44,609 bases of DNA, from positions 1 through 44,609 of the forward strand of contig CAINGU010000074.1 of assembly GCA_903848645.1 (NCBI GenBank), in the 5' to 3' direction. The notes under the pieces were generated by a model, which saw nothing but the letters and a program-made list of their open reading frames with translations, had not been told where the DNA came from and ran no database searches. The stretch is from an uncultured cyanobacterium. Its GTDB lineage: Bacteria > Cyanobacteriota > Cyanobacteriia > Cyanobacteriales > Nostocaceae. Made by a program: the position numbers and the translations under genes. Position 1 is the stretch's first letter. Every line of letters begins with the position of its first letter. This document shows positions 1-44,609 of this stretch, piece after piece.

Positions 1-114
1 ATGGTGGTGATTATTAGCTTGAACTTCAGCAGCAAAAGCATTCTGACAGATTCCACCCAAAGTTAAGAAGCTGATTAAACCAAGACTGAAAATTGCTTTA
101 GTTGTGCTTTTCAT
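1..114 (-). CDS. Secreted protein, N-terminal part only (cut by window edge)
   Basis: An open frame begins with ATG at 114 on the minus strand and runs off the left edge without a stop, giving 38 residues. These look like a Sec signal peptide: a lysine near the N-terminus, a hydrophobic core (IFSLGLISFLTLGG) and an AFA|A signal-peptidase I site, followed by a polar region rich in Gln, Asn and His. The mature protein is therefore probably exported to the periplasm or beyond. The family cannot be told from this fragment. Gene reality is supported by the well-formed signal sequence. Confidence 0.6.
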   Translation of the reverse strand, partial: MKSTTKAIFSLGLISFLTLGGICQNAFAAEVQANNHHH

Positions 115-467
115 TGTGTTATCTTTTCTGGTGTTGATTTTGTACAAGATTGTTTTCTTGCGTAGTTTTAACTATAGGAAGTAAAAGTAAAGAATTCGGA
201 AAGATTTTTAAATATTTTCAAAAATCCAGACAGATAGTTATACACCAGCATAGTAAAAGGTAAAAGTCCATTGCTGTCTTCAATCCAGGGACTGAAGTAC
301 AAGGAAAAACTCCCTAATACGGGTTATACTCTAAAGTGTACACGCCATCTGAATTTTATTTACGTAGTAGCGCATCCCTAGCGAAAGCCATGGACTCTAT
401 AGCTGAAATCTTTTCAACTTCTTGACAATTATGATTTACGATCTTGTTTAATACTTGTATTTAATCT
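115..467. other. 353-bp divergent intergenic region
   Basis: No convincing gene was seen between the two divergent genes. The only structured element noticed is a possible promoter for the rightward gene (listed separately). The stretch is AT-rich and must hold the promoter of the leftward secreted-protein gene, but no clear -35/-10 pair was found for it. Confidence 0.5.
422..452 (+). promoter_or_regulatory. Candidate sigma-70-type promoter for the 282-residue protein gene
   Basis: A perfect TTGACA (422-427) is followed by TTTAAT at 447-452. The spacing is 19 bp, longer than the ideal 17. It lies just upstream of the ATG at 468. Sequence match only; the -10 is weak. Confidence 0.3.
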
Positions 468-1316
468 ATGGCGATGAAAAAGTTAATAAAAATAATTATT
501 TTTCTGCCTTTATTAGTCATATTAGGATTTTATGGCTTAGTAAAAGTTATATTTAATAATGAAGTGCCATCGCCAATCGCAATTATGGTTCAAGATGACA
601 ATAATATAGAAACTAGTGATATTTTTAATAATTGGGAATTAATTAAGAATAATTATGTATATGGTAATTTACCGCAACAGCAAGAACTACAAATTAACCA
701 CATCCTCCTAGAAAAATTACCAAATATTGATACTTTCGAAAATCAAAATCATTTTTCAGATAATTTAACTAAGATATCTCAATCCAGTGAACATATTTAT
801 AAATTAGTCAAAGCTCACCATTGGAGAAAAGCAAAAGCTGAGAACAAAAAAATACACAAAATTATGAAACACTTAGAAAGAAAATTTCAACCGAAAACAC
901 ACTACTTCAAAAAACTAACTAATAAAATTTATTTATTAAATAACGCTATTGATAATAAAGATTCCCAAATAGCAATGCGTACTGCTAATCAAATTATTTT
1001 TGTAGTAACTGAAATGAATAAGAATTTTCCCAAGAAAGTACCAGTGGAAGTTACTTTATTAAACTACTATGAACGAGAATTAGAAATCTGGATTCCTACA
1101 GGAAATAAACCCTGGTTAGATAAAACAGCGAAAAATATAAGTCGCACTTGGTTATCTATTCGCCCTTTAGTTTTAGCTCATGGTAACAAAACAGAAGTGC
1201 AGAAATTTGATATGTTAATAACTACTCTTAATCATGCTTCATTATTTAATGATTATGCACGAATTACTACTTTATTACAAAGAGAACAAGATAATCTAGA
1301 ACGAGTTTTTCAATGA
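468..1316 (+). CDS. Membrane-anchored protein of unknown function
   Basis: 282 residues. A positively charged start (MAMKKLIKI) is followed by one hydrophobic segment at about residues 7-29, which may be an uncleaved signal anchor. The rest is hydrophilic, Asn/Lys-rich and looks mainly alpha-helical, so the protein is probably held in the membrane with a soluble domain outside the cytoplasm. I do not recognise the family, and no catalytic motif is visible. Met3 (474) is an equally good start; no clear Shine-Dalgarno distinguishes them. The gene is monocistronic and faces away from the secreted-protein gene on its left. Confidence 0.65.
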   Translation: MAMKKLIKIIIFLPLLVILGFYGLVKVIFNNEVPSPIAIMVQDDNNIETSDIFNNWELIKNNYVYGNLPQQQELQINHILLEKLPNIDTFENQNHFSDNLTKISQSSEHIYKLVKAHHWRKAKAENKKIHKIMKHLERKFQPKTHYFKKLTNKIYLLNNAIDNKDSQIAMRTANQIIFVVTEMNKNFPKKVPVEVTLLNYYERELEIWIPTGNKPWLDKTAKNISRTWLSIRPLVLAHGNKTEVQKFDMLITTLNHASLFNDYARITTLLQREQDNLERVFQ

Positions 1317-1353
1317 TCAGATGGAGATTTATTTACAGCATATTTCGCTTGAA

Positions 1354-1644
1354 TTATAAAACTCTTGTAGTGCGGGCAAGATGCCCGCAATATATGTACC
1401 TCATAATACCGGAAAATGCTGTATAAGAAACTACCTCCAGCTTAAAAAAATCACTGGAGGCTTTGATTAAAGACATCAAAATGTGGACTAGTTCAAATAT
1501 GAATTTAACTTGATATGCTAGATCATTGCCTCTATCTGTAGAAAAGTTTAAATTTAATTGCTTTCCGTCTAATTGAATAGACAAAAAAAGACCCCCAGTA
1601 TAGACCGAGGGATTCTGCAAGTCGGAATTATCGCACAAAGACAT
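1354..1644 (-). CDS. Doubtful 96-residue ORF
   Basis: An ATG-to-stop frame of 96 residues in the space between the membrane-anchored protein gene and sigF. No family is recognised. Its last dozen codons lie in the TGCGGGCA hairpin repeat, so the C-terminus is repeat-derived, which favours either a chance ORF or a decayed gene. A central amphipathic or hydrophobic stretch (about residues 43-62) is the only protein-like feature. It would lie downstream of sigF on the same strand, about 90 bp away. Listed at low confidence for completeness. Confidence 0.2.
   Translation of the reverse strand: MSLCDNSDLQNPSVYTGGLFLSIQLDGKQLNLNFSTDRGNDLAYQVKFIFELVHILMSLIKASSDFFKLEVVSYTAFSGIMRYIYCGHLARTTRVL
1371..1389. 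repeat. Perfect hairpin repeat, TGCGGGCA stem
   Basis: TGCGGGCA and TGCCCGCA form a perfect 8-bp stem with a 3-nt loop, downstream of the 282-residue protein gene. It resembles the dispersed GC-rich hairpins common in cyanobacterial intergenic regions. It could help end transcription from the left, although no strong T-run follows. Confidence 0.6.
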
Positions 1645-1733
1645 TCGCGTACCCAGAATAGCAATGCAACAACTCGAAAAAATGCCAAAATGCCAAAAAT
1701 CAGAAATCCCCGTATTTTTTGCTAATAATGTAA

Positions 1734-2519
1734 TTATGATCCAGTCACTACGGCTGTTGGTTGCAAATAAGTAATCAACTGTTGCATACCTTGTTGTAGA
1801 TATCGTGTTACTGTCATTGGTGTAGCTCCAATCCTTTTAGCAGCATCCTTGCGAGTTAATTGGTTAACAAATACTAATTCCACTGCCATTCTGGGTTTAT
1901 CATCTAGCATACTCATTGCTCCTTCTAGCTGCTGTTGTTCTTCTTGTTGTTGCTGAAGTGCGGTAGTATGAGGACAGGGAAGTAAATCAGCCCAGGTGAC
2001 AGGGAAATCTACAGAATTAGATATTGTATTATCTAGACTTAAAGGCATTCGATTTTGGGCTGCTAACTTAATTTCTTGCCACTCTTCTAGGGATATCCGC
2101 AACTTGTTAGCAATTTCAATTTCTTTGGGAGGACGATTGAAAGCTATAGTTAATTCTTTCCGAATTTTTTGTCCTTGGCTGTAAAGTTCTTGACAACGGC
2201 GGGGAATTTTTACTAAGGTAGAGCGATCGCGCAAAAAATGCAGTATTTCACCGCGAATATACGGTATAGCGAAGGAACTCAAGGCATATCCTTGATGGGG
2301 ATCAAAACGTTCAATTGCTCTAATTAAGCCAAAATATCCAATTTGTTCCAAATCTTCATAGGGTTCATGACATCTATGACTAAATTTATAGGCTATTTTT
2401 CGCACTAAACCCTTATGTAATTCTACTAGTTGGTTTCGGAGTTTAATAGTGGGGTTTTGGTGGTATAGGTCTAATAGATCAAAACGATGAGAACGGCTAC
2501 AGGACTCGTTAATTGTCAT
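1734..2519 (-). CDS. sigF: Group 3 RNA polymerase sigma factor, SigF type
   Basis: 261 residues, the usual length of cyanobacterial SigF and of the SigB/SigF family. Region 2 is clear (YEDLEQIGYFGLIRAIERFD, then SSFAIPYIRGEILHFLRD). It is followed by region 3 (PRRCQELY... and FNRPPKEIEIANKL) and a region 4 helix-turn-helix near the C-terminus (LTRKDAAKRIGATPMTVTRY). The N-terminus lacks the region 1.1/1.2 of primary sigma factors. In Synechocystis, SigF controls pili and motility genes; the role here is inferred by family. The ATG at 2519 is preceded by an AAGGA ribosome site. A Gln-rich linker (residues ~188-197) separates regions 3 and 4. Confidence 0.85.
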   Translation of the reverse strand: MTINESCSRSHRFDLLDLYHQNPTIKLRNQLVELHKGLVRKIAYKFSHRCHEPYEDLEQIGYFGLIRAIERFDPHQGYALSSFAIPYIRGEILHFLRDRSTLVKIPRRCQELYSQGQKIRKELTIAFNRPPKEIEIANKLRISLEEWQEIKLAAQNRMPLSLDNTISNSVDFPVTWADLLPCPHTTALQQQQEEQQQLEGAMSMLDDKPRMAVELVFVNQLTRKDAAKRIGATPMTVTRYLQQGMQQLITYLQPTAVVTGS

Positions 2520-2726
2520 ATCAATTCCTTTGTATTAATCTCTGTGTACAAATAATGGAGTTGCGTATATTATTTTTAAGCCTGTCCATATTTTCCTTAG
2601 TTCAGGCTAAATAAGCTATCGTCATTTTACTGAATTTCACTAAATCTTAAATATAAAAATCAGTAATAATACGTAGATAAATTATGGGGAATTAGTAGAA
2701 TTATCTTCTATTCCCTATTTCTCAGC

Positions 2727-4481
2727 TTAATTACGAATATTTACTTCTTGTAAAGAATCTTCTCTTTGAAGAGATACTCTTTGCTGAATTGTGCTTTTCT
2801 TTTCGGAAATGGGAACTGTTTTCAATATAGCTAATTCTTGTTGTTGATTACGTAAACGGAGTTTTTGCGAATATTCTTGGATTTTGATTCTCGCTTGTCC
2901 ATAAACCTCAGCGTCCTGGGGAACTCTTTCCAGAAGTTTAATTGCTCCAAAAAAGTCACCTACGGATGCTTTATTGTAGGCTGCATATAAATAGTATCCT
3001 GATCTCACTTGGCGTTTTTGATTATATTCAGATAATTTTTGTTTAACCATCGCACCTGCGGCACTTTCTTCAGGTATTTGCTGTAGGTAATATAAAGCTG
3101 TTGCGAAATCTCTCTCTTCTGCTTTTGCATAAGCTTTAGATAACAAAGCTTGTGTTTGTGCTTCTATATTTACTTTTGCTTGTTCGACGAGGGGCTGAAT
3201 TTTTGATTGCCAATAGGAATTAAGGGGAACTTTAGGAGCATGATATAATACATCTGACCACCGACTTTCTTTTAAAGCTTTTTCCGCTAAAAAATAATGT
3301 TCTGCATCTTTTTGCCATTGCTTTTGCCATTCTTCAATTGAGGCTTGAGCTTCTGGATATACATTACTATGAATGGGGATAGACTGAGCTAAATTAATCG
3401 CTTTTTGTAGATCTCCAGATTGATATTTTTCTATGGCTTTATATAAAGTTTCTGTAGCTGAGTAAGCTTGTGAATTATTAAATAAAGAATATACACCTAA
3501 TCCTATCAGAACCGAATTAATCAATAAACCTAATCGCAGTCCTGCTAATAATGGTTGTGATTGTTGAGTTGTAGCTTCAATACTTTGATCAAATAATTGA
3601 GACTCTGGTATTTGTATTTCTACTGGCTGATTTTCCCATTCTATATGCTTAAGTACCCATAGTGCTTCATTGGCAGATTGAAACCGTTCCTGGTGTTGAT
3701 AACGGATCATCTGACTGAGGAAACCAACTAAATAATCATTGATAGGTGTGTCATCATCACACCAAATGATTTCATTAGTTTCGGCATCAATTTCTAATTG
3801 CAGAGGTGACAGTCCGGTAATAGCTTGAATGGCAATTATGCCCAAGGAATAAAGGTCACTATTGGGCTGAGTTTGCCCAATAAATTGTTCTGGGGGAATA
3901 TAACCCAAGGAGGTGACAGGAATTTGATCTATGGAGAATTCTGTGTCAATACTAAAGTCTATTGGTTGAATTGAGCCAAAATCAATTAATACTAATCTAG
4001 CATCTATAGCCCGTCTAATTAAATTTTCTGGTTTAATATCGCAATGAATAAATCCTTCCGAATGAACAAATTCAAGAATAGATAAGGCATCTTCTAGAAA
4101 CTTAATAATATCAGCTTGACTCCATTTACCTGAACTTTGGGGATTGTTGGGTAATTCCGTAGCTAAAGACTCTCCAGGAATAAACTGTTGTACTAAATAG
4201 AAACGTTCATTTTCCTCAAAGCAAGTAATCAGTTCCGGAATTTGGGGATGACGGCCTAGATGTTTGAGGGTTTCAGTTTCTGTTAAAAATCGCAATCTTA
4301 AGTAGTCAAAGTAGGAGGTAGATTGATAGTGATTAACCTTGAGTTGTTTAACAACATATCTGGGTTTTTCTGGGTGGTATATATCTACAGCAATAAATGT
4401 TTGTCCAAACACTCCTGCGCTAAGTGGTTGAACAATTTGGTAACGCTCTTGTAATACTTTGCCGATCATCTGGTGCTTCAT
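2727..4481 (-). CDS. Membrane Ser/Thr protein kinase with repeat-rich C-terminal region
   Basis: 584 residues. The N-terminal Hanks-type kinase domain (about 14-275) has a glycine-rich loop at 20-26, an ATP-binding Lys45 (VVKQLK), a catalytic loop HCDIKPEN at 146-153 (the HCD variant of HRD is common in cyanobacteria) and DFG at 167-169, so it looks active. A single hydrophobic segment at about 313-336 suggests membrane anchoring. The C-terminal half consists of helical repeats resembling TPR units, with recurring tyrosine/alanine and FxxA patterns, likely for protein binding. Substrates cannot be read from the sequence. sigF lies 207 bp downstream on the same strand, too far to assume an operon. 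Confidence 0.85.
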   Translation of the reverse strand: MKHQMIGKVLQERYQIVQPLSAGVFGQTFIAVDIYHPEKPRYVVKQLKVNHYQSTSYFDYLRLRFLTETETLKHLGRHPQIPELITCFEENERFYLVQQFIPGESLATELPNNPQSSGKWSQADIIKFLEDALSILEFVHSEGFIHCDIKPENLIRRAIDARLVLIDFGSIQPIDFSIDTEFSIDQIPVTSLGYIPPEQFIGQTQPNSDLYSLGIIAIQAITGLSPLQLEIDAETNEIIWCDDDTPINDYLVGFLSQMIRYQHQERFQSANEALWVLKHIEWENQPVEIQIPESQLFDQSIEATTQQSQPLLAGLRLGLLINSVLIGLGVYSLFNNSQAYSATETLYKAIEKYQSGDLQKAINLAQSIPIHSNVYPEAQASIEEWQKQWQKDAEHYFLAEKALKESRWSDVLYHAPKVPLNSYWQSKIQPLVEQAKVNIEAQTQALLSKAYAKAEERDFATALYYLQQIPEESAAGAMVKQKLSEYNQKRQVRSGYYLYAAYNKASVGDFFGAIKLLERVPQDAEVYGQARIKIQEYSQKLRLRNQQQELAILKTVPISEKKSTIQQRVSLQREDSLQEVNIRN

Positions 4482-4592
4482 GATCTAGTTACTCAGAAAT
4501 CCTTATACATCTTTTCTGAGATTCGCTGTTAGTTTCCGGAATTCTAGGGAATAATTCAGTATATGAAATATTCAATAATAATTACAGTATTT

Positions 4593-6134
4593 TTACTTAT
4601 GATCTTCCTTGTCCGTAAAGCTATCAGTTAATGGTTTAACAACTTTAGCGATCGCTTCTTGAACAAAAACTTTGATAAACTCATCTCGGCGATTAATTTG
4701 AAACTGTTGTTGTACTACTTCTGTCATGCCTCCATCACCCCAATCTTGATCATGACGAAAATATTCAATAAAGCTTTTCCCCGCAATGCGGGTTAAATAT
4801 GCGGCTGTAACTCCTTGAACTGCTCTCCCGACAATAAAAGTTGCCACATTCAGTTGCAAAGCCGTTGATAATAGTTCAATTGCACCTTTAACGATACCTA
4901 AACCAGCAATAGTTTTTCCTAAAGATAGGGCTAATTCTTTACCCCTTTCCATGTTTAAATCACAACCATAAAGTCTGCCAATTTCCACTACCATTTGAGC
5001 ATTAACGGCAGCAGTTGCGAGTAAATCTACTACAGGTAATGGTGTAACAGAAACTACACCTGCACCAATCCATTGATAACGTTCAACAATTTTATCAGCT
5101 TGACGACGACGCTGGGAGTCTATCAGTTTCCGAGCTTCTTCTCCTAAGCGCAGAGATTGCAAAAGAATATTATCTGCAACCAAATCTTCACCTTCGGCGC
5201 GTAAGATAGAAGCCATGCGTCGCAATAAGGGGATAATATCTGCTTCTGGCTGGAAGGTTTCACCGGTTTCTAATTTTGCTATTTGGGGGTTAGCAGCGAT
5301 CGCTACAACATCATTAGTAGCAATAAAACCCCGTACCCGTTCCCGTAATCTCGCTAAGATCACTTCTGTATCAGTTTCAGTGTATAAATCTGTTTTATTC
5401 AGCACTAAAAGCGATCGCTTACCAATTTCCGCTAAACTCCGCAGTGGTTCATATTCAGAACGGCGTAAATCATTATCCACCACAAATAATAGTAAATCTG
5501 CTTCTGTGGCTAAAGCCCTAGCCAGTTGTTCCCGTTCTGTTCCCGCTACCCCTGGTTCTAAAATCCCTGGAGTATCGGTAATTAATATCTTGCGTTCCAA
5601 ACCCTTTAACCGTAAACAATAGGTTTCTCCTACCTGAGTTGTCCCCATTGGGGCATTGACTTCACCGACTATCCGCCCCATAATGGCATTGACTAAGGAA
5701 GTTTTGCCCGCACTGCCTGTACCAAAGACAACAACTTGAATTTCCCCTCTCGCTAAATTCGCTTCAATTTCCCTGGTACGACTAAGTAAAGCTTGGCGTG
5801 TGACTTCATCTTGAATTTGGGCTACTTGTTGACGTACCGCTTGCAGAGTGGTAGAAGCTGCATCAGATTTAACAGCGGGAATTTGGGCGGAGGTAACTCG
5901 TTGACGTTGACGGCGGGATTTTTCCTCTCCCTTCCGCAACACTAATACATAATAAACAAAAGCAGCAATTAAACCACCAATCAATAAAATTAGCAGTAAT
6001 AATAGTAAATTACCTAACAACGGTGAATAGGACAACTGCCAGTACAGCCGGGAGAGAGAATCAATTAGCCATAGGGTTAACGCCAAAATGACGATCAGGC
6101 CAACAATCAGTGTAACTATGCGAGACAAAGGCAT
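4593..6134 (-). CDS. Membrane-associated Era-like GTPase with DUF697-type C-terminal domain
   Basis: 513 residues. Two hydrophobic segments (about 7-24 and 40-66) are followed by a coiled linker and a GTPase domain. The G1 P-loop is at 138-145 (GTGSAGKT), G3 is DTPG at 187-190 and G4 is NKTD at 246-249. The C-terminal ~170 residues contain alanine/glycine-rich helices typical of DUF697/YcjF-like proteins. The protein probably hydrolyses GTP at the plasma or thylakoid membrane; the process it serves is unknown. It is transcribed divergently from the histidine kinase with 176 bp between the starts. Confidence 0.8.
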   Translation of the reverse strand: MPLSRIVTLIVGLIVILALTLWLIDSLSRLYWQLSYSPLLGNLLLLLLILLIGGLIAAFVYYVLVLRKGEEKSRRQRQRVTSAQIPAVKSDAASTTLQAVRQQVAQIQDEVTRQALLSRTREIEANLARGEIQVVVFGTGSAGKTSLVNAIMGRIVGEVNAPMGTTQVGETYCLRLKGLERKILITDTPGILEPGVAGTEREQLARALATEADLLLFVVDNDLRRSEYEPLRSLAEIGKRSLLVLNKTDLYTETDTEVILARLRERVRGFIATNDVVAIAANPQIAKLETGETFQPEADIIPLLRRMASILRAEGEDLVADNILLQSLRLGEEARKLIDSQRRRQADKIVERYQWIGAGVVSVTPLPVVDLLATAAVNAQMVVEIGRLYGCDLNMERGKELALSLGKTIAGLGIVKGAIELLSTALQLNVATFIVGRAVQGVTAAYLTRIAGKSFIEYFRHDQDWGDGGMTEVVQQQFQINRRDEFIKVFVQEAIAKVVKPLTDSFTDKEDHK

Positions 6135-6310
6135 GAATGATAAAATTTAGTACCTATATAGTGTTTTTTTGAGAGTAGAAAGTAGAAAGCAACAATTTTT
6201 GCTAAACTAAAATTCAGTTTGTGTGCAGTGTTCCCCTAATGACAGGCTATTAAATTCCGAATTTATTCCCTTAACCCAGCTAATGGGAAATTTAAAAGCC
6301 GAGTCACATT

Positions 6311-8071
6311 ATGAACTTTATCCCTGAATTTAAACATTTTAGCTCTTTAGAAAAATTATTCCCTCGCTTGAGTATCAGAAAAAAAATTGTCTTGGGGTAT
6401 ACTCTTTCCCTGGGCATAGCAGTTTTAGGTACATTTGGGGGGTTATTAGTAGGCAATAGTTATTTTAAAACAGCCAAAAATCAGACAATTTTAGTCAGTG
6501 AAGAAGGTATTTTACTCAGTAATTTACAAGGGAGAATATTACAAATATTAGTTCATCAGCAAGAAATAATGGCCACCTTAGACCAACCAGCAAATTTACC
6601 AAAGGAAATTGCTGAGTTAAAAACAGACATAGATGAACTAGAAATTTTATTTAGGGAATTTCAAACCTTTGCCAAAAAACATCCAGAAGCTAATTTATCC
6701 AATTGGAGTAAAAAACATAAATCCGATGTTCAAATATATGTTAAATTAGTTAATGAGTTAGTTGAACAAAGTTCTAAATTAACCTTGGATTCTGAACAAA
6801 TTACCGAAAAACAACAAGTAATTTTAGAATTTTATGGATTTGAAAATGTTGAAAAATTTTCGGACTTTATTCATAGTTTAGGAAACATAAGAGCAGCTAT
6901 TAAACAAAATCAAGAACAAGCAAATTTATCTTACAATCACGCATTAACAGTACAATCTGTAATTATTATTGTGAGTATGGTAGTTTCCATGTTAATAGCT
7001 ACTATCCTCGCATTATACACCAGTAAAATTATTACTCAACCTATTCTAAAAGTTACTAAAATTGCTCAAGAAGTTACCCAAGAAGCAAATTTCAATTTAC
7101 AAATACCTATAACTAATCAAGATGAAATAGGTAATTTAACTAACTCCTTTAATCTGCTAATTCAACAGGTAAAACATCTTTTAGAAATACAAGAAGCCGA
7201 ATCCCAAGCTAAACTAATTCAAAGTGAAAAAATGTCCAGCTTAGGAAGAATGTTAGCTGGTATTGCCCATGAAATCAATAATCCTATTAACTTTATTTCT
7301 GGTAATTTAGTTCATGCACATAACTATGTTAATGATTTATTTACTCTCTTAAAAACATACCAATCCGAAATTCCCGAACCACCATCACAAGTACAAGATG
7401 TAGCTGAAGAAATTGATTTGGAGTTTTTAGAAGAAGATATACCCAAACTATTACACTCTATGAAAATTGGTGCAGAACGGACTAAAGAAATTGTTCGTAG
7501 TTTAAAAGATTTTGTGCGTGTAGATGAGCAAGAATCACAATTATTAGATATCCATTCTTGCATGGAGAGTACATTATTAATCCTGAATAATCGGCTCAAA
7601 AATAAAATTAGTGTTGTCAGAAACTATGGAAAAATACCCCAAATTGATGGTTATACGGGATTGTTATATCAAGTTTTTATGAATCTTTTAAGTAATGCTA
7701 TTGATGCTATAGAAGAAAAATCCCATCATCATCCAGAATTTTTACCAGCAATCAACATAATTACCGAACATCAAGACCATAATTGGGTAGTAATTAGAAT
7801 TGCAGACAATGGATCAGGTATTTCTCCAGAAAATCAGCACAAAATATTTGAAAGCTTTTTCACCACTAAACCCAGAGGTGTTGGTACAGGTTTAGGTTTA
7901 GCAATTACCTATGAGATTGTCGTCAAAAAACATCAGGGAAAAATCAATTTTCATTCTGACTCAAATCAAGGAACAGAGTTTACCATATCTTTACCAATTT
8001 CTCGTTTATCAACATACAGTAAAATTCAGGAGTCAGGAGTCAGAATTGAAGAAGGAGTCAGGAGTCAGTAG
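6311..8071 (+). CDS. Membrane sensor histidine kinase
   Basis: 586 residues. Transmembrane helices lie at about 26-50 and 213-237, enclosing a sensor region of ~165 residues with no recognised fold. A HAMP linker follows (about 238-290). The HisKA dimerisation motif has the phosphoacceptor His320 in GIAHEINNPINF. The ATPase domain has N (MNLLSNAIDAIEE), G1 (ADNGSGI), F (FESFFTTK) and G2 (GVGTGLGLAI) boxes, so it should be active. No response regulator is adjacent, so the partner is elsewhere. The last 15 residues (from about 572) are encoded by a GGAGTCA-type repeat and probably replace an older stop; see findings. Confidence 0.9.
   Translation: MNFIPEFKHFSSLEKLFPRLSIRKKIVLGYTLSLGIAVLGTFGGLLVGNSYFKTAKNQTILVSEEGILLSNLQGRILQILVHQQEIMATLDQPANLPKEIAELKTDIDELEILFREFQTFAKKHPEANLSNWSKKHKSDVQIYVKLVNELVEQSSKLTLDSEQITEKQQVILEFYGFENVEKFSDFIHSLGNIRAAIKQNQEQANLSYNHALTVQSVIIIVSMVVSMLIATILALYTSKIITQPILKVTKIAQEVTQEANFNLQIPITNQDEIGNLTNSFNLLIQQVKHLLEIQEAESQAKLIQSEKMSSLGRMLAGIAHEINNPINFISGNLVHAHNYVNDLFTLLKTYQSEIPEPPSQVQDVAEEIDLEFLEEDIPKLLHSMKIGAERTKEIVRSLKDFVRVDEQESQLLDIHSCMESTLLILNNRLKNKISVVRNYGKIPQIDGYTGLLYQVFMNLLSNAIDAIEEKSHHHPEFLPAINIITEHQDHNWVVIRIADNGSGISPENQHKIFESFFTTKPRGVGTGLGLAITYEIVVKKHQGKINFHSDSNQGTEFTISLPISRLSTYSKIQESGVRIEEGVRSQ
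8027..8070 (+). repeat. GGAGTCA repeat within the 3' end of the histidine kinase gene
   Basis: CAGGAGTCAGGAGTCAG occurs, then after 10 bp a second GGAGTCAGGAGTCAG. Related copies or their complement are at 10371, 21615-21666, 22672 and 25764. The repeat supplies the final codons of the kinase and the stop codon. Confidence 0.6.
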
Positions 8072-8136
8072 CCTTACTCCTCAATTCTGCGGTAGTATTG
8101 ATAATAAGAGACATTAAAAACAACAGGAAAAAATTA

Positions 8137-8634
8137 ATGGGACTATTTGATCAAATTCTTGGCGCTGTTAGTAATTCCAATCAACCAGGTGGTTTGGATA
8201 ACTTGATAAATATTGCCACCACAGTTAAACAATTAGGTAATGGCGTTGGTGCAGACTCCTCCACCATGCAATCAATTTTATCAGTAGTTGGTAAACAAGT
8301 ACAATCATCTTTACAAGCAAAACAAGCCAGCGACGGAAGTGAATCCGTACAAGATTTAGTAAATCAATTTGCAGGAACTTCTCCTGATTCCCAAGCCGTA
8401 GATAGCCTATTTTCTCCAGATATCCAAGCAGAAGTAGCGGAAAATGCCGCCCAGGGTACTAGCTTAGATGTGAATACCATTCAGCAATTATTACCAACTT
8501 TAGTCCCTTTAATCTTGAGTTTCTTGCAATCTGGTGGTAATCCATTACTAAATCAATTTCTAGATGCTGACGGTGATGGTGATGTGGATATTGCTGACGC
8601 GATTAAATTAGCTAGTCGGTTTTTAAGAATTTAA
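8137..8634 (+). CDS. Small protein with one EF-hand-like calcium loop
   Basis: 165 residues starting at the ATG at 8137, which has an AGGA about 9 nt upstream; an upstream in-frame start (8098) would add 13 unlikely residues. The N-terminal region is helical (MGLFDQILGAV...) and a hydrophobic helix lies at about 118-130. Residues 143-154 form a canonical 12-residue EF-hand loop: Asp at positions 1, 3, 5, 7, 9 and 12 with Gly at 6 and Val at 8. A following amphipathic helix resembles a dockerin or EF-hand exit helix. It probably binds calcium; no further function is evident. chlM starts 80 bp downstream, so co-transcription is possible. Confidence 0.7.
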   Translation: MGLFDQILGAVSNSNQPGGLDNLINIATTVKQLGNGVGADSSTMQSILSVVGKQVQSSLQAKQASDGSESVQDLVNQFAGTSPDSQAVDSLFSPDIQAEVAENAAQGTSLDVNTIQQLLPTLVPLILSFLQSGGNPLLNQFLDADGDGDVDIADAIKLASRFLRI

Positions 8635-8714
8635 TAGTGGGTGCAAAAATCTCAGGTAAGAATCTACTCACAAATGATAATTTTAAGAATTGTAAACCGT
8701 TAATAATTGAGTTC

Positions 8715-9410
8715 ATGAACGCAGCCGACGATAAAACAATAGTGCGCGAATACTTCAACTCCACAGGCTTTGATAGGTGGCAACGCATCTATGGTGATGG
8801 TGAAGTCAACAAAGTCCAGCTAGACATTCGCACTGGACATCAGCAAACTGTGGATAATGTCATCGGCTGGTTAAAAGCTGACAACAATTTACCATCATTA
8901 TCAATTTGTGATGCTGGGTGTGGTGTGGGTAGTTTGAGTATTCCCCTGGCTATAGATGGTGCTAAAGTCTACGCCAGTGACATTTCCGCCAAAATGGTAT
9001 CAGAAGCCCAGGATAGGGCTGTAATGGCTTTGTCAAATACCGTAAATCCCTCCTTTGCGGTACAGGATTTAGAATCTTTGAGTGGTAATTATCACACGGT
9101 CATCTGTTTAGATGTTCTGATTCATTACCCCCAAGAAAAAGCCGATGAAATGATTTCTCACCTGTGTTCTTTAGCACAATCAAGAGTTATTCTCAGCTTT
9201 GCCCCTAAAACCTGCTTTCTGACTATCCTCAAAAAAATCGGTACTTTCTTTCCAGGACCGAGTAAAACCACTCGCGCTTATTTACATCGTGAAGCTGATG
9301 TGATCAAAATCCTGCAAAAAAATGGCTTTTCAATCCAAAGAAAAGCTATGACACGGACAAAGTTCTACTTTTCCAGTTTACTAGAAGCAACTCGTACATC
9401 TGCTGAGTAA
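8715..9410 (+). CDS. chlM: Magnesium-protoporphyrin IX O-methyltransferase
   Basis: 231 residues with the ATG at 8715; a GTG at 8637 would add 26 residues with no family counterpart. It uses S-adenosylmethionine to methylate the propionate of Mg-protoporphyrin IX, the second committed step of chlorophyll synthesis. The N-terminus (VREYFNSTGFDRWQRIYGD) is characteristic of ChlM/BchM. The SAM-binding motif is at 64-73 (ICDAGCGVGS), with an acidic ribose-binding strand shortly after (VYASDIS), then CLDVLIHYP. Length matches the cyanobacterial enzyme. A strong terminator-like hairpin follows within 30 bp. Confidence 0.9.
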   Translation: MNAADDKTIVREYFNSTGFDRWQRIYGDGEVNKVQLDIRTGHQQTVDNVIGWLKADNNLPSLSICDAGCGVGSLSIPLAIDGAKVYASDISAKMVSEAQDRAVMALSNTVNPSFAVQDLESLSGNYHTVICLDVLIHYPQEKADEMISHLCSLAQSRVILSFAPKTCFLTILKKIGTFFPGPSKTTRAYLHREADVIKILQKNGFSIQRKAMTRTKFYFSSLLEATRTSAE

Positions 9411-9435
9411 ATATAGTATAATTGATACTTGATAT

Positions 9436-9465
9436 TCCCGATTTCTGCAAGAAGTCGGGATTTTT
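9436..9465 (+). terminator. Terminator hairpin after chlM
   Basis: TCCCGATTTCT-GCAA-GAAGTCGGGA forms an about 11-bp stem with one mismatch or G-U pair and is followed by TTTTT. It lies 25 bp after the chlM stop. A near-identical stem lies after rpe at 36134. Confidence 0.75.
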
Positions 9466-9487
9466 GTGTATAAATTTACCAAAGATG

Positions 9488-9528
9488 TTGACACCCGCTA
9501 ATTAATAATGTATCTTCAAAGTAGATAC
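9488..9528 (+). promoter_or_regulatory. Candidate mazEF promoter with overlapping operator palindrome
   Basis: TTGACA at 9488-9493 and TATCTT at 9511-9516 are separated by 17 bp. The -10 overlaps an inverted repeat, GTATCT (9510-9515) and AGATAC (9523-9528), with a 7-bp spacer. MazE-type antitoxins bind such palindromes to repress their own operon, so this is a fitting operator. It is about 160 bp from the mazE ATG, with a dispersed repeat between. Confidence 0.45.
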
Positions 9529-9595
9529 TTTAAACCAAGTTGTGAAGAACTTTCAATTAAAAAAATACCCAAAAATTTCTTGTGGTGCGGGTATC

Positions 9596-9620
9596 CTTGG
9601 ACTGAGCCTGTCGAAGTCTT
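9596..9620. repeat. Dispersed hairpin repeat in the mazEF leader
   Basis: CTTGGACTGAGCCTGTCGAAGTC matches a small imperfect palindrome seen in many bacterial intergenic regions (GACTTCGACAGGCTCAGTCC). It lies between the candidate promoter and mazE and would be in the 5' leader. Confidence 0.45.
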
Positions 9621-9688
9621 GCCCAGTAATTATACAGAAAATATAAAGTTTAGGCTTGTGGATTTCTAGGAAAATATTTGGAGATTTT

Positions 9689-9931
9689 ATGACAACAGTT
9701 GTTGCTAAATGGGGAAATAGTTTAGCTATTCGGATTCCCAAATCGGTAGCTGAACAAGCACAAGTAACCGAAGGAATAAGTATAGAATTTACTGTGGAAG
9801 GTAACAGTATTATAATTACACCACAAAAACGAAAAAAATATACCCTTGATGAGTTGCTTGAAGGTATGACTTCTGAGCAATTTCATCCTGAATTTGCAAC
9901 TGGAAACGCTGTGGGGAATGAAGATTGTTAG
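9689..9931 (+). CDS. mazE: MazE/AbrB-type antitoxin
   Basis: 80 residues. The start ATG at 9689 follows a GGAG at 9680-9683. The sequence MTTVVAKWGNSLAIRIPKSV is the swapped-hairpin DNA-binding fold of MazE/AbrB antitoxins. The C-terminal part (YTLDELLEGMTSEQFHPEF) matches the toxin-wrapping tail of MazE. It neutralises the MazF encoded next and represses the operon. Its stop overlaps the toxin start. Confidence 0.85.
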   Translation: MTTVVAKWGNSLAIRIPKSVAEQAQVTEGISIEFTVEGNSIIITPQKRKKYTLDELLEGMTSEQFHPEFATGNAVGNEDC

Positions 9932-10368
9932 TTAATTCGTACTTTCCTAATAGGGGAGATATTGTCAAATTAGAATTTGGAAATGCACAGCAATTTACGG
10001 CTGATTCAATTAGGCGTGCATTTTTCCTCCAAGCTTCAGGAATGTCATTTGATGATATTGCTATGACATTAAACAATGAATTACAACAACAAGGGCGTGA
10101 ACAAATCGGTTATCGTCCTGTTCTTGTTGTATCTCCAATCAAATATAATCGCATGGCTTCTTTGGTTCTAGTTTGTCCTATAACTAGCAATTCAAAAGGG
10201 CTTAATTTTGAAGTCCCCCTGATTGGGGAATTACAAACAAAAGGAGTTGTGTTAGCTGACCAAATTAAAACACTAGATTGGAGAGCTAGAAAAGTAAAAT
10301 TTGTGGAAAGTGTTCCCCAAGATTTAATAGAAGAAGTACAAGCAAAGCTAGAAACATTAATTTTATAG
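9925..10368 (+). CDS. mazF: MazF-type mRNA interferase with internal insertion
   Basis: 147 residues from a TTG at 9925 that overlaps the mazE stop. MazF toxins cut single-stranded RNA at short motifs. Family features are RGDIVKLEF near the start, GREQIGYRPVLVVSP, VCPITSN, and VVLADQIKTLDWRARKV. Typical MazF has only a few residues between the first strand and the GxEQxGxRP segment, but here about 33 extra residues (roughly 20-55) intervene, predicted helical and containing SFDDIAMTLNNELQQQ. The frame stays open, so it may be a lineage variant rather than damage. The toxin may be catalytically altered. Confidence 0.75.
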   Translation: MLVNSYFPNRGDIVKLEFGNAQQFTADSIRRAFFLQASGMSFDDIAMTLNNELQQQGREQIGYRPVLVVSPIKYNRMASLVLVCPITSNSKGLNFEVPLIGELQTKGVVLADQIKTLDWRARKVKFVESVPQDLIEEVQAKLETLIL

Positions 10369-10370
10369 CA

Positions 10371-10412
10371 GGAGTCAGCAGTAGGGTGGGTAATGCCCAC
10401 CACCTCCACCAA
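10371..10412. repeat. Repeat with GTGGGTAATGCCCAC hairpin after mazF
   Basis: A short GGAGTCAGCAG piece is followed by GTAGGGTGGGTAATGCCCAC, whose GTGGG/CCCAC arms form a hairpin. The same GTAGGGTGGGCAATGCCCAC unit occurs at 27433. Such units are common intergenic repeats in cyanobacteria. Confidence 0.6.
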
Positions 10413-10464
10413 TTCTTATTCAAATAGTTCAAAATCTATCATTATTTAACCAGTAATAATAAAC

Positions 10465-11424
10465 ATGAATAATATCCCCAAAACTCAAGATTTATCTGGT
10501 CAAGAAATTTACCAAAAAATTGGTGACAACATTCAAAAAGTCATCAAAGGTCAATCTGTAGCTATCAGAAAATTGCTGTCTGCTTTTGCTAGTGGTGGCC
10601 ACGTCCTCTTAGAAGACTATCCCGGAACTGGTAAAACCACCTTAGCAAAAGCCCTAGCATATTCTGTAGATGTCAATTTTAAACGGATTCAATTTACACC
10701 CGACCTTTTACCATCAGATATTTTGGGTGTTTCTATGTTAGACCCCAATGAACGCACTTTTCATTTTCATGAAGGGCCAATTTTTGCCAATATAGTCCTA
10801 GCTGACGAAATTAACCGCGCTTCACCCCGCACACAATCGGCATTATTAGAAGCCATGGCCGAATTTCAAGTAAGTGTGGACGGAAATCTGCGAAAACTTA
10901 CAGATCCATTTTTTGTAATTGCTACCCAAAACCCCGTAGAATCTCGTGGTACATATCCCCTACCCGAAGCGCAAATGGATAGGTTTGCAATTCAATTTAG
11001 TTTGGGCTATATTTCACCTGAAGAAGAAGTTAAACTTCTTTCGGAACAAATTCAAGAACATCCCATTGATACTATTCAACCTTGTGTTGATTTCCAAGAT
11101 ATTATTACCTTAAAACAACAGGTTAAACAAATCAGAATTAGTGAGGAATTAAAACGTTATATTGTTGATATTATTAATGCTACTCGGACAGCAGAAAATG
11201 TTCAATTAGGTGCTAGTCCTAGAGCCTCTTTAACCTTAATGAAAATTGCTCAAGCTTTGGCTTTATTTGATGGATTTGAATTTGTCACCCCAGAACATAT
11301 TCAAGAATTAGCAGTATCAGTAATTGCCCATCGTTTAGTTATGGAATCTCAAGCTAGGTTTTCGGGTACAACCGCTGAAAGTTTGGTAAAAGATATTCTC
11401 CAATCTGTTCCTGTTCCTACTTAA
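10465..11424 (+). CDS. MoxR-family AAA+ ATPase
   Basis: 319 residues, the normal MoxR length. It has Walker A (EDYPGTGKTTLAKAL), Walker B with the MoxR signature (LADEINRASPRTQSALLEAM), sensor I (IATQNPVE) and the following YPLPEAQMDRF, then a C-terminal lid with a sensor II region (ASPRASLTLMKIAQAL). MoxR ATPases act as chaperones for assembly or activation of partner complexes and are usually encoded with DUF58 and transglutaminase proteins, as here. The next gene starts 57 bp downstream. Confidence 0.9.
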   Translation: MNNIPKTQDLSGQEIYQKIGDNIQKVIKGQSVAIRKLLSAFASGGHVLLEDYPGTGKTTLAKALAYSVDVNFKRIQFTPDLLPSDILGVSMLDPNERTFHFHEGPIFANIVLADEINRASPRTQSALLEAMAEFQVSVDGNLRKLTDPFFVIATQNPVESRGTYPLPEAQMDRFAIQFSLGYISPEEEVKLLSEQIQEHPIDTIQPCVDFQDIITLKQQVKQIRISEELKRYIVDIINATRTAENVQLGASPRASLTLMKIAQALALFDGFEFVTPEHIQELAVSVIAHRLVMESQARFSGTTAESLVKDILQSVPVPT

Positions 11425-11481
11425 TAAAATCGTCATTTCAGAAATTTAAATTTCATCTAAATCTGAATTTCATAAATTATC

Positions 11482-12834
11482 ATGACACCTTTGCTTTATC
11501 GTTTATATCATTTCAGTTCTGCTATTCAATATAAACTGAAAAAAAGACTTACCATCAATGGTTTTGTTGTCCTCATATTTTTACTATTTTCCACAGCTTT
11601 AGGTTTAGATAGTAACCAAAGCATGACCTATCAAATATTTTCCTTGCTTCTAGCTATCGTAATTGTGTCTATAGTTGCTAGTTTATTATTTCGTTACCGA
11701 TTTAATGCTACCCGCAGTTTACCGAAATTTGCCACAGTAGGAGTAAAATTAAAATACAGAATTGTTATTCATAATAAATCTCATAAAACTCAAACAAATT
11801 TAAAGATATTTGAGAATTTTGCTGATCCTCGTCCCACATTAAAAGAGTTTCTAGAAACTCCCGAACCTGGAAAAAAACAACGGAATTCTGTAGATCAGAG
11901 ATTGGGATCTTATCGCTGGTTATGGTTAATTGATCGTCAACAATGTGGGAAAATTAAACCTATAGATTTACCTCCTCTTTTAGCTAATAGTAAAACCGAA
12001 GTAATTGGCGAAATTATGCCTACTCATCGGGGGATAATGAGGTTAGTAAGTATGACAATAGCCAAACCAGATCCTTTAGGTCTTTTTAATGGTTGTAAAA
12101 CTATTGCTTTACCACAATCTTTATTAATATTACCGAAATTATATAATGTTCCTAGAATTCAACTTCCCGGTTTCAGAAAATATCAGTCGGGAGGAGTTAC
12201 CTTAGCTTCATCTGTGGGAGATTCCGAAGAATTTCGCTCTTTAAGAGAATATCGTCCAGGAGATTCTTTGAGAAAAATTCATTGGAAAAGCTGGGCAAAA
12301 ATTGGTAAACCAATAGTTAAAGAAGAACAAGATGAATTTTTTGTTAGACACGCTTTAATTTTAGATACATTTCAGGATTTTAAATATAGTCAAGTGTTAG
12401 AAGAAGCCATCTCAATAGCAGCTTCTTTAGCTTGTGAAGTGCAAACTCAAGAATCTTTATTAGATTTAATGTTTGTTGGCCATGAAGCTCATTGTTTTAC
12501 TTTTGGGAGAGGAATTAGTCATACTGATAGAATGTTAGAAATTCTCGCTTCTGTGGGAGCGTGTCGAGATCAAGATTTTGCTTCTTTGATTCCTGTTGTC
12601 ATGGAAAGAATATCTTTATTAAGTGGTTGTATTTGTATATTTATTTCTTGGGATGATCAAAGAAAAAAATTAGTTAATTATCTCAAAACTATGAAGATTA
12701 ATATTTTAATTTTGCTAGTCATAGATCAAGAAGACAATTTTGATAAATTAGCTATAGAATCTATCCAAGATGATTTAGTAAGTTTGCATATTTTAAAGTC
12801 AGGAAAAATTGCAGAAGGATTAATGAAGATATGA
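11482..12834 (+). CDS. DUF58-domain membrane protein
   Basis: 450 residues. Two hydrophobic segments at about 27-42 and 48-70 are followed by a beta-rich region and the DUF58 signature (EFRSLREYRPGDSLRKIHW, then KPIVKEEQDEF at about 250-290). The C-terminal region resembles a von Willebrand factor A-like fold. It is the usual middle partner of MoxR and a TgpA-type transglutaminase. It overlaps the next gene by 4 bp (ATGA), which indicates translational coupling. Confidence 0.85.
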   Translation: MTPLLYRLYHFSSAIQYKLKKRLTINGFVVLIFLLFSTALGLDSNQSMTYQIFSLLLAIVIVSIVASLLFRYRFNATRSLPKFATVGVKLKYRIVIHNKSHKTQTNLKIFENFADPRPTLKEFLETPEPGKKQRNSVDQRLGSYRWLWLIDRQQCGKIKPIDLPPLLANSKTEVIGEIMPTHRGIMRLVSMTIAKPDPLGLFNGCKTIALPQSLLILPKLYNVPRIQLPGFRKYQSGGVTLASSVGDSEEFRSLREYRPGDSLRKIHWKSWAKIGKPIVKEEQDEFFVRHALILDTFQDFKYSQVLEEAISIAASLACEVQTQESLLDLMFVGHEAHCFTFGRGISHTDRMLEILASVGACRDQDFASLIPVVMERISLLSGCICIFISWDDQRKKLVNYLKTMKINILILLVIDQEDNFDKLAIESIQDDLVSLHILKSGKIAEGLMKI

Positions 12835-14825
12835 AAATACCACCATTCCTGTTAGGTGCTGCGGTAATATTTTGGGGTTGGCAAACGGAATTATGGATTT
12901 TAGCTATACCTATAGCTATCAGCTTAGAAGCTTCCCCCTGGGTAAGTTCTCGGTGGGATTTTTCCCAGGAAGATTTTCTGCGAATTGCGAATTTATCTTT
13001 GATGATTTTATTATCTTTGTTTATTTATTTGTTGATTAATAATCGTTCTTTTTATCTAATTTACACTTTATTACAATGGTTGCCTATCGCGGGATTTCCA
13101 TTAATTGCTGCTCAAATATACTCAGTTAATGGTGGCATTAATGTCAAAACAATGTTTTTACTATTTGATGATGCCAAAACCGGGGCAACTATTAATCGCT
13201 ATAGTATTAATTTAACCTATCCTTATTTTTTTGCTTGTATTATCGCTGCTAGTAATGCCAATACTGAGGATATATGGTTTTATTTGGTCATGTTTATCAT
13301 TACAGCAATTGCTCTTTCTTCAGTAAGGTCTAAAAGATATTCTCTGATAATTTGGTTGTGCTTAATGCTGACTGCTGGTAGCGGAGGATTTTTAGGACAA
13401 ATGGCATTACAGCAACTGAATAAACAATTAGAAAATCAAGTTGTATCCTGGTTAAGTAATAATGCCGGACAAGAAGTAGATGCTACGAAAAAACAAACAA
13501 GTATGGGAGAAGTTGGCGCATTAAAACAGTCTAATGATATTATTTTTAGAGTCAATTCTCAAACTAAAAATAATTCTTCCTTATTGCTCAGACAAGCTAC
13601 TTATAATAAATATCAATCTTCTGTTTGGATAGCTGTTAAACCTGATTTTACGGATGTTAAACCAGATAGTAATGGCACAACTTGGCAGTTAGGAAACAAA
13701 GCTGATAATAGTTCAATGATGACTATTTCGGGAAATTTTAATCAAGGACAAGGCTTATTAAAGCTTCCAAATGGAACATTTACAATTGATAATTTACCAG
13801 TTAGCCAAATGGAGAAAAATAAATATGGTACAATTAAAGTAGCAGGAAAAATAAATGATTTTGCCTATACAGTTAATTATAATGATCATCTCTCTTTTGA
13901 TGGTTTACCAACAATAGATGATTTAAAAGTATCTCCGCAGGAAACAGCAGCAATTAATCAAATTGTTAGCAAATTGAATTTGCAAGATAAATCACCATCA
14001 CAGGTGTTAAAGATCATTGAAAGATTCTTTCAAACTGATTTTACTTATTCTCTAAAATTAACAGAAAAAAATAAACAATTAACACCTTTATCAACTTTTT
14101 TATTACAAAATCGCTCTGGACATTGTGAATATTTTGCTTCTGCAACTACCTTAATTTTGCGGGCTGTGGGGATTCCAGCCCGTTATGCTGTGGGTTATTC
14201 GGTTCACGAATTTAGCAATTTAGAAAAACAGTATATTGTCCGTAATCGTCACGCCCATGCTTGGACATTAGTATATATTAATGGAAAATGGCAAGATTTT
14301 GATACTACACCTGCTGATTGGATAGGTATTGAAAATGCAACGGTTTCGCCATTTTCATCTATTACTGATTTCTGCTCTTTTCTGGGGTTTCAATTATCAG
14401 GATGGTTAAGAGCTATTTTCGGTAATAATATTTTTAAATATGGATGGTGGTTAATTTTCCCATTTATCTTTTTACGAACTTGGATGTCAGGAAAAAATAA
14501 CAAAGTGCGACGGTTATCTACTCAGCAATTAGCGAGGGAAGAAATTAAAAAAGATGATGTAACTAAAAGGGATTCTGAATTTTATTTAATTGAAAAGGCT
14601 TTAAATGATTTAGGTTTAGTTCGTCACCCTGCTGAATCTTTCAAAAACTGGATGTATAGACTCAAAGAAGAACTTCCTACACCGGATTTAATTGATGGGT
14701 TAACATCAATCATTGAACTGCATTATCGAGAACGTTTTGATCCTCAAGGAATTAATGAGACTGAAAGAGCAAAATTAAAATCTGCGGTACAATTATGGCT
14801 AAGGACATATAGTAATGAAAAATAA
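12831..14825 (+). CDS. TgpA-like membrane transglutaminase-fold protein
   Basis: 664 residues. About six to seven transmembrane segments fill the first ~195 residues. A large extracytoplasmic region follows with a transglutaminase core: the catalytic Cys is in SGHCEYFASATTLILRAVGI, His in RHAHAW and Asp in DFDTTPADW, so the triad is intact. A further transmembrane helix (about 540-556) and a cytoplasmic DUF4129-like tail end the protein. This is the third partner of the MoxR/DUF58/TgpA set. Homologues are cysteine-protease-like enzymes of uncertain substrate. Confidence 0.85.
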   Translation: MKIPPFLLGAAVIFWGWQTELWILAIPIAISLEASPWVSSRWDFSQEDFLRIANLSLMILLSLFIYLLINNRSFYLIYTLLQWLPIAGFPLIAAQIYSVNGGINVKTMFLLFDDAKTGATINRYSINLTYPYFFACIIAASNANTEDIWFYLVMFIITAIALSSVRSKRYSLIIWLCLMLTAGSGGFLGQMALQQLNKQLENQVVSWLSNNAGQEVDATKKQTSMGEVGALKQSNDIIFRVNSQTKNNSSLLLRQATYNKYQSSVWIAVKPDFTDVKPDSNGTTWQLGNKADNSSMMTISGNFNQGQGLLKLPNGTFTIDNLPVSQMEKNKYGTIKVAGKINDFAYTVNYNDHLSFDGLPTIDDLKVSPQETAAINQIVSKLNLQDKSPSQVLKIIERFFQTDFTYSLKLTEKNKQLTPLSTFLLQNRSGHCEYFASATTLILRAVGIPARYAVGYSVHEFSNLEKQYIVRNRHAHAWTLVYINGKWQDFDTTPADWIGIENATVSPFSSITDFCSFLGFQLSGWLRAIFGNNIFKYGWWLIFPFIFLRTWMSGKNNKVRRLSTQQLAREEIKKDDVTKRDSEFYLIEKALNDLGLVRHPAESFKNWMYRLKEELPTPDLIDGLTSIIELHYRERFDPQGINETERAKLKSAVQLWLRTYSNEK

Positions 14826-14909
14826 ATCATCAACAATTTGTAATATTAGTGGAAGCTTGATGGAAGTGAGGTTAAAATTACAGGCAATGTCTAAATCTGA
14901 ATTAGAACT

Positions 14910-15392
14910 ATGAAAACGGCTGAAAAACTGGCTGCTGGTTGGCTACTCACACTCGGATTCATGTTTTTAGCGATATCAGTATCAGAAGCAATAGATAAAT
15001 CGGCTCAGTCAGGAGTAACGATATATCCTGTAGAGGGGGAACAGGTATTTTCACCTCCCAATGCGGCTCAGGAGACTAAAGATACTATTGTGGGAGGGAT
15101 AATTTTTGGTGTTCCTAGCGCCATATTGGGGAGTTGGTTAGCATTAGGATTGTATAAACAAAGTCAACAAGAAAAAAAAGCATTAAAGCAACAAAACAGC
15201 GAACAATTACAAGCGCAATTTTATCAAATGTTATTACAAAATCAAGGACGAGTAACTTTGTTAAGTTTTGCAATGCAGTCTCAATTACCAGCAGCAGAAG
15301 CTAAACAATATTTAGATAAAAAAGCTAAAGAATTCAATGCGAATTTTCAAGTAACCGAAGAAGGGGCTGTATCATATCATTTTGATGTTTAA
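14910..15392 (+). CDS. Small membrane protein of unknown function
   Basis: 160 residues. Two hydrophobic segments lie at about 8-28 and 61-83 with a short loop between. The C-terminal cytoplasmic part (about 85-160) is charged and helical, then VTLLSFAMQSQLPAAEAKQY and a beta-like end, compatible with a small winged-helix fold. I do not recognise a named family. It lies 84 bp after the transglutaminase gene on the same strand and may belong to the same transcript. Confidence 0.65.
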   Translation: MKTAEKLAAGWLLTLGFMFLAISVSEAIDKSAQSGVTIYPVEGEQVFSPPNAAQETKDTIVGGIIFGVPSAILGSWLALGLYKQSQQEKKALKQQNSEQLQAQFYQMLLQNQGRVTLLSFAMQSQLPAAEAKQYLDKKAKEFNANFQVTEEGAVSYHFDV

Positions 15393-15402
15393 TAGGTCAC
15401 GC

Positions 15403-15434
15403 GATTTTGGATTTTGGATTTTGGATTTTGGATT
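15403..15434. repeat. Tandem heptamer repeat (GATTTTG)4
   Basis: Four exact copies of GATTTTG (15403-15430) plus a partial fifth. It belongs to the short tandem repeat class known from heterocyst-forming cyanobacteria. A partly complementary array is found at 15557. Confidence 0.85.
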
Positions 15435-15483
15435 GACTCCACCTTAAAGTCTGGAAGCTCGAAAATTTTGGATTTGGGATTTA

Positions 15484-15536
15484 CGTTAGCGAAGCGTACG
15501 CAGCGCAGCGAGTATTTTTCCGTCCTGAAGGACGGA
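15484..15536. repeat. Repeat cluster with perfect hairpin TCCGTCC-TGAA-GGACGGA
   Basis: A GTTAGCGAAGCGTACGCAGCGCAGCGAG segment, of a type common in cyanobacterial spacers, is followed by a perfect 7-bp stem and TGAA loop at 15519-15536. It sits between convergent genes and could end transcription. Confidence 0.6.
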
Positions 15537-15556
15537 GGCCTGTACCCAATTTTTTT

Positions 15557-15584
15557 AATCTAAAATCTAAAATATAAAATCTAA
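15557..15584. repeat. Tandem heptamer repeat AATCTAA (4 copies, one variant)
   Basis: Copies at 15557, 15564 and 15578 are exact; the third unit (15571) is AATATAA. It ends 14 bp before the mgtA stop. It can partly pair with the GATTTTG array upstream. Confidence 0.8.
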
Positions 15585-15598
15585 AATTCCCGGTGAGA

Positions 15599-18118
15599 TC
15601 AAAACTTGACCCGACGGTAAAAAATGCCTTTCACAATTTCCGCAGCCGTGACATAGAGTGCGACTATTGCCATTAAAATGAGTACAAAACTAACAGGTAA
15701 AGCCTGAAATCCCAGCAGAGATGCTAGGGGAGTATAGGGAATAATTAATGTAATTATAGCGATCGCCATTGTCGCACTAAACAAATATGGACTGGGTTTA
15801 CTGTGAAAAATAGATTGACGAGTGCGAATTACTAACACAATCATAGATGCAGAAATTACCGATTCTATAAACCAACCCGTCCTAAATTGTGCTGGATCTG
15901 CGTGTAGTAAAAACAGCAATGCCCCAAAGGTGAGATAATCAAATACAGAACTCAATAACCCAAACACCAACATAAACTTACTTATAAAATGAATGTCCCA
16001 TCTGCGGGGTTTGCTGACTAATTCCTGGTCTACTCTATCAGCAGCAATGGTCATTTCGGGAAAATCCGTGAGCAGGTTAGTTAGTAATATCTGCTTAGGT
16101 AATAATGGCAAAAAAGGCAACATTAAAGACACACCTGCCATGCTGAACATATTCCCAAAATTGGCACTAGTAGCCATAAATACATATTTCAGGGTATTGG
16201 CAAAAGTGGTTCTTCCGGCTTTGATTCCCCCCAATAACACATCTAAATCTTTCTGCATGAGGACAATATCAGCCGCTTCCTTAGCCACATCTACCGCAGT
16301 ATCCACGGAAATACCCACATCCGCAGCGTAGAGGGCAGAAGCATCATTAATGCCATCACCCATATAGCCTACAACATTTCCGGCTTTCTTCAACGCCACA
16401 ATAATCCGTTCTTTTTGGTTTGGTTCTATTTCTGCAAAGATGTTTACCTGATTTACCTGATTTACCAAAGCCGCATCACTAAGTTTTTGAATTTCAGATC
16501 CCGTCAATAGCTTAGTTTGCAATAGTCCTACCTGTTGACTAATACTAGCAGCAACGGCGTGACTATCACCAGTGATCATCTTTAAAGTAACGCCCAAATT
16601 TGCCAGATCAGTAATTGTAGCTTTGATGTCTGATTTCGGGGGATCATATAAAGTAAGATAGCCTAAAAAGGTAAAATTAATTTCATCTTTGAGAGTGATA
16701 TGATCACTATTGACGGTACGATAGGCAACGCCCAAAGTCCGAAAACCTTGACTACCTAAATCTTCATATTTTTGCTGGATTTGTTGCCGCATTGGTTCAA
16801 TATTCACTACTTGATTTTCTGCCTTTTCTACCGTAGTGCAGATATCGAGAATATTAGAAAGTGATCCTTTTGTAATCACCAGATGATCATTGTCTTTACT
16901 CAACAAAATACTCAGACGTTTGCGGTTAAAATCATAGGGAATTTCATCTATTTTTTTATATTGAGCAATATCAAAGGATTTATGATTGCGAATTGCTTCA
17001 TCAATAGGATTAACATAACCTGATTCGGAAATAGCATTCAAATAAGCATAAAAAAGGACACGGTCACTTTCTTTACCGTCTACATCCAAAGCCGAACGAA
17101 TTCGCACCACACCATCAGTTAAAGTCCCAGTTTTATCTGCACATAAAACATTCATACTCCCGAAGTTTTCTATGGCAGGTAATCTTTTCACAATTACCTG
17201 TTTCTTGACCATCAACTTCGCACCATGAGCTAGATTAATACTAATAATTGCTGGCAATAATTGGGGAGTAAGTCCTACAGCTAAAGCCAAGGAGAACATA
17301 AAAGAATCTAACACCGGACGCTGAAGATAGATATTAGCCGCAAAAATCAGGATTACTAATGTTAAAGTTACTTCCAAAAGGAAATAACCAAACTTACGAA
17401 TCCCATTCTCAAATTCAGTTTCTGGGGGTCTAAATTTCAACCGTTCAGATACTTTACCAAATTCCGTAGCTTTGCCCGTATTCACAACCACAGCCTTAGC
17501 AGTACCACTCACTACATGAGTCCCCATGAATAAGCTGTTTGTGCGTTGTCCTAGCGCAGTTTCAGCAGGTAAAACCCCAGGTTCTTTAGCTACCGGATAA
17601 GTCTCTCCAGTCAAAGTTGCTTCATCCACAGATAGGGTTTGTGACTCTAAAACCAAACAATCTCCAGGAATACTATCACCAGCCGATAATAACACAATAT
17701 CTCCCGGCATAACCTCATCTACTGGAACATCCTGGGTTTTACCATCTCGGAGGATACTCGCTTTTATTTCCACCAGTTCTAGAAGTTTCTGGACAGCATC
17801 AGCAGCACCTCTTTCTTGCCAAAAACCTAACAATCCACTTGCGAGAACAATTACTAGAATAATAACTGCATCAATAGCATCTCCAAGAAAACTGGAAAGG
17901 ATGGCCGCTACAATTAAAATCAGAATAATCGGACTATTAAACTGATTTAAAAACAGAGTTAGAGTATGAGACTTTTGTTTTTGCTTGAGACTATTTGCAC
18001 CGTATTTAATCAGCCTTTGTTTAGCATCCTCACTGCTTAAACCTTGGGGAGTTGACTGTAGTTGTGCAAGTACCTGATTAGCAGGTAAGTTCCAAAAATG
18101 AGATAATTGTGAATTCAT
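15599..18118 (-). CDS. mgtA: MgtA-type magnesium-translocating P-type ATPase
   Basis: 839 residues from the ATG at 18118; the preceding in-frame codon is TTG. It is a P-type IIIB ATPase that imports Mg2+ (in some cases Ni2+ or other cations) across the plasma membrane. Visible are an N-terminal cation-ATPase domain, the actuator TGET (about 170), PEGL-like region replaced by GLTPQLLPAI in helix 4 as in MgtA, the phosphorylation motif DKTGTLTDG, a nucleotide domain, and MGDGINDASAL. Ten transmembrane helices are expected and consistent with the C-terminal hydrophobic stretches. Length is close to that of bacterial MgtA (~900). Confidence 0.85.
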   Translation of the reverse strand: MNSQLSHFWNLPANQVLAQLQSTPQGLSSEDAKQRLIKYGANSLKQKQKSHTLTLFLNQFNSPIILILIVAAILSSFLGDAIDAVIILVIVLASGLLGFWQERGAADAVQKLLELVEIKASILRDGKTQDVPVDEVMPGDIVLLSAGDSIPGDCLVLESQTLSVDEATLTGETYPVAKEPGVLPAETALGQRTNSLFMGTHVVSGTAKAVVVNTGKATEFGKVSERLKFRPPETEFENGIRKFGYFLLEVTLTLVILIFAANIYLQRPVLDSFMFSLALAVGLTPQLLPAIISINLAHGAKLMVKKQVIVKRLPAIENFGSMNVLCADKTGTLTDGVVRIRSALDVDGKESDRVLFYAYLNAISESGYVNPIDEAIRNHKSFDIAQYKKIDEIPYDFNRKRLSILLSKDNDHLVITKGSLSNILDICTTVEKAENQVVNIEPMRQQIQQKYEDLGSQGFRTLGVAYRTVNSDHITLKDEINFTFLGYLTLYDPPKSDIKATITDLANLGVTLKMITGDSHAVAASISQQVGLLQTKLLTGSEIQKLSDAALVNQVNQVNIFAEIEPNQKERIIVALKKAGNVVGYMGDGINDASALYAADVGISVDTAVDVAKEAADIVLMQKDLDVLLGGIKAGRTTFANTLKYVFMATSANFGNMFSMAGVSLMLPFLPLLPKQILLTNLLTDFPEMTIAADRVDQELVSKPRRWDIHFISKFMLVFGLLSSVFDYLTFGALLFLLHADPAQFRTGWFIESVISASMIVLVIRTRQSIFHSKPSPYLFSATMAIAIITLIIPYTPLASLLGFQALPVSFVLILMAIVALYVTAAEIVKGIFYRRVKF

Positions 18119-18144
18119 CAATTAATATTTATTAAAAATAACTA

Positions 18145-18218
18145 TAGGTTGGGTTAAGCAACAGCGCAACCCAACCAAATCCTAAAGGTGTTGGGTTTCC
18201 TTCGGTCAACCCAACCTA
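18145..18218. repeat. Nested TTGGGTT/AACCCAA hairpin repeat
   Basis: An outer perfect 11-bp stem, TAGGTTGGGTT (18145-18155) with AACCCAACCTA (18208-18218), encloses a second AACCCAACC and a GTTGGGTTT. Alternative pairings give a cruciform or cloverleaf-like fold. It lies between the CsbD gene and mgtA and probably separates their transcripts. Confidence 0.75.
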
Positions 18219-18235
18219 CAAATCTTAATTAAGGA

Positions 18236-18685
18236 CTACTTAAAAGTATTGCGAAGCTCTTCTTTCATTTGATTTGCTGGATCACGAGATTCGCTTTTTA
18301 TGTCATTAGTTTTTCCGCTCGGTAGGTAATTAGGGTTGACAATACTATTATCCATTGCCTTTTCAGTTTTAGCTTCTATGTTTCTTTTCGTTGCCTTTAA
18401 TCTTGGTTGCGAAGTTACATCTTTTATATCTTCAACTGCATTACGAACTTTGCTTTCGGCTTGCTTTGCTTTTCCCATAAATTGATCTTTTTTGTTTCCT
18501 GTAACCTTACCCACAGCTTCTTGGACTTTACCTTCAATATTCTTAGTTGTGGCCTCGACTCGATTCATACTAGCAATTTGAGTCTGAGCTAGACTATTAT
18601 CAGCAGTAAAAGCTGTGAAAGTTCCCAGGAACAAAACTAAACCAACGATGATAAATAACTTGCGAAATTGTTGAAGTAAAATCAT
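18236..18685 (-). CDS. Exported CsbD-family stress protein
   Basis: 149 residues. An N-terminal hydrophobic segment (about 9-33) ending near SLAQ resembles a signal peptide. The CsbD motif follows (NIEGKVQEAVGKVTGNKKDQ and FMGKAKQAESKVRNAVEDIK). A second partial repeat (RNIEAKTEKAMD) and a charged tail complete it. CsbD proteins are small general-stress proteins of unknown mechanism, normally cytoplasmic and about 60 residues, so the signal peptide and tail are a variation. It leads the reading direction towards mgtA. Confidence 0.75.
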   Translation of the reverse strand: MILLQQFRKLFIIVGLVLFLGTFTAFTADNSLAQTQIASMNRVEATTKNIEGKVQEAVGKVTGNKKDQFMGKAKQAESKVRNAVEDIKDVTSQPRLKATKRNIEAKTEKAMDNSIVNPNYLPSGKTNDIKSESRDPANQMKEELRNTFK

Positions 18686-18739
18686 TGAATTTTCCTCACC
18701 TCATGTATAGGTTACTTTTTAATAAATAAATGCAATCGT

Positions 18740-19210
18740 TTATTGTTTTGGATTTGGTGTGGCTGTGGCAATTTTAACTGCAACTTTCACACTCTTAACA
18801 CCCTTGATTTCTTTGGCAAGAGCATCAATTTTGTTAAGTTGATCTTGATTTTGGACAGTTCCAGCCACGACAATTGCCCCATCTTTAGCAGCAACCGTTA
18901 ATTGACCGCTGGGAATATTAGCTTCTAGCTTAGAGCGAACTTCACTGGCCAGATCACTATTGGCGCGATTGGTACTTCCTCCACTGACGTTATTGCGTTG
19001 CTCACGGGCGCGAATATCTGCATTAAGTTGATCTCGACGGACTTGGCTAGTTGCATCTTTTTTATTCGCTAGAATTGTTTTGTCCGTGGGAACTTCGCCG
19101 GTTTTTTCCGTAGAATCCGGCGCACTGCTGCTAGTTTTAGCGTTATTGTCACAAGCAACTGTTCCCAGAAGTAAAATGCTACTGAGGACTAAAGGCGTAA
19201 TTTTTTTCAT
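18740..19210 (-). CDS. BON-domain lipoprotein
   Basis: 156 residues. The N-terminus is a lipoprotein signal peptide with a Cys20 in LLLGTVACDN; the lipobox is slightly atypical (T-V-A-C). A low-complexity Ser/Thr linker follows. The C-terminal half is a BON domain (SDLASEVRSKLEANI, VAAKDGAIVVAGTVQNQ, IKGVKSVKVAV). BON domains bind membranes or polysaccharide and are linked with osmotic and envelope stress (OsmY, Kbp). AAGGA precedes the ATG. Confidence 0.8.
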   Translation of the reverse strand: MKKITPLVLSSILLLGTVACDNNAKTSSSAPDSTEKTGEVPTDKTILANKKDATSQVRRDQLNADIRAREQRNNVSGGSTNRANSDLASEVRSKLEANIPSGQLTVAAKDGAIVVAGTVQNQDQLNKIDALAKEIKGVKSVKVAVKIATATPNPKQ

Positions 19211-19279
19211 AGTTCAAATCCTTGAAAATAGACCTGACAAACAAAAGCATTTGTGTACGGTCTAATTCATAATTTATGT

Positions 19280-19909
19280 TTACACACGAGAGACAACAGG
19301 AGCGGTATGACGGGTAATAGTTGGGCTTTCATAAACTTCCCATTCACGCATCCCTTTATGCCTGAAGATGGTTTCTGCTCGCAGGATTTCCGCCTCTGTC
19401 CCATCTACAATCACTAGATAATCGCCATCAACTACATAATCGTGATAGACTTGCGCCCGATGTTCGGGAATTCCTAAACCCACTAAACCGCCAATTAAAC
19501 CGCCAACTGCTGCTCCAATCGCCCCACCGGCTAGAGTTGTAGCGATCGCTGTAGCTGCTGCCCCTGCTAACATAATTGGACCAATTCCCGGGATCGCTAA
19601 CGTTCCTAACCCAATTAGCAATCCTGTCAACCCCCCAACTGCTCCTCCTGCCTCTATGCCAGTTTTTGTTCCTTCCTCTACACGAGTGGTTTCAACCCTT
19701 GTTTCCTGGCTAATTTCATGGGTTTCCGTTGGTTCTTGAACTCGTGTTTCACCAATTCGGTATCGCTGATTTAAGTCTTCCGTATGTTTAGCAATCACAG
19801 ATACCTGATTCATGTCAAATCCGTTATCTCGCAGTTCATTTAGAGCATTTTCTACCTCTTCGTGGCTGGAAAACACTCCTACGGCTCGTTTATTATTAAT
19901 TAAAGTCAT
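19280..19909 (-). CDS. YflT-like general stress protein with glycine-rich segment
   Basis: 209 residues. The N-terminal ~55 residues match the YflT/GSP17M domain (AVGVFSSHEEVENALNELRD). A Glu/Thr-rich linker follows, then a Gly/Ala-rich hydrophobic region (about 88-148) with GxxxG spacing that could insert into membranes. A C-terminal strand-rich part (VDGDYLVIVDGTEAEILRAE) is similar to the family end. A GAGAGGA ribosome site precedes the ATG. It sits in a run of stress proteins on one strand. Confidence 0.75.
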   Translation of the reverse strand: MTLINNKRAVGVFSSHEEVENALNELRDNGFDMNQVSVIAKHTEDLNQRYRIGETRVQEPTETHEISQETRVETTRVEEGTKTGIEAGGAVGGLTGLLIGLGTLAIPGIGPIMLAGAAATAIATTLAGGAIGAAVGGLIGGLVGLGIPEHRAQVYHDYVVDGDYLVIVDGTEAEILRAETIFRHKGMREWEVYESPTITRHTAPVVSRV

Positions 19910-20016
19910 TTTTTTATCCTCTCAAAAAGGGAATAAGTGGCAGATAACAAGGGTAATTAAGCATTAGCTGGAAAGATCACAAAAGCTTTATTTACCCCCG
20001 TTCCTGCCTGTTTAAA

Positions 20017-20199
20017 CTACTCCATAATTTCTCTGGCTTGATCTTTCACATCTTCAACTGCGTGGCGAATTTTGGCTTCTGCTTGTTTTTCTTTGCCTTC
20101 TGCTTGAGTTTTTGGATCTCCAGTTAAATCACCTACGGCTTCTTGAACTTTACCTTCAATGTTTTTGGCAGTTGCCTTAGCTCTATTTTTCATACTCAT
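20017..20199 (-). CDS. CsbD-family stress protein
   Basis: 60 residues, the usual family length. The pattern NIEGKVQEAVGDLTGDPK then AEGKEKQAEAKIRHAVEDVK is diagnostic. The fold is expected to be a small helical hairpin in the cytoplasm. AGGAG lies a few bases upstream of the ATG at 20199. It shares strong similarity with the central part of the exported CsbD at 18236, suggesting a local duplication. Confidence 0.85.
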   Translation of the reverse strand: MSMKNRAKATAKNIEGKVQEAVGDLTGDPKTQAEGKEKQAEAKIRHAVEDVKDQAREIME

Positions 20200-20242
20200 A
20201 ATCTACTCCTGATGGAAAATTTACTTGTGCAAAATGTCGGTT

Positions 20243-21139
20243 TTATCTTCTCTCGACATTGGGATGTTCTTGGGTGTCAACATCCAACTCTTCTCGACGC
20301 AGAGTTTCTTCTGCTTCTATCGTTTCGTGATCTACAACTTTATTGACTCTGACTTCTTCCCGGACGAAAGCTTCTTTATGAATGTCTGCTGTTTCCTCAT
20401 AGAGTTCTATATGAGCCATTTGAGTTGTGCCAAAGCTATCAGTTCCCAGGGTAATTCTTTCTCCAGCCCCTGTAGGCGTTACTCGTTCAATGACAACTCG
20501 TTCTTTATCTATTGGGACTGAGACCTGAGCCTTTTCCGTTTCTGTGTGTTTAGCAACAGTAACTTCTCCTGTCTTAGCGCGGACTTTGTTAGCAATTAAT
20601 CGTTCTTGATATAGTTTGAAAGTCTGATGATCTTGATCATTGAGTGCATATAAAGCAGGTTCTTGTTGATAGTCATAGCCATTACCGTTACCAGATTTTC
20701 TCGGTGGGGCTATAGGAGCTACCATCGTCCCTCCACTAGGTCTAGAACTAGCTGTATCCACAGAACCAGAACTTTCTAAAAATGCTTCCGAACGATATAC
20801 TCCCCTAACTTGTTCTTCATAGTTATAATCAATTTCTTTGTGTTCGTTAAATTCGGGTAAATTCTCTGCTTGTTGTTTGGTCATTCCCACGGTATAAATC
20901 CGTTCAGAGGTATGATCAATGCGCGAACGACCAACGGGTAACAAAACTTTTTTCCCGAAAATCCATAAGCCTAAGTCAACTACAAAATACCGGAAATGTC
21001 CTTGTTCGTCTACTAAAATATCACTGACTGTGCCAATCTTTTCGTCTACAGTGGTATAGACACCCATGCCTTTGATATCTTTGCCTTCAAAACTTTCCCG
21101 ATAGTTCGGATCAAATTCCTTGATTTTCAAAAGAGACAT
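20243..21139 (-). CDS. PRC-barrel / DUF2382 (YsnF, AvaK-like) stress protein
   Basis: 298 residues. An N-terminal PRC-barrel (about 25-100: DIKGMGVYTTVDEKIGTV and FGKKVLLPVGRSRID) is followed by a flexible linker and a C-terminal DUF2382 domain (about 175-290: YQERLIANKVRAKTGEVTVA, VPIDKERVVIERV, EEVRVNKVVDHETIEAEETL). This two-domain arrangement is that of YsnF and of the akinete marker AvaK of Anabaena variabilis. The relation is from memory of the family, not from an alignment. GAGGA precedes the ATG. Confidence 0.75.
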   Translation of the reverse strand: MSLLKIKEFDPNYRESFEGKDIKGMGVYTTVDEKIGTVSDILVDEQGHFRYFVVDLGLWIFGKKVLLPVGRSRIDHTSERIYTVGMTKQQAENLPEFNEHKEIDYNYEEQVRGVYRSEAFLESSGSVDTASSRPSGGTMVAPIAPPRKSGNGNGYDYQQEPALYALNDQDHQTFKLYQERLIANKVRAKTGEVTVAKHTETEKAQVSVPIDKERVVIERVTPTGAGERITLGTDSFGTTQMAHIELYEETADIHKEAFVREEVRVNKVVDHETIEAEETLRREELDVDTQEHPNVERR

Positions 21140-21503
21140 AGTGTTTTCCTCTTCACTTTGTTATAGAGGTGGCAGATGATAGGTTTGAAAGTCTTTTTGT
21201 TTCTAAGCTTCATTACCAGTTGATGTTATCAACTGCCAATGCAATTGTGAAGTTCAGTTCAAATAGATTATTCTCAACATTAGAACCTGGTACAACTGAG
21301 TTTTTAGTTTTTAGTTTTTCTGTTCTAATATCTACACATTAAATATTTTTCCGATGAATACCGTCCATCAAAGGGTTGATTATGCTTATATCCCACAAGA
21401 GGGAGATTCTCAACCAAGTAGATGTAGTATGTAAAAATAAATACAACATTCACATCCTTAAAATATTCTATAAATGTTTTAGAGGGTGTTTGAAAAGTTT
21501 CCG

Positions 21504-21550
21504 GCGATTATAAATCGCTACTACACAAACAAAGTCCACCTGCGTGGACT
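21504..21550. repeat. Two-hairpin dispersed repeat
   Basis: GCGAT-TATAA-ATCGC (21504-21518) is followed by a perfect AGTCCAC-CTGC-GTGGACT hairpin (21533-21550). The wording (GCGATTATAAATCGC, ACACA, then a CC/GG hairpin) resembles a repeat family widespread in Nostoc and Anabaena genomes. Confidence 0.65.
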
Positions 21551-21614
21551 ATAGCAACGGACAAGGTGATTAGGACATCAATTGATCATGAAACGCCGAC
21601 TATAACAGGGTTTT

Positions 21615-21666
21615 ACTCCTGACTCGGTGACTCGGTGACTCCTGACTCGGTGACTCGGTGACTCCT
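21615..21666. repeat. 23-bp tandem repeat (2.3 copies), GACTCGGTG core
   Basis: Two exact 23-bp units (21615-21637 and 21638-21660) of ACTCCT followed by two GACTCGGTG-type steps, then a partial ACTCCT. Related single copies are at 22672 (forward) and 25764 (complement). Confidence 0.85.
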
Positions 21667-21867
21667 GCTATATGTTAATCATCTCAAAATTACTCTTGGG
21701 GAAAATCGCAAATAATACACTCAGTGTCCAAAAATTGCACTAAAATCACTACGACGGTAATCTTTGGGTGTGAGGTTTGAGGTATTTTTAAGTCAGCTTG
21801 ACGATAAAATTAATCCACTTCCTGCGGCCTTTAGGCTTACCGTGCTAAAAAATTAGAGAGTTAATCT

Positions 21868-22554
21868 ATGTTTCAGTTATTAAGCCGAGTTTTGCTATGG
21901 CTGCTTATTGGTGTTGTAGCCTACTCTTTGTTTCAAAGATTCTATCCTACAGGAACTTTTGTAGGTAGATTCCTTTTAGGGCTTGTCATAGTTGTTTTAG
22001 CTTTGGCATTTCTCAATCCTAGTGAACCAGCGGTGTCTTCCTTGTGGCGGTTTATATCCTTTCCACTCAAGCCCTTGGGTGCTTCAGTTTTAATGTTGTG
22101 TGTAGCTGCTCAAAAAATCAAAGGAGGTGGGATAGAGAAGCCAGGAGGTTTATTATTAGGATGGGCTTTGACGCTTTTAATCCTATCCAGTACACCAGCG
22201 ATCGCTTACTTCCTAGTCAGATCACCAATTGCTACGGTTGGCGGTATCCACTTCGATCAGCAAACTGCTTCATCTACCTTAGTGGCTTTGGGTTCAGCAA
22301 ACAATAGTTTTACAATCTCAGATATCCAGCAAGATATCATCCCACATCAGGAAGAGATAAATTCTTCAACGATAGCCTTTAATAGTCTCAATGTGAATAT
22401 CCCTTCCTATCTACTCCAAAATCCTCAAGAAATCAGGACACGGGGATTACGGGTAGAAGACTTTGTTCCTAATGCAGAAACTCTGCAATTGACTACCCAA
22501 GTATGGGAAAGTTATCTCAACCAGATTTACGTTTTCTTGCGTGGTCGCGTGTAA
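21868..22554 (+). CDS. YdcF-like membrane protein apparently lacking the catalytic domain
   Basis: 228 residues. Four hydrophobic segments occur in the first ~115 residues (LLSRVLLWLLIGVVAYSLF, FLLGLVIVVLALAFL, PLGASVLMLCVAA, LLLGWALTLLILSSTPAIAY). This resembles the membrane N-terminus of cyanobacterial YdcF (DUF218) proteins. The C-terminus (FVPNAETLQLTTQVWESYLN, then IYVFLRGRV) resembles the end of the same proteins. The ~200-residue DUF218 catalytic region expected between them is missing, with only a short Ser/Gln-rich piece in its place. Possibly a shortened, non-enzymatic derivative. The resemblance is from memory. Confidence 0.55.
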   Translation: MFQLLSRVLLWLLIGVVAYSLFQRFYPTGTFVGRFLLGLVIVVLALAFLNPSEPAVSSLWRFISFPLKPLGASVLMLCVAAQKIKGGGIEKPGGLLLGWALTLLILSSTPAIAYFLVRSPIATVGGIHFDQQTASSTLVALGSANNSFTISDIQQDIIPHQEEINSSTIAFNSLNVNIPSYLLQNPQEIRTRGLRVEDFVPNAETLQLTTQVWESYLNQIYVFLRGRV

Positions 22555-22580
22555 TCAAATTCGACTGGGGACTTGGAAGA

Positions 22581-22643
22581 GGCAGGGGGCAGGGGGCAGG
22601 GGGCAGGGGGCAGGGGGCAGGGGGCAGGGAGCAGGGAGCAGGG
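22581..22643. repeat. Tandem heptamer repeat (GGCAGGG)7(AGCAGGG)2
   Basis: Seven exact GGCAGGG units (22581-22629) and two AGCAGGG units. Typical short tandem repeat of heterocystous cyanobacteria. G-rich on the plus strand, so it could form a quadruplex. It lies between the YdcF-like gene and the ABC exporter gene. Confidence 0.9.
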
Positions 22644-22730
22644 AGAAATTTCTTAGTTACTTCTTCTTTCTCCTGACTCGGTGAATACTACTGTAATTAC
22701 CCATTACTAAAAAGTTACATAATTGCTGGC

Positions 22731-24482
22731 ATGGCCAAATCTCACAGACTTGCTAAAATTGCCAATTATTTACGCCCCCATTGGCGCGAAACTATATTGG
22801 GTATTATTGCCTTATTCGTTGTCAATGGGCTAGGTGTCTATATCCCTTTGTTAATTCGCTCTGGGGTAGATACTCTTTCTAAGAGTTTTAAGTTTAATCA
22901 GGTTGTACATTATGTAGTCATCATCGCTCTACTTAGTTCTGCTATGTGGATGATGCGAATGGCTTCTCGGATTTGGATTTTTGGTGTGGGACGACAGGTA
23001 GAATTTGACCTGAAACAGCGGATTTTTCAACACTTGCTGCAATTAGATCCTGCCTATTTTACGGTTAATACTCCTGGGGATTTAATTAGTCGCGCTACTA
23101 GTGATGTAGATAATATTCGCCGCTTGCTAGGTTTTGCTGTTTTGAGTTTGGCAAATACGCTATTTGCCTATACTCTGACATTACCAGTCATGTTGTCTCT
23201 GAGCGTGGAGCTAACATTGGCATCACTAGCAGTTTATCCGTTGATGTTTCTGATGGTGCATTTGTTTAGCGATCGCTTGCGTAATGAACAAACCGCTGTC
23301 CAAGAGCAACTTTCAGAGATAAGTGAACTGGTGCGGGAGGATATTAGCGGTATGGCGCTGATTAAAATTTACGCCCAAGAAGAAAATGAGCGTCAAGCTT
23401 TTAATCAGAAAAATGAACAGCTATTAGCCGCTAACCTCAAACTAGCTAAAAGTCGCAATACCTTATTTCCGCTCATTGGTGGGTTAGCAAATCTCAGTTC
23501 GTTGATCATTATCTATTTAGGTACAGCCCGAATATCTGCTGGAACTCTTGCCATTGGGGATTTTCTGGCGCTGCTAATTTATGTAGAGCGTTTAGTTTTT
23601 CCTACCGCTTTGTTAGGATTTACCATTACTGCTTACCAACGAGGTGAAGTTAGTATTGACCGCTTAGAAACTATTCTCAGTGTAACTCCGAAAATTCAAG
23701 ATGCACCAGATGCTATCCATTTTCAGGTAAGTCAACTCAAAGGGGAATTAGCAGCGGTGAATTTTAGTTACACTTACCCCGGCGTAAATACCCCCGCTTT
23801 AGATCATCTTAATTTTACTATTTCCCCTGGGGAAGTGGTGGCCATTGTTGGTCCCATTGGTGCGGGAAAATCAACCTTAGCCAATGCTATTCCTCGGTTA
23901 TTGGATATTCAACCAGGACAGTTGTTTTTAGATGGCTTAGATATTACTAAACTAGCTGTGAGTGATTTACGAGGAGCGATCGCTTACGTACCTCAAGATA
24001 GCTTTTTATTCAGTACCACAGTCAAAAATAATATCCGTTATGGTGATCCCATTACCTCCGAGGAAGATGTGGCTTACGCCGCAAAAATGGCGCAAATTGA
24101 TGCGGAAATTCAGAATTTTCCCCAACAGTATGAAACCTTGGTAGGTGAGCGTGGTATTACCCTTTCTGGTGGACAACGACAACGGACAGCTTTAGCAAGA
24201 GCAATGTTAATTGATGCCCCTATCTTGCTGTTAGATGATGCCCTTTCCAGTGTGGATAATCAAACTGCTACACAAATACTAACTAATCTTTCTCAGGGGA
24301 CAAAAAGAAAAACTGTAATTTTCATTACTCACCAACTTTCCGCCGCTGCCACATCTGACCGCATTTTGGTGATGGATCAGGGTAAAATTGTCCAAATTGG
24401 TCATCACTCAGAATTAGTAGCACAGCCTGGACTTTACAAAACTTTGTGGAATCAGCATCAAGTAGAAGAACTATTGCGTTGA
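22731..24482 (+). CDS. ABC exporter, fused permease-ATPase
   Basis: 583 residues, the half-transporter length of MsbA/LmrA/MdlB-type exporters. Six transmembrane helices are expected over ~20-300 (for example ALFVVNGLGVYIPLLI). The ATPase has Walker A GPIGAGKST, Q-loop (YVPQDSFLF), signature LSGGQRQR, Walker B ILLLDDALSSVD and the H-loop His (FITHQLS). The catalytic Glu after Walker B is replaced by Asp (DD instead of DE), as in one half of some heterodimeric exporters. No partner half is adjacent. Substrate unknown. Confidence 0.85.
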   Translation: MAKSHRLAKIANYLRPHWRETILGIIALFVVNGLGVYIPLLIRSGVDTLSKSFKFNQVVHYVVIIALLSSAMWMMRMASRIWIFGVGRQVEFDLKQRIFQHLLQLDPAYFTVNTPGDLISRATSDVDNIRRLLGFAVLSLANTLFAYTLTLPVMLSLSVELTLASLAVYPLMFLMVHLFSDRLRNEQTAVQEQLSEISELVREDISGMALIKIYAQEENERQAFNQKNEQLLAANLKLAKSRNTLFPLIGGLANLSSLIIIYLGTARISAGTLAIGDFLALLIYVERLVFPTALLGFTITAYQRGEVSIDRLETILSVTPKIQDAPDAIHFQVSQLKGELAAVNFSYTYPGVNTPALDHLNFTISPGEVVAIVGPIGAGKSTLANAIPRLLDIQPGQLFLDGLDITKLAVSDLRGAIAYVPQDSFLFSTTVKNNIRYGDPITSEEDVAYAAKMAQIDAEIQNFPQQYETLVGERGITLSGGQRQRTALARAMLIDAPILLLDDALSSVDNQTATQILTNLSQGTKRKTVIFITHQLSAAATSDRILVMDQGKIVQIGHHSELVAQPGLYKTLWNQHQVEELLR

Positions 24483-24558
24483 ACCAAAATGGATTAATTT
24501 TTGTAATAATTAGCAGTAATATTAATTACCAACAAAACTAATTTGACATAATCTAAAG

Positions 24559-25230
24559 ATGTTTAAAAATTCACCATCAGTAGGTTCTGAGTCCAGTAAT
24601 TTACCCACATTTAAACAGCAACGTCTTCTAGGAGCGATCGCTATTTTAATGGTAATTAGTTTGCTGACTTCAGCAGGTGGCTCACCCATTGAACACAATG
24701 TTTCTACCACCTGGGAAGGGTTTATTTGGGGCATAGCCGATCCAGTGATTAGTTTAGATCGTTTTGCAGGTATTATTGCACTGGGTTTATGCTCCGCTAG
24801 ATTTGTCCGTGGTAGTTGGTTAAATGTAACTTTCGTAATAGCTGCTATCTGTGGACAACTAATTAATTTGTCTCCAGTTATGTTACCCACACCAGCAATA
24901 GCTATTGCTATTTCTATTATTACTTTAGGTGTAATGTTAGTTACACAAATTCCCCTGAATTGGTTAGCGATCGCTGTATTAACTGCGACTGCTGGCATAT
25001 TTCAAGGTTACGCTGATGCCGCGCATATTATTGGTGCGGAAATATTGACTGTAATTACTTATGTGATTGGTGTTACTCTGTCTCAATCAATAATTATCAT
25101 CAGTGCCAGAGAAATAGGTGTAACTTTTGGCATCAATGAATTTAACCAGATATTACCTAAAATCATCAGATTTGCTGGTTTAGTTTTCTGTGCAATTGGT
25201 ATCGTATTTTTGGGATACTCAATAATTTAA
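24559..25230 (+). CDS. HupE/UreJ-family membrane protein
   Basis: 223 residues with about six to seven transmembrane helices. The N-terminal motif WEGFIWGIADPVISLDRFAG and the mid-protein GIFQGYADAAHIIGAEILTV follow the HupE/UreJ pattern (FxxGxxHPxxGxDH and GxxHGxxxGAE) with some of the usual His residues changed. Members are linked to nickel or cobalt uptake for hydrogenase, urease or cobalamin enzymes. Because metal-binding His positions differ here, the substrate is uncertain. It lies 76 bp downstream of the ABC exporter gene. Confidence 0.6.
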   Translation: MFKNSPSVGSESSNLPTFKQQRLLGAIAILMVISLLTSAGGSPIEHNVSTTWEGFIWGIADPVISLDRFAGIIALGLCSARFVRGSWLNVTFVIAAICGQLINLSPVMLPTPAIAIAISIITLGVMLVTQIPLNWLAIAVLTATAGIFQGYADAAHIIGAEILTVITYVIGVTLSQSIIIISAREIGVTFGINEFNQILPKIIRFAGLVFCAIGIVFLGYSII

Positions 25231-25427
25231 TCGAGTTAATCGAGGGATTGGGGAATAGGTATTGGGATTGTTAATTACGAATTAAAAATTACATTGGCGT
25301 AACTTAGTGAAAGAATTATTACAAATTGCGTTGGTTTAGCCTACCGGAAGCATGATTATGAATTACTTTATTTATTAGTAATGCTGATTATGAAACTATT
25401 GGATGAATATTTAGGAATATTAGTGTG

Positions 25428-25754
25428 ATGATTTTTTCCCAAGATTGGAGCAGGCCAGAAATGATTGCAACTGGAGTAGAAGCAAAAATCAATCGCTTAG
25501 AATCTATTGTTGAACAAATTGGAGATGCTGTACTCTCCACAACAGAGACAATTGAACGTCTGGCTCAAAGAGTTGATGCACTGAGTGTACAAATAGAAGC
25601 CCAAGGAAAACAAGTACAGCAGCAAGGGTATCAAATTTTTGCTTTGTGTGATGCTGTCCAAAGTTTGGCTGACTCTCAGAAGGATTCTATGGAACAAATC
25701 ACTCAATTATCACAAACCTTAGATGGGCTGGTATCTTTATTGCAAAATGAATAA
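25428..25754 (+). CDS. Small coiled-coil protein
   Basis: 108 residues from the ATG at 25428 (a GTG directly precedes it at 25425). From residue ~18 to the end the sequence is a heptad-rich helix (RLESIVEQIGDAVLSTTETI, RLAQRVDALSVQIEAQGKQV). No domain beyond a coiled coil is recognised. It may be a structural or adaptor protein. No clear ribosome site decides between the two starts. Confidence 0.55.
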   Translation: MIFSQDWSRPEMIATGVEAKINRLESIVEQIGDAVLSTTETIERLAQRVDALSVQIEAQGKQVQQQGYQIFALCDAVQSLADSQKDSMEQITQLSQTLDGLVSLLQNE

Positions 25755-25763
25755 TTATGGAAC

Positions 25764-25783
25764 AGGAGTCACCGAGTCAGGAG
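25764..25783. repeat. GGAGTCACCGAGTCAGGAGG repeat copy
   Basis: The complement of the TGACTCGGTGACTCC family at 21615-21666. It sits between convergent genes (coiled-coil protein and surE). Confidence 0.6.
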
Positions 25784-25827
25784 GAAGAAGAATAATCTAG
25801 AACCTGAATCAGCAAGCTCTAATTACC

Positions 25828-26508
25828 TCAAACCTTTAACTTTGTTACCGCAATTTTGCCAGAAAAACATATATCAACATCACTATTAGGAGTCCGTTCT
25901 CGTTTACCATATTCTCCTATGTAGTAAAAATCATCACCTTCTATTCGATAATTAACAGGTAAAGGTTTTGTACATGATTGACAAAATACCACTTCTGGAT
26001 CTGCTTGTTGCGGTAACAGGTGCGGTAAATTGACATTCCAAAAACATCCAGGTTCTAGGGGAAGTTCCATCAAATTATCTAACAATGCAGATGTCCACCT
26101 AATAGCCGCATCCCAATCATAATCACGTTTACCTTGACGATATTGAGAAACTGCAATTCCGGGAATCCCGTGCATTGCAGCTTCTCTGACAGCAGCGACA
26201 GTCCCCGAAATATAAGCATCTACTCCCAAGTTTCCCCCAGCATTAATCCCGGAAATCACATACTTGACATTTGGAGTAATATGTGATATAGCAACTCGGA
26301 TACAATCAGCCGGAGTTCCCGCTATTGCATATTCAAAATCAGAACGACGTTGCAGATTAATCGGTTGATGGGTAGTAACTTGATGTCCACAGCCTGATTG
26401 ATGGGTTTGTGGTGCAGCAATAATTACCGATTTACTATTTACTGCTTTAAACAAAGCTGCAATCCCTGGTGCTTCTATACCGTCGTCATTGGTGATAATT
26501 ATCGTCAT
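25828..26508 (-). CDS. surE: 5'/3'-nucleotidase SurE
   Basis: 226 residues. SurE removes phosphate from nucleoside 5'- and 3'-monophosphates. Diagnostic N-terminus MTIIITNDDGIEAPGIAAL with metal ligands Asp8-Asp9, then QSGCGHQVT, AGTPADCIRVAI, SGINAGGNLG and YISGTVAAVREA. Length is a little below the usual ~250-270. An older paralogue remnant matching its first 23 codons is found at 27331-27399. Confidence 0.9.
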   Translation of the reverse strand: MTIIITNDDGIEAPGIAALFKAVNSKSVIIAAPQTHQSGCGHQVTTHQPINLQRRSDFEYAIAGTPADCIRVAISHITPNVKYVISGINAGGNLGVDAYISGTVAAVREAAMHGIPGIAVSQYRQGKRDYDWDAAIRWTSALLDNLMELPLEPGCFWNVNLPHLLPQQADPEVVFCQSCTKPLPVNYRIEGDDFYYIGEYGKRERTPNSDVDICFSGKIAVTKLKV

Positions 26509-26664
26509 GCTATATTTTTTAATGCTTATTATATCTGTTTAGGTTAGTAATTACTAGAATTCTTCTTTGTGATTTTTCTGGTATAGCCTACCAGACTAAA
26601 TCATAAGAATATTTTACTAAGGCCATTATGGTTGTATACTAGGGATAGATGCAAAAACAGTTAT

Positions 26665-27105
26665 ATGATCAGGGTTTATCTAGACACCAGTATTTATAAT
26701 CGTCCATTTGACGATCAAACACAGCCTAAAATATTTCTAGAAACACAGGCGGTAATTTTAATTTTACAAATGGTAGAAGTTCAATTCCTAGAATTAGTGA
26801 GTTCTTCAGTTCTAGAATATGAAAATAGCCGTAACCCTTTCACCCTGAATCAGCAATCAATGGCTCGATATTTACAAATAGCCTCATTAAGAGTATTAGT
26901 AGACGAAAATATTAGAACCAGAGCCAAGCAATTAGAAAAACAAGGCATTAAACCGATTGATGCACTTCATGTAGCTTGTGCAGAAGCATCTCAAAGTGAT
27001 TACTTGATCACTTGTGATAGAAGATTAATTAATCGTTGTCAAGATTTATTACTCAAAGTAATTAACCCAACAGATTTGATTTTGGAGATGGAAGATGACT
27101 ATTAA
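26665..27105 (+). CDS. PIN-domain ribonuclease (toxin-like)
   Basis: 146 residues from the ATG at 26665; a TTG at 26632 would add 11 residues. PIN domains are metal-dependent RNases of VapC-type toxins. Visible acidic positions are D7 in VYLDTSIYNRPF, an E in SSSVLEYENSR, IDALHVACAE and TCDRR. The N-terminus YLDTSIYNRPFDDQ is characteristic of a PIN subgroup common in cyanobacteria. Its partner is probably the small protein overlapping at its 3' end. Confidence 0.8.
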   Translation: MIRVYLDTSIYNRPFDDQTQPKIFLETQAVILILQMVEVQFLELVSSSVLEYENSRNPFTLNQQSMARYLQIASLRVLVDENIRTRAKQLEKQGIKPIDALHVACAEASQSDYLITCDRRLINRCQDLLLKVINPTDLILEMEDDY

Positions 27106-27310
27106 AGTTATTAACGAACAACAAAATTTACAAGAAGTGATGCAGGTTTTGCTTGCTCACCTAGAACCAGCAAAAGTAATGAAATTTTGGGCGGCTTGTA
27201 AAATAGGTGAAGGTGATTATTTACAACTTAAAGAAAGCCTATTTTCTGAAGAAACAGTTGATAGCTTATATACAAAAATTCAAGAATATCAAGAGTCTAC
27301 TGGTAAATAA
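27095..27310 (+). CDS. Small partner protein of the PIN toxin (candidate antitoxin)
   Basis: 71 residues overlapping the PIN gene by 11 bp, so translation is probably coupled. No DNA-binding motif is recognised; the sequence is helical and acidic (LQEVMQVLLAHLEPAKVMKF). Antitoxins are usually upstream of PIN toxins, so the reversed order is notable. Function as antitoxin is inferred from position alone. Confidence 0.6.
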   Translation: MTIKVINEQQNLQEVMQVLLAHLEPAKVMKFWAACKIGEGDYLQLKESLFSEETVDSLYTKIQEYQESTGK

Positions 27311-27330
27311 TCAAAGGTTATAAATAAACT

Positions 27331-27399
27331 TACGGCTTTGAACAAAGCGGCTATTCCTGGTGCGTCAATACCATCGTCATTGGTAATAATTATAGTCAT
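27331..27399 (-). pseudogene. Remnant of a second surE 5' end
   Basis: 69 bp on the minus strand encode MTIIITNDDGIDAPGIAALF followed by KAV, matching the first 23 residues of the intact surE with a single E/D change. Most nucleotide differences are at third codon positions, so both copies diverged as functional genes before this one was truncated. The match ends at 27331, where the sequence changes to unrelated DNA reaching the PIN module's 3' end. Confidence 0.75.
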
Positions 27400-27432
27400 A
27401 TATATAACTCATATTTGATTTTGAAACTGTAC

Positions 27433-27486
27433 GTAGGGTGGGCAATGCCCACCGTAGGCAGATTTTTGCGCTCAATCTCACCCTAC
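27433..27486. repeat. Nested hairpin repeat GTAGGGTGGGCAATGCCCAC
   Basis: An outer stem GTAGGGTG (27433-27440) with CACCCTAC (27479-27486) encloses a GGGCAATGCCC hairpin. The left half is nearly identical to the repeat at 10381. It lies between the surE remnant and the Mokosh-like operon. Confidence 0.65.
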
Positions 27487-27596
27487 TGCTAAATAAATGT
27501 AACGTAATTTCAGTAATTTTAATATATTTTTATTTCTAAGTGTGATTTAATGAAATTGGTTGAGTAGCTTAGTATAAATATCGTTAGGGTGTCGAG

Positions 27597-27728
27597 ATGG
27601 GGCAGTTCTCAGACTGGATGATAGTTGGTGCTTTTACCTTTGGTGTTGGTATCACTGGTTCTTTGATGCTGCAAACACTCATGAATTGTCTAAGTTGGCA
27701 GTATATTGAAATTATACTTGTAGTGTAA
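27597..27728 (+). CDS. Candidate 43-residue single-helix membrane peptide
   Basis: ATG at 27597, stop TAA at 27726-27728. The peptide has one strongly hydrophobic segment with GxxxG spacing (VGAFTFGVGITGSLMLQTLM) and a second hydrophobic end (YIEIILVV). It is 62 bp upstream of the kinase-helicase ATG, and a TATAAAT lies 18 bp before its start (27573-27579). It could be a leader peptide, a small component of the defence operon or a chance ORF. No ribosome site is obvious. Confidence 0.35.
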   Translation: MGQFSDWMIVGAFTFGVGITGSLMLQTLMNCLSWQYIEIILVV

Positions 27729-27790
27729 TATAGTTTATAGCGCGTTTTTTAGTGGTTCATCTTCATTATTGCAATTATAAAAAAATCAGT

Positions 27791-30700
27791 ATGTCTAATG
27801 TAATCGGTGAAATTATTGGTGGTCAGTACGATATCCAAACTAAACTCGGACAAGGTGGTAGTGGAGTAGTCTATTTAGCGAAAAAATTAGGTACTAATGA
27901 GCGTTATGCTATTAAAACTCTTTCTACCGATGAAGATAACGCAATTAAATTGTTAGAAAGAGAAACAGAAACTTTAAAACGGTTTAATCATCCTAATATT
28001 GTTAGATTTATTGAACAAGGTTATGAAACCCGTCATAAGCTGGTTTATTTGGTATTAGAGTATTTAGATGGTCAAGATATTAAAACTTATTTTGATAGTG
28101 GCATTGATTTAAAGACAAAATTAAATCTATTTAAACAAATTATTGATGGAATTAGTCATGCTCATTCTAAAAATATAATTCACAGAGATATTAAACCAGA
28201 CAATATTAAAATTGTAGCTACTGATGAACAACCTCAAGCAAAGGTTTTAGATTTCGGTATAGCCATTATTACCACTACTATTTTAACTAATACAATTAGA
28301 AGTTATCATACACCTTTATTTTCTGCTCCTGAGCAAATTAATTTAGAAAAGGTTTCTAGAGATTCTGATATTTATTCTTTAGGAATGACATTTCTATATT
28401 TATTATCAACTCAAGAAGCTAGAATTACTTTTCAAGATGAAAGAGACAAAACCGTACTTTATCAATCTACTCAGTCAATTTTAAATGGTGCTGGCAATTT
28501 TAGCAATTTAATAGAAACTTTAAAAAATGCTACACATAAAGATCGTGAAAATCGTCCTAAACTTGATGAACTTAGAAAAGTTATTTCTGATTTTCAGGAA
28601 GAACTAACACAGTCAATTAGGATCATTTTTAATATTACTCGTAAAGCAGAACAAGAAATTAATGATAAATATAACTTTCAAAATAACATTTTAGAAATTA
28701 AAAAGCATATTGAATCTTTATTCCAAGAAAACTCCAATTTAGTACACATCAAAAAAAGTCCAGATCAATATCAGCGAGATGAAAATAGACTAACAATTGA
28801 TATAGGTTTAGAGAATTCATCTAAATTCTATCGTGGATTTATTAATTTAGATAATCATAACTCTACCCAAATAACCGTATTACATGAAAGTTCTTTACCT
28901 CCTAATATACAAGAACAGATATTTGAAAATGGATTATATGTAAAAGTTCATCCCATTATTGAGGTAGGGGCTGGATTAAAAAGAAAAACAGACTTATCTG
29001 AATTAATTAAACAGATTTTACAAAAAGAGCAGCAAGTTAAAAATGAAATAAAAAATAATAAAGATTTAGCAGCAACGTTTGAACAATGGCAATCGGTAAT
29101 TGATATTGAAAAACAAATAATCAGCGATAAAAAATCCGTCTTTGAATATAGGGAAAAATATTATGATCAGCAAAGACAAATTTTGATTTTATCCTTAACA
29201 AAACCTATTTCAATGGAAGATTTTGATAAAGTCACATCTCCACCTTTGCCTATTACCATTTCTATCAGAAATAACTCACCCTCCATTAAACAAAAAGAAA
29301 AGCAGTGGGCGATTGGAGATATTATTGATGGTGATAAATCCAGCAATGGAGAATTAATTGAAAAATTACATATTAGTATAGGAGACTTTTGCGCTCCTGA
29401 AATCATAGAATCTATCTTAGAAAAAGGAAAAATCGAAACTAATTTCAAAGCACAAGAATCTGAAATTGAAAAACGGCGTAAAGCTTTAAGAGAAATTAGA
29501 TATGGAGATTGTGAAAATACAACCTTATCTACTGTAATAGCTGAACCATCTAATGTTAAACCAATAGAAGCTAGTTTCATTCATCAATTTTTCAATCAAC
29601 AGTTAGATGATTCACAGCAAAAAGCAGTCTGTAAAGCCTTAGCTACTGAAGATATTTTTCTAATTCAAGGACCACCAGGTACAGGTAAAACTTCTGTAAT
29701 TACAGAAATTATCTTGCAAATTCTGGATAAGTATCCTAATGATAAAATTTTGATTTCTTCTCAGTCTAATGTAGCGGTAGATAATGTTTTAACTAGACTT
29801 TCTCGTGTTGAAGATAAAAAAATTATATGTATTAGAATTGGTAGAGAAGAAAAGATAGAAGAAGAAGCTAGACAATTTGAAATTGAGAAAGCTATTATTA
29901 ATTGGCAAGATTCAATACGTTCTAAATCTTTAACTTATTGGCAAGAATATCAGGAACAAAATCAGCAAATGTTATCAGGAGTTAAAAAGATTGCTCATTT
30001 AGAAGATGTGAAAAGCAAAAATCAAGAATTACAAGTCTTATCTAAGAAACTAACTCAAATAATTACGAGATTTAATTCTGAGTTGATTATACATAAAGAT
30101 AATTTAGCATCTATAGAATTCTCTGACATTGCCTTAGAATTAATCTCTGAAAAACTAGAACTGGAACAAAAAATATTAAAATCATTAGAAACATATACCA
30201 CAAAGTTTGGTATAGAGTATCCAGAGCAAAAGCATCTGTCAAATTGGATTAATGAAGAATCTAAAGTATTGCAGAGTATCTTAGGTGATAATCAAGAAAA
30301 TTATGAAAAGTTTATTAGATTGCAAAATTTAAACCAAGAATGGAACGAAAAACTTAAAAGAAAACAGAAAGATTTAGAATCCCTATTTATAGATGAAATA
30401 AATGTTGTTGGTGCAACTTGTTTAGGAGTAGCAAGATTTAAAGATCGTAATTTTGATTGGGTAATTGTTGATGAAGCTGGTAGATCTACTGCTCCTGAAA
30501 CATTTGTACCAATGTCAAAAGGGAAGAAAATAATTTTAGTTGGTGATCATAAACAACTACCTCCAATTATTGATCAAGAATTACAAGCAAGAGCTTTAAG
30601 TGAAAAAGAAATTGAAAAAATAATTCTTGAAAGAAGTTTATTTGAATACCTTCATGAAAAACTACCTAAAACAAATAAAATAACTCTGAATAATCAATAT

Positions 30701-31348
30701 AGAATGCACCCTCATATTGGTGATTTAGTTAGTACATTATTCTATGATAGTCAAGTTGCTAGTAATCTTGTCAATGTCCAACAAAAAGAGCATAATCTAA
30801 CACTGTTTGATAAAAGTATTTACTGGATATCAACTAGTGATGTACCAGAAGAAAAATCTCAAGAAAGAGAAAATGGAAAAAGCCGAAGTAATCCTTATGA
30901 AGCAAAAGTGATCAAAGCAGTTTTACTAAAAATTCAAGAAAACTGTGAATCAAATAATTTATCCAAAGAAGTCGGTGTTATTTCAGCCTATCGCTCACAA
31001 ATTAGTATTTTAGAATCTGCAATTGCTCCTAATGATAAACAGTTGTGGAAAAATTTACATATCATTATTCATACAGTTGATGCTTTTCAAGGGGGAGAAT
31101 GTGATATTATTATTTATGATTTAGTCAGAAGTAATCCAAATAAAAAACTAGGTTTTACTTCTGATGATCGCAGATTAAATGTTGCTTTATCTCGTGCTAA
31201 ACAGCTATTAATTATAGTTGGTAACGATAATATGGCTTATCAAGGGAGAACTCCTAATCATATTTCTAATCCTTTTAAACCATTAATAGAATATATTGAT
31301 AGTAGTGAGTTTTGTTCTCGATCAAAATCTAGTGATTTTATTTTGTAA
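27791..31348 (+). CDS. mkoA: Mokosh MkoA-like Ser/Thr kinase-SF1 helicase fusion
   Basis: 1185 residues from the ATG at 27791; a GTG at 27752 is in frame but has no support. The kinase domain (about 13-280) has a G-loop at 20-25, Lys42, HRDIKPDN at 131-138 and DFG at 154-156. A ~330-residue middle region of helices has no recognised fold. The C-terminal superfamily 1 (Upf1/Dna2-like, COG1112-type) helicase has Walker A GPPGTGKT at 627-634, Walker B DEAG at 894, GDHKQLPP near 918, NQYRMHP, VDAFQGGE and RRLNVALSRAK. All catalytic motifs look intact. In the published type I Mokosh anti-phage system MkoA has just this kinase plus RNA-helicase layout and is followed by a phospholipase-D protein, as here. 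Confidence 0.8.
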   Translation: MSNVIGEIIGGQYDIQTKLGQGGSGVVYLAKKLGTNERYAIKTLSTDEDNAIKLLERETETLKRFNHPNIVRFIEQGYETRHKLVYLVLEYLDGQDIKTYFDSGIDLKTKLNLFKQIIDGISHAHSKNIIHRDIKPDNIKIVATDEQPQAKVLDFGIAIITTTILTNTIRSYHTPLFSAPEQINLEKVSRDSDIYSLGMTFLYLLSTQEARITFQDERDKTVLYQSTQSILNGAGNFSNLIETLKNATHKDRENRPKLDELRKVISDFQEELTQSIRIIFNITRKAEQEINDKYNFQNNILEIKKHIESLFQENSNLVHIKKSPDQYQRDENRLTIDIGLENSSKFYRGFINLDNHNSTQITVLHESSLPPNIQEQIFENGLYVKVHPIIEVGAGLKRKTDLSELIKQILQKEQQVKNEIKNNKDLAATFEQWQSVIDIEKQIISDKKSVFEYREKYYDQQRQILILSLTKPISMEDFDKVTSPPLPITISIRNNSPSIKQKEKQWAIGDIIDGDKSSNGELIEKLHISIGDFCAPEIIESILEKGKIETNFKAQESEIEKRRKALREIRYGDCENTTLSTVIAEPSNVKPIEASFIHQFFNQQLDDSQQKAVCKALATEDIFLIQGPPGTGKTSVITEIILQILDKYPNDKILISSQSNVAVDNVLTRLSRVEDKKIICIRIGREEKIEEEARQFEIEKAIINWQDSIRSKSLTYWQEYQEQNQQMLSGVKKIAHLEDVKSKNQELQVLSKKLTQIITRFNSELIIHKDNLASIEFSDIALELISEKLELEQKILKSLETYTTKFGIEYPEQKHLSNWINEESKVLQSILGDNQENYEKFIRLQNLNQEWNEKLKRKQKDLESLFIDEINVVGATCLGVARFKDRNFDWVIVDEAGRSTAPETFVPMSKGKKIILVGDHKQLPPIIDQELQARALSEKEIEKIILERSLFEYLHEKLPKTNKITLNNQYRMHPHIGDLVSTLFYDSQVASNLVNVQQKEHNLTLFDKSIYWISTSDVPEEKSQERENGKSRSNPYEAKVIKAVLLKIQENCESNNLSKEVGVISAYRSQISILESAIAPNDKQLWKNLHIIIHTVDAFQGGECDIIIYDLVRSNPNKKLGFTSDDRRLNVALSRAKQLLIIVGNDNMAYQGRTPNHISNPFKPLIEYIDSSEFCSRSKSSDFIL

Positions 31349-31360
31349 TGAGGTTTAATT

Positions 31361-32788
31361 ATGGCTGATCAAATTAGAGATTTTGAAAACAAGATTCGTA
31401 AATATCACTCACTTCCTGAAGCAATAGTAATTGATTGCAAATCTGTTGGTTATCCGTTTTATGTGCTAAAAAATATTGATATAACTTACTTAGAAAATAG
31501 AGATTTAGAATTATTGGAAGAATTCATTATGAAATGTATTGCTAATGGGTTCAATAAACTAGCAGAAATTTCTGGTTTTATAGGAATGGATAACCATGTC
31601 ATCGAAAAAGTATTATCAAAATTAATTTCAACCGATTTAATTACAAGAGAAGATGGTTTTAAATTAACACAAAATGGATTAGATGCTTTACAACAGCAAA
31701 CGGTTTTAGCACCAGTTTCAGATACCAAAACTTTCTATCTAGATGGTTTAAATGGCAAGTTAATAGATAATTTTTATCTGAGTAAATTTGATGTAAAAAA
31801 ATATCAAAATAGTTCTATTGAGAAAATAATAAAAAGGCCAAGAAAAGATCACATAGAAGATATTATTGATTATTATCAAGATATTGAAAAATTTTTACAA
31901 ACTCCCAAGAATCCTAATATTGAATTAATACAGGTTAATAAAATAGAAAAAATATATCCTGAATGGCATGAAGTATTGTTAGTTTTATATAAAAGTAATC
32001 CTAATGATAGTGAAATAGAATATGAGATTTTTTCTAGAGACTCTATTCAAAAAGACTATAGAGAAACTATAGAAAAATTATATGGTGAAGGTAAAAAAAT
32101 ACTTGATCCTATTTTTCAGGATATGAAACAAGATAATACTTCTAATCAATCCTTTAGCGAAATTATTAGTAGTATTAATGATGAAGATGTTAAAAATGTA
32201 GAACAAATAACTGCAAGAATTAGTTCTCTTAATGATCCTGATTCTTTTACAGATAATAAAAATAATTCTGTCAAAGAAGAAAAACAAAAACTTAAACAAC
32301 AATTAGAACACATAAAGAATCAAACTAGAATATCAGAAGTAATTCATACTTGTGAACTTCGGGAATATCTTTTCAAGGCTCTAAAACAGGCAAAAAACAG
32401 AGTAATGATAGTTTCTCCCTGGATTAAAAGTAATGTAGTTAATCAAGAATTTTTATCAGCTTTAGAAGAAACATTAAAACGAAAAGTCCAAATTCATATC
32501 ATATATGGGTATAAGGAAACTCCGGGAAGTATGAAAAATGATAGCTGGTCAATTAAGCAATTAGAAAATTTAATGCACAATTATAAAAATTTGAAGTTTC
32601 AAAAAACTACAAATAGTCATCGTAAGCAAATAGTTTGTGATGATAAGTTTGCAATAGTCACCAGCTTTAATTTTTTATCATTTAGAGCAGATCCTAATTT
32701 AACTTATAGAGATGAACTAGGAGTAATTTTAAGGGATAAACAAACAATTGAAGATTTATTTGAAAGTGCTATAAGTTTAATTAACTGA
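31361..32788 (+). CDS. mkoB: Mokosh MkoB-like phospholipase-D nuclease protein
   Basis: 475 residues, starting 12 bp after the helicase stop with a GAGG site, so in the same operon. An N-terminal winged-helix-like part (about 48-110: LAEISGFIGMDNHVIEKVLS) may bind nucleic acid. A charged helical middle leads to a C-terminal PLD domain (about 325-475) with one HKD motif, H420-R-K422 and D427 in HRKQIVCDDKFAIVTSFNF. A single HKD means dimerisation is probably needed for an active site, as in Nuc-type nucleases. In Mokosh this protein is thought to be the nuclease effector or cleavage partner. Confidence 0.75.
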   Translation: MADQIRDFENKIRKYHSLPEAIVIDCKSVGYPFYVLKNIDITYLENRDLELLEEFIMKCIANGFNKLAEISGFIGMDNHVIEKVLSKLISTDLITREDGFKLTQNGLDALQQQTVLAPVSDTKTFYLDGLNGKLIDNFYLSKFDVKKYQNSSIEKIIKRPRKDHIEDIIDYYQDIEKFLQTPKNPNIELIQVNKIEKIYPEWHEVLLVLYKSNPNDSEIEYEIFSRDSIQKDYRETIEKLYGEGKKILDPIFQDMKQDNTSNQSFSEIISSINDEDVKNVEQITARISSLNDPDSFTDNKNNSVKEEKQKLKQQLEHIKNQTRISEVIHTCELREYLFKALKQAKNRVMIVSPWIKSNVVNQEFLSALEETLKRKVQIHIIYGYKETPGSMKNDSWSIKQLENLMHNYKNLKFQKTTNSHRKQIVCDDKFAIVTSFNFLSFRADPNLTYRDELGVILRDKQTIEDLFESAISLIN

Positions 32789-32852
32789 AAAAGCATTATA
32801 TTTAGGAGTTCAATCTCTTATGGATACTCAAAAAAGACTTTTTGTAAAAATA

Positions 32853-32884
32853 GCGATCTGCTTGCAGCAGCGCTTCGCTATCGC
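32853..32884. repeat. Hairpin repeat GCGAT ... ATCGC
   Basis: An outer GCGAT/ATCGC stem encloses CTGCTTGCAGCAG and AGCGCTTCGCT hairpins. It lies between the mkoB-like gene and the vapBC pair and may act as a terminator-like or mobile repeat. Confidence 0.5.
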
Positions 32885-32954
32885 TATTCCATAGGGTAGG
32901 TTAACCGCATTTATGCTAAGATGCCATTACTACACTCTGTAAGGAGTTTTCTGT

Positions 32955-33236
32955 ATGGCTAACGTTACTTACGATGAAATTTTTGGAGCAGTATTAACTT
33001 TACCTCCTCTATACAGAGCGATGCTTGCTGAACATCTTCTCAAAAGTCTTGATGAAAAGGAGCAAATTCAACTGGCTACACAGTTATTGCAACGGGTAGA
33101 AGTAAAGATTAATAAAGAACCTCAGTCTATGCCAAATAAAGGATTACGACAGCCAGGACTCGGTTTAGGTTCTTGTATATTCAATGATGACTTTGATGAT
33201 CCACTACCTGATGAGTTTTGGCTTGGTGAAACATGA
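32955..33236 (+). CDS. Antitoxin of a VapBC-type pair
   Basis: 93 residues with a GGAG site before the ATG. The N-terminal part (FGAVLTLPPLYRAMLAEHLL then KSLD) resembles addiction-module antitoxins of the LPPxxRAxLAxxLLxSLD type. The C-terminal part (PGLGLGSCIFNDDFDDPLPD) resembles the toxin-binding tail of DUF2281-type VapB proteins, so two known antitoxin themes seem joined. It overlaps the PIN toxin gene by 4 bp. Confidence 0.75.
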   Translation: MANVTYDEIFGAVLTLPPLYRAMLAEHLLKSLDEKEQIQLATQLLQRVEVKINKEPQSMPNKGLRQPGLGLGSCIFNDDFDDPLPDEFWLGET

Positions 33237-33619
33237 AATTACTATTCGATACTCACACTTTTATGTGGTGGCATAGCGAACCAGATCGTATACCTAGAGA
33301 CACACTGACATTACTTCAAAATCCCAATCATGAGTTACTTCTAAGCATAGTCAGCCTATGGGAAATGCAAATCAAAATTCAGTTAGGAAAACTAACCCTT
33401 AGAGATGATTTAGAACTTATGTTAAAGACTCAGCAGGAACAAAATAATATTACTTTAATATCTATAACATTTCTCCATATTCTGGAACTAAAAAACTTAC
33501 CTCTACACCACAAAGATCCATTTGATAGACTTCTAATAGCTCAATCTAAAGTTGAAAATGCAACATTAATTAGTCGAGACTCAGTTTTCCAAAACTATGA
33601 CTGTCCTGTAATTTGGTAA
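33233..33619 (+). CDS. vapC: VapC-type PIN-domain toxin
   Basis: 128 residues, typical VapC length. PIN acidic residues are visible in LLFDTHTFMWW (D6), SLWEMQIK (E), HHKDPFDRLLIAQ (D) and SRD. These proteins cleave tRNA or other RNAs when freed from antitoxin. The ATGA overlap with the upstream antitoxin indicates coupled translation. It ends the accessory stretch before a subtilisin-type gene on the opposite strand. Confidence 0.85.
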   Translation: MKLLFDTHTFMWWHSEPDRIPRDTLTLLQNPNHELLLSIVSLWEMQIKIQLGKLTLRDDLELMLKTQQEQNNITLISITFLHILELKNLPLHHKDPFDRLLIAQSKVENATLISRDSVFQNYDCPVIW

Positions 33620-33704
33620 TCACTAACTCTTTGTTAGTTCCTGACTTTCCTAAACAAATTAAACGATAGATAAAGCTGAATACTGAATTTGCTATATATC
33701 ACTT

Positions 33705-35279
33705 TTAACCTACAGTCCACCAGGCTAAAGCATAAGGTTGAATAGCTTCATTAACCTGCTTCTTGAATTGCACCCGTATTTTATAATTACCATTAGCAGT
33801 AACCGGACAAAAAATATGTTCCACACTATCAACCTCACTCACAGAATCACAAACAACAACTTCATTATCCTTAACTAAATAAACATCAAGATTATTTAAT
33901 CCTTTATCTATAAATGTTTCTCCTATATCATATTCCTGATTATTATTTTTATCATCCAACTCCACCAAACGATCCCAAATTAAAGTAATAGCCACAAAAC
34001 TATTTTGTTTCAAACCTTTTTGCAAACCATATTCCCTAGAAGAATTAGCATTAACAATACCATAATCCCAACCAATAGGCGGCACGGTTGCAGTAGGTTT
34101 CCATTCACCACCATTCAATTGTTGATAAGCTCGAAAAGCATTTAAATGACCTGCTCCCATTTGAGCATCTAGAGGAATTTTGTGATTTTTATAAGCGTCC
34201 GTTGCTAACCAATCTTGATTTTGTTTATCAATTAAAGTCCTCGTCATTCCCAACCGTAAACCATCACCACTGTCCTTTATTTTGTCCGCCGAATTGAGTA
34301 ATATTGCTTTCATGACTTGATGACGACGAGCATCAATAGTCCAATTTGGTTGTTTAGTTCGTAACTGTCTATCCACAAATTCCTGTAATAATGCCACCGT
34401 ACCTGTAACTTGTGGTGCGGCAAAACTCGTACCTGTAGATTTATTTAATTTACCATCAGGATTAAGTAAAGGAATATTCGTACCAGGAGCAACTAAACTA
34501 ATTGCACTTCTGCCACCAATATTAAATTCTTTCCCTGCTAAACGATTTTCTATACCTTGATTAATACTCGCCAAATTAGAAACGTGAACTTTATTAAAAA
34601 TTCCTTCTCGTTCCGATGAAAAAGCCACATTAATTGCGTTAAAATTATCTGTAGGAATGGGAATCCCGCCTTTGCCTTGATTGCCCGCAATGGAATAGAC
34701 AACATCATGAACACGACTAGACCAGTCAATACATAATGTTAATAAAGCATTACCATCTAACATAGCTTCTGGTCGGGGATCACGTTCTAGCGGTTCACCA
34801 AAACTAAAATTAATCGCCCGCACATCACCACCATTTTGTAATGCAATGTGTTGTGCAGATAAACACTCCTCTGGTTGACCAATTTTTTTTACAGATCCGA
34901 CAGCAGAAGAATATAAACGGGCATTTGGTGCGACACCAGGAAAAGCCTTATCTTGACTCACCATGACACCAGAAACATTATAGGCATGAGGATCAACACC
35001 AACATTCGACTGAGCGGGGATATCCCGTGAAAACACGGCAAATGGCGATACAGCCCGATTTTTAGATACGGCTTTATCCCAGCCAAACATCCCCGGACGA
35101 CCAATTTCGACTTGACCAATGGCAATTTTCCGCCCAGTCAAATTATAGGGAGCTTGTTGTAGTTTCAGCGCATCAATGCCGTTAGCACCTAAAAAATTGG
35201 CAAACTTCACCCCAGCAAAGACGGGTACAGTCAAGCAAGAAAAACCTAAACTCCAAAAAATTAGCCAATTTCTGTTCAT
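33705..35279 (-). CDS. Secreted subtilisin-like (S8) protease with Glu in place of catalytic Asp
   Basis: 524 residues. Signal peptide MNRNWLIFWSLGFSCLTVPV FA, so secreted. The S8 fold is indicated by the His98 motif (HAYNVSGVM), the oxyanion Asn200 (SIAGNQG) and Ser285 (GTSFAAPQVTG). The first motif, normally V-x-D-T/S-G, reads IGQVEIG with Glu58 where Asp is expected. The C-terminal ~150 residues are beta-rich and may be a binding domain. Whether the Glu supports catalysis is unknown. Convergent with vapC and divergent from rpe. Confidence 0.8.
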   Translation of the reverse strand: MNRNWLIFWSLGFSCLTVPVFAGVKFANFLGANGIDALKLQQAPYNLTGRKIAIGQVEIGRPGMFGWDKAVSKNRAVSPFAVFSRDIPAQSNVGVDPHAYNVSGVMVSQDKAFPGVAPNARLYSSAVGSVKKIGQPEECLSAQHIALQNGGDVRAINFSFGEPLERDPRPEAMLDGNALLTLCIDWSSRVHDVVYSIAGNQGKGGIPIPTDNFNAINVAFSSEREGIFNKVHVSNLASINQGIENRLAGKEFNIGGRSAISLVAPGTNIPLLNPDGKLNKSTGTSFAAPQVTGTVALLQEFVDRQLRTKQPNWTIDARRHQVMKAILLNSADKIKDSGDGLRLGMTRTLIDKQNQDWLATDAYKNHKIPLDAQMGAGHLNAFRAYQQLNGGEWKPTATVPPIGWDYGIVNANSSREYGLQKGLKQNSFVAITLIWDRLVELDDKNNNQEYDIGETFIDKGLNNLDVYLVKDNEVVVCDSVSEVDSVEHIFCPVTANGNYKIRVQFKKQVNEAIQPYALAWWTVG

Positions 35280-35353
35280 ATTTTTAGGTAACAGGGAGAA
35301 GTTTTCTGGAAAATTGGAATTTTGAATTAATTTTTAATAATTTCTCCATATTT

Positions 35354-35362
35354 TGTTACAAT
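35354..35362 (+). promoter_or_regulatory. Candidate extended -10 promoter of rpe
   Basis: TGTTACAAT fits an extended -10 (TGn-TACAAT) 35 bp upstream of the rpe ATG; no good -35 is visible, as is usual for extended -10 promoters. Confidence 0.35.
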
Positions 35363-35396
35363 GCTTACAGACGAAGACGCTTAAAACCCACTAGCC

Positions 35397-36104
35397 ATGA
35401 CCCAAAATTCATCTCAAAAGCCTATAGTTATCGCTCCATCTATCCTATCAGCAGATTTTAGCCGTCTGGGTGACGATATTCGCGCCGTAGACAAAGCGGG
35501 AGCAGATTGGATTCACGTTGATGTAATGGACGGACGTTTTGTTCCTAATATTACAATAGGTCCCCTGATTGTGGAGGCGATTCGTCCAGTTACAACCAAA
35601 CCACTGGATGTCCACTTGATGATTGTGGAACCAGAAAAGTATGTAGAAGGTTTTGCTAAAGCTGGCGCTGATATTATTTCCGTCCACGCAGAACATAACG
35701 CATCTCCTCACCTGCACCGCACCCTGGGACAAATCAGAGAACTCGGTAAGAAAGCTGGAGTTGTACTCAATCCGGGTACACCTTTGGAGTTAATTGAATA
35801 TGTCCTAGAATTGTGCGATTTAGTGCTAATTATGAGCGTTAACCCCGGTTTCGGTGGTCAAAGCTTTATTCCTAGCGTAGTTCCTAAAATCCGCAAATTG
35901 CGTCAAATGTGCGATGAACGCGGTTTAGATCCTTGGATTGAAGTTGACGGGGGACTCAAAGCTAATAATACTTGGCAAGTTTTGGAAGCTGGTGCTAATG
36001 CTATTGTAGCGGGTTCGGCTGTGTTCAACGCTCCTGATTATGCTGAGGCAATTACCAATATCCGTAACAGTAAGCGTCCGACACCAGAATTAGCTGCTGT
36101 TTAA
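35397..36104 (+). CDS. rpe: Ribulose-phosphate 3-epimerase
   Basis: 235 residues. It interconverts ribulose 5-phosphate and xylulose 5-phosphate in the Calvin cycle and pentose phosphate pathway. A full TIM-barrel signature is present: [33 protein letters not shown] (metal-binding His and Asp), [25 protein letters not shown], and [10 protein letters not shown]. Length is normal. It is monocistronic and followed by a terminator. Confidence 0.95.
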
Positions 36105-36133
36105 TTTAATACTTGTGATTAATTGAAAGCTAG

Positions 36134-36162
36134 ATCCCTGATTTCTTTGAGAAGTCGGGGAT
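36134..36162 (+). terminator. Terminator hairpin after rpe
   Basis: ATCCCTGATTTCT and GAGAAGTCGGGGAT form a long stem followed by TTATTTTA. Starts 30 bp after the rpe stop. Same repeat type as after chlM. Confidence 0.7.
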
Positions 36163-36361
36163 TTATTTTATGTTTTCTAGGAGAAACAAAAATCTGTGCA
36201 GTGGAAAAGCGTCGCGCAAAAAGACAAACAAAAACCTTATGTTCTATTCCCGATATCGTCGGCAAAATAATATACTTAACATCACCGTTTTTTGCTACCA
36301 AGTGATCAACATAAGATTATTGATTTTTTAGAAAGATTAGTTTTTTCACCATGAGTGATTT

Positions 36362-37237
36362 TCATATTCCAGCTTGAGTTAATACCTCACTTAAATCAGC
36401 AACTAAATCTAAAATTTCTGCCCATTCTGTTAAATAACCATAATCCAAACTTTCACTTTGTAACTTAATTATCCCCAAAACATCGCGCCATTGTTTTTCT
36501 GATTTACTTCCCTTTCCCCAGCGCAGTTTTTGTAAAATAATATCTTCTGCTGAAGCTATCCAAAAAGCAGGAATTCCATCTAAATCAACTAATATTCTTC
36601 GCTGCATTTGAGATATTGCAAAAGGTGAATTGTCAGTAATATAAATATCAGCATTAGCAATAGTTTCTGTATGGGTAATATTCAATATATTTCCCAAACC
36701 TCGTTGCAAATCTTCTACCGCACCTGCTGGACAATAATATCCAGATGCTTCTAAAGTTTTTACCAGTAAATCTATTTGATTTGGCTTAACTTCTATCACC
36801 AAATCTAAATCACGAGTAGAACGTGCTTCTCCATGAATAGAACTAGCAACACCTCGATTAACATAGTAATCAATATTAATTGATTTAAAAAGTTGATGTA
36901 GTTCTCCTGCTAAAGAAATTGAATCTTGAATCCACATATTTTCATTAATACCTTTTGGTTGAAAATCAGGAGTAAATTTTTCTCCTAATACAGCACGGGT
37001 AAATATATCACGAATTTCCTGTATAGTTAAATTACGATGTCGAGATTTAATTCCTATCAGACATAGTTTTTTAACTCCTCTTTCATGGCTAATAAATCTT
37101 TCTATGCGTTGTTTTAATGATAATTGTCGCCATTTTTGAAAGAAATAAATATCAGCTTCTATATCTGTGTCTTGACTTTGGGGTTGATAGTTATGTTTGG
37201 GAATTGTTGGGAAAAATAAGTTTGATTTTTCTAGCAT
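36362..37237 (-). CDS. Nucleotidyltransferase-fold protein
   Basis: 291 residues. A central nucleotidyltransferase motif NRGVASSIHGEARSTRDLDL (about 128-147) has metal-binding-type D143 and D145, as in AbiEii/MNT-like families. The N-terminal ~95 residues are helical, with no recognised fold. The C-terminal region (IASAEDIILQKLRWG) matches the helical part of this superfamily. The gene follows a GIY-YIG gene by 16 bp on the same strand, so the two form a probable operon. Role (toxin, antitoxin or enzyme) is not decided. Confidence 0.7.
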   Translation of the reverse strand: MLEKSNLFFPTIPKHNYQPQSQDTDIEADIYFFQKWRQLSLKQRIERFISHERGVKKLCLIGIKSRHRNLTIQEIRDIFTRAVLGEKFTPDFQPKGINENMWIQDSISLAGELHQLFKSINIDYYVNRGVASSIHGEARSTRDLDLVIEVKPNQIDLLVKTLEASGYYCPAGAVEDLQRGLGNILNITHTETIANADIYITDNSPFAISQMQRRILVDLDGIPAFWIASAEDIILQKLRWGKGSKSEKQWRDVLGIIKLQSESLDYGYLTEWAEILDLVADLSEVLTQAGI

Positions 37238-37253
37238 AGTTTAGATATTAATA

Positions 37254-38837
37254 TCAGATCATACTAAATGAAAATTTAAGTTTAGATATTCCACTTGAGT
37301 TTAAACGTTCTGTAATAATATTTACTGCTTCAGTATAAGAAATATTATCTTTTGTTCCGAATGGAATATCTGTTTTCCACTTTCCATTTAAAGTTATACT
37401 GATTTTAGAAGGTGTTAAAGTTTTTCTAGCAGAAACATAAAATTTCTCTATGTAGCCTTCATCTGGATTAAGTATTACTTTGGTAAAATCTGACAAATAT
37501 TCTTCTAGCAATAGCCAAAATGCTCTATCTACTTTTGCTTCTAAATAAACTGCTTTATAAGGAAAGTTTTCTAAGTTTTTCATTTGATATATATTGCCAT
37601 TACTGCCATATATCATACTAGAATAGTGTGCTGGTTGGCGCAAGTCAGTATATAAGAAAGATTTGATGTATACTGTCATCATTCTATCTGAATTATTATC
37701 AACATAGTTATTATCAGTTGGTATTCTTTCCAAATACTTGTTAACTTGATAGCTATTTATATCAACTCCTCTTTCTATTAATAAATTCTGAAGGTAGATT
37801 TTCTTAGTTGCGAGGTTAACAAGTCGAGAAGATAAGTTATTATTATCCTCTACTTGAGGTTTTGATTCTGCTGGTAATGTTTGTAATTTAGTTGTATTTA
37901 TTTCCTCATTAAATAATAGCTTAAATAAATCTATTTTGTAAGGATTTAATCTTTGTAATGCTTGATGGCAAACTATCTCATATTCTGAATTATCTCTATC
38001 AGAGTATAGGCAAATTCCAGCATCATTAAGTTTACAAGTATCTTTCAAGATATTCAGAGTATTTTCATTCATTACTCTAATATTTATTCCTGCTATTTGC
38101 ATGAAATCGTAACAATCGTAACTTTGAATTTTTTGTAAAACTTCTCTATGAATCATAGAAACTTCTATTGCAAAACCATTAACTAAGAGTCTCCTAGTTA
38201 AAAATGTCCCGTATCTTTCATATTGTTTATTAGCTGGATGAAGTGACCAATTATTTGCATAATTAACACGCTTTTTAAATACATTTCTCAAAAATGTAAA
38301 TACTGTTCTTTGTTTTTCAATGTTAAACTCTTCTAAGTTTATACAAATATGTATCACACTCAAAGGTAAAACTGATTTTTGAATCCTTCTATCACTACTA
38401 AAAGATTGACATTTTGCCATAAAATTAGGATCATCTTTTCGTGGTGGTTCTACACCCAATATAAAACTATATGGTGCAATAACAGCTAAAGTTTCTCGTA
38501 AAAGTGTTTCTGTAGGACGTAGTTTTTTAGTTTTAACGATTGTTCCATTTAATTGGGGATTATACTGTTCAATACGCTCCTGTTCAATTGCGTCAAGTTG
38601 AGTTTCATGAACAAACTCATAATAAATAGTAAAAACCTTTTTTCTTTGCTTTTCTAACTGATAGATTCGATGGTGACTTTTTCCAGCCCAACGATTACGT
38701 AAATTTTTTGCTAGTCCTATATACCAAATAATTGATTGATCATCAATAACATAGTATATTCCTGATTTTTCAGGTAGTTGTCCTCTGCTTTTTAGGGGTA
38801 GATTAGGCAATTTTGCAATGAATTCGTCCGTATTCAT
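37254..38837 (-). CDS. GIY-YIG nuclease-domain protein with long unknown C-terminal region
   Basis: 527 residues from the ATG at 38837; a TTG at 38858 is in frame but less likely. The GIY-YIG domain is near the N-terminus (SGIYYV about 25, IIWYIGLAKNLRNRW about 36-50, and E-rich LDAIEQERIEQYNPQLNG near 82-97), with the key Arg and Glu positions present. The ~420 residues that follow show no known domain; they include repeated aromatic/charged segments and a second conserved-looking end. It could cut DNA, or have a partner-dependent role with the downstream nucleotidyltransferase. Confidence 0.7.
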   Translation of the reverse strand: MNTDEFIAKLPNLPLKSRGQLPEKSGIYYVIDDQSIIWYIGLAKNLRNRWAGKSHHRIYQLEKQRKKVFTIYYEFVHETQLDAIEQERIEQYNPQLNGTIVKTKKLRPTETLLRETLAVIAPYSFILGVEPPRKDDPNFMAKCQSFSSDRRIQKSVLPLSVIHICINLEEFNIEKQRTVFTFLRNVFKKRVNYANNWSLHPANKQYERYGTFLTRRLLVNGFAIEVSMIHREVLQKIQSYDCYDFMQIAGINIRVMNENTLNILKDTCKLNDAGICLYSDRDNSEYEIVCHQALQRLNPYKIDLFKLLFNEEINTTKLQTLPAESKPQVEDNNNLSSRLVNLATKKIYLQNLLIERGVDINSYQVNKYLERIPTDNNYVDNNSDRMMTVYIKSFLYTDLRQPAHYSSMIYGSNGNIYQMKNLENFPYKAVYLEAKVDRAFWLLLEEYLSDFTKVILNPDEGYIEKFYVSARKTLTPSKISITLNGKWKTDIPFGTKDNISYTEAVNIITERLNSSGISKLKFSFSMI

Positions 38838-38888
38838 ATTTATTTGTAATGCTGACAAAAATTTTCGAGTTTTATATTTTTAGAAATT

Positions 38889-39869
38889 TTACTTTGTCTG
38901 AAAAATATTCTGCACTATTTTCTTCTCCACCCTATCAGCAGCAATATCCAATTCTATCACCTCACCATCACTTAAAAACCACCCCAAAGCCCCAATATTC
39001 TCCTGTGCTTGTTCCACACTTTTAGCTCCAGGAATGGGAATTGTCCCTTTACTAATACACCAATTAATAGCCACTTGAGACATAGTTTTATTTCTATTAT
39101 TTGCTATTTCCTGTAAACAGCCTAAAAGCGGCTTCATTCCTGGTAATAACTGCTTACATAAAAATCCGCGAATACCTTGAGGAAAACGCCCATTTTCCGC
39201 AAACTTTCCTGTTAATAAACCCAACCCCAAAGGACTATAAGCAATTAATGTAATGCCCAAATCATCACAAACATCCTTTAAACCTAATTCCGTGACTGGA
39301 TAAGTAGATAAAAGTGAATATTGCACCTGCAAAGTTTTAATAGGTATACCTCTTTCCTGAAATCTTTTATGCACCCATAAAAGTCTTTTAGTCCCATAAT
39401 TAGATAAACCCACACCCTTCACCAAACCTTGCTCATATAAATCAGCTAAACCGTCTAATAAACCCACTTCTTGCCAAGGTGCATAATTAGCTGTAGACCA
39501 GTGCATTTGCACCAAATCAACATTGCGTCCTAATCTTTTTGCCGAAGCATGACAAGCTGATATAATTGAGTTTCTTGTCCATCTCCAAGGGTAAGCAGCT
39601 AACTTAGTAGCAATGCAAATATTCTCTTGATTTATTCCCTGATACTCTTGGGCAAACTTTCCTAAAAGTAGCTCACTGCGTCCCTTTAATTTACCTGTAC
39701 CGTAGGAATCACCCGTATCAAATAATGTAATTCTATTGCTAACACAGAGATTAAATACCTCTTGCAATTGGTTATCCATGCTTTCATTGTATCCCCAGAG
39801 CAGTTGGTTTCCCCAAGCCCAAGTTCCGCAACCCATGAGAGGGAGATTTAGTAAATGGTCAGTTTGCAT
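38889..39869 (-). CDS. Aldo/keto reductase
   Basis: 326 residues. NAD(P)H-dependent oxidoreductase with the AKR catalytic tetrad Asp51 (LFDTGDSYG), Tyr56, Lys89 (IATKLA) and His123 (VQMHWS). GVGLSNYG and the C-terminal cofactor-binding IPIPGAKSVEQAQENIGAL are typical. Substrate not evident. The stop lies 51 bp before (downstream on the minus strand is) the GIY-YIG gene, possibly an independent unit. Confidence 0.9.
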   Translation of the reverse strand: MQTDHLLNLPLMGCGTWAWGNQLLWGYNESMDNQLQEVFNLCVSNRITLFDTGDSYGTGKLKGRSELLLGKFAQEYQGINQENICIATKLAAYPWRWTRNSIISACHASAKRLGRNVDLVQMHWSTANYAPWQEVGLLDGLADLYEQGLVKGVGLSNYGTKRLLWVHKRFQERGIPIKTLQVQYSLLSTYPVTELGLKDVCDDLGITLIAYSPLGLGLLTGKFAENGRFPQGIRGFLCKQLLPGMKPLLGCLQEIANNRNKTMSQVAINWCISKGTIPIPGAKSVEQAQENIGALGWFLSDGEVIELDIAADRVEKKIVQNIFQTK

Positions 39870-39962
39870 AATTAAGAAAAATTTTCCAGTTGTTATAAAC
39901 TAATTATTGAGGAATAATACCAATTATCCGTAAAGCTAAACAGAATAATTATCATCTTTATT

Positions 39963-39994
39963 TCTCCGCGTTTATCCGCGTGCATCTGCGTTTA
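39963..39994. repeat. CTCCGCGTTTATCCGCGTGCATCTGCG repeat
   Basis: Irregular steps of (T/C)C(T/C)GCGT(TTA/GCA)TC(C/T)GCG, a repeat type seen in many cyanobacterial spacers. It lies in the 168-bp divergent region between the aldo/keto reductase and the hydrolase-like gene. Confidence 0.5.
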
Positions 39995-40037
39995 GTTTTA
40001 ATTTTAAAAATGTCACAAATACCAAACTAAAAACTAA

Positions 40038-40595
40038 ATGCCCATTATCATTTGTCCGGGAATTCATGAACCAGAATTAACTGTAAGCTTTGTTCAAAGG
40101 TGCTTAAATCAAGACAATGCAAAGCCAGTAGATATACTGGTTTATCCTGAACAGGGTTATTTAACTTTATCAACATTGCATATTTTACATTTTTTGTACA
40201 ATCGCCTCAGTAATAAGCTAGAATCACCTGTTATATTCTTATGCTTTAGTGCTGGTGTCATTGGAGGCATAGGTGCGGCTACAGGGTGGCAACTTTTGGG
40301 AGGTCATGTGCAAGCCTTTATTGCTATTGACGGTTGGGGAGTCCCTTTAGGGGGCAACTTTCCTATTCATCGTTTAAGTCATGATCATTACACCCATTGG
40401 ACTTCAGCTTACCTCGGTATGGGCGAAAATAACTTTTATGCCGATCCAGCAGTTGACCATTTATCAATGTGGCAGTCCCCCCAATCTGTCCAAGGACAGT
40501 GGGTAAATCCCTCTGTTGGGTTCTCTCCACCCAAAAACTACCTCAGCGCATCTGAATTTCTCAATTTCCTCTTAGAACGTTATAACAAGAAATAG
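40038..40595 (+). CDS. Small alpha/beta-hydrolase-like protein
   Basis: 185 residues. MPIIICPGIHEPELT at the start resembles the HGxxG/oxyanion strand, and LCFSAGVIGGIGAA has a Ser in an F-S-A-G turn resembling the nucleophile elbow. AFIAIDGWGVP and late Asp/His residues (SHDHYTHW, DPAVDHLS) could complete a triad. No substrate is suggested. The MFS transporter gene starts 31 bp downstream, so the two are probably co-transcribed. Confidence 0.6.
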   Translation: MPIIICPGIHEPELTVSFVQRCLNQDNAKPVDILVYPEQGYLTLSTLHILHFLYNRLSNKLESPVIFLCFSAGVIGGIGAATGWQLLGGHVQAFIAIDGWGVPLGGNFPIHRLSHDHYTHWTSAYLGMGENNFYADPAVDHLSMWQSPQSVQGQWVNPSVGFSPPKNYLSASEFLNFLLERYNKK

Positions 40596-40626
40596 TGATT
40601 ATTTATCCCCCATTCCCAAGTATCTG

Positions 40627-41883
40627 ATGTTTCCTACTGAACCGACTACTGTTAATAATGGTTTTGCCGCACTGCTGAAAAACCGGGGTTTTATGCTCCT
40701 GTGGATTGGTCAACTGATTTCCCAATTGGCAGATAAGGTATTTTTTGTATTAATGATTGCCTTACTCCAACTCTACTTACCCACGCATGAGGCAAGCGGT
40801 GACGGTCGCTTCTATCTATATATGGCATTTACTGTGCCAGCCATGTTGTTTGGTTCTGCCGGTGGTGTAATCGTTGACCGTGTACCAAAAAAACTGATTA
40901 TGGTAGGTTCAGATGTGGTACGTGGGGTTTTAATGCTGTTAATTCCCTTCCTCCCAAGGGAATTTGCAATTCTATTATTTTTCACCTTTTCTATCTCCAC
41001 CGTCACCCAGTTTTTTGCCCCGGCAGAACAGGCTTCAATTCCGCTGTTGGTGAAAAGAGAAGGTTTAATGGCTGCCAATGCCTTATTTAGCAGCACAATG
41101 ATGGCAGCATTAATTATTGGGAATGCGGTGGCTACTCCCATGTTGAATTGGTTTGAAACCTTCAACAAAGGCTTTGGTAAAGAATTGGTAGTCGGCTGCT
41201 TATACATACTTTCTGCCGTGATTATGATGCCGATTCAGTTTCGAGAACACAGACACATTAACGAAGAAACAGCCGCAATTAATCCTTGGGCTGAATTTCT
41301 GTTAGGGCTACGCTATCTTAAACAAAATCGGCTGGTATGGAATGCCATGCTGCAAATTGTCACTTTATACTGCGTATTTGCCGCCCTGATAGAATTAGCC
41401 ATTGGTATGGCAGCAAAGTTACACTTAGCACCCGAAGAATTTAGCTCTTTCGTGGCTTCGGCTGGGGTAGGGATGGTAATAGGTGCTGCTATTTTGGGGA
41501 ATTTTGGCCACAGATTATACAATAAACCCTTGCCTTTAATTGGGTTTATGATTATGGCGTTGTCGTTAGGGTTATTTATTTTTATTGATAACCAACCCCT
41601 AGCATTAGGACTTTGTATTTTCTTGGGTGTGGGTGCAGCTTTTGTCAATGTGCCAATGCAGACTTTAATTCAGCAACAAACACCACCAGAAATGCACGGT
41701 AAGGTATTTGGCTTTCAAAATCATGCCGTCAATATTGCTCTGACTGCACCTCTATTAATTACAACAAAGCTAGTTAATGCCTTTGGTTTATCAGCGGTGT
41801 TGTTAGGAATGAGTATCGTTGTTGGGGCTGTCGGTGTCTGGGCTTGGCAAAATACTCGCAAGGTATTGCAAGATGTGATCTAA
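40627..41883 (+). CDS. MFS transporter
   Basis: 418 residues with about 12 transmembrane helices. The MFS intracellular loop (GGVIVDRVPKKLIMVGSDVV) between helices 2 and 3 is clear, and the layout is like EntS/LplT-type exporters. Substrate unknown. The gene follows the small hydrolase-like gene closely. Confidence 0.85.
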   Translation: MFPTEPTTVNNGFAALLKNRGFMLLWIGQLISQLADKVFFVLMIALLQLYLPTHEASGDGRFYLYMAFTVPAMLFGSAGGVIVDRVPKKLIMVGSDVVRGVLMLLIPFLPREFAILLFFTFSISTVTQFFAPAEQASIPLLVKREGLMAANALFSSTMMAALIIGNAVATPMLNWFETFNKGFGKELVVGCLYILSAVIMMPIQFREHRHINEETAAINPWAEFLLGLRYLKQNRLVWNAMLQIVTLYCVFAALIELAIGMAAKLHLAPEEFSSFVASAGVGMVIGAAILGNFGHRLYNKPLPLIGFMIMALSLGLFIFIDNQPLALGLCIFLGVGAAFVNVPMQTLIQQQTPPEMHGKVFGFQNHAVNIALTAPLLITTKLVNAFGLSAVLLGMSIVVGAVGVWAWQNTRKVLQDVI

Positions 41884-42008
41884 AAATTGTACAATCATAT
41901 ATCTATTCTCAATGTTGATAAATACGGTTTTCTCTGCAATTGTGAGAATTTTTAAATTAAAATGAAGTTTTAAATACAGAATCTAAGCGTTAATTTTAGC
42001 TATACTTT

Positions 42009-42012
42009 GAGG
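42009..42012 (+). promoter_or_regulatory. Ribosome binding site deciding the ilvB start
   Basis: GAGG ends six bases before GTG at 42019, favouring that start over the upstream in-frame TTG at 42007, which overlaps the ribosome site. Confidence 0.5.
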
Positions 42013-42018
42013 TTAACC

Positions 42019-43911
42019 GTGCTTTCGTCTTCTCAAATCAGTCTCCCAAAATCTGAAAATAACCAGCAATCTCCTATATCTAATTCATCAGTTACCGCAC
42101 CCCAACGGGCATCTGGCGGTTTTGCACTGATAGATAGTCTAATCCGTCATGGCGTTGAACATATTTTTGGTTATCCCGGTGGCGCAATTCTGCCGATTTA
42201 TGATGACCTCTATAAAATAGAAGCCGGGGGTAATGTTAAGCATATCTTAGTTAGACACGAACAAGGTGCATCCCACGCCGCCGACGGTTACGCCCGTGCT
42301 ACTGGTAAAGTGGGAATATGCTTTGGTACTTCAGGTCCGGGAGCAACCAACTTAGTTACAGGTATTGCTACAGCTTACATGGATTCTATTCCCATGATTG
42401 TAGTCACGGGACAAGTACCACGCGCTTCTATTGGTACAGATGCTTTTCAGGAAACAGATATTTACGGAATTACCTTACCCATTGTTAAGCATTCTTATGT
42501 AGTCCGTGATGCTAAAGATATGGCGCGGATTGTGGCTGAAGCTTTTCACATTGCCAGCACTGGTAGACCTGGACCTGTTTTAATTGATGTTCCCAAAGAT
42601 GTAGCTTTAGAGGAATTTGATTATGTTCCTGTTGCACCGGGTTCAATCAAGTTACCGGGCTATCGTCCCACAGTCAAGGGAAATCCGCGCCAAATTAATG
42701 CAGCAATTCAGTTAATTCGAGAAAGTCGTCGCCCATTGTTGTATGTTGGGGGAGGAGCGATCGCAGCTAATGCCCACGAAGAAATCAAACAACTGGCAGA
42801 ATTATTTAATCTCCCCGTCACTACCACCTTAATGGGGATCGGTGCATTTGACGAACATCATCCTCTGTCCTTGGGAATGTTGGGAATGCACGGGACAGCT
42901 TACGCCAACTTTGCCGTTACAGATTGTGATTTATTAATTTGCGTTGGGGCGAGATTTGATGACCGCGTGACAGGTAAATTAGATGAATTTGCCTCTCATG
43001 CCAAAGTTATTCACATTGATATTGACCCCGCAGAAGTCGGTAAAAACCGTGTTCCCGAAGTTCCCATTGTGGGTGATGTTAAAAACGTCTTAAAAGACTT
43101 ATTACGCCGATGTCAAGACGCAAATACCAAAGCCACACCCAACCAAAACCAAGAATGGTTAAACTTAATTAACAGTTGGCGGCAAGATTATCCTTTAATT
43201 GTCCCCCATCACGCTGACAGCATTTCTCCCCAAGAGGTAATTGTCGAAGTTGGCAGTCAAGCCCCTCACGCATTCTACACTACCGATGTCGGTCAACATC
43301 AAATGTGGGCAGCCCAATTCCTCAAAAATGGACCAAGACGCTGGATTTCTAGCGCCGGTTTAGGAACAATGGGTTTTGGTGTCCCTGCGGCTATGGGTGT
43401 GAAGGTGGCATTCCCAGACGAAGAAGTAGTCTGTATTAGCGGTGATGCCAGTTTCCAAATGTGTTTGCAGGAATTGGGAACGTTAGCACAATATGGGATT
43501 AATGTCAAGACTTTGATCTTAAATAATGGTTGGCAGGGAATGGTGCGACAGTGGCAAGAAGCCTTCTATGGCCAGCGTTATTCATCTTCTAACATGGAAG
43601 TGGGAATGCCTGATATTGAGCTTTTAGCACAGGCTTATGGCATCAAGGGGATGGTAATTACTAAACGGGAAGAATTGGCAGATAAAATTGCCGAAATGCT
43701 GGCACACAATGGCCCTGTAATTGTCAATGTCCACGTTACCAGAGATGAAAATTGCTATCCCATGGTAGCCCCTGGTAAGAATAACTCGCAAATGGTTGGT
43801 TTGCCTAAGCCAACACCAAGAACCGCTGTGGAATCAATTTCTTGCAGCAATTGTGGGACTCAAAACCAAGCTAATCATAATTTCTGTTCTGATTGTGGGA
43901 CAAAGTTGTAG
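42019..43911 (+). CDS. ilvB: Acetolactate synthase large subunit with C-terminal zinc ribbon
   Basis: 630 residues from GTG 42019. The thiamin-diphosphate enzyme condenses pyruvate (or pyruvate with 2-oxobutyrate) in branched-chain amino-acid synthesis. The catalytic Glu lies in [18 protein letters not shown], the central domain has [13 protein letters not shown], and the ThDP/Mg motif is [15 protein letters not shown]...[11 protein letters not shown]. The start is inferred from the GAGG site; there is no early Met. The last ~25 residues carry a CSNCG...CSDCG zinc ribbon (Cys609, 612, 623 and 626) that ordinary AHAS lacks. ilvN is not in this window. Confidence 0.9.
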
Positions 43912-44028
43912 TTAGATTTTGTAGGGGTTTAGCGTTATGCTTTACCCTTATAGAGAATGGTAATTTATGATTTTAAGCCACATCAATTAATTGTTTTAAA
44001 GATGATAAATATTCATAGTAACTAAGTT

Positions 44029-44319
44029 ATGGGAATTGAAGAATTATTACTACCATTTCGAGAACAAATATTAAAAATTGCCACTAAATATGGTGCTTAT
44101 AATCTGCGGGTTTTTGGTTCTGTTGCTAGAGGTGAAGCAACACCAGATAGTGATATAGATTTTTTAGTAGAATTAAAACCCCAAAGTAGTTTATTTGATT
44201 ATATTGGTTTAATGCAGGATTTAGCAGCATTATTAGGACGAAAAGTGGATATTGCTGAACCTGATAATTTACATGAATTAATTAGAGATAAGGTATTAAG
44301 TGAGGCTATACCGTTATGA
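44029..44319 (+). CDS. mntA: MntA-type minimal nucleotidyltransferase antitoxin
   Basis: 96 residues. Minimal nucleotidyltransferase with motif GSx10DxD exactly spaced: G30-S31 and D42-x-D44 in GSVARGEATPDSDIDFLVE. In MntA/HepT pairs this protein AMPylates and inactivates the HEPN toxin. It overlaps the next gene by 4 bp. Confidence 0.85.
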   Translation: MGIEELLLPFREQILKIATKYGAYNLRVFGSVARGEATPDSDIDFLVELKPQSSLFDYIGLMQDLAALLGRKVDIAEPDNLHELIRDKVLSEAIPL

Positions 44320-44576
44320 AAGATGAGCGTTTATATTTAAGTAATATTCAAGAATGTATTGAACGAATAGAGGAATATACAAAATGTGGTAAAGAGGAAT
44401 TTATGGCAACTAAGATAATTCAAGATGCTGTAATTCGCAATTTTGAAATCATTGGGGAAGCAACAAAAAGATGGCTCTTCGGTACTTGTTATGCCAAACT
44501 ATTAGCTACGCCCACCAAACAATATTACAAAATGTATCAACAAATATCTAAAAGTGCTGTAAGGGTTGACATATAA
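44316..44576 (+). pseudogene. hepT: HEPN toxin (HepT), interrupted
   Basis: 86 codons. The first ~52 (MKDERLYLSNIQECIERIEE, then IIQDAVIRNFEIIGEATKR) are a good HepT N-terminus, but from codon ~53 the sequence departs (WLFGTCYAKLL...) and the HEPN catalytic R-x4-6-H motif is absent. The break at ~44472 coincides with a GGCTCTTC start, so insertion of a mobile element is likely. The toxin should be inactive. Confidence 0.65.
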
Positions 44577-44609
44577 AGAATATTTGTTATTAACTATAAA
44601 TAGAATGCA
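44473..44609. mobile_element. Possible end of an ISL3-type insertion sequence
   Basis: From 44473 the sequence starts GGCTCTTCGGTACTTG, resembling the GGCTCTT-type termini of ISL3-family elements, exactly where hepT is interrupted. No transposase is visible because the window ends 137 bp later. The other end and target duplication cannot be checked here. Confidence 0.35.

Follow-up and report, generated by a model that had tools for sequence, protein, structure and literature searches.

A two-gene operon in the window (the whole 44,609-nucleotide stretch of cyanobacterial DNA analysed) is, with a probability of about 0.9, a Mokosh type I anti-phage system. Its first gene, mkoA, fuses a Ser/Thr kinase to an SF1 helicase, and its second, mkoB, encodes a phospholipase D (PLD)-type protein. 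The operon looks complete and is probably functional; it is apparently an intact copy of an already published system, and the locus itself is ordinary. Its own contribution is a Mokosh type I that is intact and chromosomal, in a cyanobacterium of Nostocales type, with its site of gain and loss mapped.

A kinase-helicase gene and a PLD gene in one operon

Both genes lie on the same strand with a 12 bp gap between them (Table 1), the ORFs falling exactly where the original prediction, made ahead of any database search, had placed them. The mechanical ORF of mkoA begins at an in-frame GTG (27752); the gene is best read from the ATG at 27791, which both of the nearest loci (L002 and L003) conserve.

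Table 1. Features of the Mokosh operon and its surroundings (window coordinates).
Feature	Positions	Strand	Remarks
Leader	27579..27790	+	Shared with the mkoA loci of Cuspidothrix (from 27656, contig start) and Anabaena FACHB-1237
mkoA	27791..31348	+	1185 aa; Ser/Thr kinase 13-260, middle ~280-540, Upf1/IGHMBP2-like SF1 helicase 604-1146
mkoB	31361..32788	+	475 aa; winged-helix-like N-terminus, middle, C-terminal PLD domain with a single HKD (420-427)
Antitoxin-like gene of downstream PIN pair	32955..33236	+	PF09720 E 0.0033, below cut-off
PIN-domain toxin-like gene of downstream pair	33233..33619	+	PF01850 2.1e-12
Stretch absent from the uninterrupted site of L071, L074 and L075	27787..33693 (approximate ends)		Same-genus genomes

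The Mokosh identity, originally proposed from the domain plan, holds at the level of profiles. PADLOC model PDLC03920 (MkoA) matches the first protein in a single stretch, residues 8-1171 of 1185 (711 bits, E 9.2e-214), and PDLC03922 (MkoB) matches the second, with its best stretch at 24-405 (230 bits, 1.8e-68). The original prediction had suggested looking for a rival family with better scores, and none appeared: the top non-Mokosh families are mad6 for MkoA (178 bits, kinase part only) and DrmC for MkoB (33 bits), the support lying in this margin between families, a comparison separate from PADLOC's cut-offs and system rule. The same models match eight MkoA homologues (alignment A2) and ten MkoB homologues (alignment A1). 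Between the PADLOC MkoA models, the one with 1112 positions fits the window protein better than the one with 1607, whose first ~540 positions are left unmatched and may represent a NERD domain. No NCBIfam model reaches its cut-off on either protein.

In MkoA, Pfam places Pkinase (residues 13-260, 4.7e-42), AAA_11 (604-927, 1.1e-57) and AAA_12 (946-1146, 2.5e-51), all above gathering score. Motif search locates GQGGSG at 20, HRD at 131, DFG at 154, GPPGTGKT at 627, VDEAG at 893 (DEAG from 894), GDHKQL at 918, QYRM at 969 and ALSR at 1132; the residues previously picked out as intact (HRD131-133, DFG154-156, Walker A 627-634, DEAG 894 and, in MkoB, HKD 420-427) are all so. Across 13 aligned MkoA, some only ~26% identical to the window protein, the HRD, DFG, Walker A and DEA motifs are invariant, with S replacing the final G of DEAG in distant relatives. 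PDB searches with the helicase return SMUBP-2 and NAM7 as best matches, making Upf1/SMUBP-2 near relatives, and PHROGs yields kinase-only families and helicase-only families.

Between these domains the sequence is poorly conserved but constant in length. From ~280 to 560, identity to six distant homologues is 10-16% per 40-residue window, and the kinase (R255) and Walker A lie 342-372 residues apart in 13/13 MkoA compared, that of the window included. Distant matches in a plasmid tblastn with MkoA often begin at 526-544, and some at 406-413, so the least assigned part spans roughly 280-540. We regard this middle region, which lies inside the PADLOC MkoA model, as a feature of the family.

The MkoB C-terminus matches PLDc_2 (residues 338-465; 4.7e-12, 46.3 bits against a cut-off of 27) and bears one HKD motif, HRKQIVCD (HxKx4D). 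At the N-terminus a winged helix, part of the original proposal, finds suggestive matches at residues 43-112, but all fall below cut-off (PF24409, 22.6 against 27 bits; Rio2_N, 21.2 against 27); as the matches are weak, this fold is likely rather than proven. Sequence search of the PDB gives no match to MkoB up to E 0.1, and PHROGs gives none. The N-terminal region is found in the aligned MkoB, falls within the PADLOC match at 24-405 and is a family feature too. The middle of MkoA and the N-terminus of MkoB had both been called unexplained; they have no assigned fold, but their place inside the PADLOC models makes them family features and not oddities.

A variable site with genes under selection

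The operon sits between surE and a subtilase gene (33705-35279) that is present in 16/16 same-genus genomes, with PIN toxin-antitoxin-like pairs on both sides. surE and the subtilase gene are both readable in 9/15 same-genus relatives, and an mkoA or mkoB match lies between them in 0/9; the other six, in which surE falls outside the stretch compared, are uninformative on Mokosh at the site. Three genomes (L071, L074 and L075) continue from ~27786 straight to ~33694 in window coordinates. The downstream antitoxin-like gene has a near-identical copy in a genome without Mokosh (G243), and DNA homology to it also lies behind the Cuspidothrix operon.

The leader is continuous in homology with mkoAB in the mkoA loci of two other genera. 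The opening segment of the leader matches the beginning of an AAA_5 coiled-coil gene found in other genomes of the genus (L077:395-2569; AAA_5 3.2e-9, PADLOC PDC-M26A 3.3e-41), so a dispersed repeat alone does not fully explain it. Rfam families reach gathering score nowhere in the window, and within 26300-36400 no Rfam hit appears even at E up to 1; the leader is thus not a known RNA family. Since it also occurs in L071, L074 and L075, and before mkoA in two other genera, loss of mkoAB from these three genomes is as likely as a gain in the window. In G387, a closely similar mkoA has left ~120 codons beyond rpe, and what looks like an antitoxin remnant comes after them (read by eye). We read the site as one of defence and toxin-antitoxin turnover, variable among relatives.

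The G387 relic and the AAA_5 gene-start remnant in the leader would also suit a decaying mkoAB copy, retained by chance at such a site. Against this, mkoA and mkoB have no frame break and keep every catalytic motif checked, and their dN/dS ratios lie at 0.13-0.17 across both genes, making decay very improbable. By the Nei-Gojobori method, mkoA gives 0.128 against L003, 0.137 against L002 and 0.165 against L080, and mkoB 0.141, 0.139 and 0.159 against the same loci; both genes are under purifying selection, the ratios being averages over the whole divergence in which very recent decay would not show.

Relatives are few and scattered. A profile search finds MkoA at E<=1e-100 in 9/386 cyanobacterial genomes, seven near full length (including the window genome) and two partial, and an MkoB-like gene adjoins the near-full-length MkoA in 7/7 loci, with gene order kept. 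With the window MkoA as query at 1e-100, the only positive among 16 same-genus genomes is the window genome, a count that covers close MkoA relatives only; the profile search covered nine of the 16, all but G386-G392. Another genome of the genus, G147, carries a diverged MkoA found by profile (27% identity, 4.6e-88 by tblastn). The operons of Cuspidothrix issatschenkoi and Anabaena FACHB-1237 are 82-87% identical, one on the Nostoc plasmid pNPM2 is 85% identical, and a Pseudanabaena plasmid relative shows 69% and 61% identity. Annotated neighbours on pNPM2 (DncV-like nucleotidyltransferase, E2/UBC, Mov34/MPN and HNH) read as a CBASS-like set. The distribution is patchy and partly plasmid-borne, with mobile-element or defence neighbours.

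Membership of the helicase in the Upf1/IGHMBP2 group could also point to a housekeeping role of the pair in RNA surveillance, outside defence, with the kinase as regulator. Such a role is hard to credit for genes of which near-full-length MkoA occurs in just 7/386 cyanobacterial genomes, which are absent at the site in 9/9 readable relatives and of which close copies travel on plasmids, one beside the CBASS-like cluster. A viral origin was also rejected: for MkoB, 0/61 pattern matches were confirmed in viral contigs, and for MkoA the 44 viral-contig loci kept of 81 pattern matches all lie within kinase-end residues 1-313, the search patterns being kinase motifs.

MkoB variants and a possible mechanism

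We examined 19 MkoB, of which 14 carry the HKD motif and five lack it (G147 and four rhizobial proteins); the sample is non-random and the 14-to-5 split is not a frequency, because HKD-less forms were deliberately sought. PADLOC models do not separate the forms, since G147 and the three rhizobial proteins scanned are all labelled MkoB.

The G147 locus pairs an MkoA with intact motifs and an MkoB of 436 residues. The MkoB model covers residues 20-254 of this protein (118 bits), and the C-terminal part of PDC-S68 covers 293-432 (153 bits), where no HKD is present. Weak matches to PF14811 (E 0.0068, below cut-off) and PADLOC HEAT_CxxC_PDDEXK (E 0.0091), taken with our own reading, suggest that this C-terminus resembles PD-(D/E)XK nucleases.

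The rhizobial form differs again. A Sinorhizobium MkoB is matched by 20 plasmid records, seven of which, all from Rhizobiales, span 97% of it or more. In 7/7 of these full-length records mkoB runs up to, or into, a PP2C phosphatase match; two records share length and coordinates, leaving at most six distinct. Two further Rhizobium records, outside this count, carry a partial mkoB (61%). A phosphatase gene in this position fits control by reversible phosphorylation. In seven PLD-type plasmid regions viewed, PP2C is not annotated, PLSDB annotation being incomplete. The HKD is missing in 4/4 rhizobial MkoB read (L129, L130, L131 and L134), and from the alignment we judge their C-terminus to be a degenerate PLD domain. 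PADLOC MkoB matches extend to residues 422-488 in three of the four; Pfam detects no PLD domain in them, nor in the HKD-bearing L132. Their kinases have DYG in place of DFG (4/4) and HRDLNP (3/4).

These forms suggest, at about even odds, that in Mokosh type I a kinase-helicase platform works with MkoB as an adaptor of interchangeable output; the system would have at least three subtypes, and reversible phosphorylation would be central to its control. The N-terminal and middle regions of MkoB would be kept throughout, and the PLD domain replaced (G147) or inactive alongside a PP2C gene (rhizobial plasmids), the window operon being the PLD form. The available passages of papers on Mokosh mention neither swapped MkoB domains nor PP2C as a partner; most subscription work lies outside that body of text, so novelty is not thereby proven.

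For SF1 helicases of the Upf1-like type the substrate is RNA or ssDNA. PLD-family enzymes bearing HKD motifs break phosphodiester bonds, and those with a single HKD usually act as dimers. We propose, with confidence no better than a coin toss for the scheme in detail, that the Upf1-like helicase of MkoA is the sensor and would engage nucleic acid derived from the phage, RNA being the likeliest. This engagement, driven by ATP, would alter the state of the fused kinase, the switch, and the kinase would phosphorylate itself and/or MkoB. The N-terminal and middle region of MkoB would serve as the docking adaptor, and its PLD domain with the single HKD, the effector, would then cut the nucleic acid.

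With the HKD lacking in 5/19 MkoB, PLD cleavage is not universal in the family, and the variants, while favouring the adaptor idea, leave room for an output led by phosphorylation: the helicase would sense, the kinase would act on host or phage targets and MkoB would be mainly a scaffold. The HKD-less proteins and the PP2C gene at the end of mkoB in all seven full-length rhizobial records speak for this. It is nevertheless an unlikely account, as the HKD is kept in 14/14 PLD-type MkoB, the window's included (a class defined by having a PLD), and the rhizobial kinases depart from the standard motifs. The retained HKD indicates that cleavage probably matters in the window operon.

Published accounts of the mechanism, in the portions of text available, leave it unsettled: Mokosh is described as degrading viral transcripts and as having domains in common with the piRNA pathway (PMC11291487), as either degrading phage genetic material or interfering (PMC11672841), and as having a mechanism listed as unknown (PMC12926258). 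With the available literature in this state, the related loci matter more than the window locus. Natural variation in the MkoB output domain, combined with the pairing of kinase and phosphatase, would make a division of labour among sensor, switch and effector testable, and this comparative lead is worth a survey.

Comparison with known systems

Mokosh type I was reportedly described by Millman et al. in 2022, with MkoA and MkoB as its components. The available text of PMC11672841 defines it by an RNA helicase and a Ser/Thr kinase in one protein with a separate PLD gene. NERD, which a review table gives for type I (PMC10952713, available part), is missing from that definition as available, and we treated it as accessory in assessing membership. 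MkoA is placed in SF1_Upf1 in the accessible part of PMC10925250.

Three other families share parts of the operon. The helicase and PLD parts of the Mokosh type II model (MkoC) match both window proteins, at 129 and 65 bits; type II is, in the available text, one fused kinase-less gene (PMC11672841), whereas the window has two genes and a kinase, with the MkoC model split over two ORFs, so we rejected this assignment. MkoB shares PLD similarity with the DISARM DrmC and DpdK PLD proteins (DrmC 33 bits), but NF038319 reaches 36.3 bits against a cut-off of 133, and the partner gene is MkoA; DrmC was rejected. The helicase core of MkoA is akin to IGHMBP2/SMUBP-2 and Upf1, although TIGR00376 scores 260.9 bits against a cut-off of 348.9 and the MkoA helicase is kinase-fused and PLD-paired, which set the IGHMBP2 family aside.

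From Mokosh type I we found no essential difference. The window MkoA lacks a NERD domain (PF08378 has no Pfam match in MkoA or MkoB at E up to 0.01), and the operon shares with type I a kinase and COG1112-type SF1 helicase in one protein, a PLD domain in the product of the next gene, and matches to both PADLOC profiles.

Upstream region of the operon

The 5′ end of surE, the upstream flank of the operon site, is present twice (window 26439-26508 and 27330-27399; 70 nt, 86% identical), the second copy sitting across the upstream PIN pair from the first. This pair looks as if it had been inserted, with partial duplication of surE. A nearly identical copy of the 71-aa ORF, along with a portion of the upstream PIN gene, also occurs in the same-genus genome G387. 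Within window 27490-27666, the initial stretch of the mkoA leader corresponds to the 5′ flank and opening codons of an AAA_5 coiled-coil gene. Other same-genus genomes have a longer form of this gene (L077:395-2569), which matches PADLOC PDC-M26A (3.3e-41).

Features of the window and of related loci
Feature	Location	Strand	Evidence
PIN-domain gene	window 26632-27105		PF01850, 3.0e-10
71-aa ORF without family, after PIN-domain gene	window 27095-27310		
534-aa ORF	window 37254-38858	-	weak GIY-YIG match, 21.1 bits (cut-off 22.6)
Nucleotidyltransferase and HepT-like pair	window 44029-44576		nucleotidyltransferase, PADLOC PDC-S09, 7.2e-39
MkoB-like protein (G147, same genus)	L038:1500-2807	-	MkoB N-terminal/middle region retained
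MkoB-like frame without usual N-terminus (genome G380)	L043:9019-10455	-	
MkoA, MkoB and PP2C phosphatase gene (rhizobial plasmids)	L129:2501-8146; L130:2474-8275; L131:2471-8209; L134:1052-6748		

Variant and remnant loci

The HKD PLD of the G147 MkoB-like protein is replaced by a PDC-S68-like C-terminus, probably a nuclease. G387 retains an mkoA relic of about 120 codons past rpe (L078:389-906), apparently followed by an antitoxin remnant. No MkoA match accompanies the G380 MkoB-like frame within the 19.5 kb fetched. MkoB of all four rhizobial plasmid loci lacks the HKD motif, and the 3′ end of its gene is overlapped by the PP2C phosphatase gene.

Other genes of the window

The PADLOC profile search returned no match for the 534-aa ORF. 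The nucleotidyltransferase and HepT-like pair is likely to be an MNT/HEPN toxin–antitoxin module.
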